Shown: positions 1-64,000 of the stretch, one piece after another
Position numbering within the stretch: the first letter of the stretch is position 1
Layout: each line of letters opens with the position of its first letter
Assembly: GCF_023015905.1 (NCBI RefSeq)
Contig: NZ_JALKBD010000004.1
Location: 186,001 to 250,000, forward strand
Length of the DNA: 64,000 nucleotides
Direction: 5' to 3'
DNA from: Arenibacter sp. F20364
GTDB lineage: Bacteria > Bacteroidota > Bacteroidia > Flavobacteriales > Flavobacteriaceae
Made by a program: the position numbers and the translations under genes
The notes under the pieces: generated by a model
The model's database searches: none
What the model was told of the DNA's origin: nothing
Seen by the model: only the letters and a program-made list of their open reading frames with translations

Positions 1-350
1 TCCTTAACACGGGGATTGGATAAGGCCTTATAAGTAACCTCTTCGCAACCATTGGCTGTTAAAACAGCTATTACAATTTTTTCTTTTTCTTCTTTTCTAA
101 ATAGAATATCAAAAGCCTCCAAAAATTGCCATCCGTCCATTATGGGCATTTCAATATCCAAAATCAAAAGAAAACTTCCCTGATCTATATCATTAATATT
201 TGACTCTATAAAATCCAACGCCCTATGGCCGTCAGTAACAGTATCTATTTCCAGATCTGGAATTAGTTTTTTTAAAAAAAGTTTATTGAGCATATTGGTT
301 GTTCCGTCGTCATCAACCAATAACACCCATTTTAATCTAGTAGAATTCAT
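1..350 (-). CDS. CheY-like response regulator receiver protein (3' end cut off by the window)
   Basis: Reading the minus strand from an ATG at 350 gives a receiver domain. It opens with a beta strand and acidic pocket (VLLVDDD, residues 9-15). The phospho-acceptor Asp lies in LILDIEMPIMDG, followed by the conserved Pro and Gly of the next loop. A strand ending in LTAN supplies the switch Thr. The C terminus lies outside the window, so it is not known whether this is a stand-alone receiver or carries an output domain. Receivers of this kind take phosphate from a histidine kinase, but no kinase is visible here. The long strands and the LDIEMP.MDGW pattern are common in single-domain flavobacterial regulators; that comparison is inference. 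Confidence 0.85.
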   Translation of the reverse strand, partial: MNSTRLKWVLLVDDDGTTNMLNKLFLKKLIPDLEIDTVTDGHRALDFIESNINDIDQGSFLLILDIEMPIMDGWQFLEAFDILFRKEEKEKIVIAVLTANGCEEVTYKALSNPRVK

Positions 351-576
351 TAACTTATTAATATTTAATATCACAACTGCTTTTGTAAATTATGTGAAAC
401 CAATTCAAAAAAAGTACAAATATATATTTAGTTCATTGTACATTTTAAATTTTGACCAAAAAAGTCATACAAATGTTATTTTGCATCAAGAGGTTCGGGA
501 CAAGGAATTTGGAATAGGATCGATACTTTATGGCCAGTTCACCCTTTAGTCTTAAAATTAACCTTTAAAATAATAA

Positions 577-1242
577 TTACCATTTAATTACTTGTTTTCC
601 ATTTTCCAATAATATTTTATTTGTTTTACTAAAGTGTTTATTACCAAACCAATACCCCCTATTGGCACTTAATGGAGAAGGATGTCCGGAAGTAAGAATA
701 TAATGTTTCTTGGCATTGATAAATTTCGCCTTCTTCTTGGCATAACCGCCCCATAATAAAAATACCAATCCTTCCTTTTCATCCGATAATTTTCGGATAA
801 TGGTATCCGTAAAAATTTCCCATCCTTTGTTTTGGTGACTGCCCGCTTCATGAGCCCTTACCGTTAAGGTCGCGTTGAGCAATAGGACTCCTTGGTCTGC
901 CCAATGTTCCAGATTTCCATTGTCCGGATATGGCTTCCCCAAATCGGATTCAATCTCCCGAAATATATTTACCAGGGAAGGTGGGTGGGACACGCCCTCG
1001 TTTACTGAAAAACATAGGCCATTGGCCTGCTGTGGCCCATGATAAGGATCCTGACCTATAATAACCACCTTGGTATCCTCTAGGTGACAATGATTAAATG
1101 CAGCAAAAATATCGCTCTCCTTAGGGTAACAGCTATGCCCGTCATATTCCTGTTTAACAAATAGGATAAGGGATTCAAAATACGGTTTATTAAACTCGGA
1201 CATCAAAAGCTTTTTCCAGCTGTCGTGCAAATTAAACGTCAC
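577..1242 (-). CDS. ung: Uracil-DNA glycosylase, family 1
   Basis: This enzyme removes uracil from DNA as the first step of base-excision repair. At 221 residues it has the usual family length. It carries the water-activating motif GQDPYHG (residues 63-69, catalytic Asp65) and the minor-groove loop HPSPLS (187-192, catalytic His187). The start is GTG at 1242: an in-frame stop lies just upstream, and beginning at the next ATG (1203) would remove the N-terminal segment that homologs keep. The gene stands alone, divergent from the sigma-factor operon at 1470, with about 225 bases between them. Nothing about the enzyme core looks unusual. Confidence 0.96.
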   Translation of the reverse strand: MTFNLHDSWKKLLMSEFNKPYFESLILFVKQEYDGHSCYPKESDIFAAFNHCHLEDTKVVIIGQDPYHGPQQANGLCFSVNEGVSHPPSLVNIFREIESDLGKPYPDNGNLEHWADQGVLLLNATLTVRAHEAGSHQNKGWEIFTDTIIRKLSDEKEGLVFLLWGGYAKKKAKFINAKKHYILTSGHPSPLSANRGYWFGNKHFSKTNKILLENGKQVIKW

Positions 1243-1469
1243 TTATTATTTCATTTTAAAATTATTAAACATAAAACTGATTTCTTTTTGCAAGTAAAAA
1301 CATAAAAATAGTTAAAAAACTAAAACAAATTTACCTATAGCGCCTTATCCTTTAAAAATATAGCATTCGCTAAACTTGTGTACCTTAGTAATCCCTTACA
1401 AATAAATAATGAAGCCATTAATAAACCTTTTTCCATTTCTATAGTCCTATAAAGGAACTTAAGTCCAAA

Positions 1470-2015
1470 ATGTTGATTGCGGAAGAAACTTTAGTAATAC
1501 AATTAAAACAAAAGGAGCATCAGGCCAAGGCTTTTGAGGTGCTTGTTAACACCTACAAGGAACGTCTGTATTGGCATATAAGAAGAATTGTATTAAACCA
1601 TGACGACACCGATGATGTGTTGCAGAATACCTTTATTAAGGTATTTAGAAATATCGATGGGTTTAAGGGTGATAGTAAATTATACTCTTGGATGTATAGG
1701 ATAGCGACCAATGAAGCCTTGTCGTTTTTAAAATCAAAATCGCAAAAACTTAAGATCAATAACGAACAGTTAATGAATAAGGTAGTTGAAGATTTAAGGG
1801 CCGATGTGTATTTTGAAGGTGACGAGATTCAGCTTAAATTACAAATGGCCATTGCAACACTTCCTGAAAAACAAAAATTAATTTTTAATATGAAATATTT
1901 TCAGGAGCTTAAATATGAAGAAATTTCTGAAATTTTAGAGACCTCCGTAGGTGGATTAAAAGCCTCCTATCATCTGGCATCAAAAAAGATCGAAGCTTTT
2001 TTGAAAGAGAATTAA
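1470..2015 (+). CDS. ECF-type RNA polymerase sigma factor
   Basis: This 181-residue protein has the two-domain ECF layout. Region 2 includes DDVLQNTFIKVF (about residues 48-59) for core binding and -10 recognition. Region 4 begins at LPEKQKLIFNMKY and has the helix-turn-helix EISEILETSVGGLKASYHLA for -35 recognition. The final helices are Lys-rich, as is common. It is the first gene of a three-gene plus-strand set, followed after 33 bases by a membrane protein with a cytoplasmic N terminus and then by a Spy/CpxP-like secreted protein. That arrangement is typical of a sigma factor with its membrane anti-sigma factor, but direct sigma/anti-sigma binding is inferred from context only. Confidence 0.93.
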   Translation: MLIAEETLVIQLKQKEHQAKAFEVLVNTYKERLYWHIRRIVLNHDDTDDVLQNTFIKVFRNIDGFKGDSKLYSWMYRIATNEALSFLKSKSQKLKINNEQLMNKVVEDLRADVYFEGDEIQLKLQMAIATLPEKQKLIFNMKYFQELKYEEISEILETSVGGLKASYHLASKKIEAFLKEN

Positions 2016-2048
2016 ACCTTTTATATTGTTCAAGGTCAAACCATTAAA

Positions 2049-2567
2049 ATGAATAAATTAAATAAAAATAATAGCTTTAAGGTTCCTGATGGGTATTTTG
2101 ATACCCTTTCCGGCAAGATCATGGATAAGGTTGCCAAGGAAGAAACCTCAATGCCTCCAAGTGAAGGATTCAAGGTTCCGGAAGGTTATTTTGAAAATTT
2201 AAATGACAAACTCTTGGGGCAACTGCAAAACACCGCATTGGAGACAAAGGTAATCCCATTAAAGTCGTTTAAAAAGCACTATTTGGCCGCTGCTTCTGTG
2301 GCAGCCGTTGTACTTCTTTTCATTTTGGTCCAATTTAAGAGCGATAAACCACTATCCTATTCGGATTTGGCCAGTTCGGATATTGACCAATATTTCGAAT
2401 TTAATGATCTGGAACTAACCTCCTATGATTTGGTGGAAATACTTCCAATCCAGGATTTGGATCTGAACGATATTATGGAAAGTAGGCTGGAAAATGAAAA
2501 TATCATAGATTACCTGGATTCCCATATTGAAGATTTTGAAGAATTAAATATGCACAATGATGATTAG
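2049..2567 (+). CDS. Single-pass membrane protein, probable anti-sigma factor, with a duplicated FKVPxGYF motif
   Basis: I recognise no named family with certainty. The 172-residue protein has a charged N-terminal half, one hydrophobic segment (about residues 78-96) and an acidic C-terminal half rich in Asp, Glu and Leu. The N-terminal half holds two copies of a 19-residue unit beginning FKVPDGYF (10-28) and FKVPEGYF (41-59), spaced 31 residues apart. Placement directly after an ECF sigma gene and the one-helix topology suggest an anti-sigma factor whose cytoplasmic repeats could hold the sigma factor. It lacks an obvious zinc anti-sigma HxxxCxxC motif. Its end overlaps the next gene by 11 bases, implying coupled translation. 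Confidence 0.75.
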   Translation: MNKLNKNNSFKVPDGYFDTLSGKIMDKVAKEETSMPPSEGFKVPEGYFENLNDKLLGQLQNTALETKVIPLKSFKKHYLAAASVAAVVLLFILVQFKSDKPLSYSDLASSDIDQYFEFNDLELTSYDLVEILPIQDLDLNDIMESRLENENIIDYLDSHIEDFEELNMHNDD

Positions 2568-3009
2568 AAAAATAAAAATACTTACCCCTCTCTTGTTCCT
2601 AATAGCCACCTTGTCACTAAGCTCTCAGGAAAGGCAGGATTGGGATAAAATAAAGTCCCTAAAAATAGCTTTCATTACAGAAAGATTAAATCTCTCCCCT
2701 AAAGAAGCCCAAAGTTTTTGGCCCATATATAATGAGCATCAATCCAAAAAAGAAGATTTGTTTAAGGAGGAGCGCTTTGAAATAGGTTCCGAGATAAAAA
2801 ATTTGGATGCGCTATCGGATGCACAGGCCAGTGCACTTCTTATCCGTATGCAAAAGTTGGAAGAAGAAAAACACATGGTGGAAAAAGCCTATATCGATAA
2901 AATTTCCAAGACCATTTCGGCCAAGAAAACCATCTTGTTGATGCGTTCGGAAGAGGATTTTAAACGTCAACTAATTAAACAATATAGACAAAAAAGGGGT
3001 GGCAAGTAA
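2557..3009 (+). CDS. Secreted Spy/CpxP-like helical protein
   Basis: The first ~23 residues form a signal peptide (hydrophobic LLFLIATLSL, then SSQE). The 126-residue remainder is almost entirely charged helix, with the pattern ITERLNLSPKEAQSFWPIYNEH near residue 40 that resembles the LTxxQ-type repeats of the Spy/CpxP/zinc-resistance-associated group. Those periplasmic proteins act as chaperones or sensors of envelope stress. The start ATG at 2557 lies inside the preceding gene; a second ATG follows immediately at 2560. As the third gene of the sigma/anti-sigma set it could sense or relieve the stress that releases the sigma factor; that role is inference. Confidence 0.75.
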   Translation: MMIRKIKILTPLLFLIATLSLSSQERQDWDKIKSLKIAFITERLNLSPKEAQSFWPIYNEHQSKKEDLFKEERFEIGSEIKNLDALSDAQASALLIRMQKLEEEKHMVEKAYIDKISKTISAKKTILLMRSEEDFKRQLIKQYRQKRGGK

Positions 3010-3141
3010 CTACCTCCGGGCAGGCCCTCGAAGCATAGAAAGAAGCCTTGTTTCAGATCGTTTATCGAGTAACTCCCATCCCAGCCTCCCTGGATATAAG
3101 AGATTCATTATAGGATCGACACTCTCAGGATGGTGGACATC

Positions 3142-4173
3142 TCAGTTAAAAATAAGTTTGGCAATCCTGTCCTTTCCCGCAGCATAGGCAATAGTATCGT
3201 TCATGAATCTTAGGGTATAAAAGGACTCATTGGAAAGCTGTTTCCATGTTTCACCAGTATCCTGTGAATAAGCGACCCCATTAAAGCCCACTGCAACTAG
3301 TGCTTTCCCTTTTGAATTAGGTATAAATTGTACACAGCTCCTATAATCTGGAAGGGCTCCATTGGCGATTAGTCTCCATGTTTTTCCGCCATCCGAGGTC
3401 ATTGCCTTATTGGCCTTATTAGTTTCTGGCTTGGTATAGTCCCCCCCTATGGCTACCCCTATATTTTCGTCGTAAAAATCAATGGAATAAATTCCCTGAG
3501 TTGTTTCGGCACTTTCTATTGGGGTTTTTATTACTTCCCAAGTAAATCCTTTATCGTTCGAATAATACACATTTCCATTTGTAGTAGCTATCCATGCCAT
3601 GTTACCCAACACCTTTATGTTAGTATTACTGGCCGCGAAAGCCCCTTCCCCGGTTTCCGCATTTGGTAAGGAAGAACAAGGTAGCTTCTTCCACGTATTG
3701 CCGCCATCCCTTGTAATAATTAAAGATAGGCACCCATTCATACTATCCCCAACGGCAATGCCCTCCTGATCGTTCCAAAAAGTCATGGCATCATAAAATA
3801 CCTTCTCATCTTCTTCATGGTATACCAATTCCATATTTCCCTTGTCTCCAGTCTTGTACAATAAGGCCGGATTACCCACAGAAAGCATGAAAAAATCGGT
3901 GGAATTCTGTGCTACAGCCCTAAATTCCGGCAATATACTGTCGTACTTTTGGGTATTGACCCTCACTTTGTTGGACCTAAGGTCTACCAAACCAAAAGCG
4001 CCATTGTTGGCTGCAAATGCCATATTGCCCCCGTCCATTATCTCGATTGCCCTAAAGCTTAAGGAATCGGTGTAAATGGTTTCTATTTTTACAGAATTAA
4101 ATGTTCTCTTTTCGTCCATTTCAGAACATGAGCCTAAAATAAAAAGAATGAGAATCACCAAAAAGTTACGCAT
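3142..4173 (-). CDS. YCF48/BNR-like beta-propeller lipoprotein
   Basis: The chosen ATG at 4173 gives 343 residues and starts a lipoprotein signal, MRNFLVILILFILGSC, with the lipobox Cys at residue 16. An upstream TTG at 4191 adds only six residues and is less likely. The rest is built of repeated blades with the Asp-box-like pattern SxDGGxTW (ITRDGGNTWKK, SNDKGFTWEV, TSDGGKTWRL, SQDTGETWKQ), as in YCF48-type and sialidase-like propellers. Flavobacterial homologs are often called oxidoreductases, but no redox residues are visible. It would sit on a membrane facing the periplasm or outside. Substrate and partners are unknown. Confidence 0.8.
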   Translation of the reverse strand: MRNFLVILILFILGSCSEMDEKRTFNSVKIETIYTDSLSFRAIEIMDGGNMAFAANNGAFGLVDLRSNKVRVNTQKYDSILPEFRAVAQNSTDFFMLSVGNPALLYKTGDKGNMELVYHEEDEKVFYDAMTFWNDQEGIAVGDSMNGCLSLIITRDGGNTWKKLPCSSLPNAETGEGAFAASNTNIKVLGNMAWIATTNGNVYYSNDKGFTWEVIKTPIESAETTQGIYSIDFYDENIGVAIGGDYTKPETNKANKAMTSDGGKTWRLIANGALPDYRSCVQFIPNSKGKALVAVGFNGVAYSQDTGETWKQLSNESFYTLRFMNDTIAYAAGKDRIAKLIFN

Positions 4174-4218
4174 GCTTATAATTTTCACCAAAAATAAGAG
4201 GAATAGGTTCTAATACAA

Positions 4219-4226
4219 TACCTTTG
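4219..4226 (+). promoter_or_regulatory. Probable -7 box of the RsmB-family gene
   Basis: TACCTTTG matches the Bacteroidota -7 consensus TAnnTTTG and lies 18 bases before the ATG at 4245. No clear TTG is present at the -33 position. Confidence 0.55.
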
Positions 4227-4244
4227 CAATCTTAATTTTTCAAA

Positions 4245-5462
4245 ATGCGATTACATAGAAATCTAGTGTTTGCGGTTGTTGATGCGTTAAATTATATATT
4301 TAATGAAGGTGAATATGCGGACAAGGTAGTGGAAAAGGTATTAAAATATGATAAGCGATGGGGAGCCAGGGATAGAGGTTTTATTGCAGAAACCACTTAT
4401 GAAATGGTGCGCTGGAAACGATTGTATGCCGAGATAGCAGAAGTAAAGGCCCCATATAGTAGACCAAACCTATTTAGAATGTTTGCCGTTTGGGCCGTTC
4501 TTAAGGGTATTAAACTACCCGATTGGAAACAAATTGAACCAACACCCGAAAGAAGAATCAAAGGAAAATTTGATGAACTATCCAAAATAAGAAAATTCAA
4601 GGAATCTGTACCGGACTGGATGGACGAGCTAGGTGTAAAAGCATTGGGCGAAGCACTGTGGACCAAAGAAATTCATGCCCTAAATGAGCAGGCAGATGTA
4701 ATTCTTAGAGTAAATACCCTAAAAACAACTAAGGACAACCTAAGCAGTGTTCTACACGAAGCCGGAATTGAAACTGAATCCATAAAAGGTTATCCAGATG
4801 CTTTAAGGCTAAAGGAACGTTCAAATGTGTTTATTACCGAGGCCTTTAAGAATGGCTGGTTTGAAGTACAGGATGCTTCATCCCAATTGGTAGCCCCATT
4901 TTTGGAGGTGGAACCTGGCCAACGTGTAGTAGACACCTGTGCAGGTGCTGGTGGGAAAACGCTTCATTTGGCCGCACTTATGGAAAATAAAGGCCAGCTG
5001 ATCGCCTTGGATATTTACGGCAACAAACTAAAGGAATTAAAACGTCGGGCAAAACGCGATGGGGCCCATAATGTGGAAACCAGGGCTATAGATTCTACCA
5101 AAGTGATAAAAAAATTACATGGCTCCGCAGACAGGGTGCTAATAGACGCCCCATGTACCGGTTTGGGGGTCCTAAAAAGAAACCCTGATGCCAAATGGAA
5201 ATTACAACCCGATTTCTTGGAGAAAATCATGGTTACCCAACAACAGATACTACAGGATTACAGTCGTATTGTTAAACCGGGCGGGAAATTGGTCTACGCA
5301 ACTTGCTCCATTTTGCCACAGGAAAACATTCAGCAAGTAAAGAAATTCCTCAGTTCAGAGGCCGGAAAAGATTTTACTCTTGTTAAGGATAATAATATAT
5401 ATTCCTGCAAAACGGGCTTTGACGGATTTTACATGGCCCTTTTGGAAAAAAAACAAGCCTAA
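4245..5462 (+). CDS. RsmB/NOP-family RNA (cytosine-5) methyltransferase
   Basis: This predicted enzyme methylates cytosine-5 in RNA, probably 16S rRNA, using S-adenosylmethionine. The N-terminal third is a NusB-like helical region typical of RsmB. The catalytic domain has the SAM loop DTCAGAGGKTLHLA, the motif DAPCTGLGVLKRNPDAKW with the PC-type Cys, and YATCSILPQEN with the second, catalytic TC Cys. All three are the family signatures. Its 405 residues fit the family. The gene is divergent from the lipoprotein gene at 4173 and ends at a strong bidirectional terminator. The exact rRNA position cannot be read from the sequence, so I do not assign a gene symbol. Confidence 0.92.
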   Translation: MRLHRNLVFAVVDALNYIFNEGEYADKVVEKVLKYDKRWGARDRGFIAETTYEMVRWKRLYAEIAEVKAPYSRPNLFRMFAVWAVLKGIKLPDWKQIEPTPERRIKGKFDELSKIRKFKESVPDWMDELGVKALGEALWTKEIHALNEQADVILRVNTLKTTKDNLSSVLHEAGIETESIKGYPDALRLKERSNVFITEAFKNGWFEVQDASSQLVAPFLEVEPGQRVVDTCAGAGGKTLHLAALMENKGQLIALDIYGNKLKELKRRAKRDGAHNVETRAIDSTKVIKKLHGSADRVLIDAPCTGLGVLKRNPDAKWKLQPDFLEKIMVTQQQILQDYSRIVKPGGKLVYATCSILPQENIQQVKKFLSSEAGKDFTLVKDNNIYSCKTGFDGFYMALLEKKQA

Positions 5463-5481
5463 GTTTTTAAAATGAAAATAA

Positions 5482-5518
5482 AAAAGAGGCTGTCCAAGGT
5501 AATGGGCAGCCTCTTTTT
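5482..5518. terminator. Bidirectional intrinsic terminator
   Basis: AAAAGAGGCTGTCC pairs with GGGCAGCCTCTTTTT across an 8-base loop, with an A-run on the left and a T-run on the right. It serves the plus-strand methyltransferase gene and the convergent minus-strand gene ending at 5531. Confidence 0.88.
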
Positions 5519-5530
5519 AAGTTTTAAAAC

Positions 5531-5971
5531 CTATAGTCCAATTCTAACACTGGGCACACTAATCCCAACTCCCGTGCGAACCGTTGTTCTTCTGGGATAG
5601 CTTCTATAACTGTAATGGTCGTTATGGTAATAATAAAAGCTGGCATGGGTATGGTAATGCTGACTGTGATGACAATGGGAGTCACAATGCTCACGATGTT
5701 CCGCATATGCGTCCCTTTTACCTTTCATATAAGCTTTATGGGCCTTTCTATCCCTTTTCTTTAATTCACGCTCATATTCCTTTTGCGATTCCCAAAATTC
5801 CTCTTCCTCTGCTTCAGCCAATTCCTGGGATTGCTCAAATTGTGCATCCTCTTTTGCCCTTTGTTCATAATAGTACAGCTTTTCCTGTTCATTGGATTCC
5901 ACTTCTTGGGCTAATGTACCGACAGTTGAAAAAAGTAAGACGGACAAACTTAAAAATTGTAATCTCTTCAT
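5531..5971 (-). CDS. Secreted protein with an acidic coiled region and a His/Tyr-rich segment
   Basis: I do not recognise a family. The first 21 residues form a signal peptide ending LAQ. The middle (about 28-90) is highly charged helix rich in Glu, Gln and Lys, likely a coiled coil. Residues 92-119 hold ten His and two Cys in HREHCDSHCHHSQHYHTH and the following stretch, then many Tyr. The C terminus (VRTGVGISVPSVRIGL) looks like one or two beta strands, as seen in small outer-membrane-associated proteins. A metal-binding role is suggested by the His/Cys density but is not shown. The gene is convergent with the methyltransferase gene and shares its terminator. Confidence 0.7.
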   Translation of the reverse strand: MKRLQFLSLSVLLFSTVGTLAQEVESNEQEKLYYYEQRAKEDAQFEQSQELAEAEEEEFWESQKEYERELKKRDRKAHKAYMKGKRDAYAEHREHCDSHCHHSQHYHTHASFYYYHNDHYSYRSYPRRTTVRTGVGISVPSVRIGL

Positions 5972-6071
5972 AACTTCATTGTTTTATTTAAACTGTGATT
6001 TAATATGCACTGTTTGTAAATAAAACAACCAAATGGAAAATTACCCTACCTGGGTAGGCAAAAAATGATTT

Positions 6072-7883
6072 TTAAAAGACCTCTTTTTTGGTATTCGTGG
6101 TGAGTACATCGGCATGCATCAACGATTCCGCCAAACTAGTGGTCTTAGGCAACTCATACTTAAAATAGAATTTCATAGTATGGATTTTGCTTTCGTAAAA
6201 GGCTTGGGAATAAGTTTGATCCCCATCCATGAGGTTTCGTTTAGCACAAACTGCTATATCGAGCCATAACCATGCTATTACGACATGGCTCAAAAATTCC
6301 ATAAACAAATTTGCATCGGACAGATAGCGCTCATAATTCCCTTTTTTAGCAAAAGGCATCAAGAATTCCAAAACCTCCCTGGTCAACTTGATCTTATCTC
6401 CCAGTATTTTGGCCGATGACCGCAATTCATCATATTCCATTGCCGAGGTAATGGTATTCAGTACTTCTGTCAATAATAATTCCAAAGCCTTGCCATTCTC
6501 CATAGGAACCTTTCTTCCCAATAAATCTTGGGATTGTATTCCTGTGGTACCCTCATAAATACTAAATATCCTTATATCGCGATAGTATTGTTGAAGAATG
6601 AAATCAGAGCAGAATCCATATCCCCCCAACACCTGCAGTCCATTGCTCACGGCCACGGATCCGGCCTCGGTAGGATAGGTTTTTACAATAGGAATAACCA
6701 TTTCCAATAACAGACCGTATTTTTCCTTGGTTTCCGGGCTTTTGGTAGATTGAATGATGTCGTAATACTTGGCGGCCAACAAAACCAAACTCAAAGAACC
6801 CTCCGCAATCGCTTTTTGCAATAAGAGCATGCGCCGTACATCTGGATGCTCAATGATCAGGCAAGGATTTTCATCTGGATCTTTCTTTCCATCACTTGAA
6901 AGTTTTCGTCCTTGGGGACGTTCATTGGCATACTCCAATGATGCCTGATAGGCGGCCATGCTAATGGCTGCACCCCCACGTCCAACACTTATCCTAGCAC
7001 TGTTCATCATTAAGAACATATATTTTAAACCCTTATGGACCTTTCCCACCAACCAGCCATGGCAATCGTCATTATCACCAAATCCCAGATGTGTGGTCGC
7101 ATACCCCTTTTGTCCCATTTTCTGGAAATCGGCCACCGTAATCACATCGTTCTTCTGTAGACTACCATCGACATCGACCCTTAATTTAGGCACTACAAAC
7201 AAGGAAATGCCCTTTGTTCCCGAAGGCGCTCCATCAATCCTGGCCAATAACAGATGTACTATGTTTTCGGCATATTCATGATCCCCTCCAGAAATAAATA
7301 TTTTTTGTCCAGTTATTTTATAATGGCCTTCTTGTGTGGGCGTTGCCCTGGTTGTAATATCGGACAAGGAACTTCCAGCCTGGGGTTCGGTAAGGCACAT
7401 GGTACCTCCCCAATCGCCGGATAGCATTTTGGGAACATAGGTCTTCTTAAGGTCTTCATTGGCAAAATGAACAATTAGCTCGGCCGCCCCCTGGGTCAAC
7501 CCAGCATATCCCGGCAGGTGATTGTTGGCAGCTTCCTGGATATATGCCGAGGCCGTGTGTACCATAAACGGCAACTGCATTCCCCCTTCCCCATAGTCAA
7601 AAGGAGCTGAAATAATTCCCATTTCCCCGCCTTTCTTCATCATTACATCTACCTGCCTATGGACCAATATGGTTCCATCACTGAACTCGGCAGGAGTTTC
7701 GTCCATCTCTTTGAAATAGGGAAATAATTCACGATCGGAAAATTCTTTGATGGCATTTAAAAACAGGTCCAAGGAATCTTTGTCGTAATCTTGGTAACGT
7801 TCCTCCGAAAGAAGTTCCTCCACTCCGTGAACCCGGTATAATAAGAATTTTAATGTTGTAATATCGATATATTCCTTAGCCAT
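6072..7883 (-). CDS. Acyl-CoA dehydrogenase, long (about 600-residue) FAD type
   Basis: The enzyme oxidises an acyl-CoA to the 2-enoyl-CoA and passes electrons to ETF. The start at 7883 (MAKEYIDITTLKFLLY) is preferred: the open frame reaches 8039, but those 52 extra residues are unlike the family. At 603 residues it matches the group with an extra C-terminal helical domain (about 470-603). Visible signatures are MCLTEPQAGSSLSDI (flavin and substrate contact), the middle-domain ISGGDHEY strand, and YRDIRIFSIYEGTTGIQSQDL with the family's Glu-Gly-Thr. It lies apart from the beta-oxidation operon at 17-23 kb, divergent from a CDF transporter gene. Chain-length preference cannot be read. Confidence 0.92.
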   Translation of the reverse strand: MAKEYIDITTLKFLLYRVHGVEELLSEERYQDYDKDSLDLFLNAIKEFSDRELFPYFKEMDETPAEFSDGTILVHRQVDVMMKKGGEMGIISAPFDYGEGGMQLPFMVHTASAYIQEAANNHLPGYAGLTQGAAELIVHFANEDLKKTYVPKMLSGDWGGTMCLTEPQAGSSLSDITTRATPTQEGHYKITGQKIFISGGDHEYAENIVHLLLARIDGAPSGTKGISLFVVPKLRVDVDGSLQKNDVITVADFQKMGQKGYATTHLGFGDNDDCHGWLVGKVHKGLKYMFLMMNSARISVGRGGAAISMAAYQASLEYANERPQGRKLSSDGKKDPDENPCLIIEHPDVRRMLLLQKAIAEGSLSLVLLAAKYYDIIQSTKSPETKEKYGLLLEMVIPIVKTYPTEAGSVAVSNGLQVLGGYGFCSDFILQQYYRDIRIFSIYEGTTGIQSQDLLGRKVPMENGKALELLLTEVLNTITSAMEYDELRSSAKILGDKIKLTREVLEFLMPFAKKGNYERYLSDANLFMEFLSHVVIAWLWLDIAVCAKRNLMDGDQTYSQAFYESKIHTMKFYFKYELPKTTSLAESLMHADVLTTNTKKEVF

Positions 7884-8080
7884 GGTAAAAAATTTAAGGA
7901 TTAACTGTTGTGCTGTACGTAAGATACAATTTACTGATAAATAAGGACTGAAAAGGAGAAATGAAATCTTTGGAAATTTATTTTTATTTAAATACTGTGA
8001 ATCCATTAATATGGCTAAACCTCGCAAAAAAGGAACCATAAGTTTCTTACCTTTAAATTTTTATCAAGTTTAAGCAAAGA

Positions 8081-8947
8081 ATGAACAATGAGGAGTCAGC
8101 CATAAGGACAACCTATTTCAGCATTGCTGGAAATATAATTTTGGCCATAGTTAAAGGTCTGGCTGGTTTTTTTGGCAATTCCTATGCTTTAATAGCCGAT
8201 GCCATTGAATCCACCACGGATATTTTCTCCTCTCTCTTGGTCTTGTTTGGACTTAAATACGCCAAAAGACCGGCCGATGAAAATCACCCCTACGGTCATG
8301 GTAAAATTGAACCCTTAATTACTTTTTTGGTGGTTGGCTTTTTGATTACCTCGGCCACCATTATAGCTTATGAAAGCATCACGAACATTTTAACTCCCCA
8401 TAAAACCCCTAAACCTTGGACCTTATTGGTTTTGGGTGCCATTATTTTGTGGAAGGAGATTTCATATAGGGTGGTGTTAAAAAAAAGTATCCAAACCAAC
8501 AGCTCCTCCCTAAAGGCAGATGCCTGGCATCACAGAAGTGATGCCATCACCTCGGTAATGGCGTTTATTGGAATATCCATAGCCCTTATTTTTGGCAAAG
8601 GATATGAAACAGCAGATGATTGGGCTGCCTTGGCTGCCTCATTTTTTATTTTCTACAATGGATATTTGATCTTTAGGCCTGCCCTAGGAGAAATAATGGA
8701 TGAGCATCTGTACGACGACCTCATTGAAGAAATTCGCCAGGTTTCCTTAACCGTTGATGGTATACTGGGAACTGAAAAATGTTTCATCCGAAAGGCAGGT
8801 ACAAAATATCATATCGACCTTCATGCCCAGGTAGACGGTAATATTAGCGTAAAAAAAGGGCATGACCTGTCCCATAAACTTAAGGACAGGCTTCGCAGGG
8901 ATATACCCAACATAGGGCATGTTTTGATTCACATAGAGCCCAAATAA
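8081..8947 (+). CDS. Cation diffusion facilitator (CDF) family metal efflux protein
   Basis: This 288-residue membrane antiporter would export a divalent metal such as Zn, Fe or Mn in exchange for protons. It has six predicted transmembrane helices. TM2 has the acidic metal site (LIADAIESTTD, Asp40 and Asp47) and TM5 has the HxxxD site (AWHHRSD, His150 and Asp154). The loop HPYGHGK after TM2 is a family signature. The last ~80 residues form the cytoplasmic ferredoxin-like metal-sensing domain ending GHVLIHIEP. No metal-responsive regulator is nearby, and the metal cannot be decided from sequence alone. Confidence 0.93.
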   Translation: MNNEESAIRTTYFSIAGNIILAIVKGLAGFFGNSYALIADAIESTTDIFSSLLVLFGLKYAKRPADENHPYGHGKIEPLITFLVVGFLITSATIIAYESITNILTPHKTPKPWTLLVLGAIILWKEISYRVVLKKSIQTNSSSLKADAWHHRSDAITSVMAFIGISIALIFGKGYETADDWAALAASFFIFYNGYLIFRPALGEIMDEHLYDDLIEEIRQVSLTVDGILGTEKCFIRKAGTKYHIDLHAQVDGNISVKKGHDLSHKLKDRLRRDIPNIGHVLIHIEPK

Positions 8948-9049
8948 GAACCAAAGTAAGCAACATTTTAAAATAGACCTCCTGTAGAAATTAACAATTG
9001 TTGTCTAAAACTGTTAACTATTCTAATGAAAAATTACACATTAAAACCG

Positions 9050-9057
9050 TAAATTTG
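9050..9057 (+). promoter_or_regulatory. Probable -7 box of purL
   Basis: TAAATTTG fits TAnnTTTG and stands 32 bases before the purL ATG at 9090. A convincing -33 TTG at the right distance is not seen. Confidence 0.55.
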
Positions 9058-9089
9058 CACCTTTCTCAACCTTACAATTTATATATTAA

Positions 9090-12000
9090 ATGATTCATTT
9101 CTTCGGAGACCTTAGCACTAAGATATTTGCGGTACAGACCAAAAACGACCTTTCCCAAGAAGATAGCGTAAAACTTACGTGGTTGTTTGGCAACCAACCT
9201 AAATTAAACGCGGCGTCATTGGACGCCTTTTTTGTTGGTCCCAGGGCAGCCATGATTACCCCATGGAGCACCAATGCCACGGAGATAACCCAAAATATGG
9301 GTATTTCTGGTATTATTAGAATTGAGGAGTTTACTTCGGTAGACAAAGATGAAAAAGGGTTCGATCCTATGCTTTCTCAGAAATATAGTGCCCTTTCGCA
9401 GGATATTTTTAAGGTTGATGTAAAGCCCGCGCCTATTCTGGAAATAGTGGATATTGCCCAATATAATGAAAAGGAAGGATTGTCCTTGAGCGATGAAGAG
9501 GTAGCATATCTACAACAAGTTTCCGAGAAAATTGGCCGTAAACTTACAGATTCTGAGGTATTTGGGTTTAGTCAGGTGAATTCTGAACATTGTAGACATA
9601 AAATTTTTAATGGGACCTTTGTCATAGATGGAGTAGAAAAGCCATCATCACTTTTTAAGCTTATTAAAAAAACGTCTCAGGAAAATCCCGGGGATATCGT
9701 TTCGGCCTATAAGGACAATGTAGCCTTTCTTAAGGGGCCTAAAGTGGTGCAGTTTGCCCCAAAGAGTGCCGACAAGCCAGATTTCTACCAGGAAAAATCC
9801 TTTGAATCGGTTATTTCCCTAAAGGCTGAAACCCATAATTTCCCAACTACAGTAGAGCCCTTCAACGGTGCTGCCACAGGGGCTGGTGGAGAAATTAGGG
9901 ATAGATTGGCAGGTGGAAAGGGTTCTTTGCCCTTGGCGGGGACTGCGGTGTACATGACCGCCTATTCCCGATTGGAAAAAAACAGGTCTTGGGAAAAGGG
10001 TATGGCCGAAAGGAATTGGTTGTACCAAACCCCTATAGATATTTTAATAAAGGCGTCCAACGGAGCCTCCGATTTTGGAAACAAATTTGGTCAACCCCTA
10101 ATTGCAGGATCTGTACTCACCTTTGAACATGATGAGGCTACAGAAACACATGGAACTGCCCAAGGAAGAAAATTAGGGTATGACAAGGTAATTATGCAGG
10201 CTGGTGGTATTGGCTACGGAAAGGCTGAACAAGCTATAAAAGACACTCCCAAAACGGGCGATAAAATCGTAATCCTAGGGGGGGACAATTATCGCATTGG
10301 AATGGGCGGTGCAGCAGTATCCAGTGCCGATACGGGCGAATTTGGAGCAACTATTGAACTGAACGCCATTCAGCGTTCCAACCCTGAAATGCAAAAAAGG
10401 GCTGCGAACGCCATAAGAGGTATGGTAGAAGGTGACCATAACCCCATCGTTTCCATCCACGACCATGGAGCTGGTGGGCATTTAAATTGTCTATCCGAGT
10501 TGGTCGAGGAGACCGGAGGAAAAATAGATTTGGATAAGCTGCCCATAGGTGACCCTACCCTTTCTGCAAAAGAAACTATTGGGAACGAATCCCAGGAGCG
10601 TATGGGATTGGTCATCGGAAAAAAGGATGTTGACATGCTGCACAGAATTGCGGATAGGGAACGATCCCCAATGTACGAGGTCGGTGATGTTACTGGCGAT
10701 AAACGTTTTACCTTCAAATCTTCCACTACCGGGGAAAGTCCAATGGACTTGGAGTTATCCGATATGTTCGGGAGCTCGCCAAAAACCGTAATGAACGATT
10801 CCACTGTATCAAGAAAATATAAGGCCCCATCGTATTCCCTGGAATACTTTCACGATTATTTGGACCAGGTATTGCAATTGGAAGCCGTAGCCTCAAAGGA
10901 CTGGCTAACAAATAAGGTAGACCGTTGTGTAGGCGGCAAGGTGGCCAAACAGCAATGTGCTGGTCCACTGCAGTTACCCTTGAACAATTGCGGTGTTATG
11001 GCGTTGGATTACAAAGGAAAGGAAGGAATTGCCACTTCCATTGGCCACTCCCCTATTTCAGGATTGATAGACCCCTCTGCTGGAAGTAAAAATAGTATCG
11101 CTGAAGCCTTGACCAATATTATTTGGGCCCCTTTAAAAGATGGGCTGGACTCGGTTTCCCTATCCGCCAACTGGATGTGGCCCTGTAAAAATCCTGGGGA
11201 GGACGCCAGACTTTATGAGGCGGTACAGGCCATTTCGAATTTTGCCATAGAATTGGGCATCAATGTCCCTACCGGAAAAGATTCACTGTCCATGAAACAA
11301 CGCTACAAGGATGCTGAAGTTATAGCCCCAGGGACCGTTATCATCTCGGCTGCCGGAAACTGTACCGACATTACCAAGGTGGTAGAACCGATCTTACAAA
11401 AAAATGGCGGGGATATTTATTACATTAACCTATCCAAGGATTCTTATAAATTAGGAGGATCCTCATTTGCACAGATTTTGAATACTGTTGGCGATGAGGC
11501 CCCATCAATAAACAATGCGGTTAATTTTAAAACCGTATTCAACACCTTACAAGGTTTGATCCGTGACGGAAAGATATTGGCCGGGCACGATGTGGCTTCG
11601 GGTGGATTGATAACCTCCTTATTGGAACTTTGCTTTGCCGATATAAATTTAGGTGCCACCTTGGACCTAACTTCCATTGGAGAAGCCGATACCATCAAAT
11701 TATTGTTTTCCGAAAATGCAGGGATCGTTTTTCAGGCAAAGGACAATACTGTAGAAAATATTTTGGCCGATGAAGGTATTGAATATTTCAAAATTGGGTC
11801 GGTGAGCACAACACCTACCCTGACCATAAAGAATCAGGGGATGGAAATGGGACTGAACATTGATTCCCTTCGCGATACCTGGTTTAAAACCTCCTACCTA
11901 TTGGATCAAAGGCAAACCGCCAACAACTTGGCCCTTGAGAGATATAACAATTATAAAAAACAACCCTTAAACTACGTTTTTCCAGCACATTTTGATGGCA

Positions 12001-12776
12001 AAGTACCAAGCAAGGTAAATTCGCGACCTAAAGCGGCCATTCTACGTGAAAAAGGCAGTAACTCGGAACGCGAAATGGCCAATGCCATGTACCTCGCCGG
12101 TTTTGATGTTAAGGACGTGCATATGACCGATTTAATTTCGGGAAGGGAGACCTTGGAAGATATCCAATTTATAGGTGCGGTAGGTGGTTTCTCCAACTCC
12201 GATGTATTGGGAAGTGCCAAAGGTTGGGCAGGAGCCTTTAAGTACAACAAAAAGGCAAATACCGCATTAAGGAATTTCTTTGCTAGACCGGACACCCTTT
12301 CTATAGGCATTTGTAACGGTTGTCAGTTATTTATGGAATTGGAACTGATCAATTCTGAGCATTCAGAACATGGAAAAATGACCTTTAATGATTCCCATAA
12401 ACACGAAAGTGGCTTTACTTCTGTGGTCGTTCAAAAGAACAAGTCGGTAATGCTTTCAAGTTTGGAAGGGGCTAATTTAGGGGTATGGATTTCCCATGGC
12501 GAAGGAAAGTTTATTCTACCACTCTCTAAGGAAAATTACAACATTGTAGCAAATTACGGTTATGAAGGGTATCCTTCAAATCCCAATGGCAGTGATTTCA
12601 ATACGGCCATGTTATGTGATGTTACCGGCCGACATTTGGTGACCATGCCCCATATAGAACGCTCTATTTTTCAATGGAACTGGGCACATTATCCTGCTGG
12701 AAGAAAAGATGAGGTTTCACCATGGCTGGAGGCATTTGTAAATGCCAGAAAATGGCTGGAGGCAAATAACGGTTAA
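9090..12776 (+). CDS. purL: Phosphoribosylformylglycinamidine synthase, large single-chain type
   Basis: This 1228-residue enzyme catalyses the fourth step of purine synthesis, converting FGAR to FGAM with ATP and glutamine ammonia. Domains in order are an N-terminal PurS-like region (to about 140), a linker with GFSQVNSEHCRHKIF, two AIR-synthase-like halves (KAETHNFPTTVEPFNGAATG; VSIHDHGAGG), and a C-terminal glutaminase. The glutaminase nucleophile elbow is GICNGCQ (Cys1075), and its His and Glu lie in MPHIERS near the end. This is the large form found in gamma-proteobacteria and Bacteroidota, not the PurS/Q/L three-chain form. An acetyltransferase gene begins two bases after the stop. No purine riboswitch or PurR site was recognised upstream. 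Confidence 0.97.
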   Translation: MIHFFGDLSTKIFAVQTKNDLSQEDSVKLTWLFGNQPKLNAASLDAFFVGPRAAMITPWSTNATEITQNMGISGIIRIEEFTSVDKDEKGFDPMLSQKYSALSQDIFKVDVKPAPILEIVDIAQYNEKEGLSLSDEEVAYLQQVSEKIGRKLTDSEVFGFSQVNSEHCRHKIFNGTFVIDGVEKPSSLFKLIKKTSQENPGDIVSAYKDNVAFLKGPKVVQFAPKSADKPDFYQEKSFESVISLKAETHNFPTTVEPFNGAATGAGGEIRDRLAGGKGSLPLAGTAVYMTAYSRLEKNRSWEKGMAERNWLYQTPIDILIKASNGASDFGNKFGQPLIAGSVLTFEHDEATETHGTAQGRKLGYDKVIMQAGGIGYGKAEQAIKDTPKTGDKIVILGGDNYRIGMGGAAVSSADTGEFGATIELNAIQRSNPEMQKRAANAIRGMVEGDHNPIVSIHDHGAGGHLNCLSELVEETGGKIDLDKLPIGDPTLSAKETIGNESQERMGLVIGKKDVDMLHRIADRERSPMYEVGDVTGDKRFTFKSSTTGESPMDLELSDMFGSSPKTVMNDSTVSRKYKAPSYSLEYFHDYLDQVLQLEAVASKDWLTNKVDRCVGGKVAKQQCAGPLQLPLNNCGVMALDYKGKEGIATSIGHSPISGLIDPSAGSKNSIAEALTNIIWAPLKDGLDSVSLSANWMWPCKNPGEDARLYEAVQAISNFAIELGINVPTGKDSLSMKQRYKDAEVIAPGTVIISAAGNCTDITKVVEPILQKNGGDIYYINLSKDSYKLGGSSFAQILNTVGDEAPSINNAVNFKTVFNTLQGLIRDGKILAGHDVASGGLITSLLELCFADINLGATLDLTSIGEADTIKLLFSENAGIVFQAKDNTVENILADEGIEYFKIGSVSTTPTLTIKNQGMEMGLNIDSLRDTWFKTSYLLDQRQTANNLALERYNNYKKQPLNYVFPAHFDGKVPSKVNSRPKAAILREKGSNSEREMANAMYLAGFDVKDVHMTDLISGRETLEDIQFIGAVGGFSNSDVLGSAKGWAGAFKYNKKANTALRNFFARPDTLSIGICNGCQLFMELELINSEHSEHGKMTFNDSHKHESGFTSVVVQKNKSVMLSSLEGANLGVWISHGEGKFILPLSKENYNIVANYGYEGYPSNPNGSDFNTAMLCDVTGRHLVTMPHIERSIFQWNWAHYPAGRKDEVSPWLEAFVNARKWLEANNG

Positions 12777-12778
12777 AT

Positions 12779-13231
12779 ATGATCTTTCGTAGAGCCACCA
12801 AAGCAGACCTTCCAACAATAATAGAAATGATAGCCAGTGATACCTTGGGCCAGTTGCGTGAGAAGGACGAAGACCCTCTTCCTTTGGAGTATTACAGGGC
12901 TTTTGATCTTATTGACGAGGACAAAAATCAGGAGCTGATGGTTGTAGTGAATTTGGAAGGGGAAGTTGTAGCCTCTTTTCAACTAAGTTTTCTGCAATAC
13001 TTAACCTATGTAGGAGGCATTCGCTGCCTCGTAGAAAATGTCCATGTAAGGGAGGATCAAACAGGCAAGGGCATCGGCAAACAAATGTTTCAATGGATTA
13101 TTCAAAGAGCCAAAGATAAAGGTGTTCATTTGGTGCAATTAACCTCTAACAAACTACGACCCAATGCCATTCGATTTTATGAAGGTATCGGATTCAAAGC
13201 TACCCACGAAGGATTTAAACTACATCTCTAA
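12779..13231 (+). CDS. GNAT-family N-acetyltransferase
   Basis: The 150-residue protein has the GNAT fold. The acetyl-CoA loop follows strand 4 as VREDQTGKGIGKQMFQWII (R/Q-x-x-G-x-G type, about residues 97-115), and the C-terminal strands read VQLTSNKLRPNAIRFYEGIGF, with the Asn and Tyr usual in this group. The start is two bases after the purL stop, so the two genes are almost certainly co-transcribed. The acceptor is unknown, and purine metabolism is not implied by the fold. A strong terminator follows. Confidence 0.88.
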   Translation: MIFRRATKADLPTIIEMIASDTLGQLREKDEDPLPLEYYRAFDLIDEDKNQELMVVVNLEGEVVASFQLSFLQYLTYVGGIRCLVENVHVREDQTGKGIGKQMFQWIIQRAKDKGVHLVQLTSNKLRPNAIRFYEGIGFKATHEGFKLHL

Positions 13232-13242
13232 TTCCACAAATT

Positions 13243-13286
13243 AAAATCCCCTGAATAGAAGTTGGACTTTTATTCAGGGGATTTTT
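13243..13286. terminator. Intrinsic terminator after purL operon
   Basis: AAAATCCCCTGAATA pairs perfectly with TATTCAGGGGATTTT across a 13-base loop and is followed by T. The A-run on the other side lets it work for the convergent minus-strand gene ending at 13330 too. Confidence 0.9.
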
Positions 13287-13329
13287 ATATAAATAATCAT
13301 ACTTCCATAGAGGAAATCTAATTTACTTT

Positions 13330-14439
13330 CTACTTCTTGGAATAATCGGCATGGATAGCCTTATCAAAAGCCTCCCAATGTTCTGGCTTCATCCTTTCGG
13401 GAGTAAAAAGACATATTCCTGCAGCACCGTTTTCCATGGAGCCCCTTATGGCCGATTCAATTTCAGAGGGCAACAAGCCGTGATTTTCCGGATCATTTTC
13501 CTCAGTCTTGTTCTCAGGGTTTGGACAAATAAAAAGTCCACTATAAATAGGCTTTTGCCCCTTCACGGAAGTTACCTCTTCCTTGGTTATTTCTCCAACC
13601 CATTCAGGACCTTTTAAATAGAAATCGTTATAATTCATAGGATAGAAGGAGTCCAAATTCCATTTGTTCCATTCCTGTCTAACCATTTTCATGGCATTGC
13701 TAGGGCCTGGAAAGACCGCGGCATTTATCTTTTTCCCTTTGGCGTGGACCACCTCAACCAAACGGTTTACAATATTCGTTATTAGATCATATCTAAATTG
13801 CTTCCATTCCTGAACTTGGGAAGGATCTTCAACCTCTTTTATGTCTATTCCGGATTTCTCCTTAAAATCAGCCACACATTTGTCGCAATAGCAATAATCG
13901 GCTACGGGATATTCCTCGTTCATCACCAATCCATATTTATCCCAAAGACCTTCCGCCAAGATTACATCCGGGAAACGGATATAGTCCAAATGTATCCCAT
14001 CTACTTCTTCCACAGCCGCAATGCTCCCGTACAAATCGGACAAAAATTCAAAAGAGCCTTCCTTGTTCGGGCAAAGAAATTTGTAGTATGAAACATAGGC
14101 CGGTTTGTCAAAAGCTGATTCGCCATTTCTGTTTACAGCATAAAGATCAGCAGGTAATTTAGGATTATCACCTTGCACCATTGTTGGTACCCAAGTATGG
14201 AATTCCATTCCGGCACCTTTTACCAATTTACCAACCCGCTTATAGGTTTCCGGATCGTGGCCTCCATTGTACATGAGCCCATCTATCCCTTTCTCTTTAT
14301 AGTTCTTAAATTTTTCAGCAAGTTCTTGGTCGGTGGCCTCTCCTGGTCCTCCCGTCCAAGCATAAACAGGGACTTTAGTTTTTTCGGCACAGGAAATCAT
14401 GGTAAAAATAACAACTGCCGTTACAAAAAGCTTTTTCAT
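13330..14439 (-). CDS. Glycoside-hydrolase-like (GHL10-type) TIM-barrel lipoprotein
   Basis: The signal MKKLFVTAVVIFTMISC has a lipobox Cys at residue 17, so the protein is probably anchored at the cell surface or in the periplasm. The body resembles the glycosyl-hydrolase-like family 10 group of TIM barrels. A strand DGLMYNGG follows the first helix, and the signature DGIHLDYIRFPD sits near residue 147, with acidic residues at strand ends (PMNYNDFY, LFTPERM). A small cluster of Cys (ADYCYCDKCVADF, about 184-196) is also typical of the group and may bind metal. Substrate is not predictable; no sugar-transport genes are next to it. The length, 369 residues, is normal. Confidence 0.8.
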   Translation of the reverse strand: MKKLFVTAVVIFTMISCAEKTKVPVYAWTGGPGEATDQELAEKFKNYKEKGIDGLMYNGGHDPETYKRVGKLVKGAGMEFHTWVPTMVQGDNPKLPADLYAVNRNGESAFDKPAYVSYYKFLCPNKEGSFEFLSDLYGSIAAVEEVDGIHLDYIRFPDVILAEGLWDKYGLVMNEEYPVADYCYCDKCVADFKEKSGIDIKEVEDPSQVQEWKQFRYDLITNIVNRLVEVVHAKGKKINAAVFPGPSNAMKMVRQEWNKWNLDSFYPMNYNDFYLKGPEWVGEITKEEVTSVKGQKPIYSGLFICPNPENKTEENDPENHGLLPSEIESAIRGSMENGAAGICLFTPERMKPEHWEAFDKAIHADYSKK

Positions 14440-14920
14440 TGGTTTAGTTTATTTGTTAGTAATAGTTAGAGTAATTCACAATAAAACAACCTACTTCACT
14501 TCAATAGAGTTTTACTGGGTAGTCACTTAAAAATGGTAATATGGAATGAACTTAATCATTTAAATAATTTAAGCCCTAAAATCTTAGCTAAGTAACCTCA
14601 GAAATAATACAAACAACAAAATTGCACGACAAATGTAATTAACCGAAGGTCCAATTCACTAAAATTGCCATTTGACCAAAATGAAGTGACATGTTGCTAA
14701 AAATGAGTGAAAATCAGGGCGATAAAAAAAACAGCACCTTTATAAAGACCAGTTTAAATACCACAATCACACCCTTTTACCCAAATAATCATTGCGGTCA
14801 TCTGTAATTTATTACAACTAAAATTACAGACTCAATAATTTTTTTACATTTTTTATACGAATGTGATTTTAAAATACCGTTCCCTTTTCTTAATTTGCGA
14901 TTACGAACAGCAAATTAAAT
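14440..14920. other. 481-base AT-rich intergenic region upstream of the acyl-CoA ligase
   Basis: No open frame with coding character was found on either strand. It separates two divergent genes, so it must hold both promoters. A TAATTTG element near 14891 resembles a -7 box with one base missing and would serve the ligase gene. The only clear structure is the inverted repeat listed separately at 14801-14830. Confidence 0.6.
14801..14830. repeat. 10-bp perfect inverted repeat, possible operator
   Basis: TCTGTAATTT and AAATTACAGA are perfect inverted copies separated by 10 bases, centred about 105 bases before the acyl-CoA ligase start. With no T-run after it, it looks more like a dimer binding site than a terminator. 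It does not resemble the 16771-16800 palindrome, so a different regulator would be involved. Confidence 0.5.
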
Positions 14921-16693
14921 ATGCAAGAAATCACCCGCCTTTTTGATTTTCCTTACTATCAATTAAAGAAATTCAATTTAAAAAAATCATTAGTCACAAA
15001 GTACAATGGAGAATGGGTAGCAACATCCACCCAGGAATATATAGACAAGGCAAATGCCATTAGTAGGGCTTTATTGCGACTAGGTGTTGAACCAAATGAT
15101 AAAATTGCCCTTATTTCCATGACCAACAGAACGGAATGGAATATAATGGACATTGGAATACTTCAGTTAGGAGCACAAAACGTTCCAATATATCCTACTA
15201 TATCAGAAGAAGATTATGCATATGTCCTTAACCATTCGGAGGCCAAATATGTCTTTGTCTCCTGTCAGGAAGTCTATGACAAGGTCAATGCTATTAAAGG
15301 TAATACACCGAATTTGAAGGAAGTTTACTCTTTTGACCAACTTGCCAATTGCAAAAATTGGAGCGAAATGTTGGAATTGGGTGCGGATACCTCCAATCAA
15401 AATGAGGTTGAAAAACTCAAGGATAAGGTTAAGCCGGATGATTTGGCGACTTTGATATATACTTCGGGGACCACTGGCAGGCCAAAAGGAGTTATGCTGA
15501 CCCACAACAATGTGGTGTGCAATGCCATCGAGAGCTCCAAACGGCTGCCAATAGATTATGGAAATACCACATGTCTAAGTTTTTTACCCGTCTGCCATAT
15601 ATACGAAAGAATGATGGTATACTTATATCAATACGCCGGGGTTACCATTTATTTTGCCGAGTCTATGGACAAAATAAGTGACAACCTCAAAGAATGTGCT
15701 CCCCATGTCATGACTGCAGTACCTAGATTATTGGAAAAGGTATACGATAAAATTATCGCCAAGGGAACTGCCCTCACCGGCATTAAAAAGAAATTATTTT
15801 TTTGGGCCGTTGAAGTTGGTCTAAAATATGAACCTTATGGACAAAACGGTTGGTGGTACGAACAAAAGTTGGCCTTGGCCAGAAAATTAATTTTCAGTAA
15901 GTGGAAAGAAGGTCTTGGAGGAAATCTTTCATTAATATCTTCAGGTAGCGCTGCATTGCAACCGCGATTGGCACGTATTTTTAATGCGGCTGGATTTGGA
16001 GTGATGGAAGGTTACGGACTTACGGAAACCTCGCCGGTAGTTTCTGTAAACGATATGAGGGATGGCGGATTTAGAATAGGGACAGTTGGGAAATTATTGG
16101 GTAATACCGAGGTAAAAATTGCAGAAGACGGGGAAATATGCGTTAAAGGCCCCCAAGTGATGTTGGGCTATTATAAGGATAGTGAAAAAACAGCCGAGGT
16201 AATCAAGGATGGTTATTTTCACACAGGGGATATCGGTGAAATAGATACAGACGGTTTTCTTAAAATCACCGACAGAAAGAAAGAGATGTTTAAAACATCG
16301 GGAGGTAAATATGTTGCACCCCAACTTTTGGAAAACAGGTTTAAACAATCCAGATTCATAGAACAAATAATGGTGATTGGTGAAGGGGAAAAAATGCCCG
16401 CGGCCCTTATACAACCAGATTTTCAATTTGTACAAGATTGGGCCAAAATGCATAATATAGAGGTTGGCGACAATGAACAAATGGTCAAAAATGAAAAAGT
16501 AAAAGCCAGGTTCCAAGAGGAAGTGGATGCTGCCAATGAAAGTTTCGCCAAATGGGAAAAAGTAAAACAATTTAGACTTACACCGGACATTTGGAGTATA
16601 GAGGAAGGGCACCTTACCCCTACCATGAAACTAAAACGAAAAATAGTAAAGGAAAAATATATGGATCTATACAATGACATATACGAGCACTAA
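14921..16693 (+). CDS. Long-chain acyl-CoA synthetase (AMP-forming)
   Basis: The 590-residue enzyme would activate free fatty acids to acyl-CoA with ATP, the entry step of the beta-oxidation locus downstream. It carries the AMP-binding signature YTSGTTGRPKGVMLTHNN (about 179-196), the motif GYGLTETSPVVS, the adenosine-contacting DGYFHTGDIGEID, and the hinge DRKKEMFKTSGGKYVAP. These define the FACL group of the ANL superfamily. No signal peptide or membrane helix is seen, so it acts in the cytoplasm or at the inner face of the membrane. It has its own terminator at 16716 before the marR operon, so it is probably transcribed separately while serving the same pathway. Confidence 0.94.
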   Translation: MQEITRLFDFPYYQLKKFNLKKSLVTKYNGEWVATSTQEYIDKANAISRALLRLGVEPNDKIALISMTNRTEWNIMDIGILQLGAQNVPIYPTISEEDYAYVLNHSEAKYVFVSCQEVYDKVNAIKGNTPNLKEVYSFDQLANCKNWSEMLELGADTSNQNEVEKLKDKVKPDDLATLIYTSGTTGRPKGVMLTHNNVVCNAIESSKRLPIDYGNTTCLSFLPVCHIYERMMVYLYQYAGVTIYFAESMDKISDNLKECAPHVMTAVPRLLEKVYDKIIAKGTALTGIKKKLFFWAVEVGLKYEPYGQNGWWYEQKLALARKLIFSKWKEGLGGNLSLISSGSAALQPRLARIFNAAGFGVMEGYGLTETSPVVSVNDMRDGGFRIGTVGKLLGNTEVKIAEDGEICVKGPQVMLGYYKDSEKTAEVIKDGYFHTGDIGEIDTDGFLKITDRKKEMFKTSGGKYVAPQLLENRFKQSRFIEQIMVIGEGEKMPAALIQPDFQFVQDWAKMHNIEVGDNEQMVKNEKVKARFQEEVDAANESFAKWEKVKQFRLTPDIWSIEEGHLTPTMKLKRKIVKEKYMDLYNDIYEH

Positions 16694-16715
16694 CAGATTA
16701 CCATATATTAATTTG

Positions 16716-16752
16716 AAAACAGCTTCTATGACAGGAAGCTGTTTTATTTTTT
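16716..16752 (+). terminator. Intrinsic terminator after the acyl-CoA ligase gene
   Basis: AAAACAGCTTC pairs with GAAGCTGTTTT across an 8-base loop, followed by a T-rich run. Confidence 0.85.
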
Positions 16753-16770
16753 AGTCCACTTATTTTTTTT

Positions 16771-16800
16771 AAAATATATTATGCATGCATAATATATTTT
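16771..16800. promoter_or_regulatory. Perfect 30-bp palindrome, probable MarR operator
   Basis: The left half AAAATATATTATGCA is followed immediately by its exact reverse complement TGCATAATATATTTT. It ends two bases before the -7 box at 16803, so bound protein would block RNA polymerase. Its position directly upstream of a MarR gene strongly suggests autorepression of the beta-oxidation operon. Confidence 0.75.
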
Positions 16801-16802
16801 TA

Positions 16803-16810
16803 TATCTTTG
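16803..16810 (+). promoter_or_regulatory. -7 box of the marR/beta-oxidation operon
   Basis: TATCTTTG is an exact TAnnTTTG match, 19 bases before the marR ATG at 16830. The -33 region falls inside the palindrome and has no TTG. Confidence 0.65.
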
Positions 16811-16829
16811 GAAGAACCAACAAAACAGC

Positions 16830-17261
16830 ATGCACGAAATAACGATAGATTACGCGCTCCGAGCCACCTGGCAAGCAGTAACAAAGATGTATAATGAAGA
16901 GGCGAGAAAATTTAACAGCACTATGGCCGTAGGATTTACCTTATTGAGCATAGACCCAAAAACAGGTACCCCGTCCACGGCCCTTGGCCCTAAAATGGGA
17001 ATGGAAGCCACTAGTCTCTCGCGAATATTAAAAAGTATGGAGGAAAAAGGGCTGATTGAACGTAGGCCCAACCCCAATGATGGCAGAGGTGTTCTGATAC
17101 ATCTTACAGCTTTTGGCCTGGAAAAAAGGAAGGATTCAAAAGATGTGGTACTACGTTTTAACGATGTGGTAAGGGCACATGTGCCCACTGAAAAACTAAA
17201 TACTTTTTTTGAAGTAACAGAGGTCATCAACAAATTAATTGCCGAAAAGAAAATTTATTAA
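16830..17261 (+). CDS. MarR-family transcriptional regulator of the fatty-acid degradation operon
   Basis: The ATG at 16830 gives 143 residues. An ATG at 16785 is rejected because it lies inside the operator palindrome and upstream of the -7 box. The winged helix-turn-helix occupies about residues 45-100. Its recognition helix is in MGMEATSLSRILKSMEEKGL and its wing is RRPNPNDGRGVLIHLT, with the Asp/Arg pair conserved in MarR proteins. Terminal helices would form the dimer. It is the first gene of the operon with the HAD/ECH, thiolase and acyl-CoA dehydrogenase genes. It probably binds the palindrome and is released by an acyl-CoA or fatty acid; that ligand is inference. Confidence 0.93.
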   Translation: MHEITIDYALRATWQAVTKMYNEEARKFNSTMAVGFTLLSIDPKTGTPSTALGPKMGMEATSLSRILKSMEEKGLIERRPNPNDGRGVLIHLTAFGLEKRKDSKDVVLRFNDVVRAHVPTEKLNTFFEVTEVINKLIAEKKIY

Positions 17262-17295
17262 GAATATTTAAAAACTAGTTAACACCTTTTTATTG

Positions 17296-19686
17296 ATGAA
17301 CAAACACATTAAAAAAGTAGCAGTCATTGGTTCAGGTATTATGGGAAGCGGTATAGCCTGCCATTTCGCCAACATAGGAGTGGAGGTATTGCTTTTGGAT
17401 ATTGTACCACGGGAACTTAATGATAAAGAAAAAGCCAATGGCCTTACCCTAGAGGATAAGGTTGTTAGGAATAGATTGGTAAACGATTCTTTGGCCGCTG
17501 CATTAAAATCCAAACCCTCCCCTATCTATCATCAAAATTTTGCCCAGAGAATCTCGACCGGGAATCTTGAGGACGACATTTCCAAAGTTGGACAGGTAGA
17601 TTGGATCATTGAAGTGGTAGTAGAACGTTTGGATATCAAGAAATTAGTTTTTGAAAAACTGGACAAGCACAGAAAACCTGGTACTTTAATTACTTCGAAC
17701 ACCTCGGGTATACCCATAAAATTTATGAGTGAGGGAAGAAGTGAAGATTTCCAAAAACATTTCTGCGGAACCCATTTTTTTAATCCGGCCCGCTACCTAA
17801 AACTTTTTGAAATAATTCCGGGGCCAAAAACTTCCACGGAGGTATTGGACTTTTTAAATGGCTATGGGGAACAGTTTTTAGGCAAGACCTCGGTTGTAGC
17901 CAAAGACACTCCTGCATTTATAGGCAATAGAATAGGAACCTTTAGCATCATGAGTCTGTTCCATGCCGTAAAGGAAATGGGCCTTACCGTAGAAGAGATC
18001 GATAAACTATCAGGACCGGTAATAGGCAGGCCTAAATCGGCCACCTTCCGCACCGTAGACGTTGTTGGCTTGGACACTTTGGTTCACGTAGCCAACGGTA
18101 TTGCGGAAAACTGTAAGGACGATGAAAGGCGGGAACAATTTACACTTCCGGATTTTATCGTAAAAATGATGGAAAACAAATGGTTCGGAAGTAAAACAGG
18201 TCAAGGGTTTTATAAAAAAGAAGGTCGGGAAATATTGGCCTTGGACCTTAACACCATGGAATACAGGCCCAGTAAAAAGGCTAGTTTCGCCACCCTTGAA
18301 CTCACCAAATCCATAGAAAATGTAATCGACCGATTTAAGGTGTTGGTTTCCGGAAAGGACAAGGCAGGCGCCTTTTACAGAAAAAGTTTTTCTTCCTTAT
18401 TTGAATATGCTTCCAATAGGATCCCCGAAATAACGGGAGAGTTATATAAAATAGATGATGCCATGAAAGCGGGTTTTGCCTGGGGACATGGACCCTTTCA
18501 AATTTGGGATGCCATAGGTGTTGAAAAAGGTATTGAAATGATGAAGGCCGAAGGTTTTCAACCAGCAGCTTGGATTACCGAAATGATATCCTCCGGAAAT
18601 AAGACGTTCTACACGATAAAAGAGGGGGCAACCTATTATTACGACATCCCCAAAAAGGCGATGGAGAAAATACCAGGTCAGGATTCCTTTATCATCTTGG
18701 ACAACATTAGAAAATCCAAGGAGGTTTGGAAGAACTCGGGAGTTGTTATTGAGGATTTGGGCGATGGTATATTGAACGTGGAATTCCAGTCCAAAATGAA
18801 CACCATTGGTGGCGATGTTTTGGCCGGACTCAACAAGGCCATTGATCTAGCTGAAAAAGATTTTCAAGGTCTAGTGGTGGGCAACCAGGCTCCCAACTTT
18901 TCTGTTGGCGCCAATATTGGAATGATATTTATGATGGCCGTGGAACAGGAATACGATGAGCTTAACATGGCCATAAAGATGTTTCAGGATACAATGATGC
19001 GTATGCGTTATTCATCCATTCCTACTGTTTCCGCCCCACACGGAATGACCTTGGGTGGTGGTTGCGAGTTGTCCTTACATGCCGATAAGGTTGTTGCTGC
19101 AGCCGAAACCTATATGGGACTGGTAGAATTTGGAGTTGGGGTTATCCCAGGTGGTGGTGGTTCCAAGGAAATGGCCTTAAGGGCATCGGATACCTTTAGA
19201 AAAAATGACGTGGAACTTAATGTGCTTCAAGAATATTTCCTCACCATAGGGATGGCCAAAGTTTCAACTTCAGCTTATGAGGCTTTCGATATGGGTGTTT
19301 TGGAAAAAGGGAAAGATATAGTGGTCGTAAACAAGGACCGACAAATTGCAACAGCCAAAGCTTACGCCAAACTAATGGCAGAACAGGGCTACACCCAACC
19401 ACCCAAGAGAAAAGATGTTAAGGTTTTAGGAAAACAGGCCTTAGGAATGTTTTTGGTAGGAACGGATGCCATGGAAGACAGCAATTATATAAGCGAACAC
19501 GACCATAAGATTGCCAACAAATTAGCCTATGTAATGGCCGGGGGTGACTTGTCGGAACCAACTTTGGTCACTGAGCAGTACCTATTGGATCTGGAGCGGG
19601 AAGCGTTCCTATCCCTGTGTACGGAAAGAAAAACCTTAGAGCGAATACAACATATGTTGAAGACAGGGAAGCCTCTAAGAAATTAA
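17296..19686 (+). CDS. Bifunctional 3-hydroxyacyl-CoA dehydrogenase / enoyl-CoA hydratase (HAD-ECH order)
   Basis: This protein carries out the hydration and second oxidation steps of beta-oxidation. The ATG at 17296 (796 residues) is preferred to the TTG just before it. The N-terminal half is the NAD-dependent dehydrogenase: Rossmann motif VAVIGSGIMGSGIACHFA, catalytic His and Glu region near GTHFFNPARYLKLFEI, and a second helical domain to about residue 430. The C-terminal half is the hydratase (crotonase) domain, with an oxyanion loop around HGMTLGGGCELSLHAD and the catalytic loop LVEFGVGVIPGGGG. This order is the reverse of E. coli FadB/FadJ. It sits between marR and the four-helix-bundle and thiolase genes. 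Confidence 0.94.
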   Translation: MNKHIKKVAVIGSGIMGSGIACHFANIGVEVLLLDIVPRELNDKEKANGLTLEDKVVRNRLVNDSLAAALKSKPSPIYHQNFAQRISTGNLEDDISKVGQVDWIIEVVVERLDIKKLVFEKLDKHRKPGTLITSNTSGIPIKFMSEGRSEDFQKHFCGTHFFNPARYLKLFEIIPGPKTSTEVLDFLNGYGEQFLGKTSVVAKDTPAFIGNRIGTFSIMSLFHAVKEMGLTVEEIDKLSGPVIGRPKSATFRTVDVVGLDTLVHVANGIAENCKDDERREQFTLPDFIVKMMENKWFGSKTGQGFYKKEGREILALDLNTMEYRPSKKASFATLELTKSIENVIDRFKVLVSGKDKAGAFYRKSFSSLFEYASNRIPEITGELYKIDDAMKAGFAWGHGPFQIWDAIGVEKGIEMMKAEGFQPAAWITEMISSGNKTFYTIKEGATYYYDIPKKAMEKIPGQDSFIILDNIRKSKEVWKNSGVVIEDLGDGILNVEFQSKMNTIGGDVLAGLNKAIDLAEKDFQGLVVGNQAPNFSVGANIGMIFMMAVEQEYDELNMAIKMFQDTMMRMRYSSIPTVSAPHGMTLGGGCELSLHADKVVAAAETYMGLVEFGVGVIPGGGGSKEMALRASDTFRKNDVELNVLQEYFLTIGMAKVSTSAYEAFDMGVLEKGKDIVVVNKDRQIATAKAYAKLMAEQGYTQPPKRKDVKVLGKQALGMFLVGTDAMEDSNYISEHDHKIANKLAYVMAGGDLSEPTLVTEQYLLDLEREAFLSLCTERKTLERIQHMLKTGKPLRN

Positions 19687-19706
19687 GATAATAGACGATT
19701 AGCCCC

Positions 19707-19719
19707 TAGAGACTAGACC
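19707..19719. repeat. Left inverted repeat bracketing the four-helix-bundle gene
   Basis: TAGAGACTAGACC matches the reverse complement of the repeat at 20082-20094 at 12 of 13 positions and ends two bases before the ATG at 19722. Confidence 0.7.
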
Positions 19720-19721
19720 AA

Positions 19722-20081
19722 ATGGGACGACATAATTTTAAGAAATTGAAAATTTGGCAAGAGGGGATGGAAATTGTAAGTAAAAACTATAAGCTTACAC
19801 GAACTTATGCGGATTATGAAAGGTTTAATTTAATAAGTCAAATGAACAGATCTGCGGTTTCCATTCCATCAAATATTTCTGAAGGTTCTAGTAAAAGTAC
19901 AAATAGACATTTTATTAAATATTTAGAGAATAGTCTGGGTTCTGCTTTCGAATGGGAAACTCAATTAATTGTTTCGTACAATGAAAAATATTTGGATGAA
20001 GGGAAGTTCGAAGAACTTGAAACTAAAATTTTGCAAATTCAAAAAATGATTGCCTCATTTATCGACAATTTAGGTAAGTAA
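19722..20081 (+). CDS. Four-helix-bundle protein of the S23 / 23S-rRNA intervening-sequence family
   Basis: The 119-residue protein begins with the family hallmark FKKLKIWQEGMEIVSKNYKLT and has ISQMNRSAVSIPSNISEG and FIKYLENSLGSAFEWETQL, all standard for this family. The fold is four helices assembling as a pentamer in known structures. Relatives are found inside 23S rRNA intervening sequences and, in Bacteroidota, between ordinary genes; their function is unsettled. Here it sits inside the beta-oxidation operon, tightly enclosed by near-perfect inverted repeats (2 bases before the start, none after the stop). That makes it look like a small inserted unit. It has no recognisable link to fatty acids and no good ribosome-binding site. 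Confidence 0.9.
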   Translation: MGRHNFKKLKIWQEGMEIVSKNYKLTRTYADYERFNLISQMNRSAVSIPSNISEGSSKSTNRHFIKYLENSLGSAFEWETQLIVSYNEKYLDEGKFEELETKILQIQKMIASFIDNLGK

Positions 20082-20094
20082 GGTCTAGACTCTA
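20082..20094. repeat. Right inverted repeat bracketing the four-helix-bundle gene
   Basis: GGTCTAGACTCTA starts immediately after the stop codon at 20081. The next 20 bases hold more CTAG-rich sequence, CTAG being a rare word in most bacterial DNA. Confidence 0.7.
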
Positions 20095-20139
20095 GCATCT
20101 AGCAGTCTAAAATCTCAAATTCAAAACAAAAATAGAACT

Positions 20140-21333
20140 ATGAACAAACAAGCATTTATAGTAAAAGCATATAGGACTGCAGTAGGAAAAGCTCCAAAAG
20201 GTGTTTTCCGTTTTAAAAGAACGGATGAATTGGCTGCCGAAACCATAGCGTATATGATGAATGAGCTGCCTCAATTGGACAAAAAGCGAATAGATGATGT
20301 AATCGTCGGCAATGCTATGCCAGAAGGTTCGCAAGGCCTTAACATGGCCCGATTAATTTCCTTAATGGGACTTAATATTGTGGATGTCCCTGGGGTTACG
20401 GTCAATAGATTTTGTTCCTCTGGAATAGAAACTATCGGTATTGCCACCGCCAAAATACAAGCAGGTATGGCCGATTGTATTATTGCAGGTGGAGCAGAAA
20501 GCATGAGTGCCGTTCCTATGACCGGTTATAAAACGGAGCTCAACTATGACCTTGCAAAGGCCGGACACGAAGATTATTACTGGGGTATGGGAAATACGGC
20601 GGAAGCGGTAGCCAAACAATTTAATGTGTCCCGTGAGGATCAGGACGAGTTTGCCTATAACTCACACATGAAAGCGCTTAGGGCACAGGCCGAGGATCGT
20701 TTTCAAAGTCAGATAGTCCCTATTGAGGTAGAACAGACATACGTTGATGATAACGGAAAGAGGGCTACAAAAAAATACACAGTCACCAAAGATGAGGGAC
20801 CGCGAAAAGGAACCAGCAAGGAAGCTCTGGCAGGACTGCGTCCGGTTTTCGCCGCAGGTGGAAGTGTTACTGCCGGGAATTCCTCACAAATGAGTGACGG
20901 TGCGGCTTTTGTACTGGTCATGAGTGAAGATATGGTAAAGGAGCTAAAATTGGAACCAATTGCAAGATTGGTCAACTATGCCGCAGCCGGAGTTGAACCC
21001 AGAATTATGGGAATTGGCCCTGTAAAAGCAATTCCAAAAGCCCTAAAACAAGCGGGGCTTAAACAGAACGATATTGAATTGATAGAGCTCAACGAAGCTT
21101 TCGCCTCCCAGTCATTGGCTGTAATTCGAGAGCTAGACCTAAACAATGATATAGTCAATGTAAATGGGGGGGCAATTGCCCTAGGCCACCCGTTGGGCTG
21201 TACCGGAGCCAAGTTGTCCGTTCAACTATTCGATGAGATGAGAAAGAGGGATATGAAAGGAAAATACGGCATGGTGACCATGTGCGTAGGTACCGGTCAG
21301 GGAGCTGCGGGTATATTTGAATTTTTAAATTAG
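20140..21333 (+). CDS. Acetyl-CoA C-acyltransferase (thiolase)
   Basis: This enzyme cleaves 3-ketoacyl-CoA with CoA to acetyl-CoA and a shortened acyl-CoA, the last step of beta-oxidation. The 397 residues fit the thiolase family. The nucleophilic Cys is in [12 protein letters not shown] (about residue 90). The catalytic His is in [16 protein letters not shown], and the second Cys, in [14 protein letters not shown] near the C terminus, acts as the general base. The loop ELNEAFASQ is also present. It probably works in a complex with the HAD/ECH protein encoded upstream. The gene follows the inverted-repeat unit by 45 bases and has its own short upstream spacer. Confidence 0.95.
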
Positions 21334-21415
21334 AAAACAAAAGACAAAAATATTGAAGCGATTATTTTTTCAAGGTATCCTTCAATACTTACTATAAAAC
21401 TTAATATTACAAACA

Positions 21416-23224
21416 ATGAGTACAGAAACAACAACTAAAGAAATATTGCGGGGCGGACAATTCCTTGTAAAGGAAACCAATTGCGAAGATATTTTTACGC
21501 CTGAGGATTTTTCCGAAGAGCAAAAAATGATGCGCGACTCCGTTATTGAGTTCAACGATCGGGAGATTGTAGCCAATCGGGATCGTTTCGAAGCCAAGGA
21601 TTATGCCCTGACACAGGAGGTAATGACCAAGGCAGGAGAAATGGGCTTTTTGGGTGTTGCTGTTCCTGAAGCCTATGGCGGACTGGGAATGGGCTTTATT
21701 TCTACCATGATCGTTTGCGAATATATATCTAGTGGAAGCGGTTCGTTTAGTACGGCCTTTGGTGCACATACCGGTATTGGGACCATGCCCATTACTTTAT
21801 ACGGTACCGAAACCCAAAAGCAAAAATATGTTCCAAAATTAGCTAGTGGCGAATGGTTCGGCGCTTACTGTTTAACGGAACCAGGTGCCGGTAGCGATGC
21901 CAATTCGGGCAAAACCACCGCTACCCTATCCTCAGATGGCAAAAGCTACAAAATCAATGGCCAGAAAATGTGGATTTCCAACGCAGGGTTCTGCAAATTA
22001 TTTATTGTTTTTGCACGAATTGAAAATGACAAAAATATCACCGGCTTTATAGTTGAAAACGACCCTAGCAATGGTATTACTTTAGGTGAGGAAGAACATA
22101 AATTGGGAATTAGGGCCTCCTCTACCAGACAGGTATTCTTTAATGATACGGTGGTCCCCGTAGAAAATATGCTTTCGGAGAGAGGTAATGGGTTTAAAAT
22201 TGCCATGAACGCCTTAAATATCGGACGGATTAAATTGGCTGCTGCCTGTTTGGATTCCCAAAGACGTATTACCACCAACTCCATAAGATATGCTACCGAG
22301 CGTAAGCAGTTTAAAACTGCCATTGCCGATTTCGGAGCTATAAAATCGAAAATAGCGGAAATGGCAACCAGTTTATATGCCGGGGAAGCTGCCTCATACA
22401 GAGCTGCCAAAAATATTGAGGACCGTATTGCCATGCGCTTAGCGGCCGGTAATAGCCATCAAGAAGCCGAACTTAAAGGAGTTGAGGAATATGCCATTGA
22501 ATGTTCCATATTAAAAGTTGCCGTATCGGAAGACGTACAGAACTGCTCGGACGAGGGTATACAGATTTTTGGCGGTATGGGCTTCTCCGAGGAGACCCCT
22601 ATGGAAGCTGCATGGAGAGATGCGCGTATAGCAAGGATTTATGAAGGCACCAATGAAATCAACAGAATGTTGTCTGTTGGGCTATTAGTGAAGAAAGCCA
22701 TGAAAGGTCATGTGGACCTTTTAGGTCCAGCTACTGCAGTTGGGAATGAACTAATGGGCATACCCTCATTTGATATCCCGGATTATTCCGAAATGTTGTC
22801 GGAAGAGAAAGAAATGGTAGCAAAACTTAAGAAAGTATTCTTAATGGTTGCCGGATCTGCTGTTCAAAAATTTGGTCCAGCCTTGGATGAACATCAAATG
22901 TTACTGTTGGCTGCATCCAATATTTTAATAGAAATTTATTTGGCGGAATCAGCAATCCTAAGAACGGAAAAAAATGTAAAACGATTTGGTGAAGCTGCTC
23001 AAAAAGAACAGATAGCTATGTCCAAATTGTACTTGTACAATGCAGTGGACACTGTTATAAAAAATGGCAAGGAGGCCATAGTTTCAATGGCAGAAGGTGA
23101 TGAGCAACGGATGATGCTTATGGGGCTAAAACGATTTACGAAATATACAAATCAACCCAATGTAGTTGAACTACGAAATACAATTGCAGAAAAACTCAAG
23201 GCTGAGAACAAGTATTGTTTTTAG
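21416..23224 (+). CDS. Acyl-CoA dehydrogenase of the beta-oxidation operon
   Basis: This 602-residue FAD enzyme catalyses the first oxidation of acyl-CoA. The signatures are YCLTEPGAGSDANSGKT, KINGQKMWISNAGFC, and WRDARIARIYEGTNEINRMLS with the usual Glu-Gly-Thr-Asn at the substrate site. A C-terminal extension of about 180 residues, mostly helical, sets it with the very-long-chain-like group rather than the 380-residue short-chain group. It is the last gene of the marR operon and is followed by a strong terminator. It is a clear paralog in function, not in close sequence, of the enzyme at 6072-7883. Confidence 0.95.
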   Translation: MSTETTTKEILRGGQFLVKETNCEDIFTPEDFSEEQKMMRDSVIEFNDREIVANRDRFEAKDYALTQEVMTKAGEMGFLGVAVPEAYGGLGMGFISTMIVCEYISSGSGSFSTAFGAHTGIGTMPITLYGTETQKQKYVPKLASGEWFGAYCLTEPGAGSDANSGKTTATLSSDGKSYKINGQKMWISNAGFCKLFIVFARIENDKNITGFIVENDPSNGITLGEEEHKLGIRASSTRQVFFNDTVVPVENMLSERGNGFKIAMNALNIGRIKLAAACLDSQRRITTNSIRYATERKQFKTAIADFGAIKSKIAEMATSLYAGEAASYRAAKNIEDRIAMRLAAGNSHQEAELKGVEEYAIECSILKVAVSEDVQNCSDEGIQIFGGMGFSEETPMEAAWRDARIARIYEGTNEINRMLSVGLLVKKAMKGHVDLLGPATAVGNELMGIPSFDIPDYSEMLSEEKEMVAKLKKVFLMVAGSAVQKFGPALDEHQMLLLAASNILIEIYLAESAILRTEKNVKRFGEAAQKEQIAMSKLYLYNAVDTVIKNGKEAIVSMAEGDEQRMMLMGLKRFTKYTNQPNVVELRNTIAEKLKAENKYCF

Positions 23225-23271
23225 TGAAGATTGACTAACTCAAGCTCATGCTTCGTAATGAAGCAAAAACG

Positions 23272-23303
23272 AAGAACCGCTCTATTGGAGCGGTTCTTTT
23301 ATT
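23272..23303 (+). terminator. Intrinsic terminator of the beta-oxidation operon
   Basis: AAGAACCGCTC pairs with GAGCGGTTCTT across a 5-base loop and is followed by TT and an AT-rich run. Confidence 0.9.
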
Positions 23304-23379
23304 TAAGGAACATGTTAGGTGATTAAATATTTGCCTATTTTTAGTCCAACTAAAATTTCTTCCCTCTTAAGAAGCCCCC

Positions 23380-23877
23380 ATGAACAATAAAAAAGAAAAA
23401 AAGTTAACCCCTAAGGCCTACCTTGAAACCCTTATATTCATACACGCCGCCTTGCTTGTCGGGGCATTGCTGTTTATCATTTACATTTATGTAACCGGAG
23501 AAGGTTTTTTGATTGGTTTTTCCAATGGCAAAGATGTTTTTGTATTCCTTGTCCCCACCATTGCCATGCTGAGTTATTTTATAAGCAACTTTCTGTTCAG
23601 AAAACAGCTACAGGACATTACTAAACTTAATTCTTTAAATGGTAAATTAGTACTTTATCTGCAGGCATGCATTGTAAGATTTGCCTTTGTAGAAGGTGCA
23701 GTAATATTTAGCACTATTGCCTATAGGTTGAATCCCAATATTTTTTATCTAGTTATTTCCTTACTTTTAGTTCTTTATCTTTTTAAACTTAGGCCTGGTA
23801 AGAACATGGTCATAAGTGATTTAGAATTAAATTTGGAGGACCAACATTACTTTCAAAAAAAAGGACAGGGAAATTAA
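23380..23877 (+). CDS. Four-helix integral membrane protein of unknown function
   Basis: I do not recognise a named family. The 165 residues include four hydrophobic segments (about 16-40, 52-72, 88-112 and 120-137) with a Lys-rich N terminus that should be cytoplasmic. The C terminus is polar and ends KKGQGN. Such small proteins are common and variable in flavobacterial genomes. It begins after the beta-oxidation terminator and is followed at 52 bases by the reductase-like flavoprotein, so the two may share a transcript. No conserved polar motif inside the membrane suggests a catalytic or transport role. Confidence 0.7.
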   Translation: MNNKKEKKLTPKAYLETLIFIHAALLVGALLFIIYIYVTGEGFLIGFSNGKDVFVFLVPTIAMLSYFISNFLFRKQLQDITKLNSLNGKLVLYLQACIVRFAFVEGAVIFSTIAYRLNPNIFYLVISLLLVLYLFKLRPGKNMVISDLELNLEDQHYFQKKGQGN

Positions 23878-23929
23878 TTGAAATAATATTGGGCAGTACC
23901 AGCAACCCAGAATATTCTATATCTATACT

Positions 23930-25624
23930 ATGGACATAAAAAATAAAGTACATCAAAATATAGATACGATTATTATTGGTTCTGGTGCTGGTGGGTTGTC
24001 CGCTGCCATTTGTCTATCAAAAGCAGGGCATCGTGTATTGGTATTGGAGCAACACGATGTCCCCGGTGGCTGGTGCCACAGCTTTTATTTAAACGGCCAC
24101 CGATTTTCGCCCGGAGTACATTATATTGGTCTGCTCGGGGAAGGGGAATCAACTAGGGTCCTATATGAAGGCTTGGGGATAGCCAATGATTTGGTCTTTT
24201 TTAGAATGAATCCCGAAGGATATGAGCATTGCTTCATTGGAGAAGATAGAATAGACCTGCCTGGCAATTTTAATGATCTGAACACTTCCCTCGCCAAAAG
24301 GTTCCCTAAGGAAAAAAAGCGCATATACCATTATTTGAAGTTAGTCCGTAATGTTTCCCGTCAAATACAACTGATTCCGAAAATTAATGGATTTTGGGAC
24401 CATATCACCATCCCCTATAGAACCAAGCATATGGGCAAGTATGCAATGTTTAGCCTAAAGCGTGTTATTAACTGGCATATAAAGGACCCCCTACTTCAAA
24501 AAGTGCTCAATATTCAATGGGGAGACCATGGTCTAGCTCCTGCCAGGGCAAGTTTTCCTTTGCACTGCGCTGTAATGGGCCACTATTTTAGCGGGGGTTA
24601 CTACCCCATGGGCGGCGGAGCTGCCATAGTAAAAGCTATGACCAAGGCACTACAGAAAAATGGCGGGACCATACGTACTGGAACGGCAGTAAAAAGCATT
24701 CTTTTGGAAGGTGACAAAAAGAAAAAAGCCATAGGTGTGGAACTGGAAAATGGCGAGAAAATATTTGCGTCCAGAATCATTTCCAATGCCGATCCCGGGA
24801 TTACCTATTTAAACTTGGTGAAAGCACAAAACCTAAGTGCAAAGCTTCTTAAAAAACTCAATAAAACGAAGTATTCCTGTAGTTCCCTAATGCTTTTTCT
24901 TACCGTTGATGCAGACGTCAGAAAATTAGGAATGGACTCGGGAAATATATGGATGATGGACAATAGGGATATGGATGGTATTTATGAGGAGATGACTGCT
25001 GTTGATATCAGCATTGGCAAAGTGTTTCCTGGTTTGTTCGTTAGCTGTACCACGCTCAAAGACCCCACAAGTTATGATGGGAAATACCACAGTCTGGAAG
25101 TAATAACTTATATCAATCCCGATTCATTTTCCAAATTTAATAAAGAAAGCAACCTACGGTCAAAGGAGTATATGGAATTCAAGGAACTATTGACCTGTAA
25201 AATGATAAATACCTTGGAACGGGCCCTGCCAGGTATAAAGGATAAAATTATTCATAAAGAATTGGGGACTCCGATCACCAATAAGCATTATGTAAATACG
25301 ACCAACGGTAATGTATATGGAACAGAAAAGACATTTAGGCAGATTGGTCCCTTTGCGTTTAGGGCTAAGAGCGAAATAGAGAACTTATTTATGTGCGGGG
25401 CAAGTATTCAATCCCATGGAGTGGCAGGTGCCAGTTATTCCGGGGTCCAAACAGCGGCCGCCATACTAAATTGCAGACAGGACGACTTAATAAAACCAAA
25501 TGAGTTACAGAATATAAGGATCTTTGAGGCGGAAGATGATTCCGATTACCCAACAGATATCCAACAAAAAATAAAGGTGAGAAAAGCTCGATTGTTATCA
25601 AATGAAAAAAAACATGACGATTAA
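23930..25624 (+). CDS. RetSat/phytoene-desaturase-like FAD oxidoreductase
   Basis: The 564-residue protein begins with an FAD-binding Rossmann fold (IIIGSGAGGLSAAICLSKAG, then the Glu of VLVLEQHDVPGG). The GGWCHSF and FSPGVHYIG segments are typical of the all-trans-retinol 13,14-reductase and carotenoid isomerase branch of the phytoene desaturase superfamily. The C terminus has the second FAD contact, NLFMCGASIQSHGVAGASYSGVQTAA. It therefore saturates or isomerises a polyene or similar lipid; the substrate is not readable. No carotenoid genes (crtB, crtY, crtZ) are nearby, so a role in pigment synthesis is not supported by context. Confidence 0.85.
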   Translation: MDIKNKVHQNIDTIIIGSGAGGLSAAICLSKAGHRVLVLEQHDVPGGWCHSFYLNGHRFSPGVHYIGLLGEGESTRVLYEGLGIANDLVFFRMNPEGYEHCFIGEDRIDLPGNFNDLNTSLAKRFPKEKKRIYHYLKLVRNVSRQIQLIPKINGFWDHITIPYRTKHMGKYAMFSLKRVINWHIKDPLLQKVLNIQWGDHGLAPARASFPLHCAVMGHYFSGGYYPMGGGAAIVKAMTKALQKNGGTIRTGTAVKSILLEGDKKKKAIGVELENGEKIFASRIISNADPGITYLNLVKAQNLSAKLLKKLNKTKYSCSSLMLFLTVDADVRKLGMDSGNIWMMDNRDMDGIYEEMTAVDISIGKVFPGLFVSCTTLKDPTSYDGKYHSLEVITYINPDSFSKFNKESNLRSKEYMEFKELLTCKMINTLERALPGIKDKIIHKELGTPITNKHYVNTTNGNVYGTEKTFRQIGPFAFRAKSEIENLFMCGASIQSHGVAGASYSGVQTAAAILNCRQDDLIKPNELQNIRIFEAEDDSDYPTDIQQKIKVRKARLLSNEKKHDD

Positions 25625-25661
25625 ACCCTAATTAACATATTTCCTAATCAATTAAAACACT

Positions 25662-26354
25662 ATGAAAGCATTAAAATTATCAATGGCATTATTTGCTTTA
25701 ACCATTTTTACAATGAACTATAGTCACGGGCAGGATTGGCCTAATCTGGAACACTTTGCCGAAGATAACAAAAAGGTGGGAATGCCAGCAGCCAACGAAA
25801 ATCGTGTGGTATTTATGGGAAATTCCATTACCATAGGCTGGATAAATACCAGACCTGAGTTTTTTGAAGGGAAACCCTACATCAACAGAGGTATAAGTGG
25901 ACAGACCACCCCGCAGATGCTTTTGCGCTTTAGACAGGACGTGATCGACCTAAAACCCAAAGTTGTGGTTATTTTGGCAGGCACCAATGATATTGCAGGA
26001 AATACTGGGCCTTCCACCCCCAAAATGATTCTGGACAATATAAAATCCATGGCGGAACTGGCAAAGGCCAACGGAATTAAAGTTATTATTTCCTCGGTAC
26101 TCCCTGCCTTCAATTATCCTTGGAGACCGGGATTAAAACCAAATGAAAAAATACCTGCATTAAACTCCTTGTTAAAAGAATATACCGAAGCAAATGGTCA
26201 TATTTATTTGGACTATTTCACGGCTATGGCCGATGAAAGAAACGGACTTCCCAAAAAATATGCTGAAGATGAAGTACATCCTACTGCAGCTGGTTATGCA
26301 GTTATGGAACCCTTGGTAGAAGCAGCAATAAATAAGGCCATACTCCTAAAGTAA
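25662..26354 (+). CDS. Secreted SGNH/GDSL hydrolase
   Basis: A signal peptide (about residues 1-23, ending SHGQ) is followed by an SGNH esterase domain. Block I is VVFMGNSITIGW with Ser as nucleophile in the GNS form. Block II is the Gly of RGISGQTT, block III is LAGTNDIAG with the oxyanion Asn, and block V is EDEVHPTAAGY with the Asp and His. The length of 230 residues is standard. In Bacteroidota such proteins often deacetylate polysaccharides or act on lipids; the substrate here is open. It follows the flavoprotein by 37 bases and may be in the same transcription unit. Confidence 0.88.
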   Translation: MKALKLSMALFALTIFTMNYSHGQDWPNLEHFAEDNKKVGMPAANENRVVFMGNSITIGWINTRPEFFEGKPYINRGISGQTTPQMLLRFRQDVIDLKPKVVVILAGTNDIAGNTGPSTPKMILDNIKSMAELAKANGIKVIISSVLPAFNYPWRPGLKPNEKIPALNSLLKEYTEANGHIYLDYFTAMADERNGLPKKYAEDEVHPTAAGYAVMEPLVEAAINKAILLK

Positions 26355-26545
26355 GTACAGCGTGTCCGTGGTACTATTTGTTGTTTTTTAAAGGTGAATT
26401 TATTTCAGATCAATAACAATCGGGCTTAAACAATTCCCAAGGCCGTGGCATAGGATTATTAAAATACGGGGAAGACCCCTGATTATAGCTTCAGTTGTGT
26501 TGTGGAGGATACCCTAATAGCGAAATATATTTCTAATTATGGCAT

Positions 26546-27553
26546 ATGAACAAATGTGGCATCAGCATCCTTATTCCTTTTAAGAACACTGAGGAATTTC
26601 TACCGGCATGTATACAGTCTATCATCGACCAAACTTATGACGACTGGGAAGTCCTGGCGGTAAATGACCATTCTACCGACAATAGCCATAGAATTATAGA
26701 CTCATATGCGAAAAAGGACAACAGAATAAACCTATTGGAAAATGAAGGCCATGGAATTATAGAAGCATTAAGAACAGCTTATTCCCGTTCCAAAGGCACT
26801 TTTATAACTAGGATGGATTCGGATGACATTATGTCCCCTAATAAGTTGGAAATTATGGTTACTTTCCTCCAGCAACATGGAGATGGACATGTGGCTCTTG
26901 GAAAGGTAAAATACTTTTCCAAAGAGGGTGTTGGAGGTGGATACAAAAGTTATGAAAAGTGGTTGAACCACCTCACGGAAAAGGGTCTCAATTATTCGGA
27001 AATATATAAGGAATGTGTAATCCCCTCCCCTTGTTGGATGGTGTATAGAAAGGATTTGGAAAGGGCAGGATCATTTTCCCCAGATCGCTATCCAGAAGAT
27101 TACGATCTGGCATTCCGGTTTTATGAGTCCGGTCTAAAATGTATTCCTTGCAGCGAAACACTTCATTACTGGCGCGATTATGGCCATAGAACTTCCAGAA
27201 CCAGTGAGCACTACGCCCAAAATTTTTTCTTGGACATTAAACTCAAGTATTTTCTTAAATTGGAACATGACAGTCAAAGACCATTGGTGCTTTGGGGTGC
27301 GGGAAACAAAGGGAAGAATTTGGCCAAAAATCTTTTGGAAAAAAAATTGGATTTTACATGGGTGTGCAACAACTCCAATAAGATTGGATTGGATATATAT
27401 AACAAGAAAATGTATCACTATCTAAAAATAAATAAGCTCCAACAAGCCCAAATTATAATTACCGTTGCTAACAAAGAAGCTCAGGAATTTATAAAAGACT
27501 ATTTGCTGGCTCAAGGAAAAAAACCTGTTCTAGATTACTTCTTCTTTTGTTAA
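26546..27553 (+). CDS. Family-2 glycosyltransferase with a C-terminal Rossmann-like domain
   Basis: The N-terminal domain (about 1-240) is a GT-A fold: ISILIPFKNTEEFLPACIQSI at the start, VNDHSTDNS for nucleotide binding, and RMDSDDIMSP (Asp91-Asp94) as the DXD-like metal site. It transfers a sugar from a nucleotide donor to a surface or cell-wall acceptor. The last ~90 residues form a second domain beginning LVLWGAGNKGKNLAKNL (about 247-263), a glycine-rich nucleotide-binding turn, and ending in an unusual hydrophobic FFFC. Such tails occur in some flavobacterial GT2 proteins, but their role is not settled. The gene stands alone, 191 bases after the hydrolase gene. Confidence 0.85.
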   Translation: MNKCGISILIPFKNTEEFLPACIQSIIDQTYDDWEVLAVNDHSTDNSHRIIDSYAKKDNRINLLENEGHGIIEALRTAYSRSKGTFITRMDSDDIMSPNKLEIMVTFLQQHGDGHVALGKVKYFSKEGVGGGYKSYEKWLNHLTEKGLNYSEIYKECVIPSPCWMVYRKDLERAGSFSPDRYPEDYDLAFRFYESGLKCIPCSETLHYWRDYGHRTSRTSEHYAQNFFLDIKLKYFLKLEHDSQRPLVLWGAGNKGKNLAKNLLEKKLDFTWVCNNSNKIGLDIYNKKMYHYLKINKLQQAQIIITVANKEAQEFIKDYLLAQGKKPVLDYFFFC

Positions 27554-27658
27554 CACTGTCATTGAGGCGCTTGCGCAAAAAATATTCCTACTTTCCCCAG
27601 CGACTTATTTAGTTAACATATGGACCATAAATTTAAGACTGCCTCGAAATACTTTTCT

Positions 27659-27666
27659 TATATTTG
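27659..27666 (+). promoter_or_regulatory. Probable -7 box of the BatA-domain gene
   Basis: TATATTTG fits TAnnTTTG and is 17 bases before the ATG at 27684. No TTG at -33. Confidence 0.5.
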
Positions 27667-27683
27667 AAAAATAAAATTTAGGA

Positions 27684-29606
27684 ATGCTGTTTAAACATCC
27701 GGAACTCCTTTGGGCCCTTTTTCTTCTCCTTATTCCTATTTTCATTCATCTTTTTCAACTTCGTAGATTTAAGAAAACCCCATTTACCAATGTTAAAATA
27801 TTACAAAAAGTAGTAGCCGAATCCAGGAAGAGCAACTCCCTAAAAAAATGGCTGCTCTTGCTCACTCGTCTACTGCTACTAAGCACACTTATAGTTGCCT
27901 TTGCCCAACCCTTTATTCCCGGAAAATCGGCTCTGAAAAGCAATGAAATCGTCATTTACCTAGATAATTCCCTAAGTATGCAGGCCAAGATGGGAACGGG
28001 TACTTTATTGGAAAATATGGTGCAAGGGATACTGAAATCTGTTCCTGAAGAAAGTACCTTCACTCTTTTTACCAATGATAAGATATTTAGGGAGGTTCGT
28101 ATTGTGGATATCAAAAACGATTTGCTTGCCCTACCCTATTCCAACAACCAATTGCGGTTGGACGAAATCCATTTAAAGGCAAAAACCTTATTCTCGGATG
28201 CGGGCAGCACTCGTAAAGATCTGGTGTTGATTTCAGATTTTCAAAAGAGTCTTTATCCGCCTACTACGGATTCATTGCCCAATATAAATAGGCATTTGGT
28301 AAAATCGACACTGGAAAACCTTGTTAATATATCAATCGACACAGTATATATTAATACCATTTCCTCAGAAAAATTAGATTTGAAATGCATACTTTCCTCC
28401 AACACAGAAATGGATAATACTCCAATTTCCTTATATAATGGAGAAAAATTGATTGCAAAAACATCCGTTACCTTCGATAAGAATGAAAAAGGCGAAGTAA
28501 TTTTTACCATTCCGGCAAACGAGCTTATAGATGGCGAAATTCTGATCTCAGATTCAGGACTTAATTACGACAATCAACTTTACTTTAATATAGCCGAACA
28601 GGATAAAATCAGGGTATTATCCGTAGGGGATGTCAATAACGATTACTTAATGCGTATTTTTGACAAAGAGCCCTTCCAGTATTCCAATTTCAGTTTAAAA
28701 TCACTGAATTACAGCCTTTTGGAATCCCAGAATTTGATTATCCTCAATGAACTTAATTCCATCCCCATAGCCCTGCAAAACGCATTGCACGCCTTTAAAA
28801 ATAATGGAGGGGATTTGGTCGTTGTTCCTAGTAACCAAGCTGACAGGAATAATTACAACTCCTTTTTGATGGGTCTGTCCAATACAACACTCATTTCTTC
28901 GGTCATGGAAGATCGAAAAATTAGTCAGATTGCCTTTTCCCATCCCCTTTACAAAAATGTATTCGAAAAAGAGGTAACCAATTTCCAGTATCCTACAGTC
29001 AATGCGTTCTATAGTATTAAATCGACCCTACCAAAAATCCTTTCCTTTCAGAGTGGTGATCCGTTTTTGGTTGGGGAAGACGGAACTTATTTATTTACAG
29101 CATCCATATCCAGGGAAAATTCGAATATTTTAAATTCCCCCCTAATCGTGCCAACCTTATACAATATGGGTATGGCAAGCCTTAAGATTCCTAAGATTTA
29201 TGAAATTATCGGTAGCAAAACCACTGTAGATATCCCAGTTAGTCTCACAAAAGATAGGATTTTAAAAGTATCCCGTGATGATTTCGAATTTATTCCCTTT
29301 CAACAATCCTTTACCAACAAAACCACATTGACTTTTGATGATTATCCTGAGACTTCCGGGATATACAACATAACAGACGAAGGAAAGAATATTAAGAACA
29401 TAAGTTTCAACTTTCCCAGGGAGGAAAGTCAGCTAAATTATATGGACCTGAATGAGCTTAACGCAAGCAGTATAAACAACAATATTACAGCATTGTTCCA
29501 AAATATAGAAAAAGACAATAGCATCAATGAGCTTTGGAAATGGTTTGTTATTTTAGCATTAGCATTTATATTTATTGAGGTTCTTATCCAAAAATTCTTG
29601 AAATGA
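27684..29606 (+). CDS. BatA-domain membrane protein
   Basis: The first ~75 residues are the aerotolerance-regulator (BatA) N-terminal module: MLFKHPELLWALFLLLIPIFIHLFQLRRFKK with a first membrane helix, the segment TPFTNVKILQKV, and a second helix (LLLLTRLLLLSTLIVAFAQP). A von Willebrand-type domain follows with EIVIYLDNSLSMQ, the DxSxS metal site. The rest is a large extracytoplasmic region, closed by a C-terminal helix before the Lys tail. At 640 residues it is much longer than BatA itself, matching the long BatA-like proteins of Bacteroidota. The start of the dihydroorotase-like gene overlaps its stop (ATGA), so the two are translationally coupled. Function is unknown. Confidence 0.85.
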   Translation: MLFKHPELLWALFLLLIPIFIHLFQLRRFKKTPFTNVKILQKVVAESRKSNSLKKWLLLLTRLLLLSTLIVAFAQPFIPGKSALKSNEIVIYLDNSLSMQAKMGTGTLLENMVQGILKSVPEESTFTLFTNDKIFREVRIVDIKNDLLALPYSNNQLRLDEIHLKAKTLFSDAGSTRKDLVLISDFQKSLYPPTTDSLPNINRHLVKSTLENLVNISIDTVYINTISSEKLDLKCILSSNTEMDNTPISLYNGEKLIAKTSVTFDKNEKGEVIFTIPANELIDGEILISDSGLNYDNQLYFNIAEQDKIRVLSVGDVNNDYLMRIFDKEPFQYSNFSLKSLNYSLLESQNLIILNELNSIPIALQNALHAFKNNGGDLVVVPSNQADRNNYNSFLMGLSNTTLISSVMEDRKISQIAFSHPLYKNVFEKEVTNFQYPTVNAFYSIKSTLPKILSFQSGDPFLVGEDGTYLFTASISRENSNILNSPLIVPTLYNMGMASLKIPKIYEIIGSKTTVDIPVSLTKDRILKVSRDDFEFIPFQQSFTNKTTLTFDDYPETSGIYNITDEGKNIKNISFNFPREESQLNYMDLNELNASSINNNITALFQNIEKDNSINELWKWFVILALAFIFIEVLIQKFLK

Positions 29607-30856
29607 ACATACTTTTAAAATCTGCCAAGATAGTAGCTCCTTCCAACAAGGAGCTTCATTTAAAAAAGCGCGATATTTTTATAAAAAATGGGGTCATTGA
29701 AGAAATTGCCGCCAATTTGGATGTTCAAGGGAAAACAAAAGTCGTCCAATTAAAGAATTTACACGTATCCCTCGGATGGTTCGATTCCAGTGTGAGTTTT
29801 GGGGAACCGGGGTACGAGGAAAGGGAAACCATTGAAAATGGACTATATACAGCGGCAAAAAGTGGTTTTACCGATATTGTCCTAAACCCCAATACCAATC
29901 CCCTTCCTGACAGTAGCTCCGATATTGTTTTTTTAAAGAATGCCTCTAAAAATGCTGCTACCACACTGCATGCTTTGGGAACTTTGACCGTTAAGTCTGA
30001 AGGCGAAAGTTTGGCAGAACTGTATGATATGAAGAGTGCCGGAGCCGTAGGGTTTTATGATTACAAATTACCTTTAAAGAACTCAAACCTCTTAAAAATA
30101 GCGCTCCAATATACCCTTAATTTCGATGGACTGGTGCATTCTTTTCCTATGGATTTACAGATTGCCGGAAAAGGAATCGTGAACGAAGGGGAGGTATCTA
30201 CAAAACTGGGGCTAAAAGGAATTCCTCATTTAGCCGAGGAGCTAAATATTGTTCGGGATCTTTTTATATTGGAATATACGGGAGGTAAAATGCACGTTCC
30301 CACGATTTCGACGGCCAATTCCGTAAAACTCATTGCAGAAGCCAAAAAAAAGGGATTGGATGTTAGCTGCAGTGTTGCAGTACACAACCTATGTTTTACG
30401 GATGAGACCTTGGAAGAGTTCGATTCCCACTATAAATTGATGCCACCACTTAGAACCACATCGGACCGTAAGGCCTTGATAAAAGGTTTAAAGGATGGAA
30501 CCATAGATTTTGTTACCACAGACCATAGACCTATGGATATTGAACATAAAAGAGTGGAATTTGACAATGCCTCGGACGGGACTATAGGTTTGGAAAGCGC
30601 TTTTGGAATGTTGAACCAGATCTTTGATCTTGAAACCACCATTTCCCTATTGACCAAAGGTCGGGAAAGATATGGCATTTCAGCGCCTAGCCTGAAAATA
30701 GGTGAAAATGCATTACTTACCCTATTTGACCCCGACCGGGAATATACCTTTGAAGAGAAGGACATTTTATCCAACTCAAAGAATAGCTGCTTTTTGGGAA
30801 GTCAACTTAAGGGAAAGGTCTATGGAATAGTATCCAACAAGCAAATAATTAATTAA
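29603..30856 (+). CDS. Dihydroorotase-like amidohydrolase lacking metal ligands (probably inactive as an enzyme)
   Basis: The 417 residues align well with type I dihydroorotase. The hallmark SFGEPGYEERETIENG corresponds to the usual REPGxExKET, and AAKSGFTDIVLNPNTNP corresponds to the usual GGxTxVxxMPNT. But the metal-binding HxH is replaced by Ser63-x-Ser65 (DSSVSFGEPG), and the later HVxH is HVPT, losing another His. TDHRP keeps the catalytic Asp. The zinc site therefore cannot form normally. Known non-catalytic dihydroorotases exist as partners of aspartate carbamoyltransferase; here the partner encoded in cis is the BatA-like protein. I infer a structural or regulatory role and expect the true pyrC elsewhere in the genome. 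Confidence 0.85.
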   Translation: MNILLKSAKIVAPSNKELHLKKRDIFIKNGVIEEIAANLDVQGKTKVVQLKNLHVSLGWFDSSVSFGEPGYEERETIENGLYTAAKSGFTDIVLNPNTNPLPDSSSDIVFLKNASKNAATTLHALGTLTVKSEGESLAELYDMKSAGAVGFYDYKLPLKNSNLLKIALQYTLNFDGLVHSFPMDLQIAGKGIVNEGEVSTKLGLKGIPHLAEELNIVRDLFILEYTGGKMHVPTISTANSVKLIAEAKKKGLDVSCSVAVHNLCFTDETLEEFDSHYKLMPPLRTTSDRKALIKGLKDGTIDFVTTDHRPMDIEHKRVEFDNASDGTIGLESAFGMLNQIFDLETTISLLTKGRERYGISAPSLKIGENALLTLFDPDREYTFEEKDILSNSKNSCFLGSQLKGKVYGIVSNKQIIN

Positions 30857-30881
30857 TTTTATAGGAACTAAAAATTTAAAG

Positions 30882-31199
30882 ATGGACCAGAAAACTATAA
30901 GTGAGGGAAAAACAATGGCAATAATCAGTTACATTACAGTTATAGGTCTGCTCATTGCCTTTATTGTAAACAGCGATAAAAAGAACGAATTCGTTAAATT
31001 CCATATAGGACAATCATTAAGGGTATGGATATTGGCCATTGCACTTTCTATTGTACTTGGAATTATTGCTGCTACAATGGGTATGGGTATTCTACGAATT
31101 TTACAGTGGGCCCCATGGATTTTGGCTGTAATGGGTGCCATAAATGCCAATAACGGAAAATTGGAAAAATTACCTATTATCGGTTCTATTGGAGAATAA
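30882..31199 (+). CDS. Small membrane protein (DUF4870/Tic20-like), copy 1
   Basis: The 105-residue protein starts MDQKTISEGKTMAIISYITVI and has about three hydrophobic helices with a short polar tail. A segment FVKFHIGQSLRVW lies between the first two helices. This FxxFHxxQ pattern is the mark of the DUF4870/Tic20-like small membrane group; assignment to that group is by eye. Function is unknown. A clear paralog follows directly at 31282 (starts MDNVIKEGKTTAIVAYLT, has FARFHTRQAFG), so the pair arose by tandem duplication. A terminator separates the copies. Confidence 0.75.
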   Translation: MDQKTISEGKTMAIISYITVIGLLIAFIVNSDKKNEFVKFHIGQSLRVWILAIALSIVLGIIAATMGMGILRILQWAPWILAVMGAINANNGKLEKLPIIGSIGE

Positions 31200-31221
31200 T
31201 TACAACGATCAATAAACTTAG

Positions 31222-31246
31222 GGAGGTCTAAAAAGACCTCCTTTTT
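31222..31246 (+). terminator. Intrinsic terminator between the two small membrane protein genes
   Basis: GGAGGTCT pairs with AGACCTCC over an AAAA loop and is followed by five T residues. The -33 box of the next promoter begins inside this T-run. Confidence 0.9.
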
Positions 31247-31276
31247 GTTCAAATTTTTAAACTTGACCTAACTTTG
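31245..31276 (+). promoter_or_regulatory. Bacteroidota promoter of the second small membrane protein gene
   Basis: TTG at 31245-31247 is followed after 21 bases by TAACTTTG at 31269-31276, a full consensus match. The ATG is only five bases past the -7 box, so the mRNA may be leaderless. Confidence 0.8.
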
Positions 31277-31281
31277 CCCCT

Positions 31282-31608
31282 ATGGATAACGTTATTAAAG
31301 AAGGAAAGACTACGGCAATTGTAGCTTACCTCACTATGGTTGGAGCCTTGATTGCCATTTCGATGAATTCTGATCCCAAGAACGAGTTTGCCCGTTTTCA
31401 CACGAGACAGGCATTTGGACTGCATCTTGTTTTTCTTGGGTTTGCTATTTTCTTAAGCAATTGGTACAACGAGTATGCTTGGTATGGCCTCTATGTTTTT
31501 TACATTGTACTCTGGTTTTATGGCTTTCTTGGTGCCTTAAATAACAAGAAGCAGGAGGTACCTGTACTAGGTGCCTATTTTCAAAAATGGTTCACTTTTA
31601 TATCTTAG
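31282..31608 (+). CDS. Small membrane protein (DUF4870/Tic20-like), copy 2
   Basis: This 108-residue paralog of the preceding gene has three hydrophobic segments and the motif FARFHTRQAFGLHLV. The second half differs from copy 1, being rich in Tyr and Trp (LSNWYNEYAWYGLYVFYIVLWFYGF). The N-terminal alignment of the two proteins (MD...EGKT.AI) fixes the ATG at 31282, even though that leaves almost no leader after the -7 box. The esterase gene begins one base after the stop, so they are co-transcribed. Function is unknown; the pairing with a soluble esterase offers no firm clue. Confidence 0.78.
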   Translation: MDNVIKEGKTTAIVAYLTMVGALIAISMNSDPKNEFARFHTRQAFGLHLVFLGFAIFLSNWYNEYAWYGLYVFYIVLWFYGFLGALNNKKQEVPVLGAYFQKWFTFIS

Positions 31609-31609
31609 A

Positions 31610-32269
31610 ATGACAACAGCGCCCTTATCACTGGAACACCTTATTAGACCATCAAATATTACCGAGGGCAAGCCCCCAGTGCTTTTCATGTTCCACGGCT
31701 ACGGAAGCAATGAGGAAGATCTCTTTTCTTTTGCCGCCGAACTTCCAAAAGAACTTTGTATCATATCCGTTCGGGCCCCTTACCCAATGCAACCCTATGG
31801 CAATGCTTGGTATGCCATTACCTTTGAGGCTGAACAAGGCAAATGGAACAACGAAGAGCAAGCGGTTCTCTCCAGGGATAAAATTAAAGTATTCATTGAG
31901 GAAGCCTGTAAAACCTATGGGTTGGATGAAAACAATGTGACGCTACTCGGATTTAGCCAAGGCTCCATTCTGAGTTATGCCGTTGCCCTGTCCTATCCTC
32001 AGTTGGTTAAAAATGTAATCGCCTTAAGCGGTTATATAAATGAAAACCTAATTCTAAAGAATTATAAGGAAAATAATTATAATAATCTAAAGGTCTATGT
32101 CTCGCACGGCAGTGTAGATCAGGTAATACCGGTCTCCTGGGCACAAAAGGCCCCTGGTATTTTAAAAGAGGTAAACATTGATCATGTTTATGAGGAATTC
32201 CCTGTTGGCCATGGTGTGGCCCCACAGAATTTTTACTCCTTCAAGACCTGGCTGCAGGATAAAATTTAA
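31610..32269 (+). CDS. Alpha/beta-hydrolase, carboxylesterase/phospholipase type
   Basis: The ATG at 31610 gives 219 residues; an upstream GTG at 31571 lies inside the previous gene and is rejected. The fold shows FMFHGYGSNEEDLF (oxyanion strand and loop), the nucleophile elbow LLGFSQGSIL (Ser about residue 117), the Asp in SHGSVDQVIPV, and the His in PVGHGVAP. This set matches the carboxylesterase/acyl-protein thioesterase family. It has no signal peptide, so it acts in the cytoplasm on short acyl esters or thioesters. Its last four bases overlap the convergent gene at 32266. Confidence 0.9.
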   Translation: MTTAPLSLEHLIRPSNITEGKPPVLFMFHGYGSNEEDLFSFAAELPKELCIISVRAPYPMQPYGNAWYAITFEAEQGKWNNEEQAVLSRDKIKVFIEEACKTYGLDENNVTLLGFSQGSILSYAVALSYPQLVKNVIALSGYINENLILKNYKENNYNNLKVYVSHGSVDQVIPVSWAQKAPGILKEVNIDHVYEEFPVGHGVAPQNFYSFKTWLQDKI

Positions 32270-32760
32270 TTGCTACGGGTATATAACAAATGGTCGGTTA
32301 AGGAAAAATCTACTCCAAGATCATCCTTGAGTTCATATTTGATCAACACTTCGCCCCAATATTTCCCGTCTGAGAAATCGGCTAAAATCCATCTGTGGTT
32401 TAAAATTTTGATCTTGTTTATTTTAAAATGGCTTTCCATACCCTCATATGGGATAAGCGGGTTATCCCCTTTACTTTCGTTGGTCTCCAATAATTTATCC
32501 GATATGTAGAGACTGGGGTCTGTCAAATTAAGATGATCGTAGTAGGCCAAGGCATCATCATTATTCTCCAAAGAAAAATATTGGCTGTCCAAGACCTTTA
32601 AATGTAATTTCTGAATAGAATCCTCCAATTGCGTAAGTTGCTCCGCTTGGGCCTCTATTTTTGTGTTTTTTGCCTTCACCATGTTATTGGTACTTACAAA
32701 TTGGTAAAGTGCTATTAGGGCAACAAATATGAACAAATACAGGTAAATTTTATGTTTCAT
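32266..32760 (-). CDS. Membrane-anchored protein with a coiled coil, unknown function
   Basis: An N-terminal hydrophobic helix (about residues 4-22, LYLFIFVALIALYQFV) works as an anchor or uncleaved signal. It is followed by a short coiled coil (about 28-60, TKIEAQAEQLTQLEDSIQKL). The remaining ~100 residues look like a small alpha/beta domain outside the membrane, ending GEVLIKYELKDDLGVDFSLTD. I recognise no family or active-site motif. It overlaps the convergent esterase gene by four bases and is the downstream neighbour of the metallo-hydrolase gene on the same strand, 80 bases away. Confidence 0.7.
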   Translation of the reverse strand: MKHKIYLYLFIFVALIALYQFVSTNNMVKAKNTKIEAQAEQLTQLEDSIQKLHLKVLDSQYFSLENNDDALAYYDHLNLTDPSLYISDKLLETNESKGDNPLIPYEGMESHFKINKIKILNHRWILADFSDGKYWGEVLIKYELKDDLGVDFSLTDHLLYTRSN

Positions 32761-32839
32761 TCCTTTATTATCTATTTTATTGGTTTAATATTAATTGTTT
32801 TAAGTTGATAATTCCCTGGGGTATCACTATTAAGGCTGT

Positions 32840-33604
32840 TTACACCTCTATAACCAGATTATCATAGGCCAAATGCACGTTATTGGGAAGCTGTTCTTCA
32901 ACGTCATCATGGAAGCCCATTAGGTGGCTAATATGGGTAAGGTAGGCCGTAGCAGGTTTCACGATATCTATGAATTTCAAGGCTTCCTCCAAATTGAAAT
33001 GGGAATGATGGGGCTCTATTCGTAACGCATTTATCACCAAGGTTTTAACCCCCTTTATTTTTTCCATTTCTTCCTTTTCCATACTTTTTACATCGGTTAG
33101 GTACACAAAGTCCTGTATTCTAAACCCAAAAACCTGCAATCTATTGTGTTGCGCCTCTACAGGAATGGCCATTAAGTTGCCGATTCTGAAAGGCTTATTA
33201 TTTTTAATCGTATTGATCTCTACGGCGGGGGCACCAGGGTAGCGATTTTCATTGGCAAATATATAATTGAATCGCTCCTTGATGGAGTTAACTACACGTT
33301 CATGTGCAAAGATGGGTATGTCCCCTTGTCTGAAAAAAAATGGTCTTATATCATCTATACCTGCAGTATGGTCGGAATGTTCGTGGGTAAATAAAATTCC
33401 ATCTATCTTTTCCACATTATTGGTAAGCATTTGCTGTCTAAAATCGGGGCCACAATCTATTACATAATTATAGGAATCCCAAGAAACCATTACTGAAACC
33501 CGCAGCCGTTTATCCTTGGGATTATTGCTTAAACAGACAGGGTGTTTGCTCCCAATTACGGGGATTCCCTGCGATGTTCCAGTACCTAAAAAAGTTAATT
33601 TCAA
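32840..33604 (-). CDS. Metallo-beta-lactamase-fold hydrolase (PhnP-like)
   Basis: The 254-residue protein has the core metal motif THEHSDHTAGIDD (HxHxDH). It opens with MKLTFLGTGTSQGIP, and the later ligands are in PVEAQHNRLQVFGF, YLTDV and ITHISHL. The GTGTSQGIP start and short-patch zinc ligands place it with the PhnP/cyclic-phosphodiesterase-like branch, though no phosphonate genes are near. The start codon is TTG at 33604: homologs begin with the same MKxTFLGTG, an in-frame stop lies four codons upstream, and there is no ATG in between. Substrate is unknown. Confidence 0.88.
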   Translation of the reverse strand: MKLTFLGTGTSQGIPVIGSKHPVCLSNNPKDKRLRVSVMVSWDSYNYVIDCGPDFRQQMLTNNVEKIDGILFTHEHSDHTAGIDDIRPFFFRQGDIPIFAHERVVNSIKERFNYIFANENRYPGAPAVEINTIKNNKPFRIGNLMAIPVEAQHNRLQVFGFRIQDFVYLTDVKSMEKEEMEKIKGVKTLVINALRIEPHHSHFNLEEALKFIDIVKPATAYLTHISHLMGFHDDVEEQLPNNVHLAYDNLVIEV

Positions 33605-33664
33605 TCTTATATCTATTTAATCCAAATTTATAACTATTTTATTTAATAGATAACTCAATCTTTT

Positions 33665-33672
33665 TAACTTTG
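33665..33672 (+). promoter_or_regulatory. Probable -7 box of the conserved gene at 33693
   Basis: TAACTTTG is an exact consensus match, 20 bases before the ATG. No TTG is seen at -33. Confidence 0.55.
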
Positions 33673-33692
33673 CTACAAGCAAATAAGACACT

Positions 33693-35153
33693 ATGTCCAA
33701 TATTTTTAAGAAAGAAATCGCTTTTACCAATGTTCCGTCCATTAAGGCAAAAACCTTAAGGATAAATTTGAATCCAGATATTTACGGTACATTTTCTGAA
33801 ATAGGCGCAGGACAAGAAACTTCCGCGCACTTTTTTAGGTCGGGCGGTGCTTCTGGTACCATTGCCAAGGCAATGAGTGCATACGACAAGGATTTTAGTG
33901 ATGCTATTTATGGTATAGAGGAAGACGGTAGGTATGTAACCCAGTCCAGATTAAAAAAAATGTTGGCCCATGAAATGGAAAACATGGACAATAGGATAAG
34001 TCGGGAAAAACATCCCGACAGATTGTTTTTTTCCTATGCCAATACTGTTGCTACTATTGATTTCTCCAAGAGATACAAAGGGCACGGATGGATCGGAATA
34101 CGTTACCAATTGGATCCCAAACAAAAAGAATTAAACGAAATTATCCTACATATCCGCTTTAAGCAGAATGAAGCGAGGTTACAACAGGAAACCTTGGGTA
34201 TTGTTGGTGTCAATCTTATTTACGGTGCATTTTACAAATATGACAAGCCTAGAAAATTACTAAAATACCTTTATGACCATATTGACAAGGATACGGTTGA
34301 AATAGATTTGGTTAATTTTTCTGGACCTAATTTTGCAGAAGTCGATAACAGGTTAATGAGTTTACAGCTTGTTAAGAATGATATGACCGATGCCGTAATG
34401 TTTGGACCTGATGGCAATAATCTTTTGCCGGCAACCATTCTTTACAAAAAAAATATATTGGCCCTACGCGGAAGCTTTAGACCGGTGACCAAGGTCAATA
34501 TGGATATGTTTAAAAAATCCTATGAAATATTCATCAGGGAGCCCAGTGTTGAGGAGGAGAATACCGTAGTAATTTTTGAAATTACCCTTTCCAACCTTCG
34601 AGCTTCCGGAGAGATAGATGAACAGGATTTTATGGATCGGGCGGAACTATTATGTTCCTTGGGCCATACGGTAATGATTTCCAAATTTCAGGAGTATTTT
34701 AAACTCGTTGAATATTTTAGCAATTACACCAAATCCAAGATTGGCCTAACCATGGGGGTAAACAATTTGGTCGATATTTTTGATGAAAAATACTACCGTC
34801 ATCTTAGTGGTGGGATCCTAGAGGCTTTTGGTAAATTATTCTTTAAAGACCTAAAAGTTTACCTTTACCCAATGCGCAACGAGGAAACTGGGCAAATTAT
34901 GACCAGTAACACTATAAAAGTACACCCTAGAATGAAGGAATTGTACAAATTCTTCAAGTACAATGGTAAGGTAATGGACATTATAGATTACGACCCGGAG
35001 ATATTACATGTTTTCTCAAGGGACGTTCTCAAAAAAATAATTACTGGCGAAGAAGGTTGGGAATCCGTACTTCCTGAGGGTATCGCGGAAATAATAAAAA
35101 AGAAAAAACTTTTTACCCGCAAACCAGTTGGGGAAGAACAGGAAAAAGTATAA
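33693..35153 (+). CDS. Conserved protein of unknown function, 486 residues
   Basis: I remember relatives of this sequence under conflicting names in flavobacterial annotation (for example TonB-dependent receptor or nicotinate adenylyltransferase), none convincing. There is no signal peptide or beta-barrel pattern, so an outer-membrane receptor is unlikely, and no HxGH nucleotidyl-transfer motif is seen. The N terminus carries FSEIGAGQETSAHFFRSGGASGTIAKAMSAYD with many small residues. The middle has AVMFGPDGNNLLPATILYKKN and LRGSFRPVTKVNMDM, and the C-terminal third has LSGGILEAFGKLFFKDLKVYLYP. It appears to be a soluble cytoplasmic protein. The gene is alone between a metallo-hydrolase and a peroxiredoxin gene. 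Confidence 0.8.
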   Translation: MSNIFKKEIAFTNVPSIKAKTLRINLNPDIYGTFSEIGAGQETSAHFFRSGGASGTIAKAMSAYDKDFSDAIYGIEEDGRYVTQSRLKKMLAHEMENMDNRISREKHPDRLFFSYANTVATIDFSKRYKGHGWIGIRYQLDPKQKELNEIILHIRFKQNEARLQQETLGIVGVNLIYGAFYKYDKPRKLLKYLYDHIDKDTVEIDLVNFSGPNFAEVDNRLMSLQLVKNDMTDAVMFGPDGNNLLPATILYKKNILALRGSFRPVTKVNMDMFKKSYEIFIREPSVEEENTVVIFEITLSNLRASGEIDEQDFMDRAELLCSLGHTVMISKFQEYFKLVEYFSNYTKSKIGLTMGVNNLVDIFDEKYYRHLSGGILEAFGKLFFKDLKVYLYPMRNEETGQIMTSNTIKVHPRMKELYKFFKYNGKVMDIIDYDPEILHVFSRDVLKKIITGEEGWESVLPEGIAEIIKKKKLFTRKPVGEEQEKV

Positions 35154-35171
35154 CACATCAATAATCCTTAA

Positions 35172-35212
35172 CAAGGGGCTGTCTTAATATTTGGATTTAG
35201 GATAGCCCCTTG
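35172..35212. terminator. Bidirectional intrinsic terminator
   Basis: CAAGGGGCTGTC pairs with GATAGCCCCTTG (one G-U pair) across 17 bases. It sits between the conserved plus-strand gene and the convergent peroxiredoxin gene. Confidence 0.75.
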
Positions 35213-35227
35213 TTTATATACCGCCCT

Positions 35228-35677
35228 TTATAGAAGTTGCGCTGCGTGATCCTTGGTCTTGACCTTTTCGATTACCTTCTCAACAACGCCGTCCCCATCA
35301 ATCACAAAAGTCATTCTATGAATACCATCATATTTTTTACCCATAAATTGTTTTGGTCCCCAAACACCAAATACATTAATAACGGTATGGTCTTCATCCG
35401 CTAACAACGGAAAGGGAAATTCATATTTATTTTTAAAATTTAATTGCCTTTTCTCTGAGTCGGCACTTACACCCAATAATTCATAACCTTGTGCTTTTAG
35501 CTCTGTGTAATTGTCCCTCAAATTACAGGCTTCCGCCGTGCATCCAGGAGTACTTGCCTTAGGATAGAAAAAGACAATCAATTTTTCACCCTTATAGTCA
35601 GAGAGGGAAATTGTGTTACCGTTTTCATCCTTGGCCGAAAATGCGGGTACCTTATCCCCTACTTTTAAAGTCTTCAT
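35228..35677 (-). CDS. bcp: Thioredoxin-dependent thiol peroxidase (BCP/PrxQ)
   Basis: This 149-residue peroxiredoxin reduces hydrogen and organic peroxides. The peroxidatic Cys46 lies in the PGCTAEAC motif and the resolving Cys51 is five residues later, the typical PrxQ arrangement. The N-terminal VGDKVPAFSAKDENG and FFYPKASTPGC are family signatures. Its oxidised form would be recycled by thioredoxin. The gene stands alone on the minus strand, divergent from the endonuclease III gene (87 bases between starts). No OxyR or PerR site was recognised. Confidence 0.95.
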   Translation of the reverse strand: MKTLKVGDKVPAFSAKDENGNTISLSDYKGEKLIVFFYPKASTPGCTAEACNLRDNYTELKAQGYELLGVSADSEKRQLNFKNKYEFPFPLLADEDHTVINVFGVWGPKQFMGKKYDGIHRMTFVIDGDGVVEKVIEKVKTKDHAAQLL

Positions 35678-35764
35678 AGTTATATTTTAAGTAAATTTAT
35701 ATTCAAAAACAAGCCCACATGACAGGGCGTTGTCCTATTTATTTTATATAAAATTAAGCAATAA

Positions 35765-36427
35765 ATGACGAAAGCGGAAAAAGTAAACTTTACCATAGAA
35801 ACTTTACAAAAAATATATCCGACCATTCCAGTTCCTTTAGACCATAAAGACCCTTATACACTGCTGATTGCAGTATTAATGTCCGCGCAGAGTACCGATG
35901 TAAGGGTAAATAAGATTACCCCTATACTCTTTGCCAAGGCCGACAATCCGTATGACATGGTGAAAATGACAGCTGATGAAATTAGGGAAATTATTAAACC
36001 AGTGGGACTCTCCCCTATGAAATCCAAAGGAATTTACGGTCTTTCCAGAATCTTGATTGAAAAATATGACGGACAAGTACCACAGGAAATAGAGCTTTTG
36101 GAACAATTACCTGCAGTAGGTCATAAAACAGCAAGCGTGGTGGTCTCCCAAGCTTTTGGCATACCGGCTTTTCCGGTAGATACCCACATACATAGACTTA
36201 TGTACCGCTGGGGGTTTTCCAATGGTAAAAATGTAGTACAAACGGAAAGGGATGCGAAAAGATTATTCCCAAAAGAATTATGGAACGACCTTCATTTACA
36301 GATAATATGGTACGGAAGGGAATATTCCCCTGCAAGAGGGTGGAATTTGGAAAAAGACGTGATAACCAAGACTATAGGAAGAAAAAAAGTTCTGGACGCC
36401 TACTATAAAACAAAAAATCCCAACTAA
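35765..36427 (+). CDS. nth: Endonuclease III-type DNA glycosylase without the iron-sulfur cluster
   Basis: This base-excision repair enzyme removes oxidised pyrimidines and nicks abasic DNA. The helix-hairpin-helix is LLEQLPAVGHKTASVVVS with catalytic Lys121, followed by the essential Asp139 in FPVDTHIHRLMYRWG. The 220 residues cover the usual fold, but the protein contains no cysteine at all. The C-terminal CX6CX2CX5C [4Fe-4S] loop of E. coli Nth is replaced by EYSPARGWNLEKDVITKTIG. It is therefore expected to be cluster-free, a variant that I believe recurs in flavobacteria. A terminator overlaps its stop codon. Confidence 0.93.
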   Translation: MTKAEKVNFTIETLQKIYPTIPVPLDHKDPYTLLIAVLMSAQSTDVRVNKITPILFAKADNPYDMVKMTADEIREIIKPVGLSPMKSKGIYGLSRILIEKYDGQVPQEIELLEQLPAVGHKTASVVVSQAFGIPAFPVDTHIHRLMYRWGFSNGKNVVQTERDAKRLFPKELWNDLHLQIIWYGREYSPARGWNLEKDVITKTIGRKKVLDAYYKTKNPN

Positions 36428-36442
36428 AAGTTGGGATTTTTT
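36412..36442. terminator. Bidirectional intrinsic terminator overlapping the nth stop codon
   Basis: AAAAAATCCCAACT pairs with AGTTGGGATTTTTT over a 3-base loop. The stop TAA (36425-36427) lies in the stem and loop. It also ends the minus-strand micro-ORF gene that stops at 36446. Confidence 0.88.
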
Positions 36443-36445
36443 AAT

Positions 36446-36589
36446 CTAGTTTAAATTATTTTCGAATTGAATATTGTTATATTCAACTATTTGCAAAGAT
36501 TTGGAATAGCCAATCAAAAACTTAATAGTTTCCGGACTTGCTTTGGCAAGTTTACACTTGTTTTGATTCTCAGAGTAAATTTTTTCCAT
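36446..36589 (-). CDS. 47-residue protein downstream of an ECF sigma gene, copy 1
   Basis: This small frame begins with ATG at 36589 and ends at TAG just beyond the terminator. It was recognised by comparison with a second copy at 37766-37918. Both start MEK, have Asn-x-Cys-Lys-Leu at about residues 10-14, and share the core IxFLxxYSKSLxI (residues 22-34), which here reads TIKFLIGYSKSLQI. Both lie 71-72 bases after the stop of an ECF sigma gene. The protein is mildly basic in the first half and has no membrane helix or signal peptide. A role in modulating the sigma factor is possible but unproven. Confidence 0.7.
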   Translation of the reverse strand: MEKIYSENQNKCKLAKASPETIKFLIGYSKSLQIVEYNNIQFENNLN

Positions 36590-36661
36590 AGGATTATAGT
36601 ATTGTTATGTTAAGATAACGCTACTAAAATGGAAATATTGTTCGGTTCGTCCTATGACCTA

Positions 36662-37243
36662 TTAATTCGTTAAAACGATATTGTGTTTTTCTATTATTTT
36701 TCTAAGGTTGATAAGCGCGTATCGCATTCTTCCCAAGGCCGTATTGATGCTAACCCCAGTGTTTTCTGAAATTTCCTTAAAACTCATGTCCCTGTAAATA
36801 CGCATTAAAAGAACTTCTTTTTGATCGTCCGGTAATTCCTCTATCAATAAGGTCAAATCAGAATCTATTTGATCTTTGATAAGCTGCTTTTCTACATTTA
36901 GTTTATCGTCACCAATTACGGAAAAGATATTAAAATCATCATTTCCCTCAAACATTGGCATTCTTTTGTTTCTTCTAAAATGATCAATTACCAAGTTATG
37001 GGCAATTCTCATAACCCAAGGCAAAAACTTGCCTTCCTCGCTATAATTTCCCTTTTTCAAGGTTTTAATCACTTTGATAAAGGTGTCCTGAAAAATGTCC
37101 TCTGAAACATCCCGGTCCAATACCTTGGAATAAATAAAGCTACTAATACGTTGGTTGTGCCTGTTGATCAAAACCTCTAAAGCTTTTTCATTACCGTTAA
37201 TGTAATCCTTTACTAATACTGAGTCATCTATTTGCAGTTCCAT
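36662..37243 (-). CDS. ECF RNA polymerase sigma factor, copy 1 of a duplicated pair
   Basis: The 193-residue sigma factor has region 2 (ISSFIYSKVLDRDVSEDIFQ, then DTFIKVIKTL) and region 4 (LPDDQKEVLLMRIYRDMSFKEISENTGVSINTALGR). By direct eye-count it is identical to the copy at 37990-38571 at 159 of 193 positions. The region 4 recognition helix (SENTGVSINTALGRMRYALINLRKI) is identical in the two, so they probably read the same promoters. No anti-sigma factor is adjacent, unlike the set at 1470. The gene is followed by the 47-residue micro-ORF. Confidence 0.93.
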   Translation of the reverse strand: MELQIDDSVLVKDYINGNEKALEVLINRHNQRISSFIYSKVLDRDVSEDIFQDTFIKVIKTLKKGNYSEEGKFLPWVMRIAHNLVIDHFRRNKRMPMFEGNDDFNIFSVIGDDKLNVEKQLIKDQIDSDLTLLIEELPDDQKEVLLMRIYRDMSFKEISENTGVSINTALGRMRYALINLRKIIEKHNIVLTN

Positions 37244-37765
37244 ACAAATTATTGTTTTTGGTTAAACTAGGGGGCCTCCCCTTTCGGTTCGGACTTTTTG
37301 TTATTACTTCTTCTTTGGATGAAGACTATAAATCTTCATTGTTAATTAGTAACAGGATAAAAGTATATAAATGGTAAGCTGTGCAAAAAACTATGTTGTA
37401 AAACCCCCGTTAATTGATGTCAAATGCCAATTTTCTTGTTTTACGCATAATAATTGGCCAAAAATGAAGTTAGACGGCCCAAAAAAATTACTTGTAAGAC
37501 TATTCATTATTGTCAGTTGCTGGAAATATATAATTACCTATATATTAATGTATAAAGAAAACCCTCTACAGATTATCTTTATGGGAGTCGTGTAAAGGGA
37601 ATTAAGTCTGTAAGAAATTCTTTGAAAGTGTATTATAAGTTTGAAGCTATAGAGGTAGTTCAATTTTTAAGGCATATACCTGTATAATGCCAATGTCTTT
37701 CTGAAGGTGTTGCCCATTAGTTCATATTGGTGCACACAACCTATTGGCAAAATAGCCGGAAGAAT
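37244..37765. other. Non-coding spacer between the duplicated sigma cassettes
   Basis: About 520 bases without a convincing gene; the plus-strand frame at 37371-37595 has no family features or ribosome-binding site. A 7-bp inverted repeat (ATGAAGA, 37319-37325; TCTTCAT, 37333-37339) with a 7-base loop lies about 76-96 bases upstream of the copy 1 sigma start and may be regulatory. No sequence clearly shared with the region upstream of copy 2 was recognised beyond the TTTGTATGGAACT around both starts. Confidence 0.55.
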
Positions 37766-37918
37766 CTAATTTAAGCAATGCTCCTGCAATTCATCATTGC
37801 ATTTATCGCTTTTAATGATATATAATGATTTAGAGTAATTCAACAAAAAATCTATCTTGGACCTACGTGTCGACATTAGTTTACAATTGTTCTCTGTAGT
37901 AACGTTGAATTTCTCCAT
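37766..37918 (-). CDS. 50-residue protein downstream of an ECF sigma gene, copy 2
   Basis: The ATG at 37918 opens a 50-residue frame whose centre, KIDFLLNYSKSLYI, matches copy 1 (TIKFLIGYSKSLQI). The N terminus MEKFNVTTENNCKL also aligns with copy 1's MEKIYSENQNKCKL. The last third diverges and adds two Cys (SDKCNDELQEHCLN). Conservation of the core while third positions and ends have drifted argues for a real protein rather than a chance frame. It lies 71 bases after the sigma gene stop, the same distance as copy 1. No function is known to me. Confidence 0.7.
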   Translation of the reverse strand: MEKFNVTTENNCKLMSTRRSKIDFLLNYSKSLYIIKSDKCNDELQEHCLN

Positions 37919-37989
37919 AATAATATATTGCTATTGTCAAATAACGCAAGTGTTATGAAGAAATTAACGAAAGGCAGTTATAAAGCCTA

Positions 37990-38571
37990 TTAATTCGTTA
38001 AAATAATGTTGTGCTTTTCTACAATCTTCCGAAGATTGATAAGTGCATAACGCATTCTACCCAAAGCGGTATTAATACTGACACCTGTATTTTCAGAAAT
38101 TTCCTTAAAGCTCATATCCTTATATAAACGCATTTCCAAAACTTCCATCTGATCTTTTGGCAATTCTTTGATAAGTAAGGTCAGATCCTGATCTATTTGA
38201 TCTTTAATTAGTCGCTTTTCAACATTCAACTGATCATCGCTAATTATAGAGAAAATATTGAAATCATTATTGCCTTCAAACCTTGGCATTCGTCTACTCT
38301 TCCTAAAATGGTCGATTATTAGGTTATGGGATATCCGCATAACCCAAGGTAGAAATTTCCCTTCCTCGTTATAATTACCTTTCTTTAAGGTTCTAATAAC
38401 CTTTATAAAGGTATCCTGAAAAATATCCTCAGTAATTTCCCGATCTTGCACTTTGGAATAAATAAAACTGCTAAGTCGTTGATTGTGACGGTGGATCAAT
38501 GCTTCCAGGGCTCTTTCGTCCCCGTTCATGTAGTCTTTTACTAATACTGAATCCTCTATTAATAGTTCCAT
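37990..38571 (-). CDS. ECF RNA polymerase sigma factor, copy 2 of a duplicated pair
   Basis: This 193-residue protein is the close paralog of 36662-37243. Differences concentrate in the linker and outside the DNA-contacting helices (for example GNDDFNIFSVIGDDK against GNNDFNIFSIISDDQ), while region 4 is conserved. Together with its micro-ORF it repeats the copy 1 cassette at a spacing of about 1,328 bases, same strand, same order. The pair may act redundantly or be separately induced. The divergent neighbour is uvrA, but there is no sequence evidence linking the sigma factor to DNA repair. Confidence 0.93.
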   Translation of the reverse strand: MELLIEDSVLVKDYMNGDERALEALIHRHNQRLSSFIYSKVQDREITEDIFQDTFIKVIRTLKKGNYNEEGKFLPWVMRISHNLIIDHFRKSRRMPRFEGNNDFNIFSIISDDQLNVEKRLIKDQIDQDLTLLIKELPKDQMEVLEMRLYKDMSFKEISENTGVSINTALGRMRYALINLRKIVEKHNIILTN

Positions 38572-38787
38572 ACAAATTACTTTTTTGAGGCTAAAATGAC
38601 ATACCTGTTATTTTCACAAGTGCATTTAAGCAAAATTTTAAAAAAGTAATTTTGTTACGTATAGGCTATTTAGGGTTTATTATGCATCAAATATAAAAAA
38701 AAATAAATCGATTCAAAGCACTTTCCCTGCTTTGAATAATATTTAATTGTAAGACAAAGGCTACTAGCGAATAAAAATCACATATCG

Positions 38788-38795
38788 TATCTTTG
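38788..38795 (+). promoter_or_regulatory. -7 box of uvrA
   Basis: TATCTTTG matches TAnnTTTG exactly, 17 bases before the uvrA ATG. No SOS-type operator or -33 TTG was recognised. Confidence 0.6.
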
Positions 38796-38812
38796 CAAAC
38801 TTAAATACGAGC

Positions 38813-41596
38813 ATGACCACAATAACAGACGTTAATCCCAAGCATAATATTATAATTAAAGGGGCAAAGCTCCATAATTTAAAGAATATAGACGTTGTAA
38901 TACCACGTAATAAACTAGTGGTCATTACCGGATTATCGGGTTCGGGGAAATCCAGTCTGGCCTTCGATACCCTTTATGCCGAAGGTCAAAGAAGATATGT
39001 AGAAAGTCTATCCTCTTATGCCAGGCAGTTTTTAGGAAAATTGGACAAGCCAAAAGTGGATTATATTAAAGGTATAGCTCCGGCAATCGCCATTGAACAA
39101 AAAGTAAATTCTACCAATCCTAGGTCTACCGTTGGGACCACTACGGAAATATATGACTATTTAAAATTAATGTTCGCACGTGTTGGCCGTACTTTTTCCC
39201 CTATATCCGGCAGCGAGGTTAAAAAACATACCGTTTCGGATGTAGTGGAACATATAAAGACCTTTGAAGAAGGTACCAAACTACTTTTACTTGCTCCTAT
39301 TAAAATTAGTGAGGATAGAGATCCCTATAAATCGCTCCAATTGTTCTCCAAGCAGGGATTTGCAAGAATATTGTACAACGGAGAGGTTACCAGAATTGAT
39401 GAGGATTTAAAAGAGGTAGGTCGGGAATTTAAACTTGTGGTAGACCGAATTATATATAAAAATGACGAGGATTTTTTTAACCGGTTGGGCAATGCCATCG
39501 ACACGGCCTTTTTTGAAGGAAAGGGCGAATGCATAGTTCAGGAACTAGCAACCGGCCAAAATACCCAATTCAGCAATAAATTTGAATTGGACGGAATGCA
39601 ATTTCTAGAACCCAATGTTCATTTGTTCAGTTTTAACAACCCATACGGTGCCTGTCCCAAATGCGAGGGCTATGGGGATGTTATAGGTATAGATGAAGAC
39701 TTGGTTATTCCCAATACCTCTTTGTCCGTATACGAAAACGCTATTTTTCCATGGCGCGGGGAAAGTATGGGATGGTATAGGGATGAATTGGTAAATGCGG
39801 CCTACAAATTTGATTTCCCAATCCACAAACCCTGGTATCAGCTTTCCGAAGAGCAAAAGCAACTAGTTTGGGAAGGGAACAGCTATTTTACCGGTATTCA
39901 TAAATTCTTTGGAGGCCTGGAAGAAAAGAGCTATAAAATACAGAACCGGGTCATGCTGTCCCGGTATCGCGGTAAAACCAAATGCAGTACCTGCAAAGGA
40001 AGGCGTTTACGGAAGGAAACCGACTTTGTAAAAGTCTCTGGAAAATCCATTTCCGATCTTGTGGAGTTGCCTATTGAAGATCTTATCAGCTTCTTTAAGG
40101 AAATTAACCTCAATTTCAACGAGGAGAAAATTGCCAGTAGATTACTTAGGGAAATAGAAAGCAGATTGGGATTTCTGCATAATGTTGGACTTAGTTATTT
40201 AACCTTGAACAGAAAATCCAATTCCTTGTCCGGAGGAGAAAGTCAACGAATAAATTTAGCCACCTCATTGGGAAGTAGTTTGGTAGGCTCCATGTATATT
40301 TTGGACGAACCCAGCATTGGTCTTCACCCAAAGGATACCGAAAACCTGATTACAGTGCTGAAATCTTTGCGCGACTTGGGCAATACCGTAATTGTGGTGG
40401 AACACGATGAGGACATTATGAAAGCGGCGGACGAGGTAATCGATATTGGCCCGGAAGCGGGCACGCATGGAGGTGAGGTGGTTGCATATGGAACTATGGA
40501 TGAAATTCTTAAATCCAATTCCCTTACTGCGGCCTACCTTAATGGTAACATGGAAATTGCAGTACCCAAGACAAGGAGACCTTTTAAAAATTACATAGAA
40601 ATAAAAGGAGCTAGGGAAAATAACCTCAAAAATATAGATGTTACCTTTCCCCTTAACATCTTAACGGTAATTACCGGGGTATCGGGCAGTGGAAAAAGTA
40701 CTTTGGTGAAAAAACTGTTGTACCCCATAATTCTAAAGGAACTGGGAGGATACGGAGAAAAAGCCGGACAATATAGCTCCATGGAGGGGAAATTTCAATC
40801 CTTAAAACACGTAGAGTACGTTGACCAAAACCCCATTGGTCGATCTTCCAGATCCAACCCTGTTACCTACATTAAGGCTTATGACGATATCCGTAATCTT
40901 TTTGCCAACCAGAAATTAAGCAAGCTAAGAGGCTATCAGGCCAAACATTTTTCTTTCAATGTTGATGGTGGTCGGTGCGAAAAATGCAAAGGAGAAGGAG
41001 AGATTACCGTGGAAATGCAATTTATGGCCGATGTACATTTGGAATGTGAAACCTGTCATGGAAAAAGGTTTAAAAAAGAAGTGTTGGAAGTTAAATTTGA
41101 AGATGCCAATATAGATCATATCCTTAATATGACCATTGACGATGCCGTGGCTTTCTTTGACAAGAACAATCAATCCAAAATTGTAACCAAACTGAAGCCA
41201 CTTCAAGATGTTGGACTTGGATATGTAACCTTGGGACAATCTTCCTCTACCCTTTCCGGGGGTGAGGCACAGCGCATTAAACTGGCTTCATTTTTAGTAA
41301 AGGGCAACACCAAGGACAAGGCCCTGTTTATTTTTGACGAACCTACTACGGGTCTCCATTTCCACGATATTAAAAAATTGCTTAAATCATTTGATGCATT
41401 AATAACCAAAGGACATTCCATCATTGTAATAGAGCATAACATAGACTTGATCAAATGTGCCGATTACATCATAGACCTTGGACCTGACGGAGGCAATAAG
41501 GGAGGACAATTATTAGTGCAGGGAACCCCAGAAATGGTGGTAAAGAACAAAACTTCCTATACGGCCAAGTATTTAAAGGAGAAATTGTCCCATTAG
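38813..41596 (+). CDS. uvrA: Excinuclease ABC subunit A
   Basis: UvrA finds bulky DNA damage and loads UvrB in nucleotide-excision repair. The 927-residue protein has two ABC ATPase halves: Walker [10 protein letters not shown] (residues 40-48) and GVSGSGKST, each with its LSGGExQR signature ([26 protein letters not shown]) and Walker B ([24 protein letters not shown]). Two zinc-finger Cys clusters are visible (CPKCEGYGD to CSTCKGRR, and CEKCKGEGE to CETCHGKR). Length and order are standard. Flavobacteria often carry more than one UvrA; this one has both zinc modules, as in the canonical form. Confidence 0.97.
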
Positions 41597-41700
41597 CCTA
41601 GCAAGCAAAACAGATAGGATATGAATTAGTTGTCCAGTATTGTTTTTAGTTATTATACTTAACATTAACTGCTGCCTTACAGTTTTCATATCCCCCGTCT

Positions 41701-41785
41701 GATTACTGAAGACTGCTTACTGATTACTGAAGACTGCCTAATTCACTGTTCACTGCTTACTGAAAACTGATAACTGAAGACTACC
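41701..41785. repeat. Degenerate ACTGA-rich direct repeats
   Basis: GATTACTGAAGACTGC occurs at 41701-41716 and exactly again at 41722-41737 (21-base period). Shorter variants (CACTGCTTACTGA, TAACTGAAGACTACC) continue to 41785. The 353-base gap after uvrA holds no gene; the repeat is its only structure. Confidence 0.75.
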
Positions 41786-41949
41786 TATTGGCTCTCACCT
41801 TTTAAAATTTCTCTGATCACAATTCAATAAGTAAAAATAATAAACAGTTGATAATCAATAGTTTAAAATCAATTTTAAATTTTTGGCATGCTGTTTGGTA
41901 TATAGATATTGAATGTAAATAGTTGCATTCTAAATTAAAACCTTATATC

Positions 41950-43251
41950 ATGAGAAATTTAATACTCCTTTTTACAGCGCTTATATTAGGTACCTCAGGT
42001 ATCAAGGCAGCTTCAACGGAAGATAAGGTTGCCACAAGCAATACTTATAGAAATAATAACTCATTTATTTTTGTTGAAAGTGGCATCACATTTTCAGTTT
42101 ACCCAGATGGGGAGTTCGATTTCTATATTGACAATAGAGGTGGTGTGAATGCCAATGTAAATTTTGGACACACCAATATCACATTTAATTCTGGCTACGA
42201 TTACAACCCATACGTACAGTATGACGACTACGGTGCGGTTATCCAAGTAGAGAACGTTCCCGTGTACTATGACTACTATGGAAGAGTAACGCAAATTGGG
42301 GATGTGGATATCAACTATAACAGTGGTAGGGTTTCAAGAGTTGGTGGTCTTTATGTGTATTATAACAACCGTGGACTTTACAGCCATCATAGGGGATTTA
42401 TAAATATATACAACAGGCATTATGTTTACAGCCCTTTCCATAGCTATTTCGTAAGACCGGCTTTTGGCTTTGGTTTGGTATTCAATAGTCCTTACAGACG
42501 GTATTATCAACCAATAAGATACACCTATTACAAGCCATATCACTACAACAAGCGTAGGGCTTATGCCAAGATTGGCCACCAATATAAGTATAACAGGGCA
42601 GCTCATTACAAGAGAAGCTCCCATTACAGAAATGACAAAAGGGTGGCCGTAAGGGACCATAGGTATAGAAGTAACAGTAACATAAGATCAAACAGATCTG
42701 TAGCCAGTAGAAAAGATGGCTTAAGAAAAAGTAATAATGTATCCAGAAGTACAACATCCAGAAATAACACTATTTCTAGATCCACAACCCAGCGTAGTAA
42801 CAGTAATGGGAATAGTACCATAAGGAGAAGCACCACGGTGAGAAGCAATTCCCCAAGTGCTAGAAATAACAAATCCATTTCCCGAAGTTCTTCAATTCGC
42901 ACCAACGACAAGGGCAATGCCCAGAGAACTGTAAGAAGAACAACCACTACAAGGAGTAGTAATGGAACCGGGAGTTCTGTAACCAGAAGCAAATCGGTAG
43001 TGAGGAGACCTTCCGGAAATACTAGAACAACGGTAAAAAGGGAAGTGAGCAAAAGCCCTAGAAATACTTCGGTCAGAAGAAGTTCTTCAAGTAGAAGTAA
43101 TAGTGGTTCAACTGTAAGGAATACGTCCGTAAAACGACCAAATATACGGTCTACAAGTCCAGCAAAGAGGTCGGTGGCAAAGTCATCCTCCAAGAGTGCA
43201 AGACAAGTCTCAACTGCTTCCTCCAGAGGAAGAAGTTCTAGAAGAAATTAA
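41950..43251 (+). CDS. Secreted protein with a long Ser/Arg/Thr/Asn-rich basic tail
   Basis: The ATG at 41950 starts a signal peptide (MRNLILLFTALILGTSGIKA); a TTG at 41923 upstream is less likely. Mature residues to about 170 form a Tyr/Gly/Asn/Asp-rich domain with repeated strand pairs such as VYYDYYGRVTQIGDVDINYN and GGLYVYYNNRGLYS. From about residue 170 the chain becomes Tyr/Arg/His-rich, and from about 230 to the end (433) it is a low-complexity tail of Ser, Arg, Thr and Asn. No family is recognised. The very high positive charge suggests binding to nucleic acid or acidic polysaccharide outside the cell, which is inference. Confidence 0.72.
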   Translation: MRNLILLFTALILGTSGIKAASTEDKVATSNTYRNNNSFIFVESGITFSVYPDGEFDFYIDNRGGVNANVNFGHTNITFNSGYDYNPYVQYDDYGAVIQVENVPVYYDYYGRVTQIGDVDINYNSGRVSRVGGLYVYYNNRGLYSHHRGFINIYNRHYVYSPFHSYFVRPAFGFGLVFNSPYRRYYQPIRYTYYKPYHYNKRRAYAKIGHQYKYNRAAHYKRSSHYRNDKRVAVRDHRYRSNSNIRSNRSVASRKDGLRKSNNVSRSTTSRNNTISRSTTQRSNSNGNSTIRRSTTVRSNSPSARNNKSISRSSSIRTNDKGNAQRTVRRTTTTRSSNGTGSSVTRSKSVVRRPSGNTRTTVKREVSKSPRNTSVRRSSSSRSNSGSTVRNTSVKRPNIRSTSPAKRSVAKSSSKSARQVSTASSRGRSSRRN

Positions 43252-43281
43252 AAATAGTTTTTAGGTTGGTTAGTTGTTTAG

Positions 43282-43312
43282 CCCCGTAGCGAATTCGTTC
43301 CTGCGGGGTTTT
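43282..43312 (+). terminator. Intrinsic terminator after the basic secreted protein gene
   Basis: CCCCG pairs with CGGGG around a 17-base loop that itself has an inner GCGAATTCG near-palindrome, followed by TTTTATTTT. Confidence 0.65.
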
Positions 43313-43320
43313 ATTTTGTC

Positions 43321-44790
43321 TTATTTTTTACTTCCAAACTTTCCTAAATAAAATGAGATTGCTCCATATACATCTTCGGATATTCTAAAGCGGTATAAGA
43401 CAAAAATATAACAGAATAGGACCAAAACACTCTTTAGGGCTATATTCACCAGCGGATGGAAAGGAAAGGATATATAGTAAAAAACGCCCGATAGCATTAA
43501 AAGAAGAAAGACAACTTTAAGAGTCTCCTTGGTAATGGGCTGAATACCAAATTTTAGCTTCACAAAACCCAATTTTATAGTATTATAAATAAAAAAAGCC
43601 ATAAAACTAGCAATGGCCGCGCCATCCAAGCCGTATTTTGGAATTAGCCAAAGGTTCAATAAAATGGTTAGAAAGGCCAATGCAACCCCCATAAGAAGCA
43701 GTGCCCGATAATAGTCGGAATTGTACATTATGGCATTGTTGTTCCCCAATAGCGCATCATAGACCCTGGCCACTCCTATGATAAAAACGATTACATATCC
43801 ACCGCGATATGAATCGGGCAGTAAATTGTACAAATCGTTCAGGTTTAAAATAATTAAAATAAATATGAGTCCGGAAACTATAAACAAAGTCAGTGAACTT
43901 TTTTGATATAGTGTTTTAAGGGCTTTGATATCCTTTTTATACAATATTTCCGCAGTTAAAGGATAGGTAATATTGTGCATGGACCGGGACGGAACCGCAA
44001 TAACGGTTGCTATGTACCCAGCAACACTGTAATAGGCCACATTTTTAATTTCTATGAACTGATTTATCATTACTTTATCTACCTCCAACAGAACGATAGC
44101 TGCAGATCCGCCCAATATAATAAGAGTACTATAACTTATAATTTCACGGGTGTTGGAAGGAAGATTGAAATCTAACTTTAGGTTGAGCAATCTTAAGGCA
44201 TAGACCTGCATGATAAGGGTCCTAAGAATATACATCCCTACCAGGGCATTGAGAAAGGTCAATACCGAAATTATTTCAAAATAAATCAGCAAAAGCAGCA
44301 GGGTAACCACTATTCTGCTGAATACTTCCTTCATGAAGTTCCCGAAAACCGACTTCATTTGAACCTTGGCCCAGGCGTAAAACACCTCAAAATAAGCCAT
44401 TGCCACACCTATAATAAAAATATGCCACACATATCCTTTCACAATTGGGTTCTCCTTGGACAAAAAATCACCAATTGTTTCATTGGCCAGATAGGAAATG
44501 GCTCCAATAGGCACAATAAGCACCAGAGGAAGTAACACCATTAAGGTCAAAAACCCATCCTTAGCACTAAGCCCTTGGAAACCAGAATAATATTTGACCA
44601 TGGCATTGGGAATCCCAAATGCCAATAGAGGCATTAAAACCGATGATGCCGATAATATTACATTAACCAATCCAAAATATTCGTCAGTCAAAAACCTTGT
44701 GTACAGAAATAGCAGGTTCAATGCTCCTATGGCAAAGCCACCATAGGTAATCAAAGTATTGTTTAAAGATTGTTTTAAGACTATTCCCAT
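43321..44790 (-). CDS. Wzx-like polysaccharide flippase
   Basis: This 489-residue integral membrane protein has about twelve to fourteen hydrophobic helices. It shows the pattern of the polysaccharide-transport (MATE/Wzx) group: an N-terminal NTLITYGGFAIGALNLLFLYTRFL, a mid-chain PLTAEILYKKDIKAL and a late GLDGAAIASFMAFFIYNTIKL. It would carry lipid-linked oligosaccharide across the inner membrane. Its ATG overlaps the end of the glycosyltransferase gene by ten bases, so it is the last gene of the DUF4834-YfhO-GT-flippase transcript. No other O-antigen enzymes are close, so the glycan cannot be named. Confidence 0.9.
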   Translation of the reverse strand: MGIVLKQSLNNTLITYGGFAIGALNLLFLYTRFLTDEYFGLVNVILSASSVLMPLLAFGIPNAMVKYYSGFQGLSAKDGFLTLMVLLPLVLIVPIGAISYLANETIGDFLSKENPIVKGYVWHIFIIGVAMAYFEVFYAWAKVQMKSVFGNFMKEVFSRIVVTLLLLLIYFEIISVLTFLNALVGMYILRTLIMQVYALRLLNLKLDFNLPSNTREIISYSTLIILGGSAAIVLLEVDKVMINQFIEIKNVAYYSVAGYIATVIAVPSRSMHNITYPLTAEILYKKDIKALKTLYQKSSLTLFIVSGLIFILIILNLNDLYNLLPDSYRGGYVIVFIIGVARVYDALLGNNNAIMYNSDYYRALLLMGVALAFLTILLNLWLIPKYGLDGAAIASFMAFFIYNTIKLGFVKLKFGIQPITKETLKVVFLLLMLSGVFYYISFPFHPLVNIALKSVLVLFCYIFVLYRFRISEDVYGAISFYLGKFGSKK

Positions 44791-46061
44791 GCTAAATACT
44801 TGGACAACTTTCCAGTTAATTCCCTTCGATGATACTGCTCAACCTCCGCAAAAGGCAATGCCAATTGTTTCTTTTTATAATCTTGAAACCATTCCAACAA
44901 AGTACTTTTCATTTCGTTGTACTGTTGGTAATCAAAGGTCTTGCCTGTATTGGACCCGGCGATAATTTCGCCTACATCCCAATTGCTAGGGCCAACACCC
45001 AAGATAGGCCTTTTTGCGGCCATATATTCAAATACCTTTCCTGGGATAATGCCTTGAGTCTCTTCAGAATCTATCTCTATCAACAATAATACTTGGGACT
45101 TCCTTTGATATTGGACAGCTTTATCATGCGAAAAATAGCCGAGTAATTTGGTGTAAGGTTGAAGACCATAAAAATAGATACTTTCCAAAACATCAGAACT
45201 AATAACACCTGCCAATTGCAATTTGAAACTCTTTTTAAAATCAGGGACTTCGTAAATTAATTCCGATAGTGCCTTCCAAAGGTTCAAAGGGTTTCTACCG
45301 GTAAGCAAGGATCCAATATGGGAAATGGTGAAATCATTATCCAAGGTCACGGGATTACCCTCAATGGTGTCATACCCATTGGTAATAACGGTAATAGGCT
45401 TTTGGGTTATTTTGGAAAACTCCCGTTGTGTAGAATCACTGGTCACTATTATTTTATCGGCTTCATTCAGTACCAAGTGCTCCAGCTGTTTGTGCTTTGC
45501 TTGGGAAGAAACGCTAAGTTTCAATTTTTTGTGATAGCCAATAGAAGTCCATGGATCCCTAAAGTCGGTAATCCATCTAACTTTGTTGCGCTTTTTTAAT
45601 TCAAGACCTATAAGATGTAGACTATGTGGTGGACCGGTGGTTATAACAGTTCCTATCTTTTCCTTCTCGATGACATCCCCCAAAAATTTGACCGAGGGTT
45701 TTATCCAAAACTTTCTTGCATCGGGAATAAACAGATTACCACGTATCCATAACAACAATTTTTCCAAGCTGGATTGATTTTTGGAATTGATGATACCTGC
45801 ACTGATCTGCTTGGTCTTCTTCTTCGAAAAAAATCGAGCAAAGCCATAGGGCTCAAAAATTGGCTTCTTATACACCTTTATTCCCTCAGGTATCCCATCC
45901 AATAATGATTCGTCTATAATGGGATAATTAGGGTTTTCCGGAATATAGACTATAGGTTCTATTTCAAAATCCCTAAGGTACTTCACAAATTTCAACCATC
46001 GCTGTACTCCCGGTCCACCTGCCGGAGGCCAATAATACGTGATGATGAGTACCTTCTGCAT
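44781..46061 (-). CDS. Glycosyltransferase, family-4-like
   Basis: The ATG at 46061 gives 426 residues starting MQKVLIITYYWPPAGGPGVQRW, the standard N-terminal donor of GT-B enzymes of the GT4-like group. The frame extends ten codons farther but overlaps the previous gene more. The C-terminal Rossmann half has TISHIGSLLTGRNP and GKVFEYMAAKRPILGVGPS with the E-x7-E-type glutamate. It transfers a sugar to a membrane acceptor in the same pathway as the flippase. The ATG overlaps the YfhO stop (TAATG), implying translational coupling. Confidence 0.9.
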   Translation of the reverse strand: MQKVLIITYYWPPAGGPGVQRWLKFVKYLRDFEIEPIVYIPENPNYPIIDESLLDGIPEGIKVYKKPIFEPYGFARFFSKKKTKQISAGIINSKNQSSLEKLLLWIRGNLFIPDARKFWIKPSVKFLGDVIEKEKIGTVITTGPPHSLHLIGLELKKRNKVRWITDFRDPWTSIGYHKKLKLSVSSQAKHKQLEHLVLNEADKIIVTSDSTQREFSKITQKPITVITNGYDTIEGNPVTLDNDFTISHIGSLLTGRNPLNLWKALSELIYEVPDFKKSFKLQLAGVISSDVLESIYFYGLQPYTKLLGYFSHDKAVQYQRKSQVLLLIEIDSEETQGIIPGKVFEYMAAKRPILGVGPSNWDVGEIIAGSNTGKTFDYQQYNEMKSTLLEWFQDYKKKQLALPFAEVEQYHRRELTGKLSKYLAWE

Positions 46062-48496
46062 TAAGCCGTTGGTTTTTTCCGAGATATCCAAAAGGCATGG
46101 CCAATTCCAAAAAATAGTACCAGTACCAAGAGTATGGAACTAGCCATGGTTATATTGCCTCCGGTTTTAATGAGGCTAGGCTCAAACTTAAACTCGATCT
46201 TATGCTTGCCTGCCGGTATCTCCAAGGCTCTTAAAACGTAATTCACTTCAAAATGTTCCTGTAAACTACCGTCAATATAGGCATTCCAACCATGTGGATA
46301 GTACATCTCTGAAAATACGGCAATCCCTGGATGGCCATTATTGGAACTATACGTTAAATGATTGGGCTCATATTGGGTAAGCCTTATACTCGCCGTAGAG
46401 TCGGTTTTATAGTTGAGCTCATTCAAATTGGCAAACTTCGATTTATTAAAAACCGCCCTGTGCTTCACATCCAATGTATTCAATGCCATTATTTCGTCAT
46501 CGGCATTATATACCGGTACCAATTCGTTAATAAACCATGCATTGCCATTGGCATCGGGATTTATTGCGGGATACGTCCTGCCCTCTTCATCTTGCTGCAT
46601 CACATATTTAACATTGAGCATACTTAGCACCCTAACATTGTTTTTGGAAATATGGAAGTCGAACAAATTCTGCATTCCAGCCGGTTTAGCGGCGTGATAC
46701 CCCCAGATGGACTGGTGAAAGTAAGCTGTGCGGCCTCCCCCTCCGATCTCTGAAGGGTCGTACACCCTAAAAACGGTCGTATCTTGGGCTATCTGTCGAT
46801 CCGCATCTGTCTCCTGAAAGGGTTCCAGCATTCTTCGTTTGGCTACAAAATCGTCCTCATTTACGTAACGCTTCGCAACGCCGACCAAATCGAACACTAC
46901 CAGCACACCCAAGAGAATAATTACCAAATTTTGTTTTAATATGTCCTTTAAAAAGAACCATATTACCAATACTGCCAGGGCAACGTAGATCAGCGACCTA
47001 AATATGTCCGAATTATAAACGGCCTTGCGATCGGCTATAATAAGGGATACGATGTCATCGCCATAATACTGCCTATAAGTTTCATCGCTCTGCCCTGCAA
47101 AGCTGAACATTCCCTTTACCAGGAAAAGAACTACGCCAAGGCCTAAGGCAATGAAAAAAGTTAATTTTAGATCCTTTAGTTTCTTAGAGGCATCCACTTT
47201 ATTATCAAAGAGTTGTACCAAGGCCAAGACGGCCATTACAGGAACGCAGAGTTCAAGAATGACCTGAATGGATGAAACGGCCCTAAATTTATTGTACAAC
47301 GGAAAATAATCGATCATTACATCCGTGAGGAGTCCAAAATTTTTGCCCCATGAAAGAAGGAGTGCCATTATAGCACCTCCCAAAAGCCACCATTTTGCTT
47401 TTCCCCTTACCAAAAATAGGCCCAGAATAAAGAGAAAGAATATTACGGCCCCTATATAAGCCGGAGCGGCAACAATAGGCTGATCTCCCCAATACAGTGG
47501 CAAGGCACTGGTGAAATCCAATGCTTTGGTCCTGGATATGCCATTTTCGGTCAAAAAGGCATAGGTTTTGGAATCGGCGCCCAAATCTTCGCCACCAGAA
47601 CCACCGAAAAGCCTGGGCACAAACAAATTCAAGGATTCTACAATGCCGTAGCTATATTGGGTAATATATTCCCTATCCAGACCGGAACCGCTTTCTTTGG
47701 GCTCTCCATTCGCATTTATAGTAAGATCGGATGCACCTCTCGTACTCCAATCGGCATACTCCTTGGTAGCCATTAAGCTAGTAGCATTTGCTGCTATTCC
47801 TATCAAAACCGCCAAAACTAGGATTCCGACCGAAATACCAAAATGTTTCAATTTTTTCTTCTTTATGGCATCCACTAAATATACAACCCCAAGTATAAGA
47901 ACCAATAACATAAAATAGTAGGTCATTTGATAGTGGTTGGCGCCCACTTCCAAAGCCATGGCAATGGCGGTTAACAGGAACCCCCAGAGGTATTTCTTCC
48001 TAAATACCAAAATAATTCCCCCCAACAGCATGGGCATATAGCCAATGGCATGTGCCTTTGCATTGTGTCCTACCCCTAATATAATGATCATATAGGTAGA
48101 GAAACCAAAGGCCAGAGCTCCCAATACTGCCAACTTATAATCCACCTTGAGACAAGATAGCAAAATATAAAACCCGATAAGATATATAAAAAGGTAATCT
48201 GCAGGCCTAGGTAAAAACCGGATAATCCTATCCAATTTTTTTACATAATCATGCGGATAATAGGCTCCCAATTGATATGTAGGCATTCCGCCGAAGGCTC
48301 CATTGGTCCAATACGGCTCCTCCCCAGTTTTCTTTCGAAAATCATTCTGTTCCTTGGCCATGCCCGTAAATTGGACGATATCGGATTGTTCTATCACTTT
48401 CCCTTGTAGAACGGGATGGAAATAGGCCAGAGCGACAATTATAAAAAATACGGTTACAAAAAAATGGATAAAAAAGGCTCTTAGACCGTTTCTCAT
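46061..48496 (-). CDS. YfhO-family multi-pass membrane protein
   Basis: The 811-residue protein has roughly eleven to thirteen membrane helices (for example FFIHFFVTVFFIIVALAYF at the start). The first outside loop reads QGKVIEQSDIVQF followed by YWTNGAFGGMPTYQL, a hallmark of the YfhO (PF09586) family. The C-terminal ~200 residues form an outside domain (YPHGWNAYIDG, VLRALEIPAGKHKIEFKFEP). YfhO in Gram-positives is required for glycosylation of teichoic acids, acting as a C-type glycosyltransferase at the outer membrane face; a similar lipid-linked-sugar transfer is inferred here. It forms a transcript with the glycosyltransferase and flippase genes. Confidence 0.9.
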   Translation of the reverse strand: MRNGLRAFFIHFFVTVFFIIVALAYFHPVLQGKVIEQSDIVQFTGMAKEQNDFRKKTGEEPYWTNGAFGGMPTYQLGAYYPHDYVKKLDRIIRFLPRPADYLFIYLIGFYILLSCLKVDYKLAVLGALAFGFSTYMIIILGVGHNAKAHAIGYMPMLLGGIILVFRKKYLWGFLLTAIAMALEVGANHYQMTYYFMLLVLILGVVYLVDAIKKKKLKHFGISVGILVLAVLIGIAANATSLMATKEYADWSTRGASDLTINANGEPKESGSGLDREYITQYSYGIVESLNLFVPRLFGGSGGEDLGADSKTYAFLTENGISRTKALDFTSALPLYWGDQPIVAAPAYIGAVIFFLFILGLFLVRGKAKWWLLGGAIMALLLSWGKNFGLLTDVMIDYFPLYNKFRAVSSIQVILELCVPVMAVLALVQLFDNKVDASKKLKDLKLTFFIALGLGVVLFLVKGMFSFAGQSDETYRQYYGDDIVSLIIADRKAVYNSDIFRSLIYVALAVLVIWFFLKDILKQNLVIILLGVLVVFDLVGVAKRYVNEDDFVAKRRMLEPFQETDADRQIAQDTTVFRVYDPSEIGGGGRTAYFHQSIWGYHAAKPAGMQNLFDFHISKNNVRVLSMLNVKYVMQQDEEGRTYPAINPDANGNAWFINELVPVYNADDEIMALNTLDVKHRAVFNKSKFANLNELNYKTDSTASIRLTQYEPNHLTYSSNNGHPGIAVFSEMYYPHGWNAYIDGSLQEHFEVNYVLRALEIPAGKHKIEFKFEPSLIKTGGNITMASSILLVLVLFFGIGHAFWISRKKPTA

Positions 48497-48515
48497 GTTT
48501 GGTTATGGTAAATGG

Positions 48516-48779
48516 TTATTCAATTTCCTCAAAATCTATGTATTCTCCAACATTTTTTGAGCTGTTCTTTTTCTTGGTCGTTTTCTTATCAATTATAACT
48601 TCACCTATTTGCCCTTCATCCTGGGCTTGCTGATCGGCAAAGCCCTCAAACCTTTCCTTAAAATGTTCCTCTGTCTTCTTTGCCGCGTACCTGAACAATT
48701 TAGGAGCAAACCATTTCGCCAGAATTTTAAGCAAATAGTATACTAAGAGTACAATTAGTATCGTTTTTAAAAAACCCAT
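48516..48779 (-). CDS. DUF4834-type small membrane-anchored protein
   Basis: An N-terminal helix (about residues 3-22, LKTILIVLLVYYLLKILA) anchors an 87-residue protein. Its tail is charged, KKTEEHFKERFEGFADQQAQ then DKKTTKKKNSSKNVGEYIDFEEIE. This short GFLKTIL...YIDFEE pattern fits DUF4834, a flavobacterial family of unknown function. It is the first gene of the surface-glycan operon, 19 bases before YfhO. Its divergent partner is a transporter-like outer-membrane gene 88 bases away. Confidence 0.8.
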   Translation of the reverse strand: MGFLKTILIVLLVYYLLKILAKWFAPKLFRYAAKKTEEHFKERFEGFADQQAQDEGQIGEVIIDKKTTKKKNSSKNVGEYIDFEEIE

Positions 48780-48867
48780 AATAAGTTGACAAATTTTATA
48801 TCAAAAGTACAATTCTAACGTTGTATTAATAGTGCAAAAGTCTTAAAATAATAATAAAATAGTACCT

Positions 48868-49944
48868 ATGGAGTATAATGTTTCACCGAAACGCCTTTTG
48901 AAAATACTAATATTTGGAATTTTCAGCATTCCAATGGTCGCATTTTCACAATACACCGATGTCATCAACTCCAACCGCCCTGGACTATCCGTAAGTGCGT
49001 ATGCTATTGGCACCAACGTTTTACAGGCCGAATTTGGCGTTGCTTATGAACAACAGGATCACTCAAAGCTAGCTACCGAATCCAATATTTTTGGAGCCGA
49101 TCTGTCATTGCGATATGGTTTGTTTTTCGAGACTTTGGAATTGAATTATGAAGGTACTTTCGACAATCAAAATAAAATATATACCAACACAGGGGTAGAA
49201 ATCAAGAACACTGATTTTTCCAGAAATAGGATAGGCTTAAAATTTTTAATTTACGACCCTTTTAAGAATCCGGAAAACAACAAGCCAAATCTTTATAGCT
49301 GGAAGGCCAACTATGGTTTTAAGCTAAAAAACCTAATCCCTGCCGTATCGGTCTACGCAGGAGCCAATTTTGTATTGGGTGACAATCCCTTTTACCGTGG
49401 CGACCCCACGGTTTCCCCGAGGGTAATGGTTGCCACACAAAGCAGGCTCACCCCTAGATTTGTACTTATTTCCAATATTGCCTATGACAGATTGGGCACT
49501 GATTTCCCGGAATGGAACTATACGGTATCCTTATCCCACGCCTTTAGAGACCCCAAATGGAGTGTCTTTGTAGAAAACCAAGGGATAAGAAGTGATCGGT
49601 ATTCGGACGTACTATTACGAGGTGGTGTTGCCCATTTGTTGGGTGAAAATATGCAAGTGGATATGAACTTGGGCGCTAGTTTTAAGAATACACCGAGTAG
49701 AATTTTTGCTACAATGGGATTCTCCTATAGGATAGACATGCACAAGGACAAGGTGAAGGCCATAACGGATCAAAAAGCTGGGGAAAACGGCGGGCCCATT
49801 AATAAGAACGCCATGAAGAAAAAGAAAAAAAAGAAAAATAAAGGTTCCGGTGCTGAGGATATAGATTTAGGGCCTACAAAGAAGCAACTTCGAAAATTAA
49901 AGAAAAAGGAAAAGAACAGGGACGATTCTGAAATTGATTTCTAA
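48868..49944 (+). CDS. Outer-membrane transporter-like beta-barrel (phenol MetA-type family) with a Lys-rich tail
   Basis: A signal peptide (about residues 1-28, ending VAFSQ) precedes a protein beginning SNRPGLSVSAYAIGTNVLQAEFG, which fits the MetA-type transporter group. Alternating amphipathic strands follow, with Tyr/Phe ends typical of an outer-membrane barrel (GLFFETLELNYEG; VFVENQGI; IFATMGFSYRI). The final ~50 residues are highly basic: about KKKKKKKNKGSG then KKQLRKLKKKEKNRDD. Such a tail after a barrel would lie in the periplasm and could touch peptidoglycan or acidic lipids. The substrate is unknown. Confidence 0.8.
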   Translation: MEYNVSPKRLLKILIFGIFSIPMVAFSQYTDVINSNRPGLSVSAYAIGTNVLQAEFGVAYEQQDHSKLATESNIFGADLSLRYGLFFETLELNYEGTFDNQNKIYTNTGVEIKNTDFSRNRIGLKFLIYDPFKNPENNKPNLYSWKANYGFKLKNLIPAVSVYAGANFVLGDNPFYRGDPTVSPRVMVATQSRLTPRFVLISNIAYDRLGTDFPEWNYTVSLSHAFRDPKWSVFVENQGIRSDRYSDVLLRGGVAHLLGENMQVDMNLGASFKNTPSRIFATMGFSYRIDMHKDKVKAITDQKAGENGGPINKNAMKKKKKKKNKGSGAEDIDLGPTKKQLRKLKKKEKNRDDSEIDF

Positions 49945-50012
49945 CAAAATAACTCTTGTCCTTTTTCCTATAGATTAATATTGCTAATATTGACCCATAC
50001 AAGAAACATGGT

Positions 50013-51131
50013 ATGGTTACTCTAAAAGAAGCAAAAACAAAATCGGAACTTAAGGATTTCGTAAAATTTCCTTTTACACTTTACAAGGATTCCCCGTATT
50101 GGGTCCCTCCAATCATTAATGACGAACTGGAGTCCTTTGACAAAAGCAAAAATCCTGTTTTTAAGGATGCCGATGCATGGTTTTATCTAGCTTATAAAAA
50201 CGATAAGATCGTTGGTAGGGTCGTGGCCATTGTAAATAGATTGGAAGTGAACCAACAGCAGGTAAAAAAGATGCGTTTTGGTTGGTTCGATTTTGTGGAT
50301 GACTTTGAAGTTACAGAGGCGCTGCTCAATAAGGTGTCCGAAATAGGAAAGGAACACAAGTTGTCCTACATGGAAGGGCCTGTAGGTTTTTCCAATCTGG
50401 ACAAAGTAGGTGTCCTAACCGAAGGGTTTGATGAGATAGGCACCATGATTACCTGGTACAACCATCCTTACTATGTTGATCATTTTGAACGCTGTGGGTT
50501 TGTAAAGGAAAAGGAATACATGGAAAATAAATTCCCCTTTAGCAATGCGGAGCCCAAATTCTTTCAAAAGGCCAACGAACTGGTACGAAAACGCTACGGC
50601 GTAAAGGAATTGAACTTTACTAAAACCCAGGACGTTATGCCTTGGGCAGATAAGATGTTCGATCTTTTTAACGAGACCTATTCCTCCCTCTCTTCTTTTG
50701 TCCGTATCACCGACATCCAAAAAGAATACTTTAAGAAAAAATACATCAGTTTTATCAATCCCGAGTATATCAAATTTATATTGGATAAGGATGACAAATT
50801 GATAGCGTTCGGAATAGTAATGCCTTCATTTTCCAAGGCCTTGCAGAAAGCGAAAGGAAAATTGTTCCCTTTTGGCATATTTCATTTGCTGAGTGCAAAG
50901 AAAAACAGCAAAGAGGTAATATTTTATTTGATCGGGGTACTTCCGGAATACCAGAACAAAGGTGTTACAGCAGTAATGTTCAATGAGTATTACAAGACTT
51001 TTAAGGCCAAGGGAATAGAAAAATGTGTTAGGACACCAGAATTGGAGGAAAACGTGGCCATTCGCCAATTATGGAAACATTTCGACCCAAAAATATATAA
51101 GCGAAGAAGGACCTACAAAAAGGATCTTTAA
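50013..51131 (+). CDS. GNAT-like N-acyltransferase, 372 residues
   Basis: The protein starts MVTLKEAKTKSELKDFVKFPFTLYK and has the segment YWVPPIINDE. The C-terminal half has the GNAT motif VIFYLIGVLPEYQNKGVTAVMFNEYYKTF (Q-x-K-G-V-T as the acetyl-CoA loop). Two GNAT-like halves may be present. Relatives are common in Bacteroidota and are sometimes mislabelled as GTP cyclohydrolase. The substrate cannot be read; a lipid or peptide amine is possible. It stands between the transporter-like gene and a bidirectional terminator. Confidence 0.75.
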   Translation: MVTLKEAKTKSELKDFVKFPFTLYKDSPYWVPPIINDELESFDKSKNPVFKDADAWFYLAYKNDKIVGRVVAIVNRLEVNQQQVKKMRFGWFDFVDDFEVTEALLNKVSEIGKEHKLSYMEGPVGFSNLDKVGVLTEGFDEIGTMITWYNHPYYVDHFERCGFVKEKEYMENKFPFSNAEPKFFQKANELVRKRYGVKELNFTKTQDVMPWADKMFDLFNETYSSLSSFVRITDIQKEYFKKKYISFINPEYIKFILDKDDKLIAFGIVMPSFSKALQKAKGKLFPFGIFHLLSAKKNSKEVIFYLIGVLPEYQNKGVTAVMFNEYYKTFKAKGIEKCVRTPELEENVAIRQLWKHFDPKIYKRRRTYKKDL

Positions 51132-51179
51132 ACGGATCCAAGGGGCCGAATTTCAAAAAAATTCCAAAACTAAAAAAAA

Positions 51180-51207
51180 CCAACTTAAATAATAAGTTGG
51201 CTTTTTT
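51180..51207. terminator. Bidirectional intrinsic terminator
   Basis: CCAACTTA and TAAGTTGG pair over a 5-base loop, with an A-run before and a C plus seven T after. It lies between the acyltransferase gene and the convergent alpha-oxoamine synthase gene. Confidence 0.88.
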
Positions 51208-51226
51208 TATGTAAGTGGAAATAGTT

Positions 51227-52486
51227 CTATTCTCCCATCGCTGCCGCTACCGCCGCAGACAGCCTTTTGTAAGTACCATTCTGTAATCGCTCACGTATTA
51301 CAGAGAAGGCCTCCAAGGTTTCGGATACATCCTGTAAGGTATGTGTGGCCGTTGGAATCATTCTTAAAAGAATCAAGCCCTTAGGAATTACCGGATACAC
51401 TACAATGGAACAGAAAATACCAAAATTCTCCCTTAAATCCTTTACCAATGCCATGGCTTCTGGAATACTACCGTTAAGATATACTGGTGTAACACAGCTA
51501 GTGGTGGTACCTATATCAAAACCTCTTTCCTTTAGTCCGTTCTGCAATGCATTAACATTCTCCCAAAGTTTGGCCTTAAGTTCTGGTTGGGTGCGTAGCA
51601 TATCCAACCTTTTTAGCGCTCCTTTCACATAAATCATTGGTAATGATTTGGCGAACATTTGAGACCGCAAGTTGTATTTAAGGTATTCTATAATCTCTTT
51701 ATCCGCAGCCAAAAAAGCTCCGATTCCGGCCATGGATTTGGCAAAAGTTGCAAAGTAAACGTCTATATCATCCTGTATTCCCTGCTCCTCACCTGCTCCG
51801 GCTCCGGTTTCACCCAAGGTTCCAAAACCATGTGCGTCATCTACGAACAATCTAAATTTATACTTTTTCTTTAGCGCAACAATTTCCTTAAGCTTGCCCT
51901 GCTCCCCACGCATTCCAAAAACACCTTCGGATATTACCAAAATACCTCCTCCGGTCTGTTCTGCCATTTTAACGGCACGATCCAAGTTTTTCTCAAGACT
52001 TTCAATGTCATTATGCTTAAAGGTAAAACGCTTACCCATATGTAAACGTACGCCATCTATAATACAGGCATGAGCATCAACATCGTAAACAATAATATCA
52101 TCTTTGGAAACCAAAGCATCAATGGCAGAAACCATTCCCTGGTACCCAAAGTTCAATAAATAAGCAGATTCCTTTTTAACAAAAGCCGCCAATTCCTGTT
52201 CCAATTGTTCGTGGAATTCGGTATGACCACTCATCATTCTAGCCCCCATGGGAAAAGCCGCACCGTACTCCAATGCTGCCTCGCCATCTACCTTCTTCAC
52301 TTCCGGCAAATTAGCCAATCCCAAGTAATCATTAATACTCCAAGTGATTACTTCCTTTCCTTGAAACTTCATCCTGTTGGATATAGGACCTTCCAATTTA
52401 GGAAATACAAAATATCCCTCAGCTTGTGAGGCCCATTTTCCTAAAGGACCTTTATTCTCGATAATTCTGTCAAATAAATCTCTCAT
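51227..52486 (-). CDS. PLP-dependent alpha-oxoamine synthase, candidate cysteate/serine fatty acyltransferase
   Basis: The enzyme would condense an acyl thioester with an amino acid to a 3-keto long-chain base. The fold-type I PLP site is clear: DVDAHACIIDG with a ring-stacking His139, DDAHGFG (216-222) whose Asp contacts the pyridine nitrogen, and FATFAKSMAGIGAF with Schiff-base Lys250. The family includes serine palmitoyltransferase, AONS and KBL. An acyl-ACP or CoA and cysteate or serine are candidate substrates. In Flavobacterium johnsoniae a member makes capnine for sulfonolipids. A cysteine-synthase-family gene lies just upstream on the same strand, separated by a terminator. Biotin genes are absent, which argues against AONS. 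Confidence 0.82.
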   Translation of the reverse strand: MRDLFDRIIENKGPLGKWASQAEGYFVFPKLEGPISNRMKFQGKEVITWSINDYLGLANLPEVKKVDGEAALEYGAAFPMGARMMSGHTEFHEQLEQELAAFVKKESAYLLNFGYQGMVSAIDALVSKDDIIVYDVDAHACIIDGVRLHMGKRFTFKHNDIESLEKNLDRAVKMAEQTGGGILVISEGVFGMRGEQGKLKEIVALKKKYKFRLFVDDAHGFGTLGETGAGAGEEQGIQDDIDVYFATFAKSMAGIGAFLAADKEIIEYLKYNLRSQMFAKSLPMIYVKGALKRLDMLRTQPELKAKLWENVNALQNGLKERGFDIGTTTSCVTPVYLNGSIPEAMALVKDLRENFGIFCSIVVYPVIPKGLILLRMIPTATHTLQDVSETLEAFSVIRERLQNGTYKRLSAAVAAAMGE

Positions 52487-52509
52487 CTAGACTACGTTGA
52501 TTATTAGTG

Positions 52510-52541
52510 CAAAAGTATATATTTTTAATATGCATATGCAA
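52510..52541 (-). promoter_or_regulatory. Promoter of the alpha-oxoamine synthase gene
   Basis: On the minus strand TTG (52541-52539) is followed after 21 bases by TACTTTTG (52517-52510), a full Bacteroidota consensus, 23 bases before the ATG at 52486. The gene thus has its own promoter. Confidence 0.8.
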
Positions 52542-52555
52542 CTTATTTAATACAT

Positions 52556-52587
52556 AAAAAGCAACGACTTATGAACCGTTGCTTTTT
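52556..52587 (-). terminator. Intrinsic terminator after the cysteine-synthase-family gene
   Basis: AAAAAGCAACG and CGTTGCTTTTT pair over a 10-base loop. It lies between the two minus-strand PLP enzyme genes. Confidence 0.85.
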
Positions 52588-52610
52588 ACATCATAAATTT
52601 TGCATAACCT

Positions 52611-53651
52611 TTACTTTACAAATTCTATTTTTTGAGGTTCTTCAACATTTTTACTATCAAAGAAACCTTGGTCGGCCATCCATTGGTCACTGTATATCTT
52701 ACTCATATACCTGGAACCATGATCTGGAAAAATAACCACCACATTGCTATTTTCATTAAACTCCCCCATTTCTTCCAGTTGCCTTACGGCCTGCATTACA
52801 GCGCCACTTGTGTATCCTACAAAAAGGCCTTCTGTTCTGGATATCTCCCTAGCGGTATGGGCACTTTCTTCGTCGGTAACCTTAATAAATTCATCTATTA
52901 CCTTGAAATTGGTGGCAGTAGGGATCAGGTTTTTACCCAAACCTTCAATACGGTATGGATAAATTTCCTTGGTATCCAATTCCCCTGTCTCATGGTACTT
53001 TTTAAGAACGGAACCATAGGCATCCACACCTATTACGCGGATATTCGGATTTTGTTCCTTTAGATACTTAGCGGTTCCGGAAATGGTCCCTCCCGTTCCA
53101 CTACAAGCTATTAAATGGGTAATGTGCCCATTGGTCTGTTGCCAAATTTCAGGTCCCGTACTTTTATAATGGGCATCGGCGTTTAAATCGTTAAAATATT
53201 GATTGATGTATATAGATCCCTCCGTTTCTTCATGCAACCTTTTTGCTACTTCATAATAGGATCTAGGATCATCGGCACTTACGTGCGCAGGACAAACATA
53301 TACTTTGGCCCCCATGGATCTCAGCATATCTATTTTATCCTTGGAAGATTTTGAACTTACGGCCAAGATGCATTCATAGCCTTTTATGATACTGATCATG
53401 GCAATGCTAAATCCCGTATTCCCTGAAGTGGTTTCTATAATGGTACTCCCCTCCTTTAAAATTCCCCTGCGCTCCGCCTCTTCAATGATGTAAAGGGCAA
53501 TGCGATCTTTGGAAGAGTGTCCTGGGTTAAAACCTTCCACCTTAGCGTAAAAATTACCTTCTAAGTTGGCAGCTATTTTATTTAGTTTGATTAATGGGGT
53601 GTTTCCTACAAGTTCTAGGAGGTTGTTATAAGCGTTTATCTTATGTTCCAT
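52611..53651 (-). CDS. PLP-dependent cysteine synthase/cystathionine beta-synthase-family protein
   Basis: This 346-residue fold-type II PLP enzyme starts [21 protein letters not shown]. The Schiff-base Lys48 is in NPGHSSKDR, where relatives usually have NPGGSVKDR. The asparagine loop TSGNTG is at 75-80 and the phosphate loop GTGGTISG follows later. There is no regulatory CBS domain. Reactions of the family join a thiol, sulfide or sulfite to a serine-derived carbon. Next to an alpha-oxoamine synthase, formation of cysteate from a serine derivative and sulfite is a possibility; ordinary cysteine or cystathionine formation is the alternative. Confidence 0.88.
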
Positions 53652-53712
53652 AAACAGTTTCTAGGTTTAGAACTTATCGACATCTAATTAATTTATGTCA
53701 ATATTCATAGGA

Positions 53713-53720
53713 CAAAATTA
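53713..53720 (-). promoter_or_regulatory. Probable -7 box of the cysteine-synthase-family gene
   Basis: On the minus strand TAATTTTG matches TAnnTTTG, 61 bases before the ATG at 53651. No -33 TTG is seen at the expected spacing. Confidence 0.4.
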
Positions 53721-53734
53721 GTCTTTTTTTTTGA

Positions 53735-55795
53735 TTATCGAATTTTATGCTCTAAATCTAACAAAAATGCATATTCTTTTGCCACTTCTTTTAGCGATTC
53801 AAAACGGCCTGAAGCACCGCCATGACCCGCATCCATATTAATATTGAACAACAATAAATTATTATCGGTTTTATACTCCCTAAGTTTGGCAACCCATTTT
53901 GCTGGTTCAAAATATTGCACCTGGGAATCGTGAAATCCAGTAATAACCAGCATATTTGGTTGCAATTGTCGGGATACATTGTCATATGGCGAATACGATT
54001 TCATATAATCATAGTATTCCTTTTCATTGGGATTGCCCCATTCATCATATTCCCCTGTAGTCAGTGGAATGGTATTGTCCAACATGGTCGTAAGCACATC
54101 CACAAACGGTACGGCTGCAATAACACCGTGATAGATTTCCGGGCACAGATTGACTATAGCGCCCATTAAAAGTCCACCGGCAGATCCTCCCGAAGCATAA
54201 AGGTGTTCGGCACTTGTATACTTTTGATCGATCAAAAATTTGGAACAATCAATAAAATCGGTAAACGTATTGATCTTGTTCAGCAATCTTCCTTCCTCAT
54301 ACCACTTTCGCCCCAGATACTCCCCGCCCCTAACATGGGCTATGGCATATATAAAACCTCTATCCAAAAGACTTAAGCGTACAGTGGAAAAATAGGGATC
54401 TATAGTATGCCCATAAGAGCCATAAGCGTATTGCAATAACGGACTTGAACCGTCCAATTTTGTGTTTTTGTGATAGACCAATGAGATAGGAACTTTTTTG
54501 CCATCTCTGGCCGGTGCCCAAATTCGTTCGGAAATATAGTTTTCCTTATTAAAATTTCCGCCCAAAACCTCTTGTTCCTTTTTAATCTCCTTTTCCTTGG
54601 TCCTCATATTGAAATCGATGATGGAACTAGGGGTAGTCATGGAATTATACCCATATCTGAGAATTTCAGTGTCAAAGTCCGGGTTGGTACCTACATAGGC
54701 CGTATAGGTTTCATTGTCAAAGGGCAAATAATAGCTCTCCCCAGTATCCCATCGCACAATCTTCAACTTATTTAAGCCATTCTCGCGCTCGGACAACACG
54801 TAGTAGTCATTGAACATCTCAATATCTTCAAGTAAAACTTCCTCCCTGTGTGGAATAAATTCTACCCAATGTTCGGCTTCGGTCTGGTCCTCTGGGGTGG
54901 TCATCAATTTAAAATTGGTTGCCCCTTCCATATTGGTCAGTATATAAAAATTGTCTTCGTAATGGGTTAGGGAATATTCCAACCCCCTGACCCTTTTTGA
55001 AAACACATGAAATTCTCCATTCGGATCATCCGCCCTAAGAATTTGAAATTCACTGGTCAATGTACTGGAAGAACCAATAACTATAAATTCTTTTGATTTA
55101 GTTTTGTATACGAAGGTGGTAAAGGTTTCGTCCTCCTCGTGAAAAACCAGTTCATCCTCCTCTGGAGATGTCCCCAGTATATGCCTATAGATATTATTGG
55201 ATCTAAGGGTAACAGGATCTTTTTTGGTATAAAACAAAGTCTTATTGTCATTGGCCCATACCGAGCTGCCCGTTGTGTTTTCTATTTTATCCGCAAATAT
55301 CTCTTGGGTGCGTAAATTTTTTATTTGTAAGGTGTATTGCCTACGGGAAACCGTATCCACACCAAAAGCTGCCAGTTCGTTGTTGGGACTTATGGACAAG
55401 CCCCCCAAGTTAAAATAATCCGACCCCTCCGCCATAAGGTTGCAGTTGAACATTATTTCCTCAACGGCATCCTCGTTTTCAAAACGTCTGGCAAAAATGG
55501 GATACTCTTTCCCCAACTCATACCGGGTAGCATACCAGTAGCCATTGAACTTATAGGGCACTGAGGAATCGTCTTCCTTGATCCTGGACTTCATCTCCAG
55601 GAACAAATTGTCCTTAAGGTCATTGGTGTGGCCCGTCATAGCCTCGTAGTATGCGTTTTCCTGTTCCAAAAAAGCAGTAACCTCCGGGTTTTCCCTTTCG
55701 TTCAACCAATAGTAATCATCTATTCTTACATCATTGTGCTTTATTAATTGCTTCTCAATTTTTTTTGCACTTGGTGCTTTTAATTCCCGCTGCAT
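53735..55795 (-). CDS. S9-family serine peptidase, oligopeptidase B type
   Basis: The ATG at 55795 gives 686 residues; a longer frame to 55843 adds an unrelated stretch. An N-terminal domain that is a seven-bladed propeller in known relatives limits substrates to short peptides. The catalytic C-terminal domain has YASGGSAGGLLMGAIV (nucleophilic Ser), the Asp in TGFHDSQVQYFEPAKW and the His in DAGHGGASGR. The signature HVRGGEYLGRKWYEEGR is also typical of oligopeptidase B. It has no signal peptide, so it acts in the cytoplasm, cutting after basic residues in oligopeptides. Confidence 0.92.
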   Translation of the reverse strand: MQRELKAPSAKKIEKQLIKHNDVRIDDYYWLNERENPEVTAFLEQENAYYEAMTGHTNDLKDNLFLEMKSRIKEDDSSVPYKFNGYWYATRYELGKEYPIFARRFENEDAVEEIMFNCNLMAEGSDYFNLGGLSISPNNELAAFGVDTVSRRQYTLQIKNLRTQEIFADKIENTTGSSVWANDNKTLFYTKKDPVTLRSNNIYRHILGTSPEEDELVFHEEDETFTTFVYKTKSKEFIVIGSSSTLTSEFQILRADDPNGEFHVFSKRVRGLEYSLTHYEDNFYILTNMEGATNFKLMTTPEDQTEAEHWVEFIPHREEVLLEDIEMFNDYYVLSERENGLNKLKIVRWDTGESYYLPFDNETYTAYVGTNPDFDTEILRYGYNSMTTPSSIIDFNMRTKEKEIKKEQEVLGGNFNKENYISERIWAPARDGKKVPISLVYHKNTKLDGSSPLLQYAYGSYGHTIDPYFSTVRLSLLDRGFIYAIAHVRGGEYLGRKWYEEGRLLNKINTFTDFIDCSKFLIDQKYTSAEHLYASGGSAGGLLMGAIVNLCPEIYHGVIAAVPFVDVLTTMLDNTIPLTTGEYDEWGNPNEKEYYDYMKSYSPYDNVSRQLQPNMLVITGFHDSQVQYFEPAKWVAKLREYKTDNNLLLFNINMDAGHGGASGRFESLKEVAKEYAFLLDLEHKIR

Positions 55796-55950
55796 GAGTG
55801 TGGTATGTTTTATAAGAAGCGCAAAAATAATATTTAAATGCAACCGACCTGATTAATTATGAGCTTTATCCATAATTATATTGACCAAACCATTAGCAGG
55901 CCCCATCAATTACTGTCACCTTTAATTCCAATATATCCCAATCATTTTAG

Positions 55951-55958
55951 TAATTTTG
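55951..55958 (+). promoter_or_regulatory. Probable -7 box of the YbaB/EbfC gene
   Basis: TAATTTTG fits TAnnTTTG, 27 bases before the ATG at 55986. This also argues against starting the protein at the TTG at 55956. Confidence 0.55.
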
Positions 55959-55985
55959 TCTTATCAACTTTTTAAATTTAAAGTT

Positions 55986-56312
55986 ATGTTTGGAGATATG
56001 ATGGGCATGTTGGGAAAATTAAAGGAAACCCAGGAAAAAGTAAAAGCCACTAAGGAACGAATGAATACCGTAATACTTGACGAGAAATCTCCGGATGATT
56101 TGCTCAAAGTAAGTATAACGGCCAATAGAACAATTAAATCCATCACTATAGATGATCGACTTTTACAGGATAAGGAACAACTGGAAGATTATTTGATCCT
56201 TACCCTTAACAAGGCTATAGAAAAGGCCACAACTATTAATGAGAATGAATTGGCAGCTGTTGCCAAGGAAGGAATGCCCAACATTCCTGGAATGGATTCG
56301 TTTTTAAAATAA
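55986..56312 (+). CDS. YbaB/EbfC-family nucleoid-associated protein
   Basis: The 108-residue protein has the family layout: an N-terminal Met/Gly-rich helix ([19 protein letters not shown]), a beta sheet ([18 protein letters not shown]), and a C-terminal helix with [28 protein letters not shown]. YbaB dimers bind DNA without strong sequence preference and help organise the nucleoid. In many bacteria the gene sits by dnaX-recR; here it does not, being between oligopeptidase B (divergent) and a thioredoxin-like gene 45 bases downstream, with which it is probably co-transcribed. Confidence 0.92.
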
Positions 56313-56357
56313 ATTTCACTAAGTTTATCACAGCCTTTTTAATCAAAACTTGCACCA

Positions 56358-56816
56358 ATGAAGTATGTATTCTTCCTAGTATTGTTTCCTTTCCTTTTAA
56401 ATGCTCAAAATACCAGTAGCAACATTCAGGAAACAGATTGGCTGACCGATTACGAGAATGCGCAAATAGTTGCAAAAAAAACCAATTCCAACATTCTTAT
56501 GTACTTTACGGGCAGTGATTGGTGCTCTCCCTGTAAGGCTTTAAAAAAAGACTTGTTCGATACTAGCCAGTTCAAGGAAGTGGCCAAGGACTATGTACTT
56601 CTATATGTGGATTTACCCAGAAAGAAAGAACGTCTTAGCCCAGAAGAAATGAAACAGAACAAGGCCTTATTATCCCAATGGAACAAAAAGGGCATTTTTC
56701 CACTTATTAGTTTGGTCAGTGCCGAAGAAAAAGAAGTGGCCTCACTTTCCGGTTATGGTTCCAAGATGGATGTGGAGAAGTATTTGGATTTTCTCAGAAG
56801 GAATAGAAAAATGTAA
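56358..56816 (+). CDS. Secreted thioredoxin-fold protein
   Basis: A signal peptide (about residues 1-17, LVLFPFLLNAQ) leads to a thioredoxin domain with the redox pair in GSDWCSPCKALKKDLF (Cys56 and Cys59). The cis-Pro region is GIFPLISLVSAEEKEV. The type resembles the thioredoxin_7/DsbD-gamma-like group that handles disulfides in the periplasm. The 152 residues include a Lys/Glu-rich loop before the cis-Pro (PRKKERLSPEEMKQNK). The partner is not known; the upstream gene is a DNA-binding protein, so the shared transcript does not suggest a role. Confidence 0.87.
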   Translation: MKYVFFLVLFPFLLNAQNTSSNIQETDWLTDYENAQIVAKKTNSNILMYFTGSDWCSPCKALKKDLFDTSQFKEVAKDYVLLYVDLPRKKERLSPEEMKQNKALLSQWNKKGIFPLISLVSAEEKEVASLSGYGSKMDVEKYLDFLRRNRKM

Positions 56817-57054
56817 TTTTAATCCAAAGCCGTTTCCTCCTTTACCAGGTAATCTAAAATTCTTTTTTTTCTAAATCCAAATTTAAAATCTGGTATTACC
56901 AATTATTTGGCTATTGCCAAATACCTTATTCTAGCCGACAAAATCCTATATTCCCGTCCTCAAAAAGGCGAAATTGACCTAAAATTGATTATAATTGTAA
57001 GGGTAATTTTATTGCCGAAAACCTTAATTAACAATTATAAAATTCTCCTTTATT

Positions 57055-58266
57055 ATGACGGACAATTATTTTAAGACCTATCCGGACAAAAATGGTTTTT
57101 TTAAAGAGTATGGCGGATCCTTTATCCCGCCCGTTCTTGAAGAGGAAATGAAAAAAATTACTGACGCTTATTATTCCATAAGCAAATCGCATAATTTTAT
57201 TTCGGAACTACGCAGCATTCGCAAACACTATCAGGGTAGGCCAACTCCGGTTTATTACTGCAACAGGCTCTCCGAAAAATACGGGGGAAGAATATATCTT
57301 AAACGAGAAGATCTAAATCATACAGGGGCACATAAACTCAACCATTGTATGGGTGAGGCGCTTTTGGCAAAACACTTGGGCAAAAAGAAACTAATTGCAG
57401 AGACAGGAGCCGGACAACACGGTGTTGCCTTGGCAACCGCAGCTGCCTATTTTGGGTTGGAATGTGAAATACACATGGGAGAAGTGGATATTGCAAAGGA
57501 ACATCCCAACGTGGTTAGGATGAAAATCCTAGGCGCAAAAGTAGTACCCGTTTCCCATGGCCTAAAAACATTAAAGGAAGCCGTGGATTCTGCCTTTGAA
57601 GCATATTTAAAGGACCCTATAAGTACCATATATTGTATAGGCTCTGTGGTTGGACCACATCCCTTTCCAATGATGGTGCGGGATTTTCAGCGTGTAGTAG
57701 GCATTGAAGCCAAAGAACAGTTTGTTGAAATGACGGGGGAATTGCCGGATAGGGTGGTAGCCTGTGTAGGCGGGGGAAGTAATGCCATGGGGATATTCTC
57801 CTCCTTTTTAGAGGAACCGGAATGTACCTTATACGGTGTTGAACCTGGTGGCCGCTCCTTGGAGTACGGTGAACATGCCGCCACTATGACCTTGGGCAGC
57901 CCTGGAGTAATCCATGGTTTTAAATGTTATATGTTGAAGGACGACAAAGGGGAACCTGGCGCAGTACATTCCGTTGCCAGTGGCTTGGATTATCCTGGAG
58001 TGGGCCCTGAACACAGTATGCTAAAGGATCTTAAAAAAGTAACCTATGACGTTGTTTCGGACCAGGAAACAGTGGATGCCTTTTTTGAATTAAGTCGCAT
58101 GGAAGGAATTATCCCTGCCTTGGAAAGCGCCCATGCAGTGGCCTATGCCATTAAATTGGCACAACAGGATCCACAGTCCTCCATTTTGGTCAACCTAAGT
58201 GGCAGGGGTGACAAAGATCTGGATTATGTGGTAGATACCTATGGGCTGCCCGAAGATCGGGAATAA
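57055..58266 (+). CDS. trpB: Tryptophan synthase beta-chain, without a nearby alpha-chain gene
   Basis: The 403-residue PLP enzyme joins indole and serine to form tryptophan. Signatures are [15 protein letters not shown] with Schiff-base Lys94, [17 protein letters not shown] with catalytic Glu116, the phosphate loop [10 protein letters not shown], and the C-terminal [10 protein letters not shown]. They place it in the TrpB1 class. Two segments differ from E. coli TrpB, notably [13 protein letters not shown]. No trpA, trpC, trpD or trpE is next to it: the neighbours are a thioredoxin gene and a DUF1508 gene. A second, operonic trpB is likely elsewhere. It may work alone or with the TrpA encoded at another locus. 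Confidence 0.92.
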
Positions 58267-58585
58267 TTTTCAAACCTATATGGAAGGGCGTCCAAAGGCT
58301 AAAACCCATAGCTATTTTGGCGCCTTTTTTTTGAGGAAACCAATAACAGATGTACCCATTTTTTGAGGCCCATCCAAGCCGCTCTGAGAACTTTAGGGAT
58401 TGTACCCAACTTCGCCGAGAATTTGCAAAAAGGCATTCCCTATCCTTCCAAATGGATACAATAAAAACCGCTCCTACCCCTTGTGCAGGCTTCTATCTCC
58501 CTTGTTGGAAAAATATTTAGATATGGTGTTTAAAATTAAAGATTCACATTTTTTTGTGTAACTTTAAAAAAAGTTGCCATAGGCT
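58267..58585. other. 319-base spacer after trpB
   Basis: Apart from the probable terminator, the region holds one 56-residue ATG-started frame (58350-58520) with no recognisable features, no ribosome-binding site and a proline- and cysteine-rich composition; I do not call it a gene. A TAACTTTA sequence at 58559-58566 is one base off a -7 box for the DUF1508 gene. Confidence 0.5.
58284..58330 (+). terminator. Probable intrinsic terminator of trpB
   Basis: AAGGGCGTCCAAA pairs imperfectly with TTTGGCGCCTT (single-base bulges) over an ~18-base loop, followed by a run of T. Confidence 0.6.
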
Positions 58586-58909
58586 ATGCTACAAATAAAC
58601 AAGGAATCTGATACCACCTATACCTTCAGTCTGCAATCCGAAAGCGGACAGACCCTTCTGACCAGTATTGCCTTCAAAAACAGGGAGGAGATTGACGAGA
58701 CCATTGCCAGTCTTAAGGTCCTAATTGGGCAATCTTCGGTTTTTGAGCGCAAGACCGACTATAACGGCAAATTTCTTTTCACCATGAAGAATAGTGGAGG
58801 CAAAATTATTGGCCACTCTATGCTTTATAGTTCCGAGGCCGGAATGGAAAATGGTATAAAAAATTTAAAAACAAGTATCTCTCTTTTACCTGATGCTATT
58901 GGCTTATAA
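58586..58909 (+). CDS. YegP-like DUF1508 protein with two repeats
   Basis: The 107-residue protein holds two copies of the DUF1508 unit: YTFSLQSESGQTLLTSIAFKNR with a following helix (about residues 11-50), and FLFTMKNSGGKIIGHSMLYSSE with EAGMENGIKNLKTS (about 63-98). The paired units form the small YegP fold, a swapped domain seen in structures of this family, whose role is not known. Its end overlaps the convergent aldolase gene by six bases. Confidence 0.82.
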   Translation: MLQINKESDTTYTFSLQSESGQTLLTSIAFKNREEIDETIASLKVLIGQSSVFERKTDYNGKFLFTMKNSGGKIIGHSMLYSSEAGMENGIKNLKTSISLLPDAIGL

Positions 58910-59926
58910 TTTTGAAAGAACATCCAGAAAAGCTTCGTGCATGGCATCGGTATAATCCAAATGGGTAACGATACGCAGTTTTTTTTGCCCCATACCTATA
59001 ATTTGAATATTCCTTTTTCTCAGTTTGTCCAAAAAATCATCAGTGGTCATTTGCTTTTCATCGATCTCGAAAATAACAATATTGGTCTCCGTAGGTTCCA
59101 CCTTTTTAATGTACGGCAAACCGTTCAACAGCAAACTTATTTCCCTGGCCTTCCTATGGTCCTCCGCCAATCGTTCCCTATTATTTTCCAAAGCATAAAT
59201 TCCGGCTGCCGCAAGATAGCCCGCTTGTCGCATGCCACCACCTAGTACCTTCCTAACCCTAATGGCTTTGTCAATATGCTCCTTATCCCCCAACAAAACG
59301 GAACCTACGGGACATCCCAGCCCCTTGCTTAAACAAACACTTATAGTATGGAACAAGGCCCCGTAATCCATGGGCGCTTCATTTTTGGCAATCAGGGCAT
59401 TCCAAAGTCGTGCTCCATCCAAATGATATTTTAATTGATGCTTGTCACAAACCTTTCCAATGGCCCTCAATTCCTCCAAGTTGCAACAGGCCCCTCCACC
59501 TTTATTCGTGGTATTCTCAATACAAACCAAAGATGTTAAAGGGCTATGATAGAAGTCCGGCGGATTAATTACTTCCTCGACTTGACTTGCTGTCATCATT
59601 CCTCTATGACCATCTACCAATCTACAGGAAACACCACTATTAAAGCTTACCCCTCCCCCTTCATAATTATAAACATGGGCATACTTATCACATATTAACT
59701 GCTCCCCCTGTTGGGTATGCAGCTTAATAGCTGTTTGATTGGCCATGGTACCACTTGGAAAAAACAAGGCGGCTTCCATTCCGAACAACTTCGCCATCAT
59801 TTTTTCCAGCCTATTCACTGTGGGATCATTTTTAAAAACATCATCACCTACTTCAGCTGCCATCATAGCTTGAAGCATTTCCGGGGTGGGTCTTGTTACC
59901 GTGTCACTGATTAGGTTTATCTGCAT
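58904..59926 (-). CDS. Low-specificity L-threonine aldolase
   Basis: The 340-residue fold-type I PLP enzyme splits threonine or allo-threonine into glycine and acetaldehyde. It starts INLISDTVTRPTPEMLQAMM and has the family's early DxxTxP motif. KYHLDGARLWNALIA contains the Asp and Arg that contact the cofactor. SVCLSKGLGCPVGSVLLG contains the Schiff-base Lys. The closing segment DFLDKLRKRNIQIIGMGQKKLRIVTHLDYT is typical of the C-terminal domain. The gene is convergent with the DUF1508 gene and divergent from the ATP-grasp operon. Confidence 0.93.
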   Translation of the reverse strand: MQINLISDTVTRPTPEMLQAMMAAEVGDDVFKNDPTVNRLEKMMAKLFGMEAALFFPSGTMANQTAIKLHTQQGEQLICDKYAHVYNYEGGGVSFNSGVSCRLVDGHRGMMTASQVEEVINPPDFYHSPLTSLVCIENTTNKGGGACCNLEELRAIGKVCDKHQLKYHLDGARLWNALIAKNEAPMDYGALFHTISVCLSKGLGCPVGSVLLGDKEHIDKAIRVRKVLGGGMRQAGYLAAAGIYALENNRERLAEDHRKAREISLLLNGLPYIKKVEPTETNIVIFEIDEKQMTTDDFLDKLRKRNIQIIGMGQKKLRIVTHLDYTDAMHEAFLDVLSKL

Positions 59927-60149
59927 AAAGGGTAATAATTATATGAATTGAATTCAACCTAATGAATTAAGATTCTAAAATTATATAAAACCTACCATAT
60001 ATTTTCAAGTAGGGATTTTTTTCATGTCAATTGACAGGAATCATCAATAATCCCATCACATTTTTTAACAATGGATAATTATCTAACCGAATTATAATTA
60101 AAACGTGGATAAGCAATTAAAATAAAGTAAATTAGGGAAAAATAGGCGT

Positions 60150-61616
60150 ATGAATCAGGACCTAAAAAAACCCATATTTTCATCTTATATAAACAATACC
60201 AATCTTTTTGATGAAGTCTTTGATCCCAATGGCATTGCCAAAAATGTCTATCAAAAATTGTTCGAGTTGTATGGAAACCACTCCATTCAGGATTATGTAC
60301 AGCTGAACAATAAGGCAAAATCGTCCTTCTTTAACCAAGGGATTACTTTTCAGGTATATGAAAACAAAGAGACCCAGGAGAAAATATTCCCTTTTGATCT
60401 TTTTCCAAGAATTATAGATGAAGATGAATGGGAAATCATAGAAAAGGGATCCATTCAACGCAGTAAGGCCTTGAACTTATTCTTATGGGACGTTTATCAC
60501 GATAAAAAGATTATCAAGGACGGGGTAGTCCCCTTAGATCTTATAAGTTCCTCTGCCAACTACCTACATCAAATGATAGGTGTTGATCCGCCAGGAGGTA
60601 TTTACAATCACATATCGGGCACTGATATCATAAAGCACTCTGACGGAAATTATTATGTGCTTGAAGACAATATTCGATGTCCCTCCGGTGTAAGTTATGT
60701 TATTTGTAATCGCACCGCCTTAAAGAGGGCTCTTTTTGGGGTTTTCAACCACTACAAAACCCATTCGGTAACCAATTACGCCGAAAACCTGTTAGAGATT
60801 CTGGAAAGCGTAAAACCAAAAGGGGTGGATGTTCCTAATTGCGTGGTGCTTACCCCTGGGATGTACAATTCTGCCTTTTATGAACATTCATATCTGGCAA
60901 AGGCTATGGGCGTGGAATTGGTAGAAGGTCGGGATTTGTTTGTAGAGAACGATTTTGTGTACATGAAGACTATTAGCGGCCCAATAAAAGTTGATGTTAT
61001 TTACCGTAGGGTAGACGACCAATACTTGGACCCCTTAGAATTTAAACCCGATTCGGCCTTGGGAGTACCCGGGCTTTTCACCGCCTACAAGAAAGGCAAT
61101 GTCTGCTTGGCAAATGCCCCCGGAACGGGTGTAGCAGACGATAAGGCCATCTATACCTATATGCCGGAAATAATTAAGTATTATTTGGACGAATCCCCAA
61201 TTCTTAACAATGTCCATACCTACCACTGCAGCAGGCCGGACGAACTTAAATATGTCCTGGAACATATTCAAGAACTAGTCATAAAACCTGTGGACGAAGC
61301 AGGTGGCTATGGTATTTCCATTGGTAACCGACTCACCAAGGAGGAAATAAAGGTAGTCCAAGAGGAAATTAAACAAAGTCCAAGAAAATATATTGCCCAA
61401 CCCATTATGTCATTATCGGTGCACCCCACCTATATAGATGACACGGAGTCCTTTGAACAACGACATGTAGACTTAAGGACCTTTACACTCTTAGGGGATA
61501 AAAAGGAATTTGTTCTAAAGGGAGGACTTTCAAGGGTTGCGCTCAAAAGAGGGAATCTGATTGTAAATTCTTCACAAGGCGGGGGTTCCAAGGACACCTG
61601 GGTACTAAAAAAATAA
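60150..61616 (+). CDS. Circularly permuted ATP-grasp family ligase
   Basis: The 488-residue protein belongs to the circularly permuted ATP-grasp type 2 group (DUF404/407-like). ATP and metal contacts are suggested by VLEDNIRCPSGVSYVICNR, VIYRRVDDQYLDPLEF and the strand VIKPVDEAGGYGISIG, plus RHVDLRTFTLL near the end. An active-site loop YYVLEDN precedes the Pro-Ser-Gly-Val. ATP-grasp enzymes join a carboxylate to an amine. Iyer and colleagues predicted that this group makes peptide-like metabolites or protein tags together with alpha-E and transglutaminase-like proteins. That set is present here in three consecutive genes. Substrate is unknown. Confidence 0.88.
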   Translation: MNQDLKKPIFSSYINNTNLFDEVFDPNGIAKNVYQKLFELYGNHSIQDYVQLNNKAKSSFFNQGITFQVYENKETQEKIFPFDLFPRIIDEDEWEIIEKGSIQRSKALNLFLWDVYHDKKIIKDGVVPLDLISSSANYLHQMIGVDPPGGIYNHISGTDIIKHSDGNYYVLEDNIRCPSGVSYVICNRTALKRALFGVFNHYKTHSVTNYAENLLEILESVKPKGVDVPNCVVLTPGMYNSAFYEHSYLAKAMGVELVEGRDLFVENDFVYMKTISGPIKVDVIYRRVDDQYLDPLEFKPDSALGVPGLFTAYKKGNVCLANAPGTGVADDKAIYTYMPEIIKYYLDESPILNNVHTYHCSRPDELKYVLEHIQELVIKPVDEAGGYGISIGNRLTKEEIKVVQEEIKQSPRKYIAQPIMSLSVHPTYIDDTESFEQRHVDLRTFTLLGDKKEFVLKGGLSRVALKRGNLIVNSSQGGGSKDTWVLKK

Positions 61617-61625
61617 ATCAATCCT

Positions 61626-62573
61626 ATGTTAGCAAGAGTTGCCAATAATCTATTTTGGATGGGCCGTTATATTGAACGCGCCGAACATATTGCCAGATAT
61701 TTAAATGTTAATTATTTCTCGTCCTTGGACGCACCAAACGAGCTGTCACAGTCCCGACAATTTGTACTGCAATCCATGATGTTTATGGTAGGGGAACCTG
61801 TTAAGGACAATACCATTATTCTAAATGAGGAAGAAATTCTATACAACATCGGGCTAAATCCCAATATACCCTATTCCATTATTAACCATGTGAAATTTGC
61901 CAGGGAGAATGCCAACAGTGCAAGAGACCTTATTTCTACCGAACTGTATGAATCCATTAACAAATTTTATCATTTCGTAATCAATTATTCAATAGAGGAT
62001 TTCACCAAAAAGGGATTATACGATTTTACGGTAAATGTCACAGAAATGACCGCCATTTTAAGAGGTAAGATACGCGGCACCCTTTTGCATGATGAGGTTT
62101 ACGCCATTATCATGCTCGGAATAAATTTGGAAAGGGCCACACAAGTAATCCGGATCATCAATGCCAAATACAATGATGCCGTTAAGGCCAAAGGCAGTTA
62201 TGGGGATAAAATAGGCCATAGCTTTGAATGGATCACATTGCTCAAATGTGTGGAATCATATGACATGATGCGCAGGTTCTATAAAAAGACCCCAACAAGC
62301 ATTTCCACGTTAGAGTTCCTAATATTAAATCCAGATTGTCCCAGATCCGTTATAAACAGTATCAATCAGGTCCACAAACACATTAGGGTTTTGGATGAAT
62401 CCAAAGCTCCCAATAAAAATTCCACCGCATTTTTAATTAGTAAGGTAAAAGGCGAATATGAATTTAAATTTGCTGAGGAAATCGAAGAGGACATTCAGAG
62501 CTTCATTGAAAAGATCCTACATAATCTATTGCAGATTAGTGTTAAAATGGAAAAAGAGTTTTTTAACTATTGA
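61626..62573 (+). CDS. Alpha-E domain protein (DUF403)
   Basis: The 315-residue all-helical protein starts MLARVANNLFWMGRYIERAEHIARYLNVN, the clearest signature of the alpha-E family (NLFWMGRYIERAE). Another conserved stretch is RENANSARDLISTELYESINKFYHF. At the C terminus are the segment LEFLILNPDCPRSVINSI and a charged end. The family is found almost only with circularly permuted ATP-grasp and transglutaminase-like genes, and its biochemical role is not established. The gene follows the ATP-grasp gene after nine bases, so the two are one transcript. Confidence 0.9.
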   Translation: MLARVANNLFWMGRYIERAEHIARYLNVNYFSSLDAPNELSQSRQFVLQSMMFMVGEPVKDNTIILNEEEILYNIGLNPNIPYSIINHVKFARENANSARDLISTELYESINKFYHFVINYSIEDFTKKGLYDFTVNVTEMTAILRGKIRGTLLHDEVYAIIMLGINLERATQVIRIINAKYNDAVKAKGSYGDKIGHSFEWITLLKCVESYDMMRRFYKKTPTSISTLEFLILNPDCPRSVINSINQVHKHIRVLDESKAPNKNSTAFLISKVKGEYEFKFAEEIEEDIQSFIEKILHNLLQISVKMEKEFFNY

Positions 62574-62615
62574 AGTTAAAGCATTGACTTACATTTGTGT
62601 TAAGAACTACTTGAA

Positions 62616-63467
62616 ATGTCATTTGAATATTCTGTTACCTACAATACCGAAAATGATTACGAGAATCCCGTAGAAAATGCCTCTTGGCAATTTTTGATCG
62701 TGCCCGAGAATAATGATACACAAGAATTGGTAGGTATTGAAATTGAGAATTCATTGGGTGCCAAAAATGAATTCTCGCAAAATGGGTATGGTTTTCAGAC
62801 CATACGAATAAATACCCAGGAGCAATTCCAAAAATTAAATTTTAGGGCCACTTTTATTCTAAAAAAAACCAGCCTTAATCCTTTTGGGCAAGTCCCCATC
62901 TTTAATATCTTGGACAACTATGAGCTTGCTCAAAGTTTGGATTTCAAGGTTGATTTTGAGCAATTTTTGGGCCAGACCAAATTTACCACCCTGCCGCAGG
63001 ATTCAAAAAATCTCTTTGTATTTGACACTACCCTAAGTATATTTGATAATCTTCAAAAATTAAATAATTGGGTCTATTTTTATATTCACTTCAATACTGG
63101 TGTGACCCATGTGAATACCTTGTTGGAGGAAATTATAAATAACCGGGCGGGTGTGTGCCAAGATTTTACCCATTTATTCTGTGCCTTGGCACGGGCCAAT
63201 AATATTCCCGCACGTTATGTTTCTGGTTACCTGCATCAAGGGAATGGCTATTTTGGCGATGCGCAAATGCATGCTTGGGCAGAAGTTTATGTGCCCCAAA
63301 TTGGCTGGATGGGCTTTGACCCTACCAACAATATATTGGTCGATGACAACCACCTTAAAGTAGCCCACGGAAAGGACTTTAAGGATTGCTCGCCATTAAA
63401 AGGTGTAGTTTATTCACAAGGTGACAACAAAACCGTTCATTCCGTGGAAGTACAGGCCCAACAATAA
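62616..63467 (+). CDS. Transglutaminase-like cysteine peptidase of the ATP-grasp operon
   Basis: The N-terminal part (about residues 1-85) is the beta-rich region typical of the bacterial transglutaminase-like group. The transglutaminase core has a Cys-His-Asp triad: NNRAGVCQDFTHLFCALAR (Cys181), GDAQMHAWAEVYVP (His219) and GFDPTNN (Asp235). With no signal peptide it is probably cytoplasmic. Such proteins in this operon type are predicted to cut or transfer the peptide or isopeptide bond made by the ATP-grasp enzyme. It starts 42 bases after the alpha-E gene. The order ligase, alpha-E, transglutaminase is the recurrent one. Confidence 0.9.
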   Translation: MSFEYSVTYNTENDYENPVENASWQFLIVPENNDTQELVGIEIENSLGAKNEFSQNGYGFQTIRINTQEQFQKLNFRATFILKKTSLNPFGQVPIFNILDNYELAQSLDFKVDFEQFLGQTKFTTLPQDSKNLFVFDTTLSIFDNLQKLNNWVYFYIHFNTGVTHVNTLLEEIINNRAGVCQDFTHLFCALARANNIPARYVSGYLHQGNGYFGDAQMHAWAEVYVPQIGWMGFDPTNNILVDDNHLKVAHGKDFKDCSPLKGVVYSQGDNKTVHSVEVQAQQ

Positions 63468-63535
63468 ATAACATTTCCCATTTGGTCCAAAATCAAAAAA
63501 AAGAATCCTATTTTTGGCTGAAAATTAAATAGAAT

Positions 63536-64000
63536 ATGATAACCACGGACCATTATAAGAGTCTCATTGATCGCCTTGGTGCGTTAAGGAGGTATCTTTG
63601 ACATAGATGCCAAGCTTATAGAAATAGAAAACGAGGAGGAAAAGACCTTGGCCCCAGATTTTTGGAACCATCCCCAAGAGGCACAAGAGCAGATGAAGCT
63701 GATTCAGTCCAAGAAACAATGGGTAGATGACTTTGACGCTGCCAAAAGCTTAGTGACGGATCTAGAGATTTTCTTAGAATTTCAGAAAGAAGGTGAAATG
63801 TCCGAGGCCGATGTTGAAGCCCATTACGACAAGACCATTGAGGCCTTGGAGAAATTGGAATTCAAGAACATGCTTTCGGCAGAAGGGGATGAACTTACGG
63901 CCATACTTCAAATTACGGCCGGTGCCGGAGGTACGGAAAGCTGTGATTGGGCGTCCATGCTTATGAGGATGTACATGATGTGGAGTGAAAAGAATGGTTA
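63536..64000 (+). CDS. prfB: Peptide chain release factor 2, programmed +1 frameshift (3' end cut off)
   Basis: The zero frame from ATG at 63536 encodes 21 residues (MITTDHYKSLIDRLGALRRY and L) and stops at TGA (63599-63601). Moving the frame by one at CTT-T gives GAC at 63600 and a frame open to the window end (join 63536-63598 with 63600-64000). The continuation has APDFWNHPQEAQEQMK and later TAGAGGTESCDWASML, both release factor 2 signatures. The GGQ motif should lie beyond the window. RF2 recognises UGA and UAA; low RF2 slows termination at the in-frame UGA and favours the shift. The sequence error alternative is rejected because all frameshift elements are present. Confidence 0.95.
63587..63602 (+). 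promoter_or_regulatory. prfB programmed +1 frameshift site
   Basis: AGGAGG (63587-63592), the internal Shine-Dalgarno-like sequence, is followed by TAT and then CTT TGA C (63596-63602). This spacing and the slippery CTT with UGA-C context match the classical prfB shift site. Confidence 0.93.

Follow-up and report, generated by a model that had tools for sequence, protein, structure and literature searches.

An operon of ATP-grasp, Alpha-E and transglutaminase-like genes in Arenibacter sp. F20364, a candidate Anbu-free amide-bond system

What do three adjacent genes at positions 60150 to 63467 of the window, the 64,000-nucleotide stretch of Arenibacter sp. F20364 DNA analysed here, accomplish together? 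The association of an ATP-grasp protein, an Alpha-E protein and a transglutaminase has been in print since 2009, when it was proposed to serve peptide synthesis or tagging (Iyer et al. 2009, as cited in passages of PMC5666114 and PMC6376114). A four-gene operon that also includes the proteasome homologue Anbu is described in passages of the same two papers. The preliminary description of the locus called it an unassigned system. This stands to the extent that the open-access literature searched, as far as its accessible passages go, yielded no paper in which a substrate or a product is named; it does not stand for the kind of operon, for which the 2009 proposal, the Anbu operon and nitrogen control are already published. 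The family set is widespread, and its substrate is still unnamed since the proposal was made. What is new here is a lineage free of Anbu and a coupled loss of residues in fused paralogues.

All three genes are on the plus strand. The first (60150..61616) encodes a circularly permuted ATP-grasp protein of 488 aa (Pfam CP_ATPgrasp_2, E 3.4e-156, 520 bits against a cut-off of 32), the second (61626..62573) an Alpha-E protein of 315 aa (Pfam Alpha-E, E 1.2e-67, 229 bits against 20.8), and the third (62616..63467) a transglutaminase-like cysteine amidase of 283 aa (Pfam Transglut_core, E 2.1e-23, 83 bits against 23), in which a Bact_transglu_N match also appears below its cut-off (21.7 against 27 bits). 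These Pfam matches bear out the families named in the preliminary description, and the tight spacing that it reported is equally real, the gaps being 9 bases between ATP-grasp and Alpha-E and 42 bases between Alpha-E and the transglutaminase. A search of NCBIfam gave zero matches for the three proteins, and inspection by eye showed no secretion signals in any of them. Upstream, 223 bases (59927..60149, the presumed promoter region) separate the ATP-grasp gene from a divergent, threonine-aldolase-like gene (Pfam Beta_elim_lyase). Downstream lies prfB, encoding release factor 2 (63536..64000, plus strand, cut by the window end), with its programmed frameshift CTT TGA C at 63596; this gene is a neighbour and stands outside the system.

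Conservation was assessed in the best 80 of 293 places that encode a related ATP-grasp; these are the closest kin, nearly all Flavobacteriaceae, and not a random sample. The top ATP-grasp matches are from Arenibacter species, with 92-94% identity. By tblastn, the ATP-grasp and Alpha-E genes were each recovered at 80/80 loci and the transglutaminase at 79/80, with their order kept; the single miss (L084) is on a contig that ends inside Alpha-E, and at two other loci (L033 and L062) a contig end interrupts the transglutaminase. Among the 73 loci with measurable spacing, the median distance from ATP-grasp to Alpha-E is 9 bases (range -7 to 234) and that from Alpha-E to the transglutaminase is 40 bases (range 25 to 374). 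The surroundings recur as well: a prfB-like gene is found 3' of the operon in 76 of the 80 loci, and an aldolase gene is near it in 69 of 81, the window counted. Against eight Arenibacter loci, with dS near saturation, dN/dS is far below 1 for all three genes, at 0.01-0.05 for ATP-grasp (computable for six of the eight), 0.03-0.06 for Alpha-E and 0.08-0.13 for the transglutaminase. Identity to the window drops in the same order, making the transglutaminase the least conserved of the three.

The residues of each protein indicate what it might do. In the window ATP-grasp, D159, E172, N174 and the loop G385-G386-Y387 are intact, and all of these are kept in 123/123 stand-alone relatives. From known ATP-grasp structures, we take E172 and N174 to be metal-binding, and the residues as a group would fit the formation of an acyl phosphate followed by that of an amide. 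A search of solved structures returned one clear ATP-grasp relative, 3n6x (E 1.4e-149), which was deposited as a putative glutathionylspermidine synthase. Glutathionylspermidine synthetase and 3n6x presumably share with the window protein both the circular permutation and the D-(12-13)-E-x-N spacing of the metal motif (D159, E172, N174). Glutathionylspermidine synthetase differs, however, in that the window ATP-grasp has no fused amidase domain and is partnered by Alpha-E, and GSP_synth is absent among the Pfam matches to the window proteins down to E 0.01.

Alpha-E, all-helical according to its Pfam description, is the least understood part of the set. No solved relative was significant by sequence search, the best profile match having an E of 0.059. 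Two of its positions, R93 and N95, are invariant, being kept in 128/128 stand-alone relatives. In the transglutaminase, for which 3isr is a solved relative (E 3.4e-16), the Cys-His-Asp triad already read from the letters is present as C181-H219-D235; of 78 transglutaminases read as complete ORFs, from the window and 77 relatives, 76 have it intact. The two exceptions carry Ser for Cys (L049) or a frame change before Asp (L022); in both, the transglutaminase is damaged while the partner genes are intact.

Retention of these genes was followed more widely in 395 Bacteroidota genomes. Profile matches, weak ones included, occur in 143 genomes for Alpha-E and 152 for CP_ATPgrasp_2; removal of weak matches (2 and 9 genomes, respectively) leaves 141 and 143. 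At this level both families are present in 141 genomes, ATP-grasp alone in 2 and Alpha-E alone in 0, as raw counts uncorrected for descent in an uneven sample where one family supplies about half of the Alpha-E genomes. The preliminary description had set rarity of the three genes together as the result that would count against it. Such rarity was not found, as the order recurs in the best 80 of 293 relatives and the ATP-grasp/Alpha-E pair in those 141 genomes. In seven genomes (G079, G137, G190, G249, G275, G283 and G371) stand-alone ATP-grasp and Alpha-E are both present but unlinked: G249, a genome on a single contig, has them about 3.3 Mb from each other, and in the rest they are on separate contigs. 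That both genes are kept in these genomes argues for a shared function over hitchhiking.

The distribution of Anbu is narrower. A profile made from eight Bacteroidota Anbu proteins of four-gene operons (Pfam Proteasome, with L186 below cut-off) matches 25/395 genomes, every one of which (25/25) has the ATP-grasp/Alpha-E pair, and Anbu is absent from 116 of the 141 pair-bearing genomes, including that of the window. When Flavobacteriaceae were sampled at one genome per genus, Alpha-E was found in 51/199 and Anbu in 3/199, all three within the 51. In the window's genome, PF00227 has no match at E 1 and the eight-row Anbu profile has none either; since PF00227 is not matched, we conclude that neither Anbu nor HslV is found there. 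Judged from these patterns of presence, ATP-grasp and Alpha-E appear to be mutually indispensable, while Anbu would be optional and the transglutaminase optional to a lesser degree.

Anbu adjoins the pair in 12 of 57 loci examined in detail. In the ATP-grasp tree the window belongs to a clade of 16 rows with 100/100 support, which joins, again with full support, three loci of another family; these carry Anbu together with a divergent DUF2126 gene and lack a neighbouring small transglutaminase. With Anbu in the sister loci and none in the window clade, it must have been lost or gained between the two lineages. The transglutaminase occupies in the window lineage the place that Anbu has in the sister lineage, with the order of events running either way. 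In the transglutaminase tree, 8 of 9 Anbu-adjacent proteins fall in one clade of 10 rows, apart from the window's protein; the remaining 2 rows have no adjoining Anbu. A division by Pfam family, with Anbu-linked transglutaminases in PF21295 and the others in PF08379, was ruled out, as 8/9 Anbu-linked proteins belong to PF08379 and L168:10023 is the sole PF21295 member among them.

A second locus in the window's own genome (L003, contig C118) encodes a 1108-aa transglutaminase-DUF2126 protein, an 853-aa fused ATP-grasp/Alpha-E protein and a 296-aa transglutaminase. This DUF2126 amidoligase cluster has the same three domain families as the window operon. A long fused ATP-grasp/Alpha-E frame is present in 24 of 51 Alpha-E-bearing Flavobacteriaceae genomes (match-table count), and the fused proteins form one clade, separate from the window's. 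In 9/9 of those examined D159 is kept, whereas other residues stand in place of E172 and N174 and the GGY loop is missing; K379 is retained in 8/9. Alpha-E R93 and N95 are also lost in 9/9, and some further Alpha-E positions are altered. As one clade amounts to one event, this joint loss is a lead, not proof, for a catalytic role of the Alpha-E motif. By its residues, the second locus is not a plain spare copy of the window operon.

Could the operon modify a peptide encoded beside it? All ORFs at 58400-63700 that have 12 codons or more and fall largely outside genes were compared by tblastn with the 80 loci. Apart from the start of prfB and overlapping or antisense ORFs, no conserved small precursor-peptide ORF was detected in this region, and the preliminary description was therefore right to report the lack of a nearby precursor gene. 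One plus-strand ORF is widely conserved (63536-63601, 21 codons, matched in 73/80 loci) and was rejected as a precursor, being the start of prfB ahead of its programmed frameshift. The other small ORFs with matches (8-38 loci) either overlap prfB or the end of the transglutaminase gene, or run antisense to one of these, or show short, chance-level, position-independent matches. The ORF at 60031-60078 was discarded because its match is short and at chance level, in 17 loci but only 2 of 8 from Arenibacter, and no small ORF within 59927-60149 is conserved in Arenibacter.

Compared with known systems, the locus belongs to the published association, having the ATP-grasp gene, an adjacent Alpha-E gene and an adjacent transglutaminase with its triad. 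It shares with the Anbu operon the same three families in the same order, with homologous genes in Bacteroidota, and differs from it in that Anbu is present there and in neither the operon nor the genome here. It lacks the GSP_synth match that would mark a glutathionylspermidine synthetase, and the nearby precursor gene that would mark a RiPP-like (ribosomal-peptide) cluster. RimK/RimB and RloABC of Pseudomonas offer a functional likeness only, through an ATP-grasp and peptidase pair and the transglutaminase fold of RloB; in the available passages of PMC12239564 their ATP-grasp is non-permuted, their peptidase retropepsin-like and their transglutaminase inactive and membrane-bound, and no Alpha-E appears.

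The explanation that we place ahead of the others, and hold with about equal belief and doubt, is that of a conserved cytoplasmic amide-bond system in an Anbu-free form, composed of an ATP-dependent amide ligase, an obligate helical partner and a thiol amidase. The ATP-grasp protein would bind Mg-ATP, convert a carboxylate to an acyl phosphate and join this to an amine, which may be an amino acid, an amine or a short peptide. Alpha-E, as the obligate partner, would use the helix that carries its Arg-x-Asn motif (R93, N95) to bind or present a substrate, and the transglutaminase-like protein, as a thiol amidase or transamidase, would trim, transfer or remove the product, a role in which Anbu may share in other genomes. 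In favour of this explanation are the family matches, the active-site residues, the gene order in 80 loci, the co-occurrence that extends to unlinked genomes, the occurrence of Anbu only with the pair, the joint loss in fused paralogues, regulation by nitrogen in Proteobacteria and, from passages of PMC6376114, the release of phosphate from ATP by the ATP-grasp protein of a Yersinia Anbu operon. Against it are the restriction of the joint loss to one clade, the damaged transglutaminase in two relatives, the uneven sampling behind genome counts that carry no correction for descent, a degradative reading of Anbu, the lack of an upstream sigma-54 site and of urease in this genome, and null results from the same passages of the Yersinia study, in which the operon proteins formed no stable complex and Anbu had no peptidase activity.

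Its rivals differ mainly in what is joined and to what end. Possible, yet clearly less favoured, is a small-molecule pathway, in which a conjugate formed by the ligase (a polyamine amide of an amino acid or a glutathione-like compound, for instance) is hydrolysed by the transglutaminase-like enzyme, and no protein is the target. Characterised circularly permuted ATP-grasps use small molecules, the sole solved relative was deposited under a small-molecule function, and no precursor-peptide gene was found nearby. The name of 3n6x is, however, a database label, the matching Pfam family is missing at E 0.01, and we know of no role for Alpha-E in known glutathionylspermidine chemistry. The amide-bond system admits this pathway as a sub-case. 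That the operon modifies a ribosomal peptide or a small protein tag whose gene is located elsewhere in the genome seems improbable by comparison with every other reading. A tag cycle would be expected to combine a ligase with a peptidase, and protein tagging has been proposed in print (passages of PMC6376114), but the window region has no conserved small ORF next to the operon.

A module of protein turnover that serves when nitrogen is short, with tagged or edited proteins passed to a protease (Anbu, in genomes that have it) so that nitrogen is freed, is in our judgement unlikely, although less so than the tag. It draws on control by nitrogen limitation, which in the passages available is documented in Proteobacteria, with none from flavobacteria: with nitrogen limiting, mutation of ntrC in Burkholderia cenocepacia changed expression of a four-gene cluster with these domains by log2 -8.2, -9.4, -9.4 and -6.0 (PMC5491218), and in P. 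putida the Anbu and ATP-grasp genes were higher by log2 4.44 and 3.99 when nitrate rather than ammonium was supplied (PMC8050072). These domains also correlate with urea metabolism in marine metagenomes (passages of PMC3597751), and the Anbu structural authors, in the portions available, favour a degradative protease and regard peptide synthesis as less likely. In the window's genome, however, the lack of Anbu or any PF00227 match at E 1 means that the protease proposed for such turnover is missing, and the lack of urease and of a sigma-54 site upstream of the operon speaks against this reading as well.

A bolder form of the amide-bond explanation, which we put forward as doubtful, is that Alpha-E is a working half of the ligase, its invariant R93/N95 helix completing the ATP-grasp active site or carrying the substrate, and that the transglutaminase replaced the Anbu of the sister lineage in marine Flavobacteriaceae, giving an Anbu-free cycle of conjugation and release. 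The comparison supplies residues in both ATP-grasp and Alpha-E with which participation of the latter in catalysis can be tested, and a non-pathogenic marine flavobacterium with neither Anbu nor HslV would be a less complicated setting for this than the four-gene operons examined to date.

Use of the system under nitrogen shortage is a possibility carried over by analogy from Proteobacteria. Signs of nitrogen control at this locus were sought and rejected: the genome encodes a sigma-54 factor, but the core GG-N10-GC was not found upstream of the operon, urease was not found in the genome, and the Bacteroidetes-type promoter motif is absent from the window. Consensus scans of 58500-64000 for promoter-like and terminator-like sequences gave no more matches than expected by chance. 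The upstream regions of the nine Arenibacter-type loci align moderately, with a mean column identity of 77%, and one of the nine (L007) does contain the Bacteroidetes-type motif.

Two genes recur in the neighbourhood of the operon among the 81 loci that comprise the window and the best 80 of its 293 relatives. One, encoding a DUF1508-type protein, lies close to the operon in 61 loci and, in the window, occupies positions 58586-58909 (107 amino acids), directly upstream of the divergent threonine-aldolase-like gene. The other encodes a divergent met-zincin-like protein of about 800 amino acids (DUF4953/DUF5117) and is found 5' of the operon in 57 loci, exemplified by positions 5369-7789 of locus L016; it does not lie beside the operon in the Arenibacter-type loci, namely the window and L006-L013.

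Downstream, the release factor 2 gene, prfB, begins with an opening frame of 21 codons (window 63536-63601), which closes where translation is programmed to shift frame: the sequence CTT TGA C at 63596, preceded by AGGAGG. This short frame, which is kept in 73 of the best 80 of 293 relatives, could be confused with a peptide gene.

The transglutaminase is damaged in two Maribacter loci, each with an intact ATP-grasp and Alpha-E alongside. In L049 (10454-11293) the Cys is replaced by Ser, while in L022 (10453-11291) the frame changes near residue 227, possibly through a sequencing error. The Arenibacter genome itself carries a second locus (L003 4660-11453, contig C118) encoding a transglutaminase-DUF2126 protein, a fused ATP-grasp/Alpha-E protein and a further transglutaminase; the fusion protein is missing the usual active-site residues.

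Elsewhere in the Bacteroidota, the three-gene form occurs in most sampled genomes of family f18 (2-3 Mb; G010, G052, G063, G090 and others), and some Alpha-E proteins of this family bear a long Gln-rich tail.
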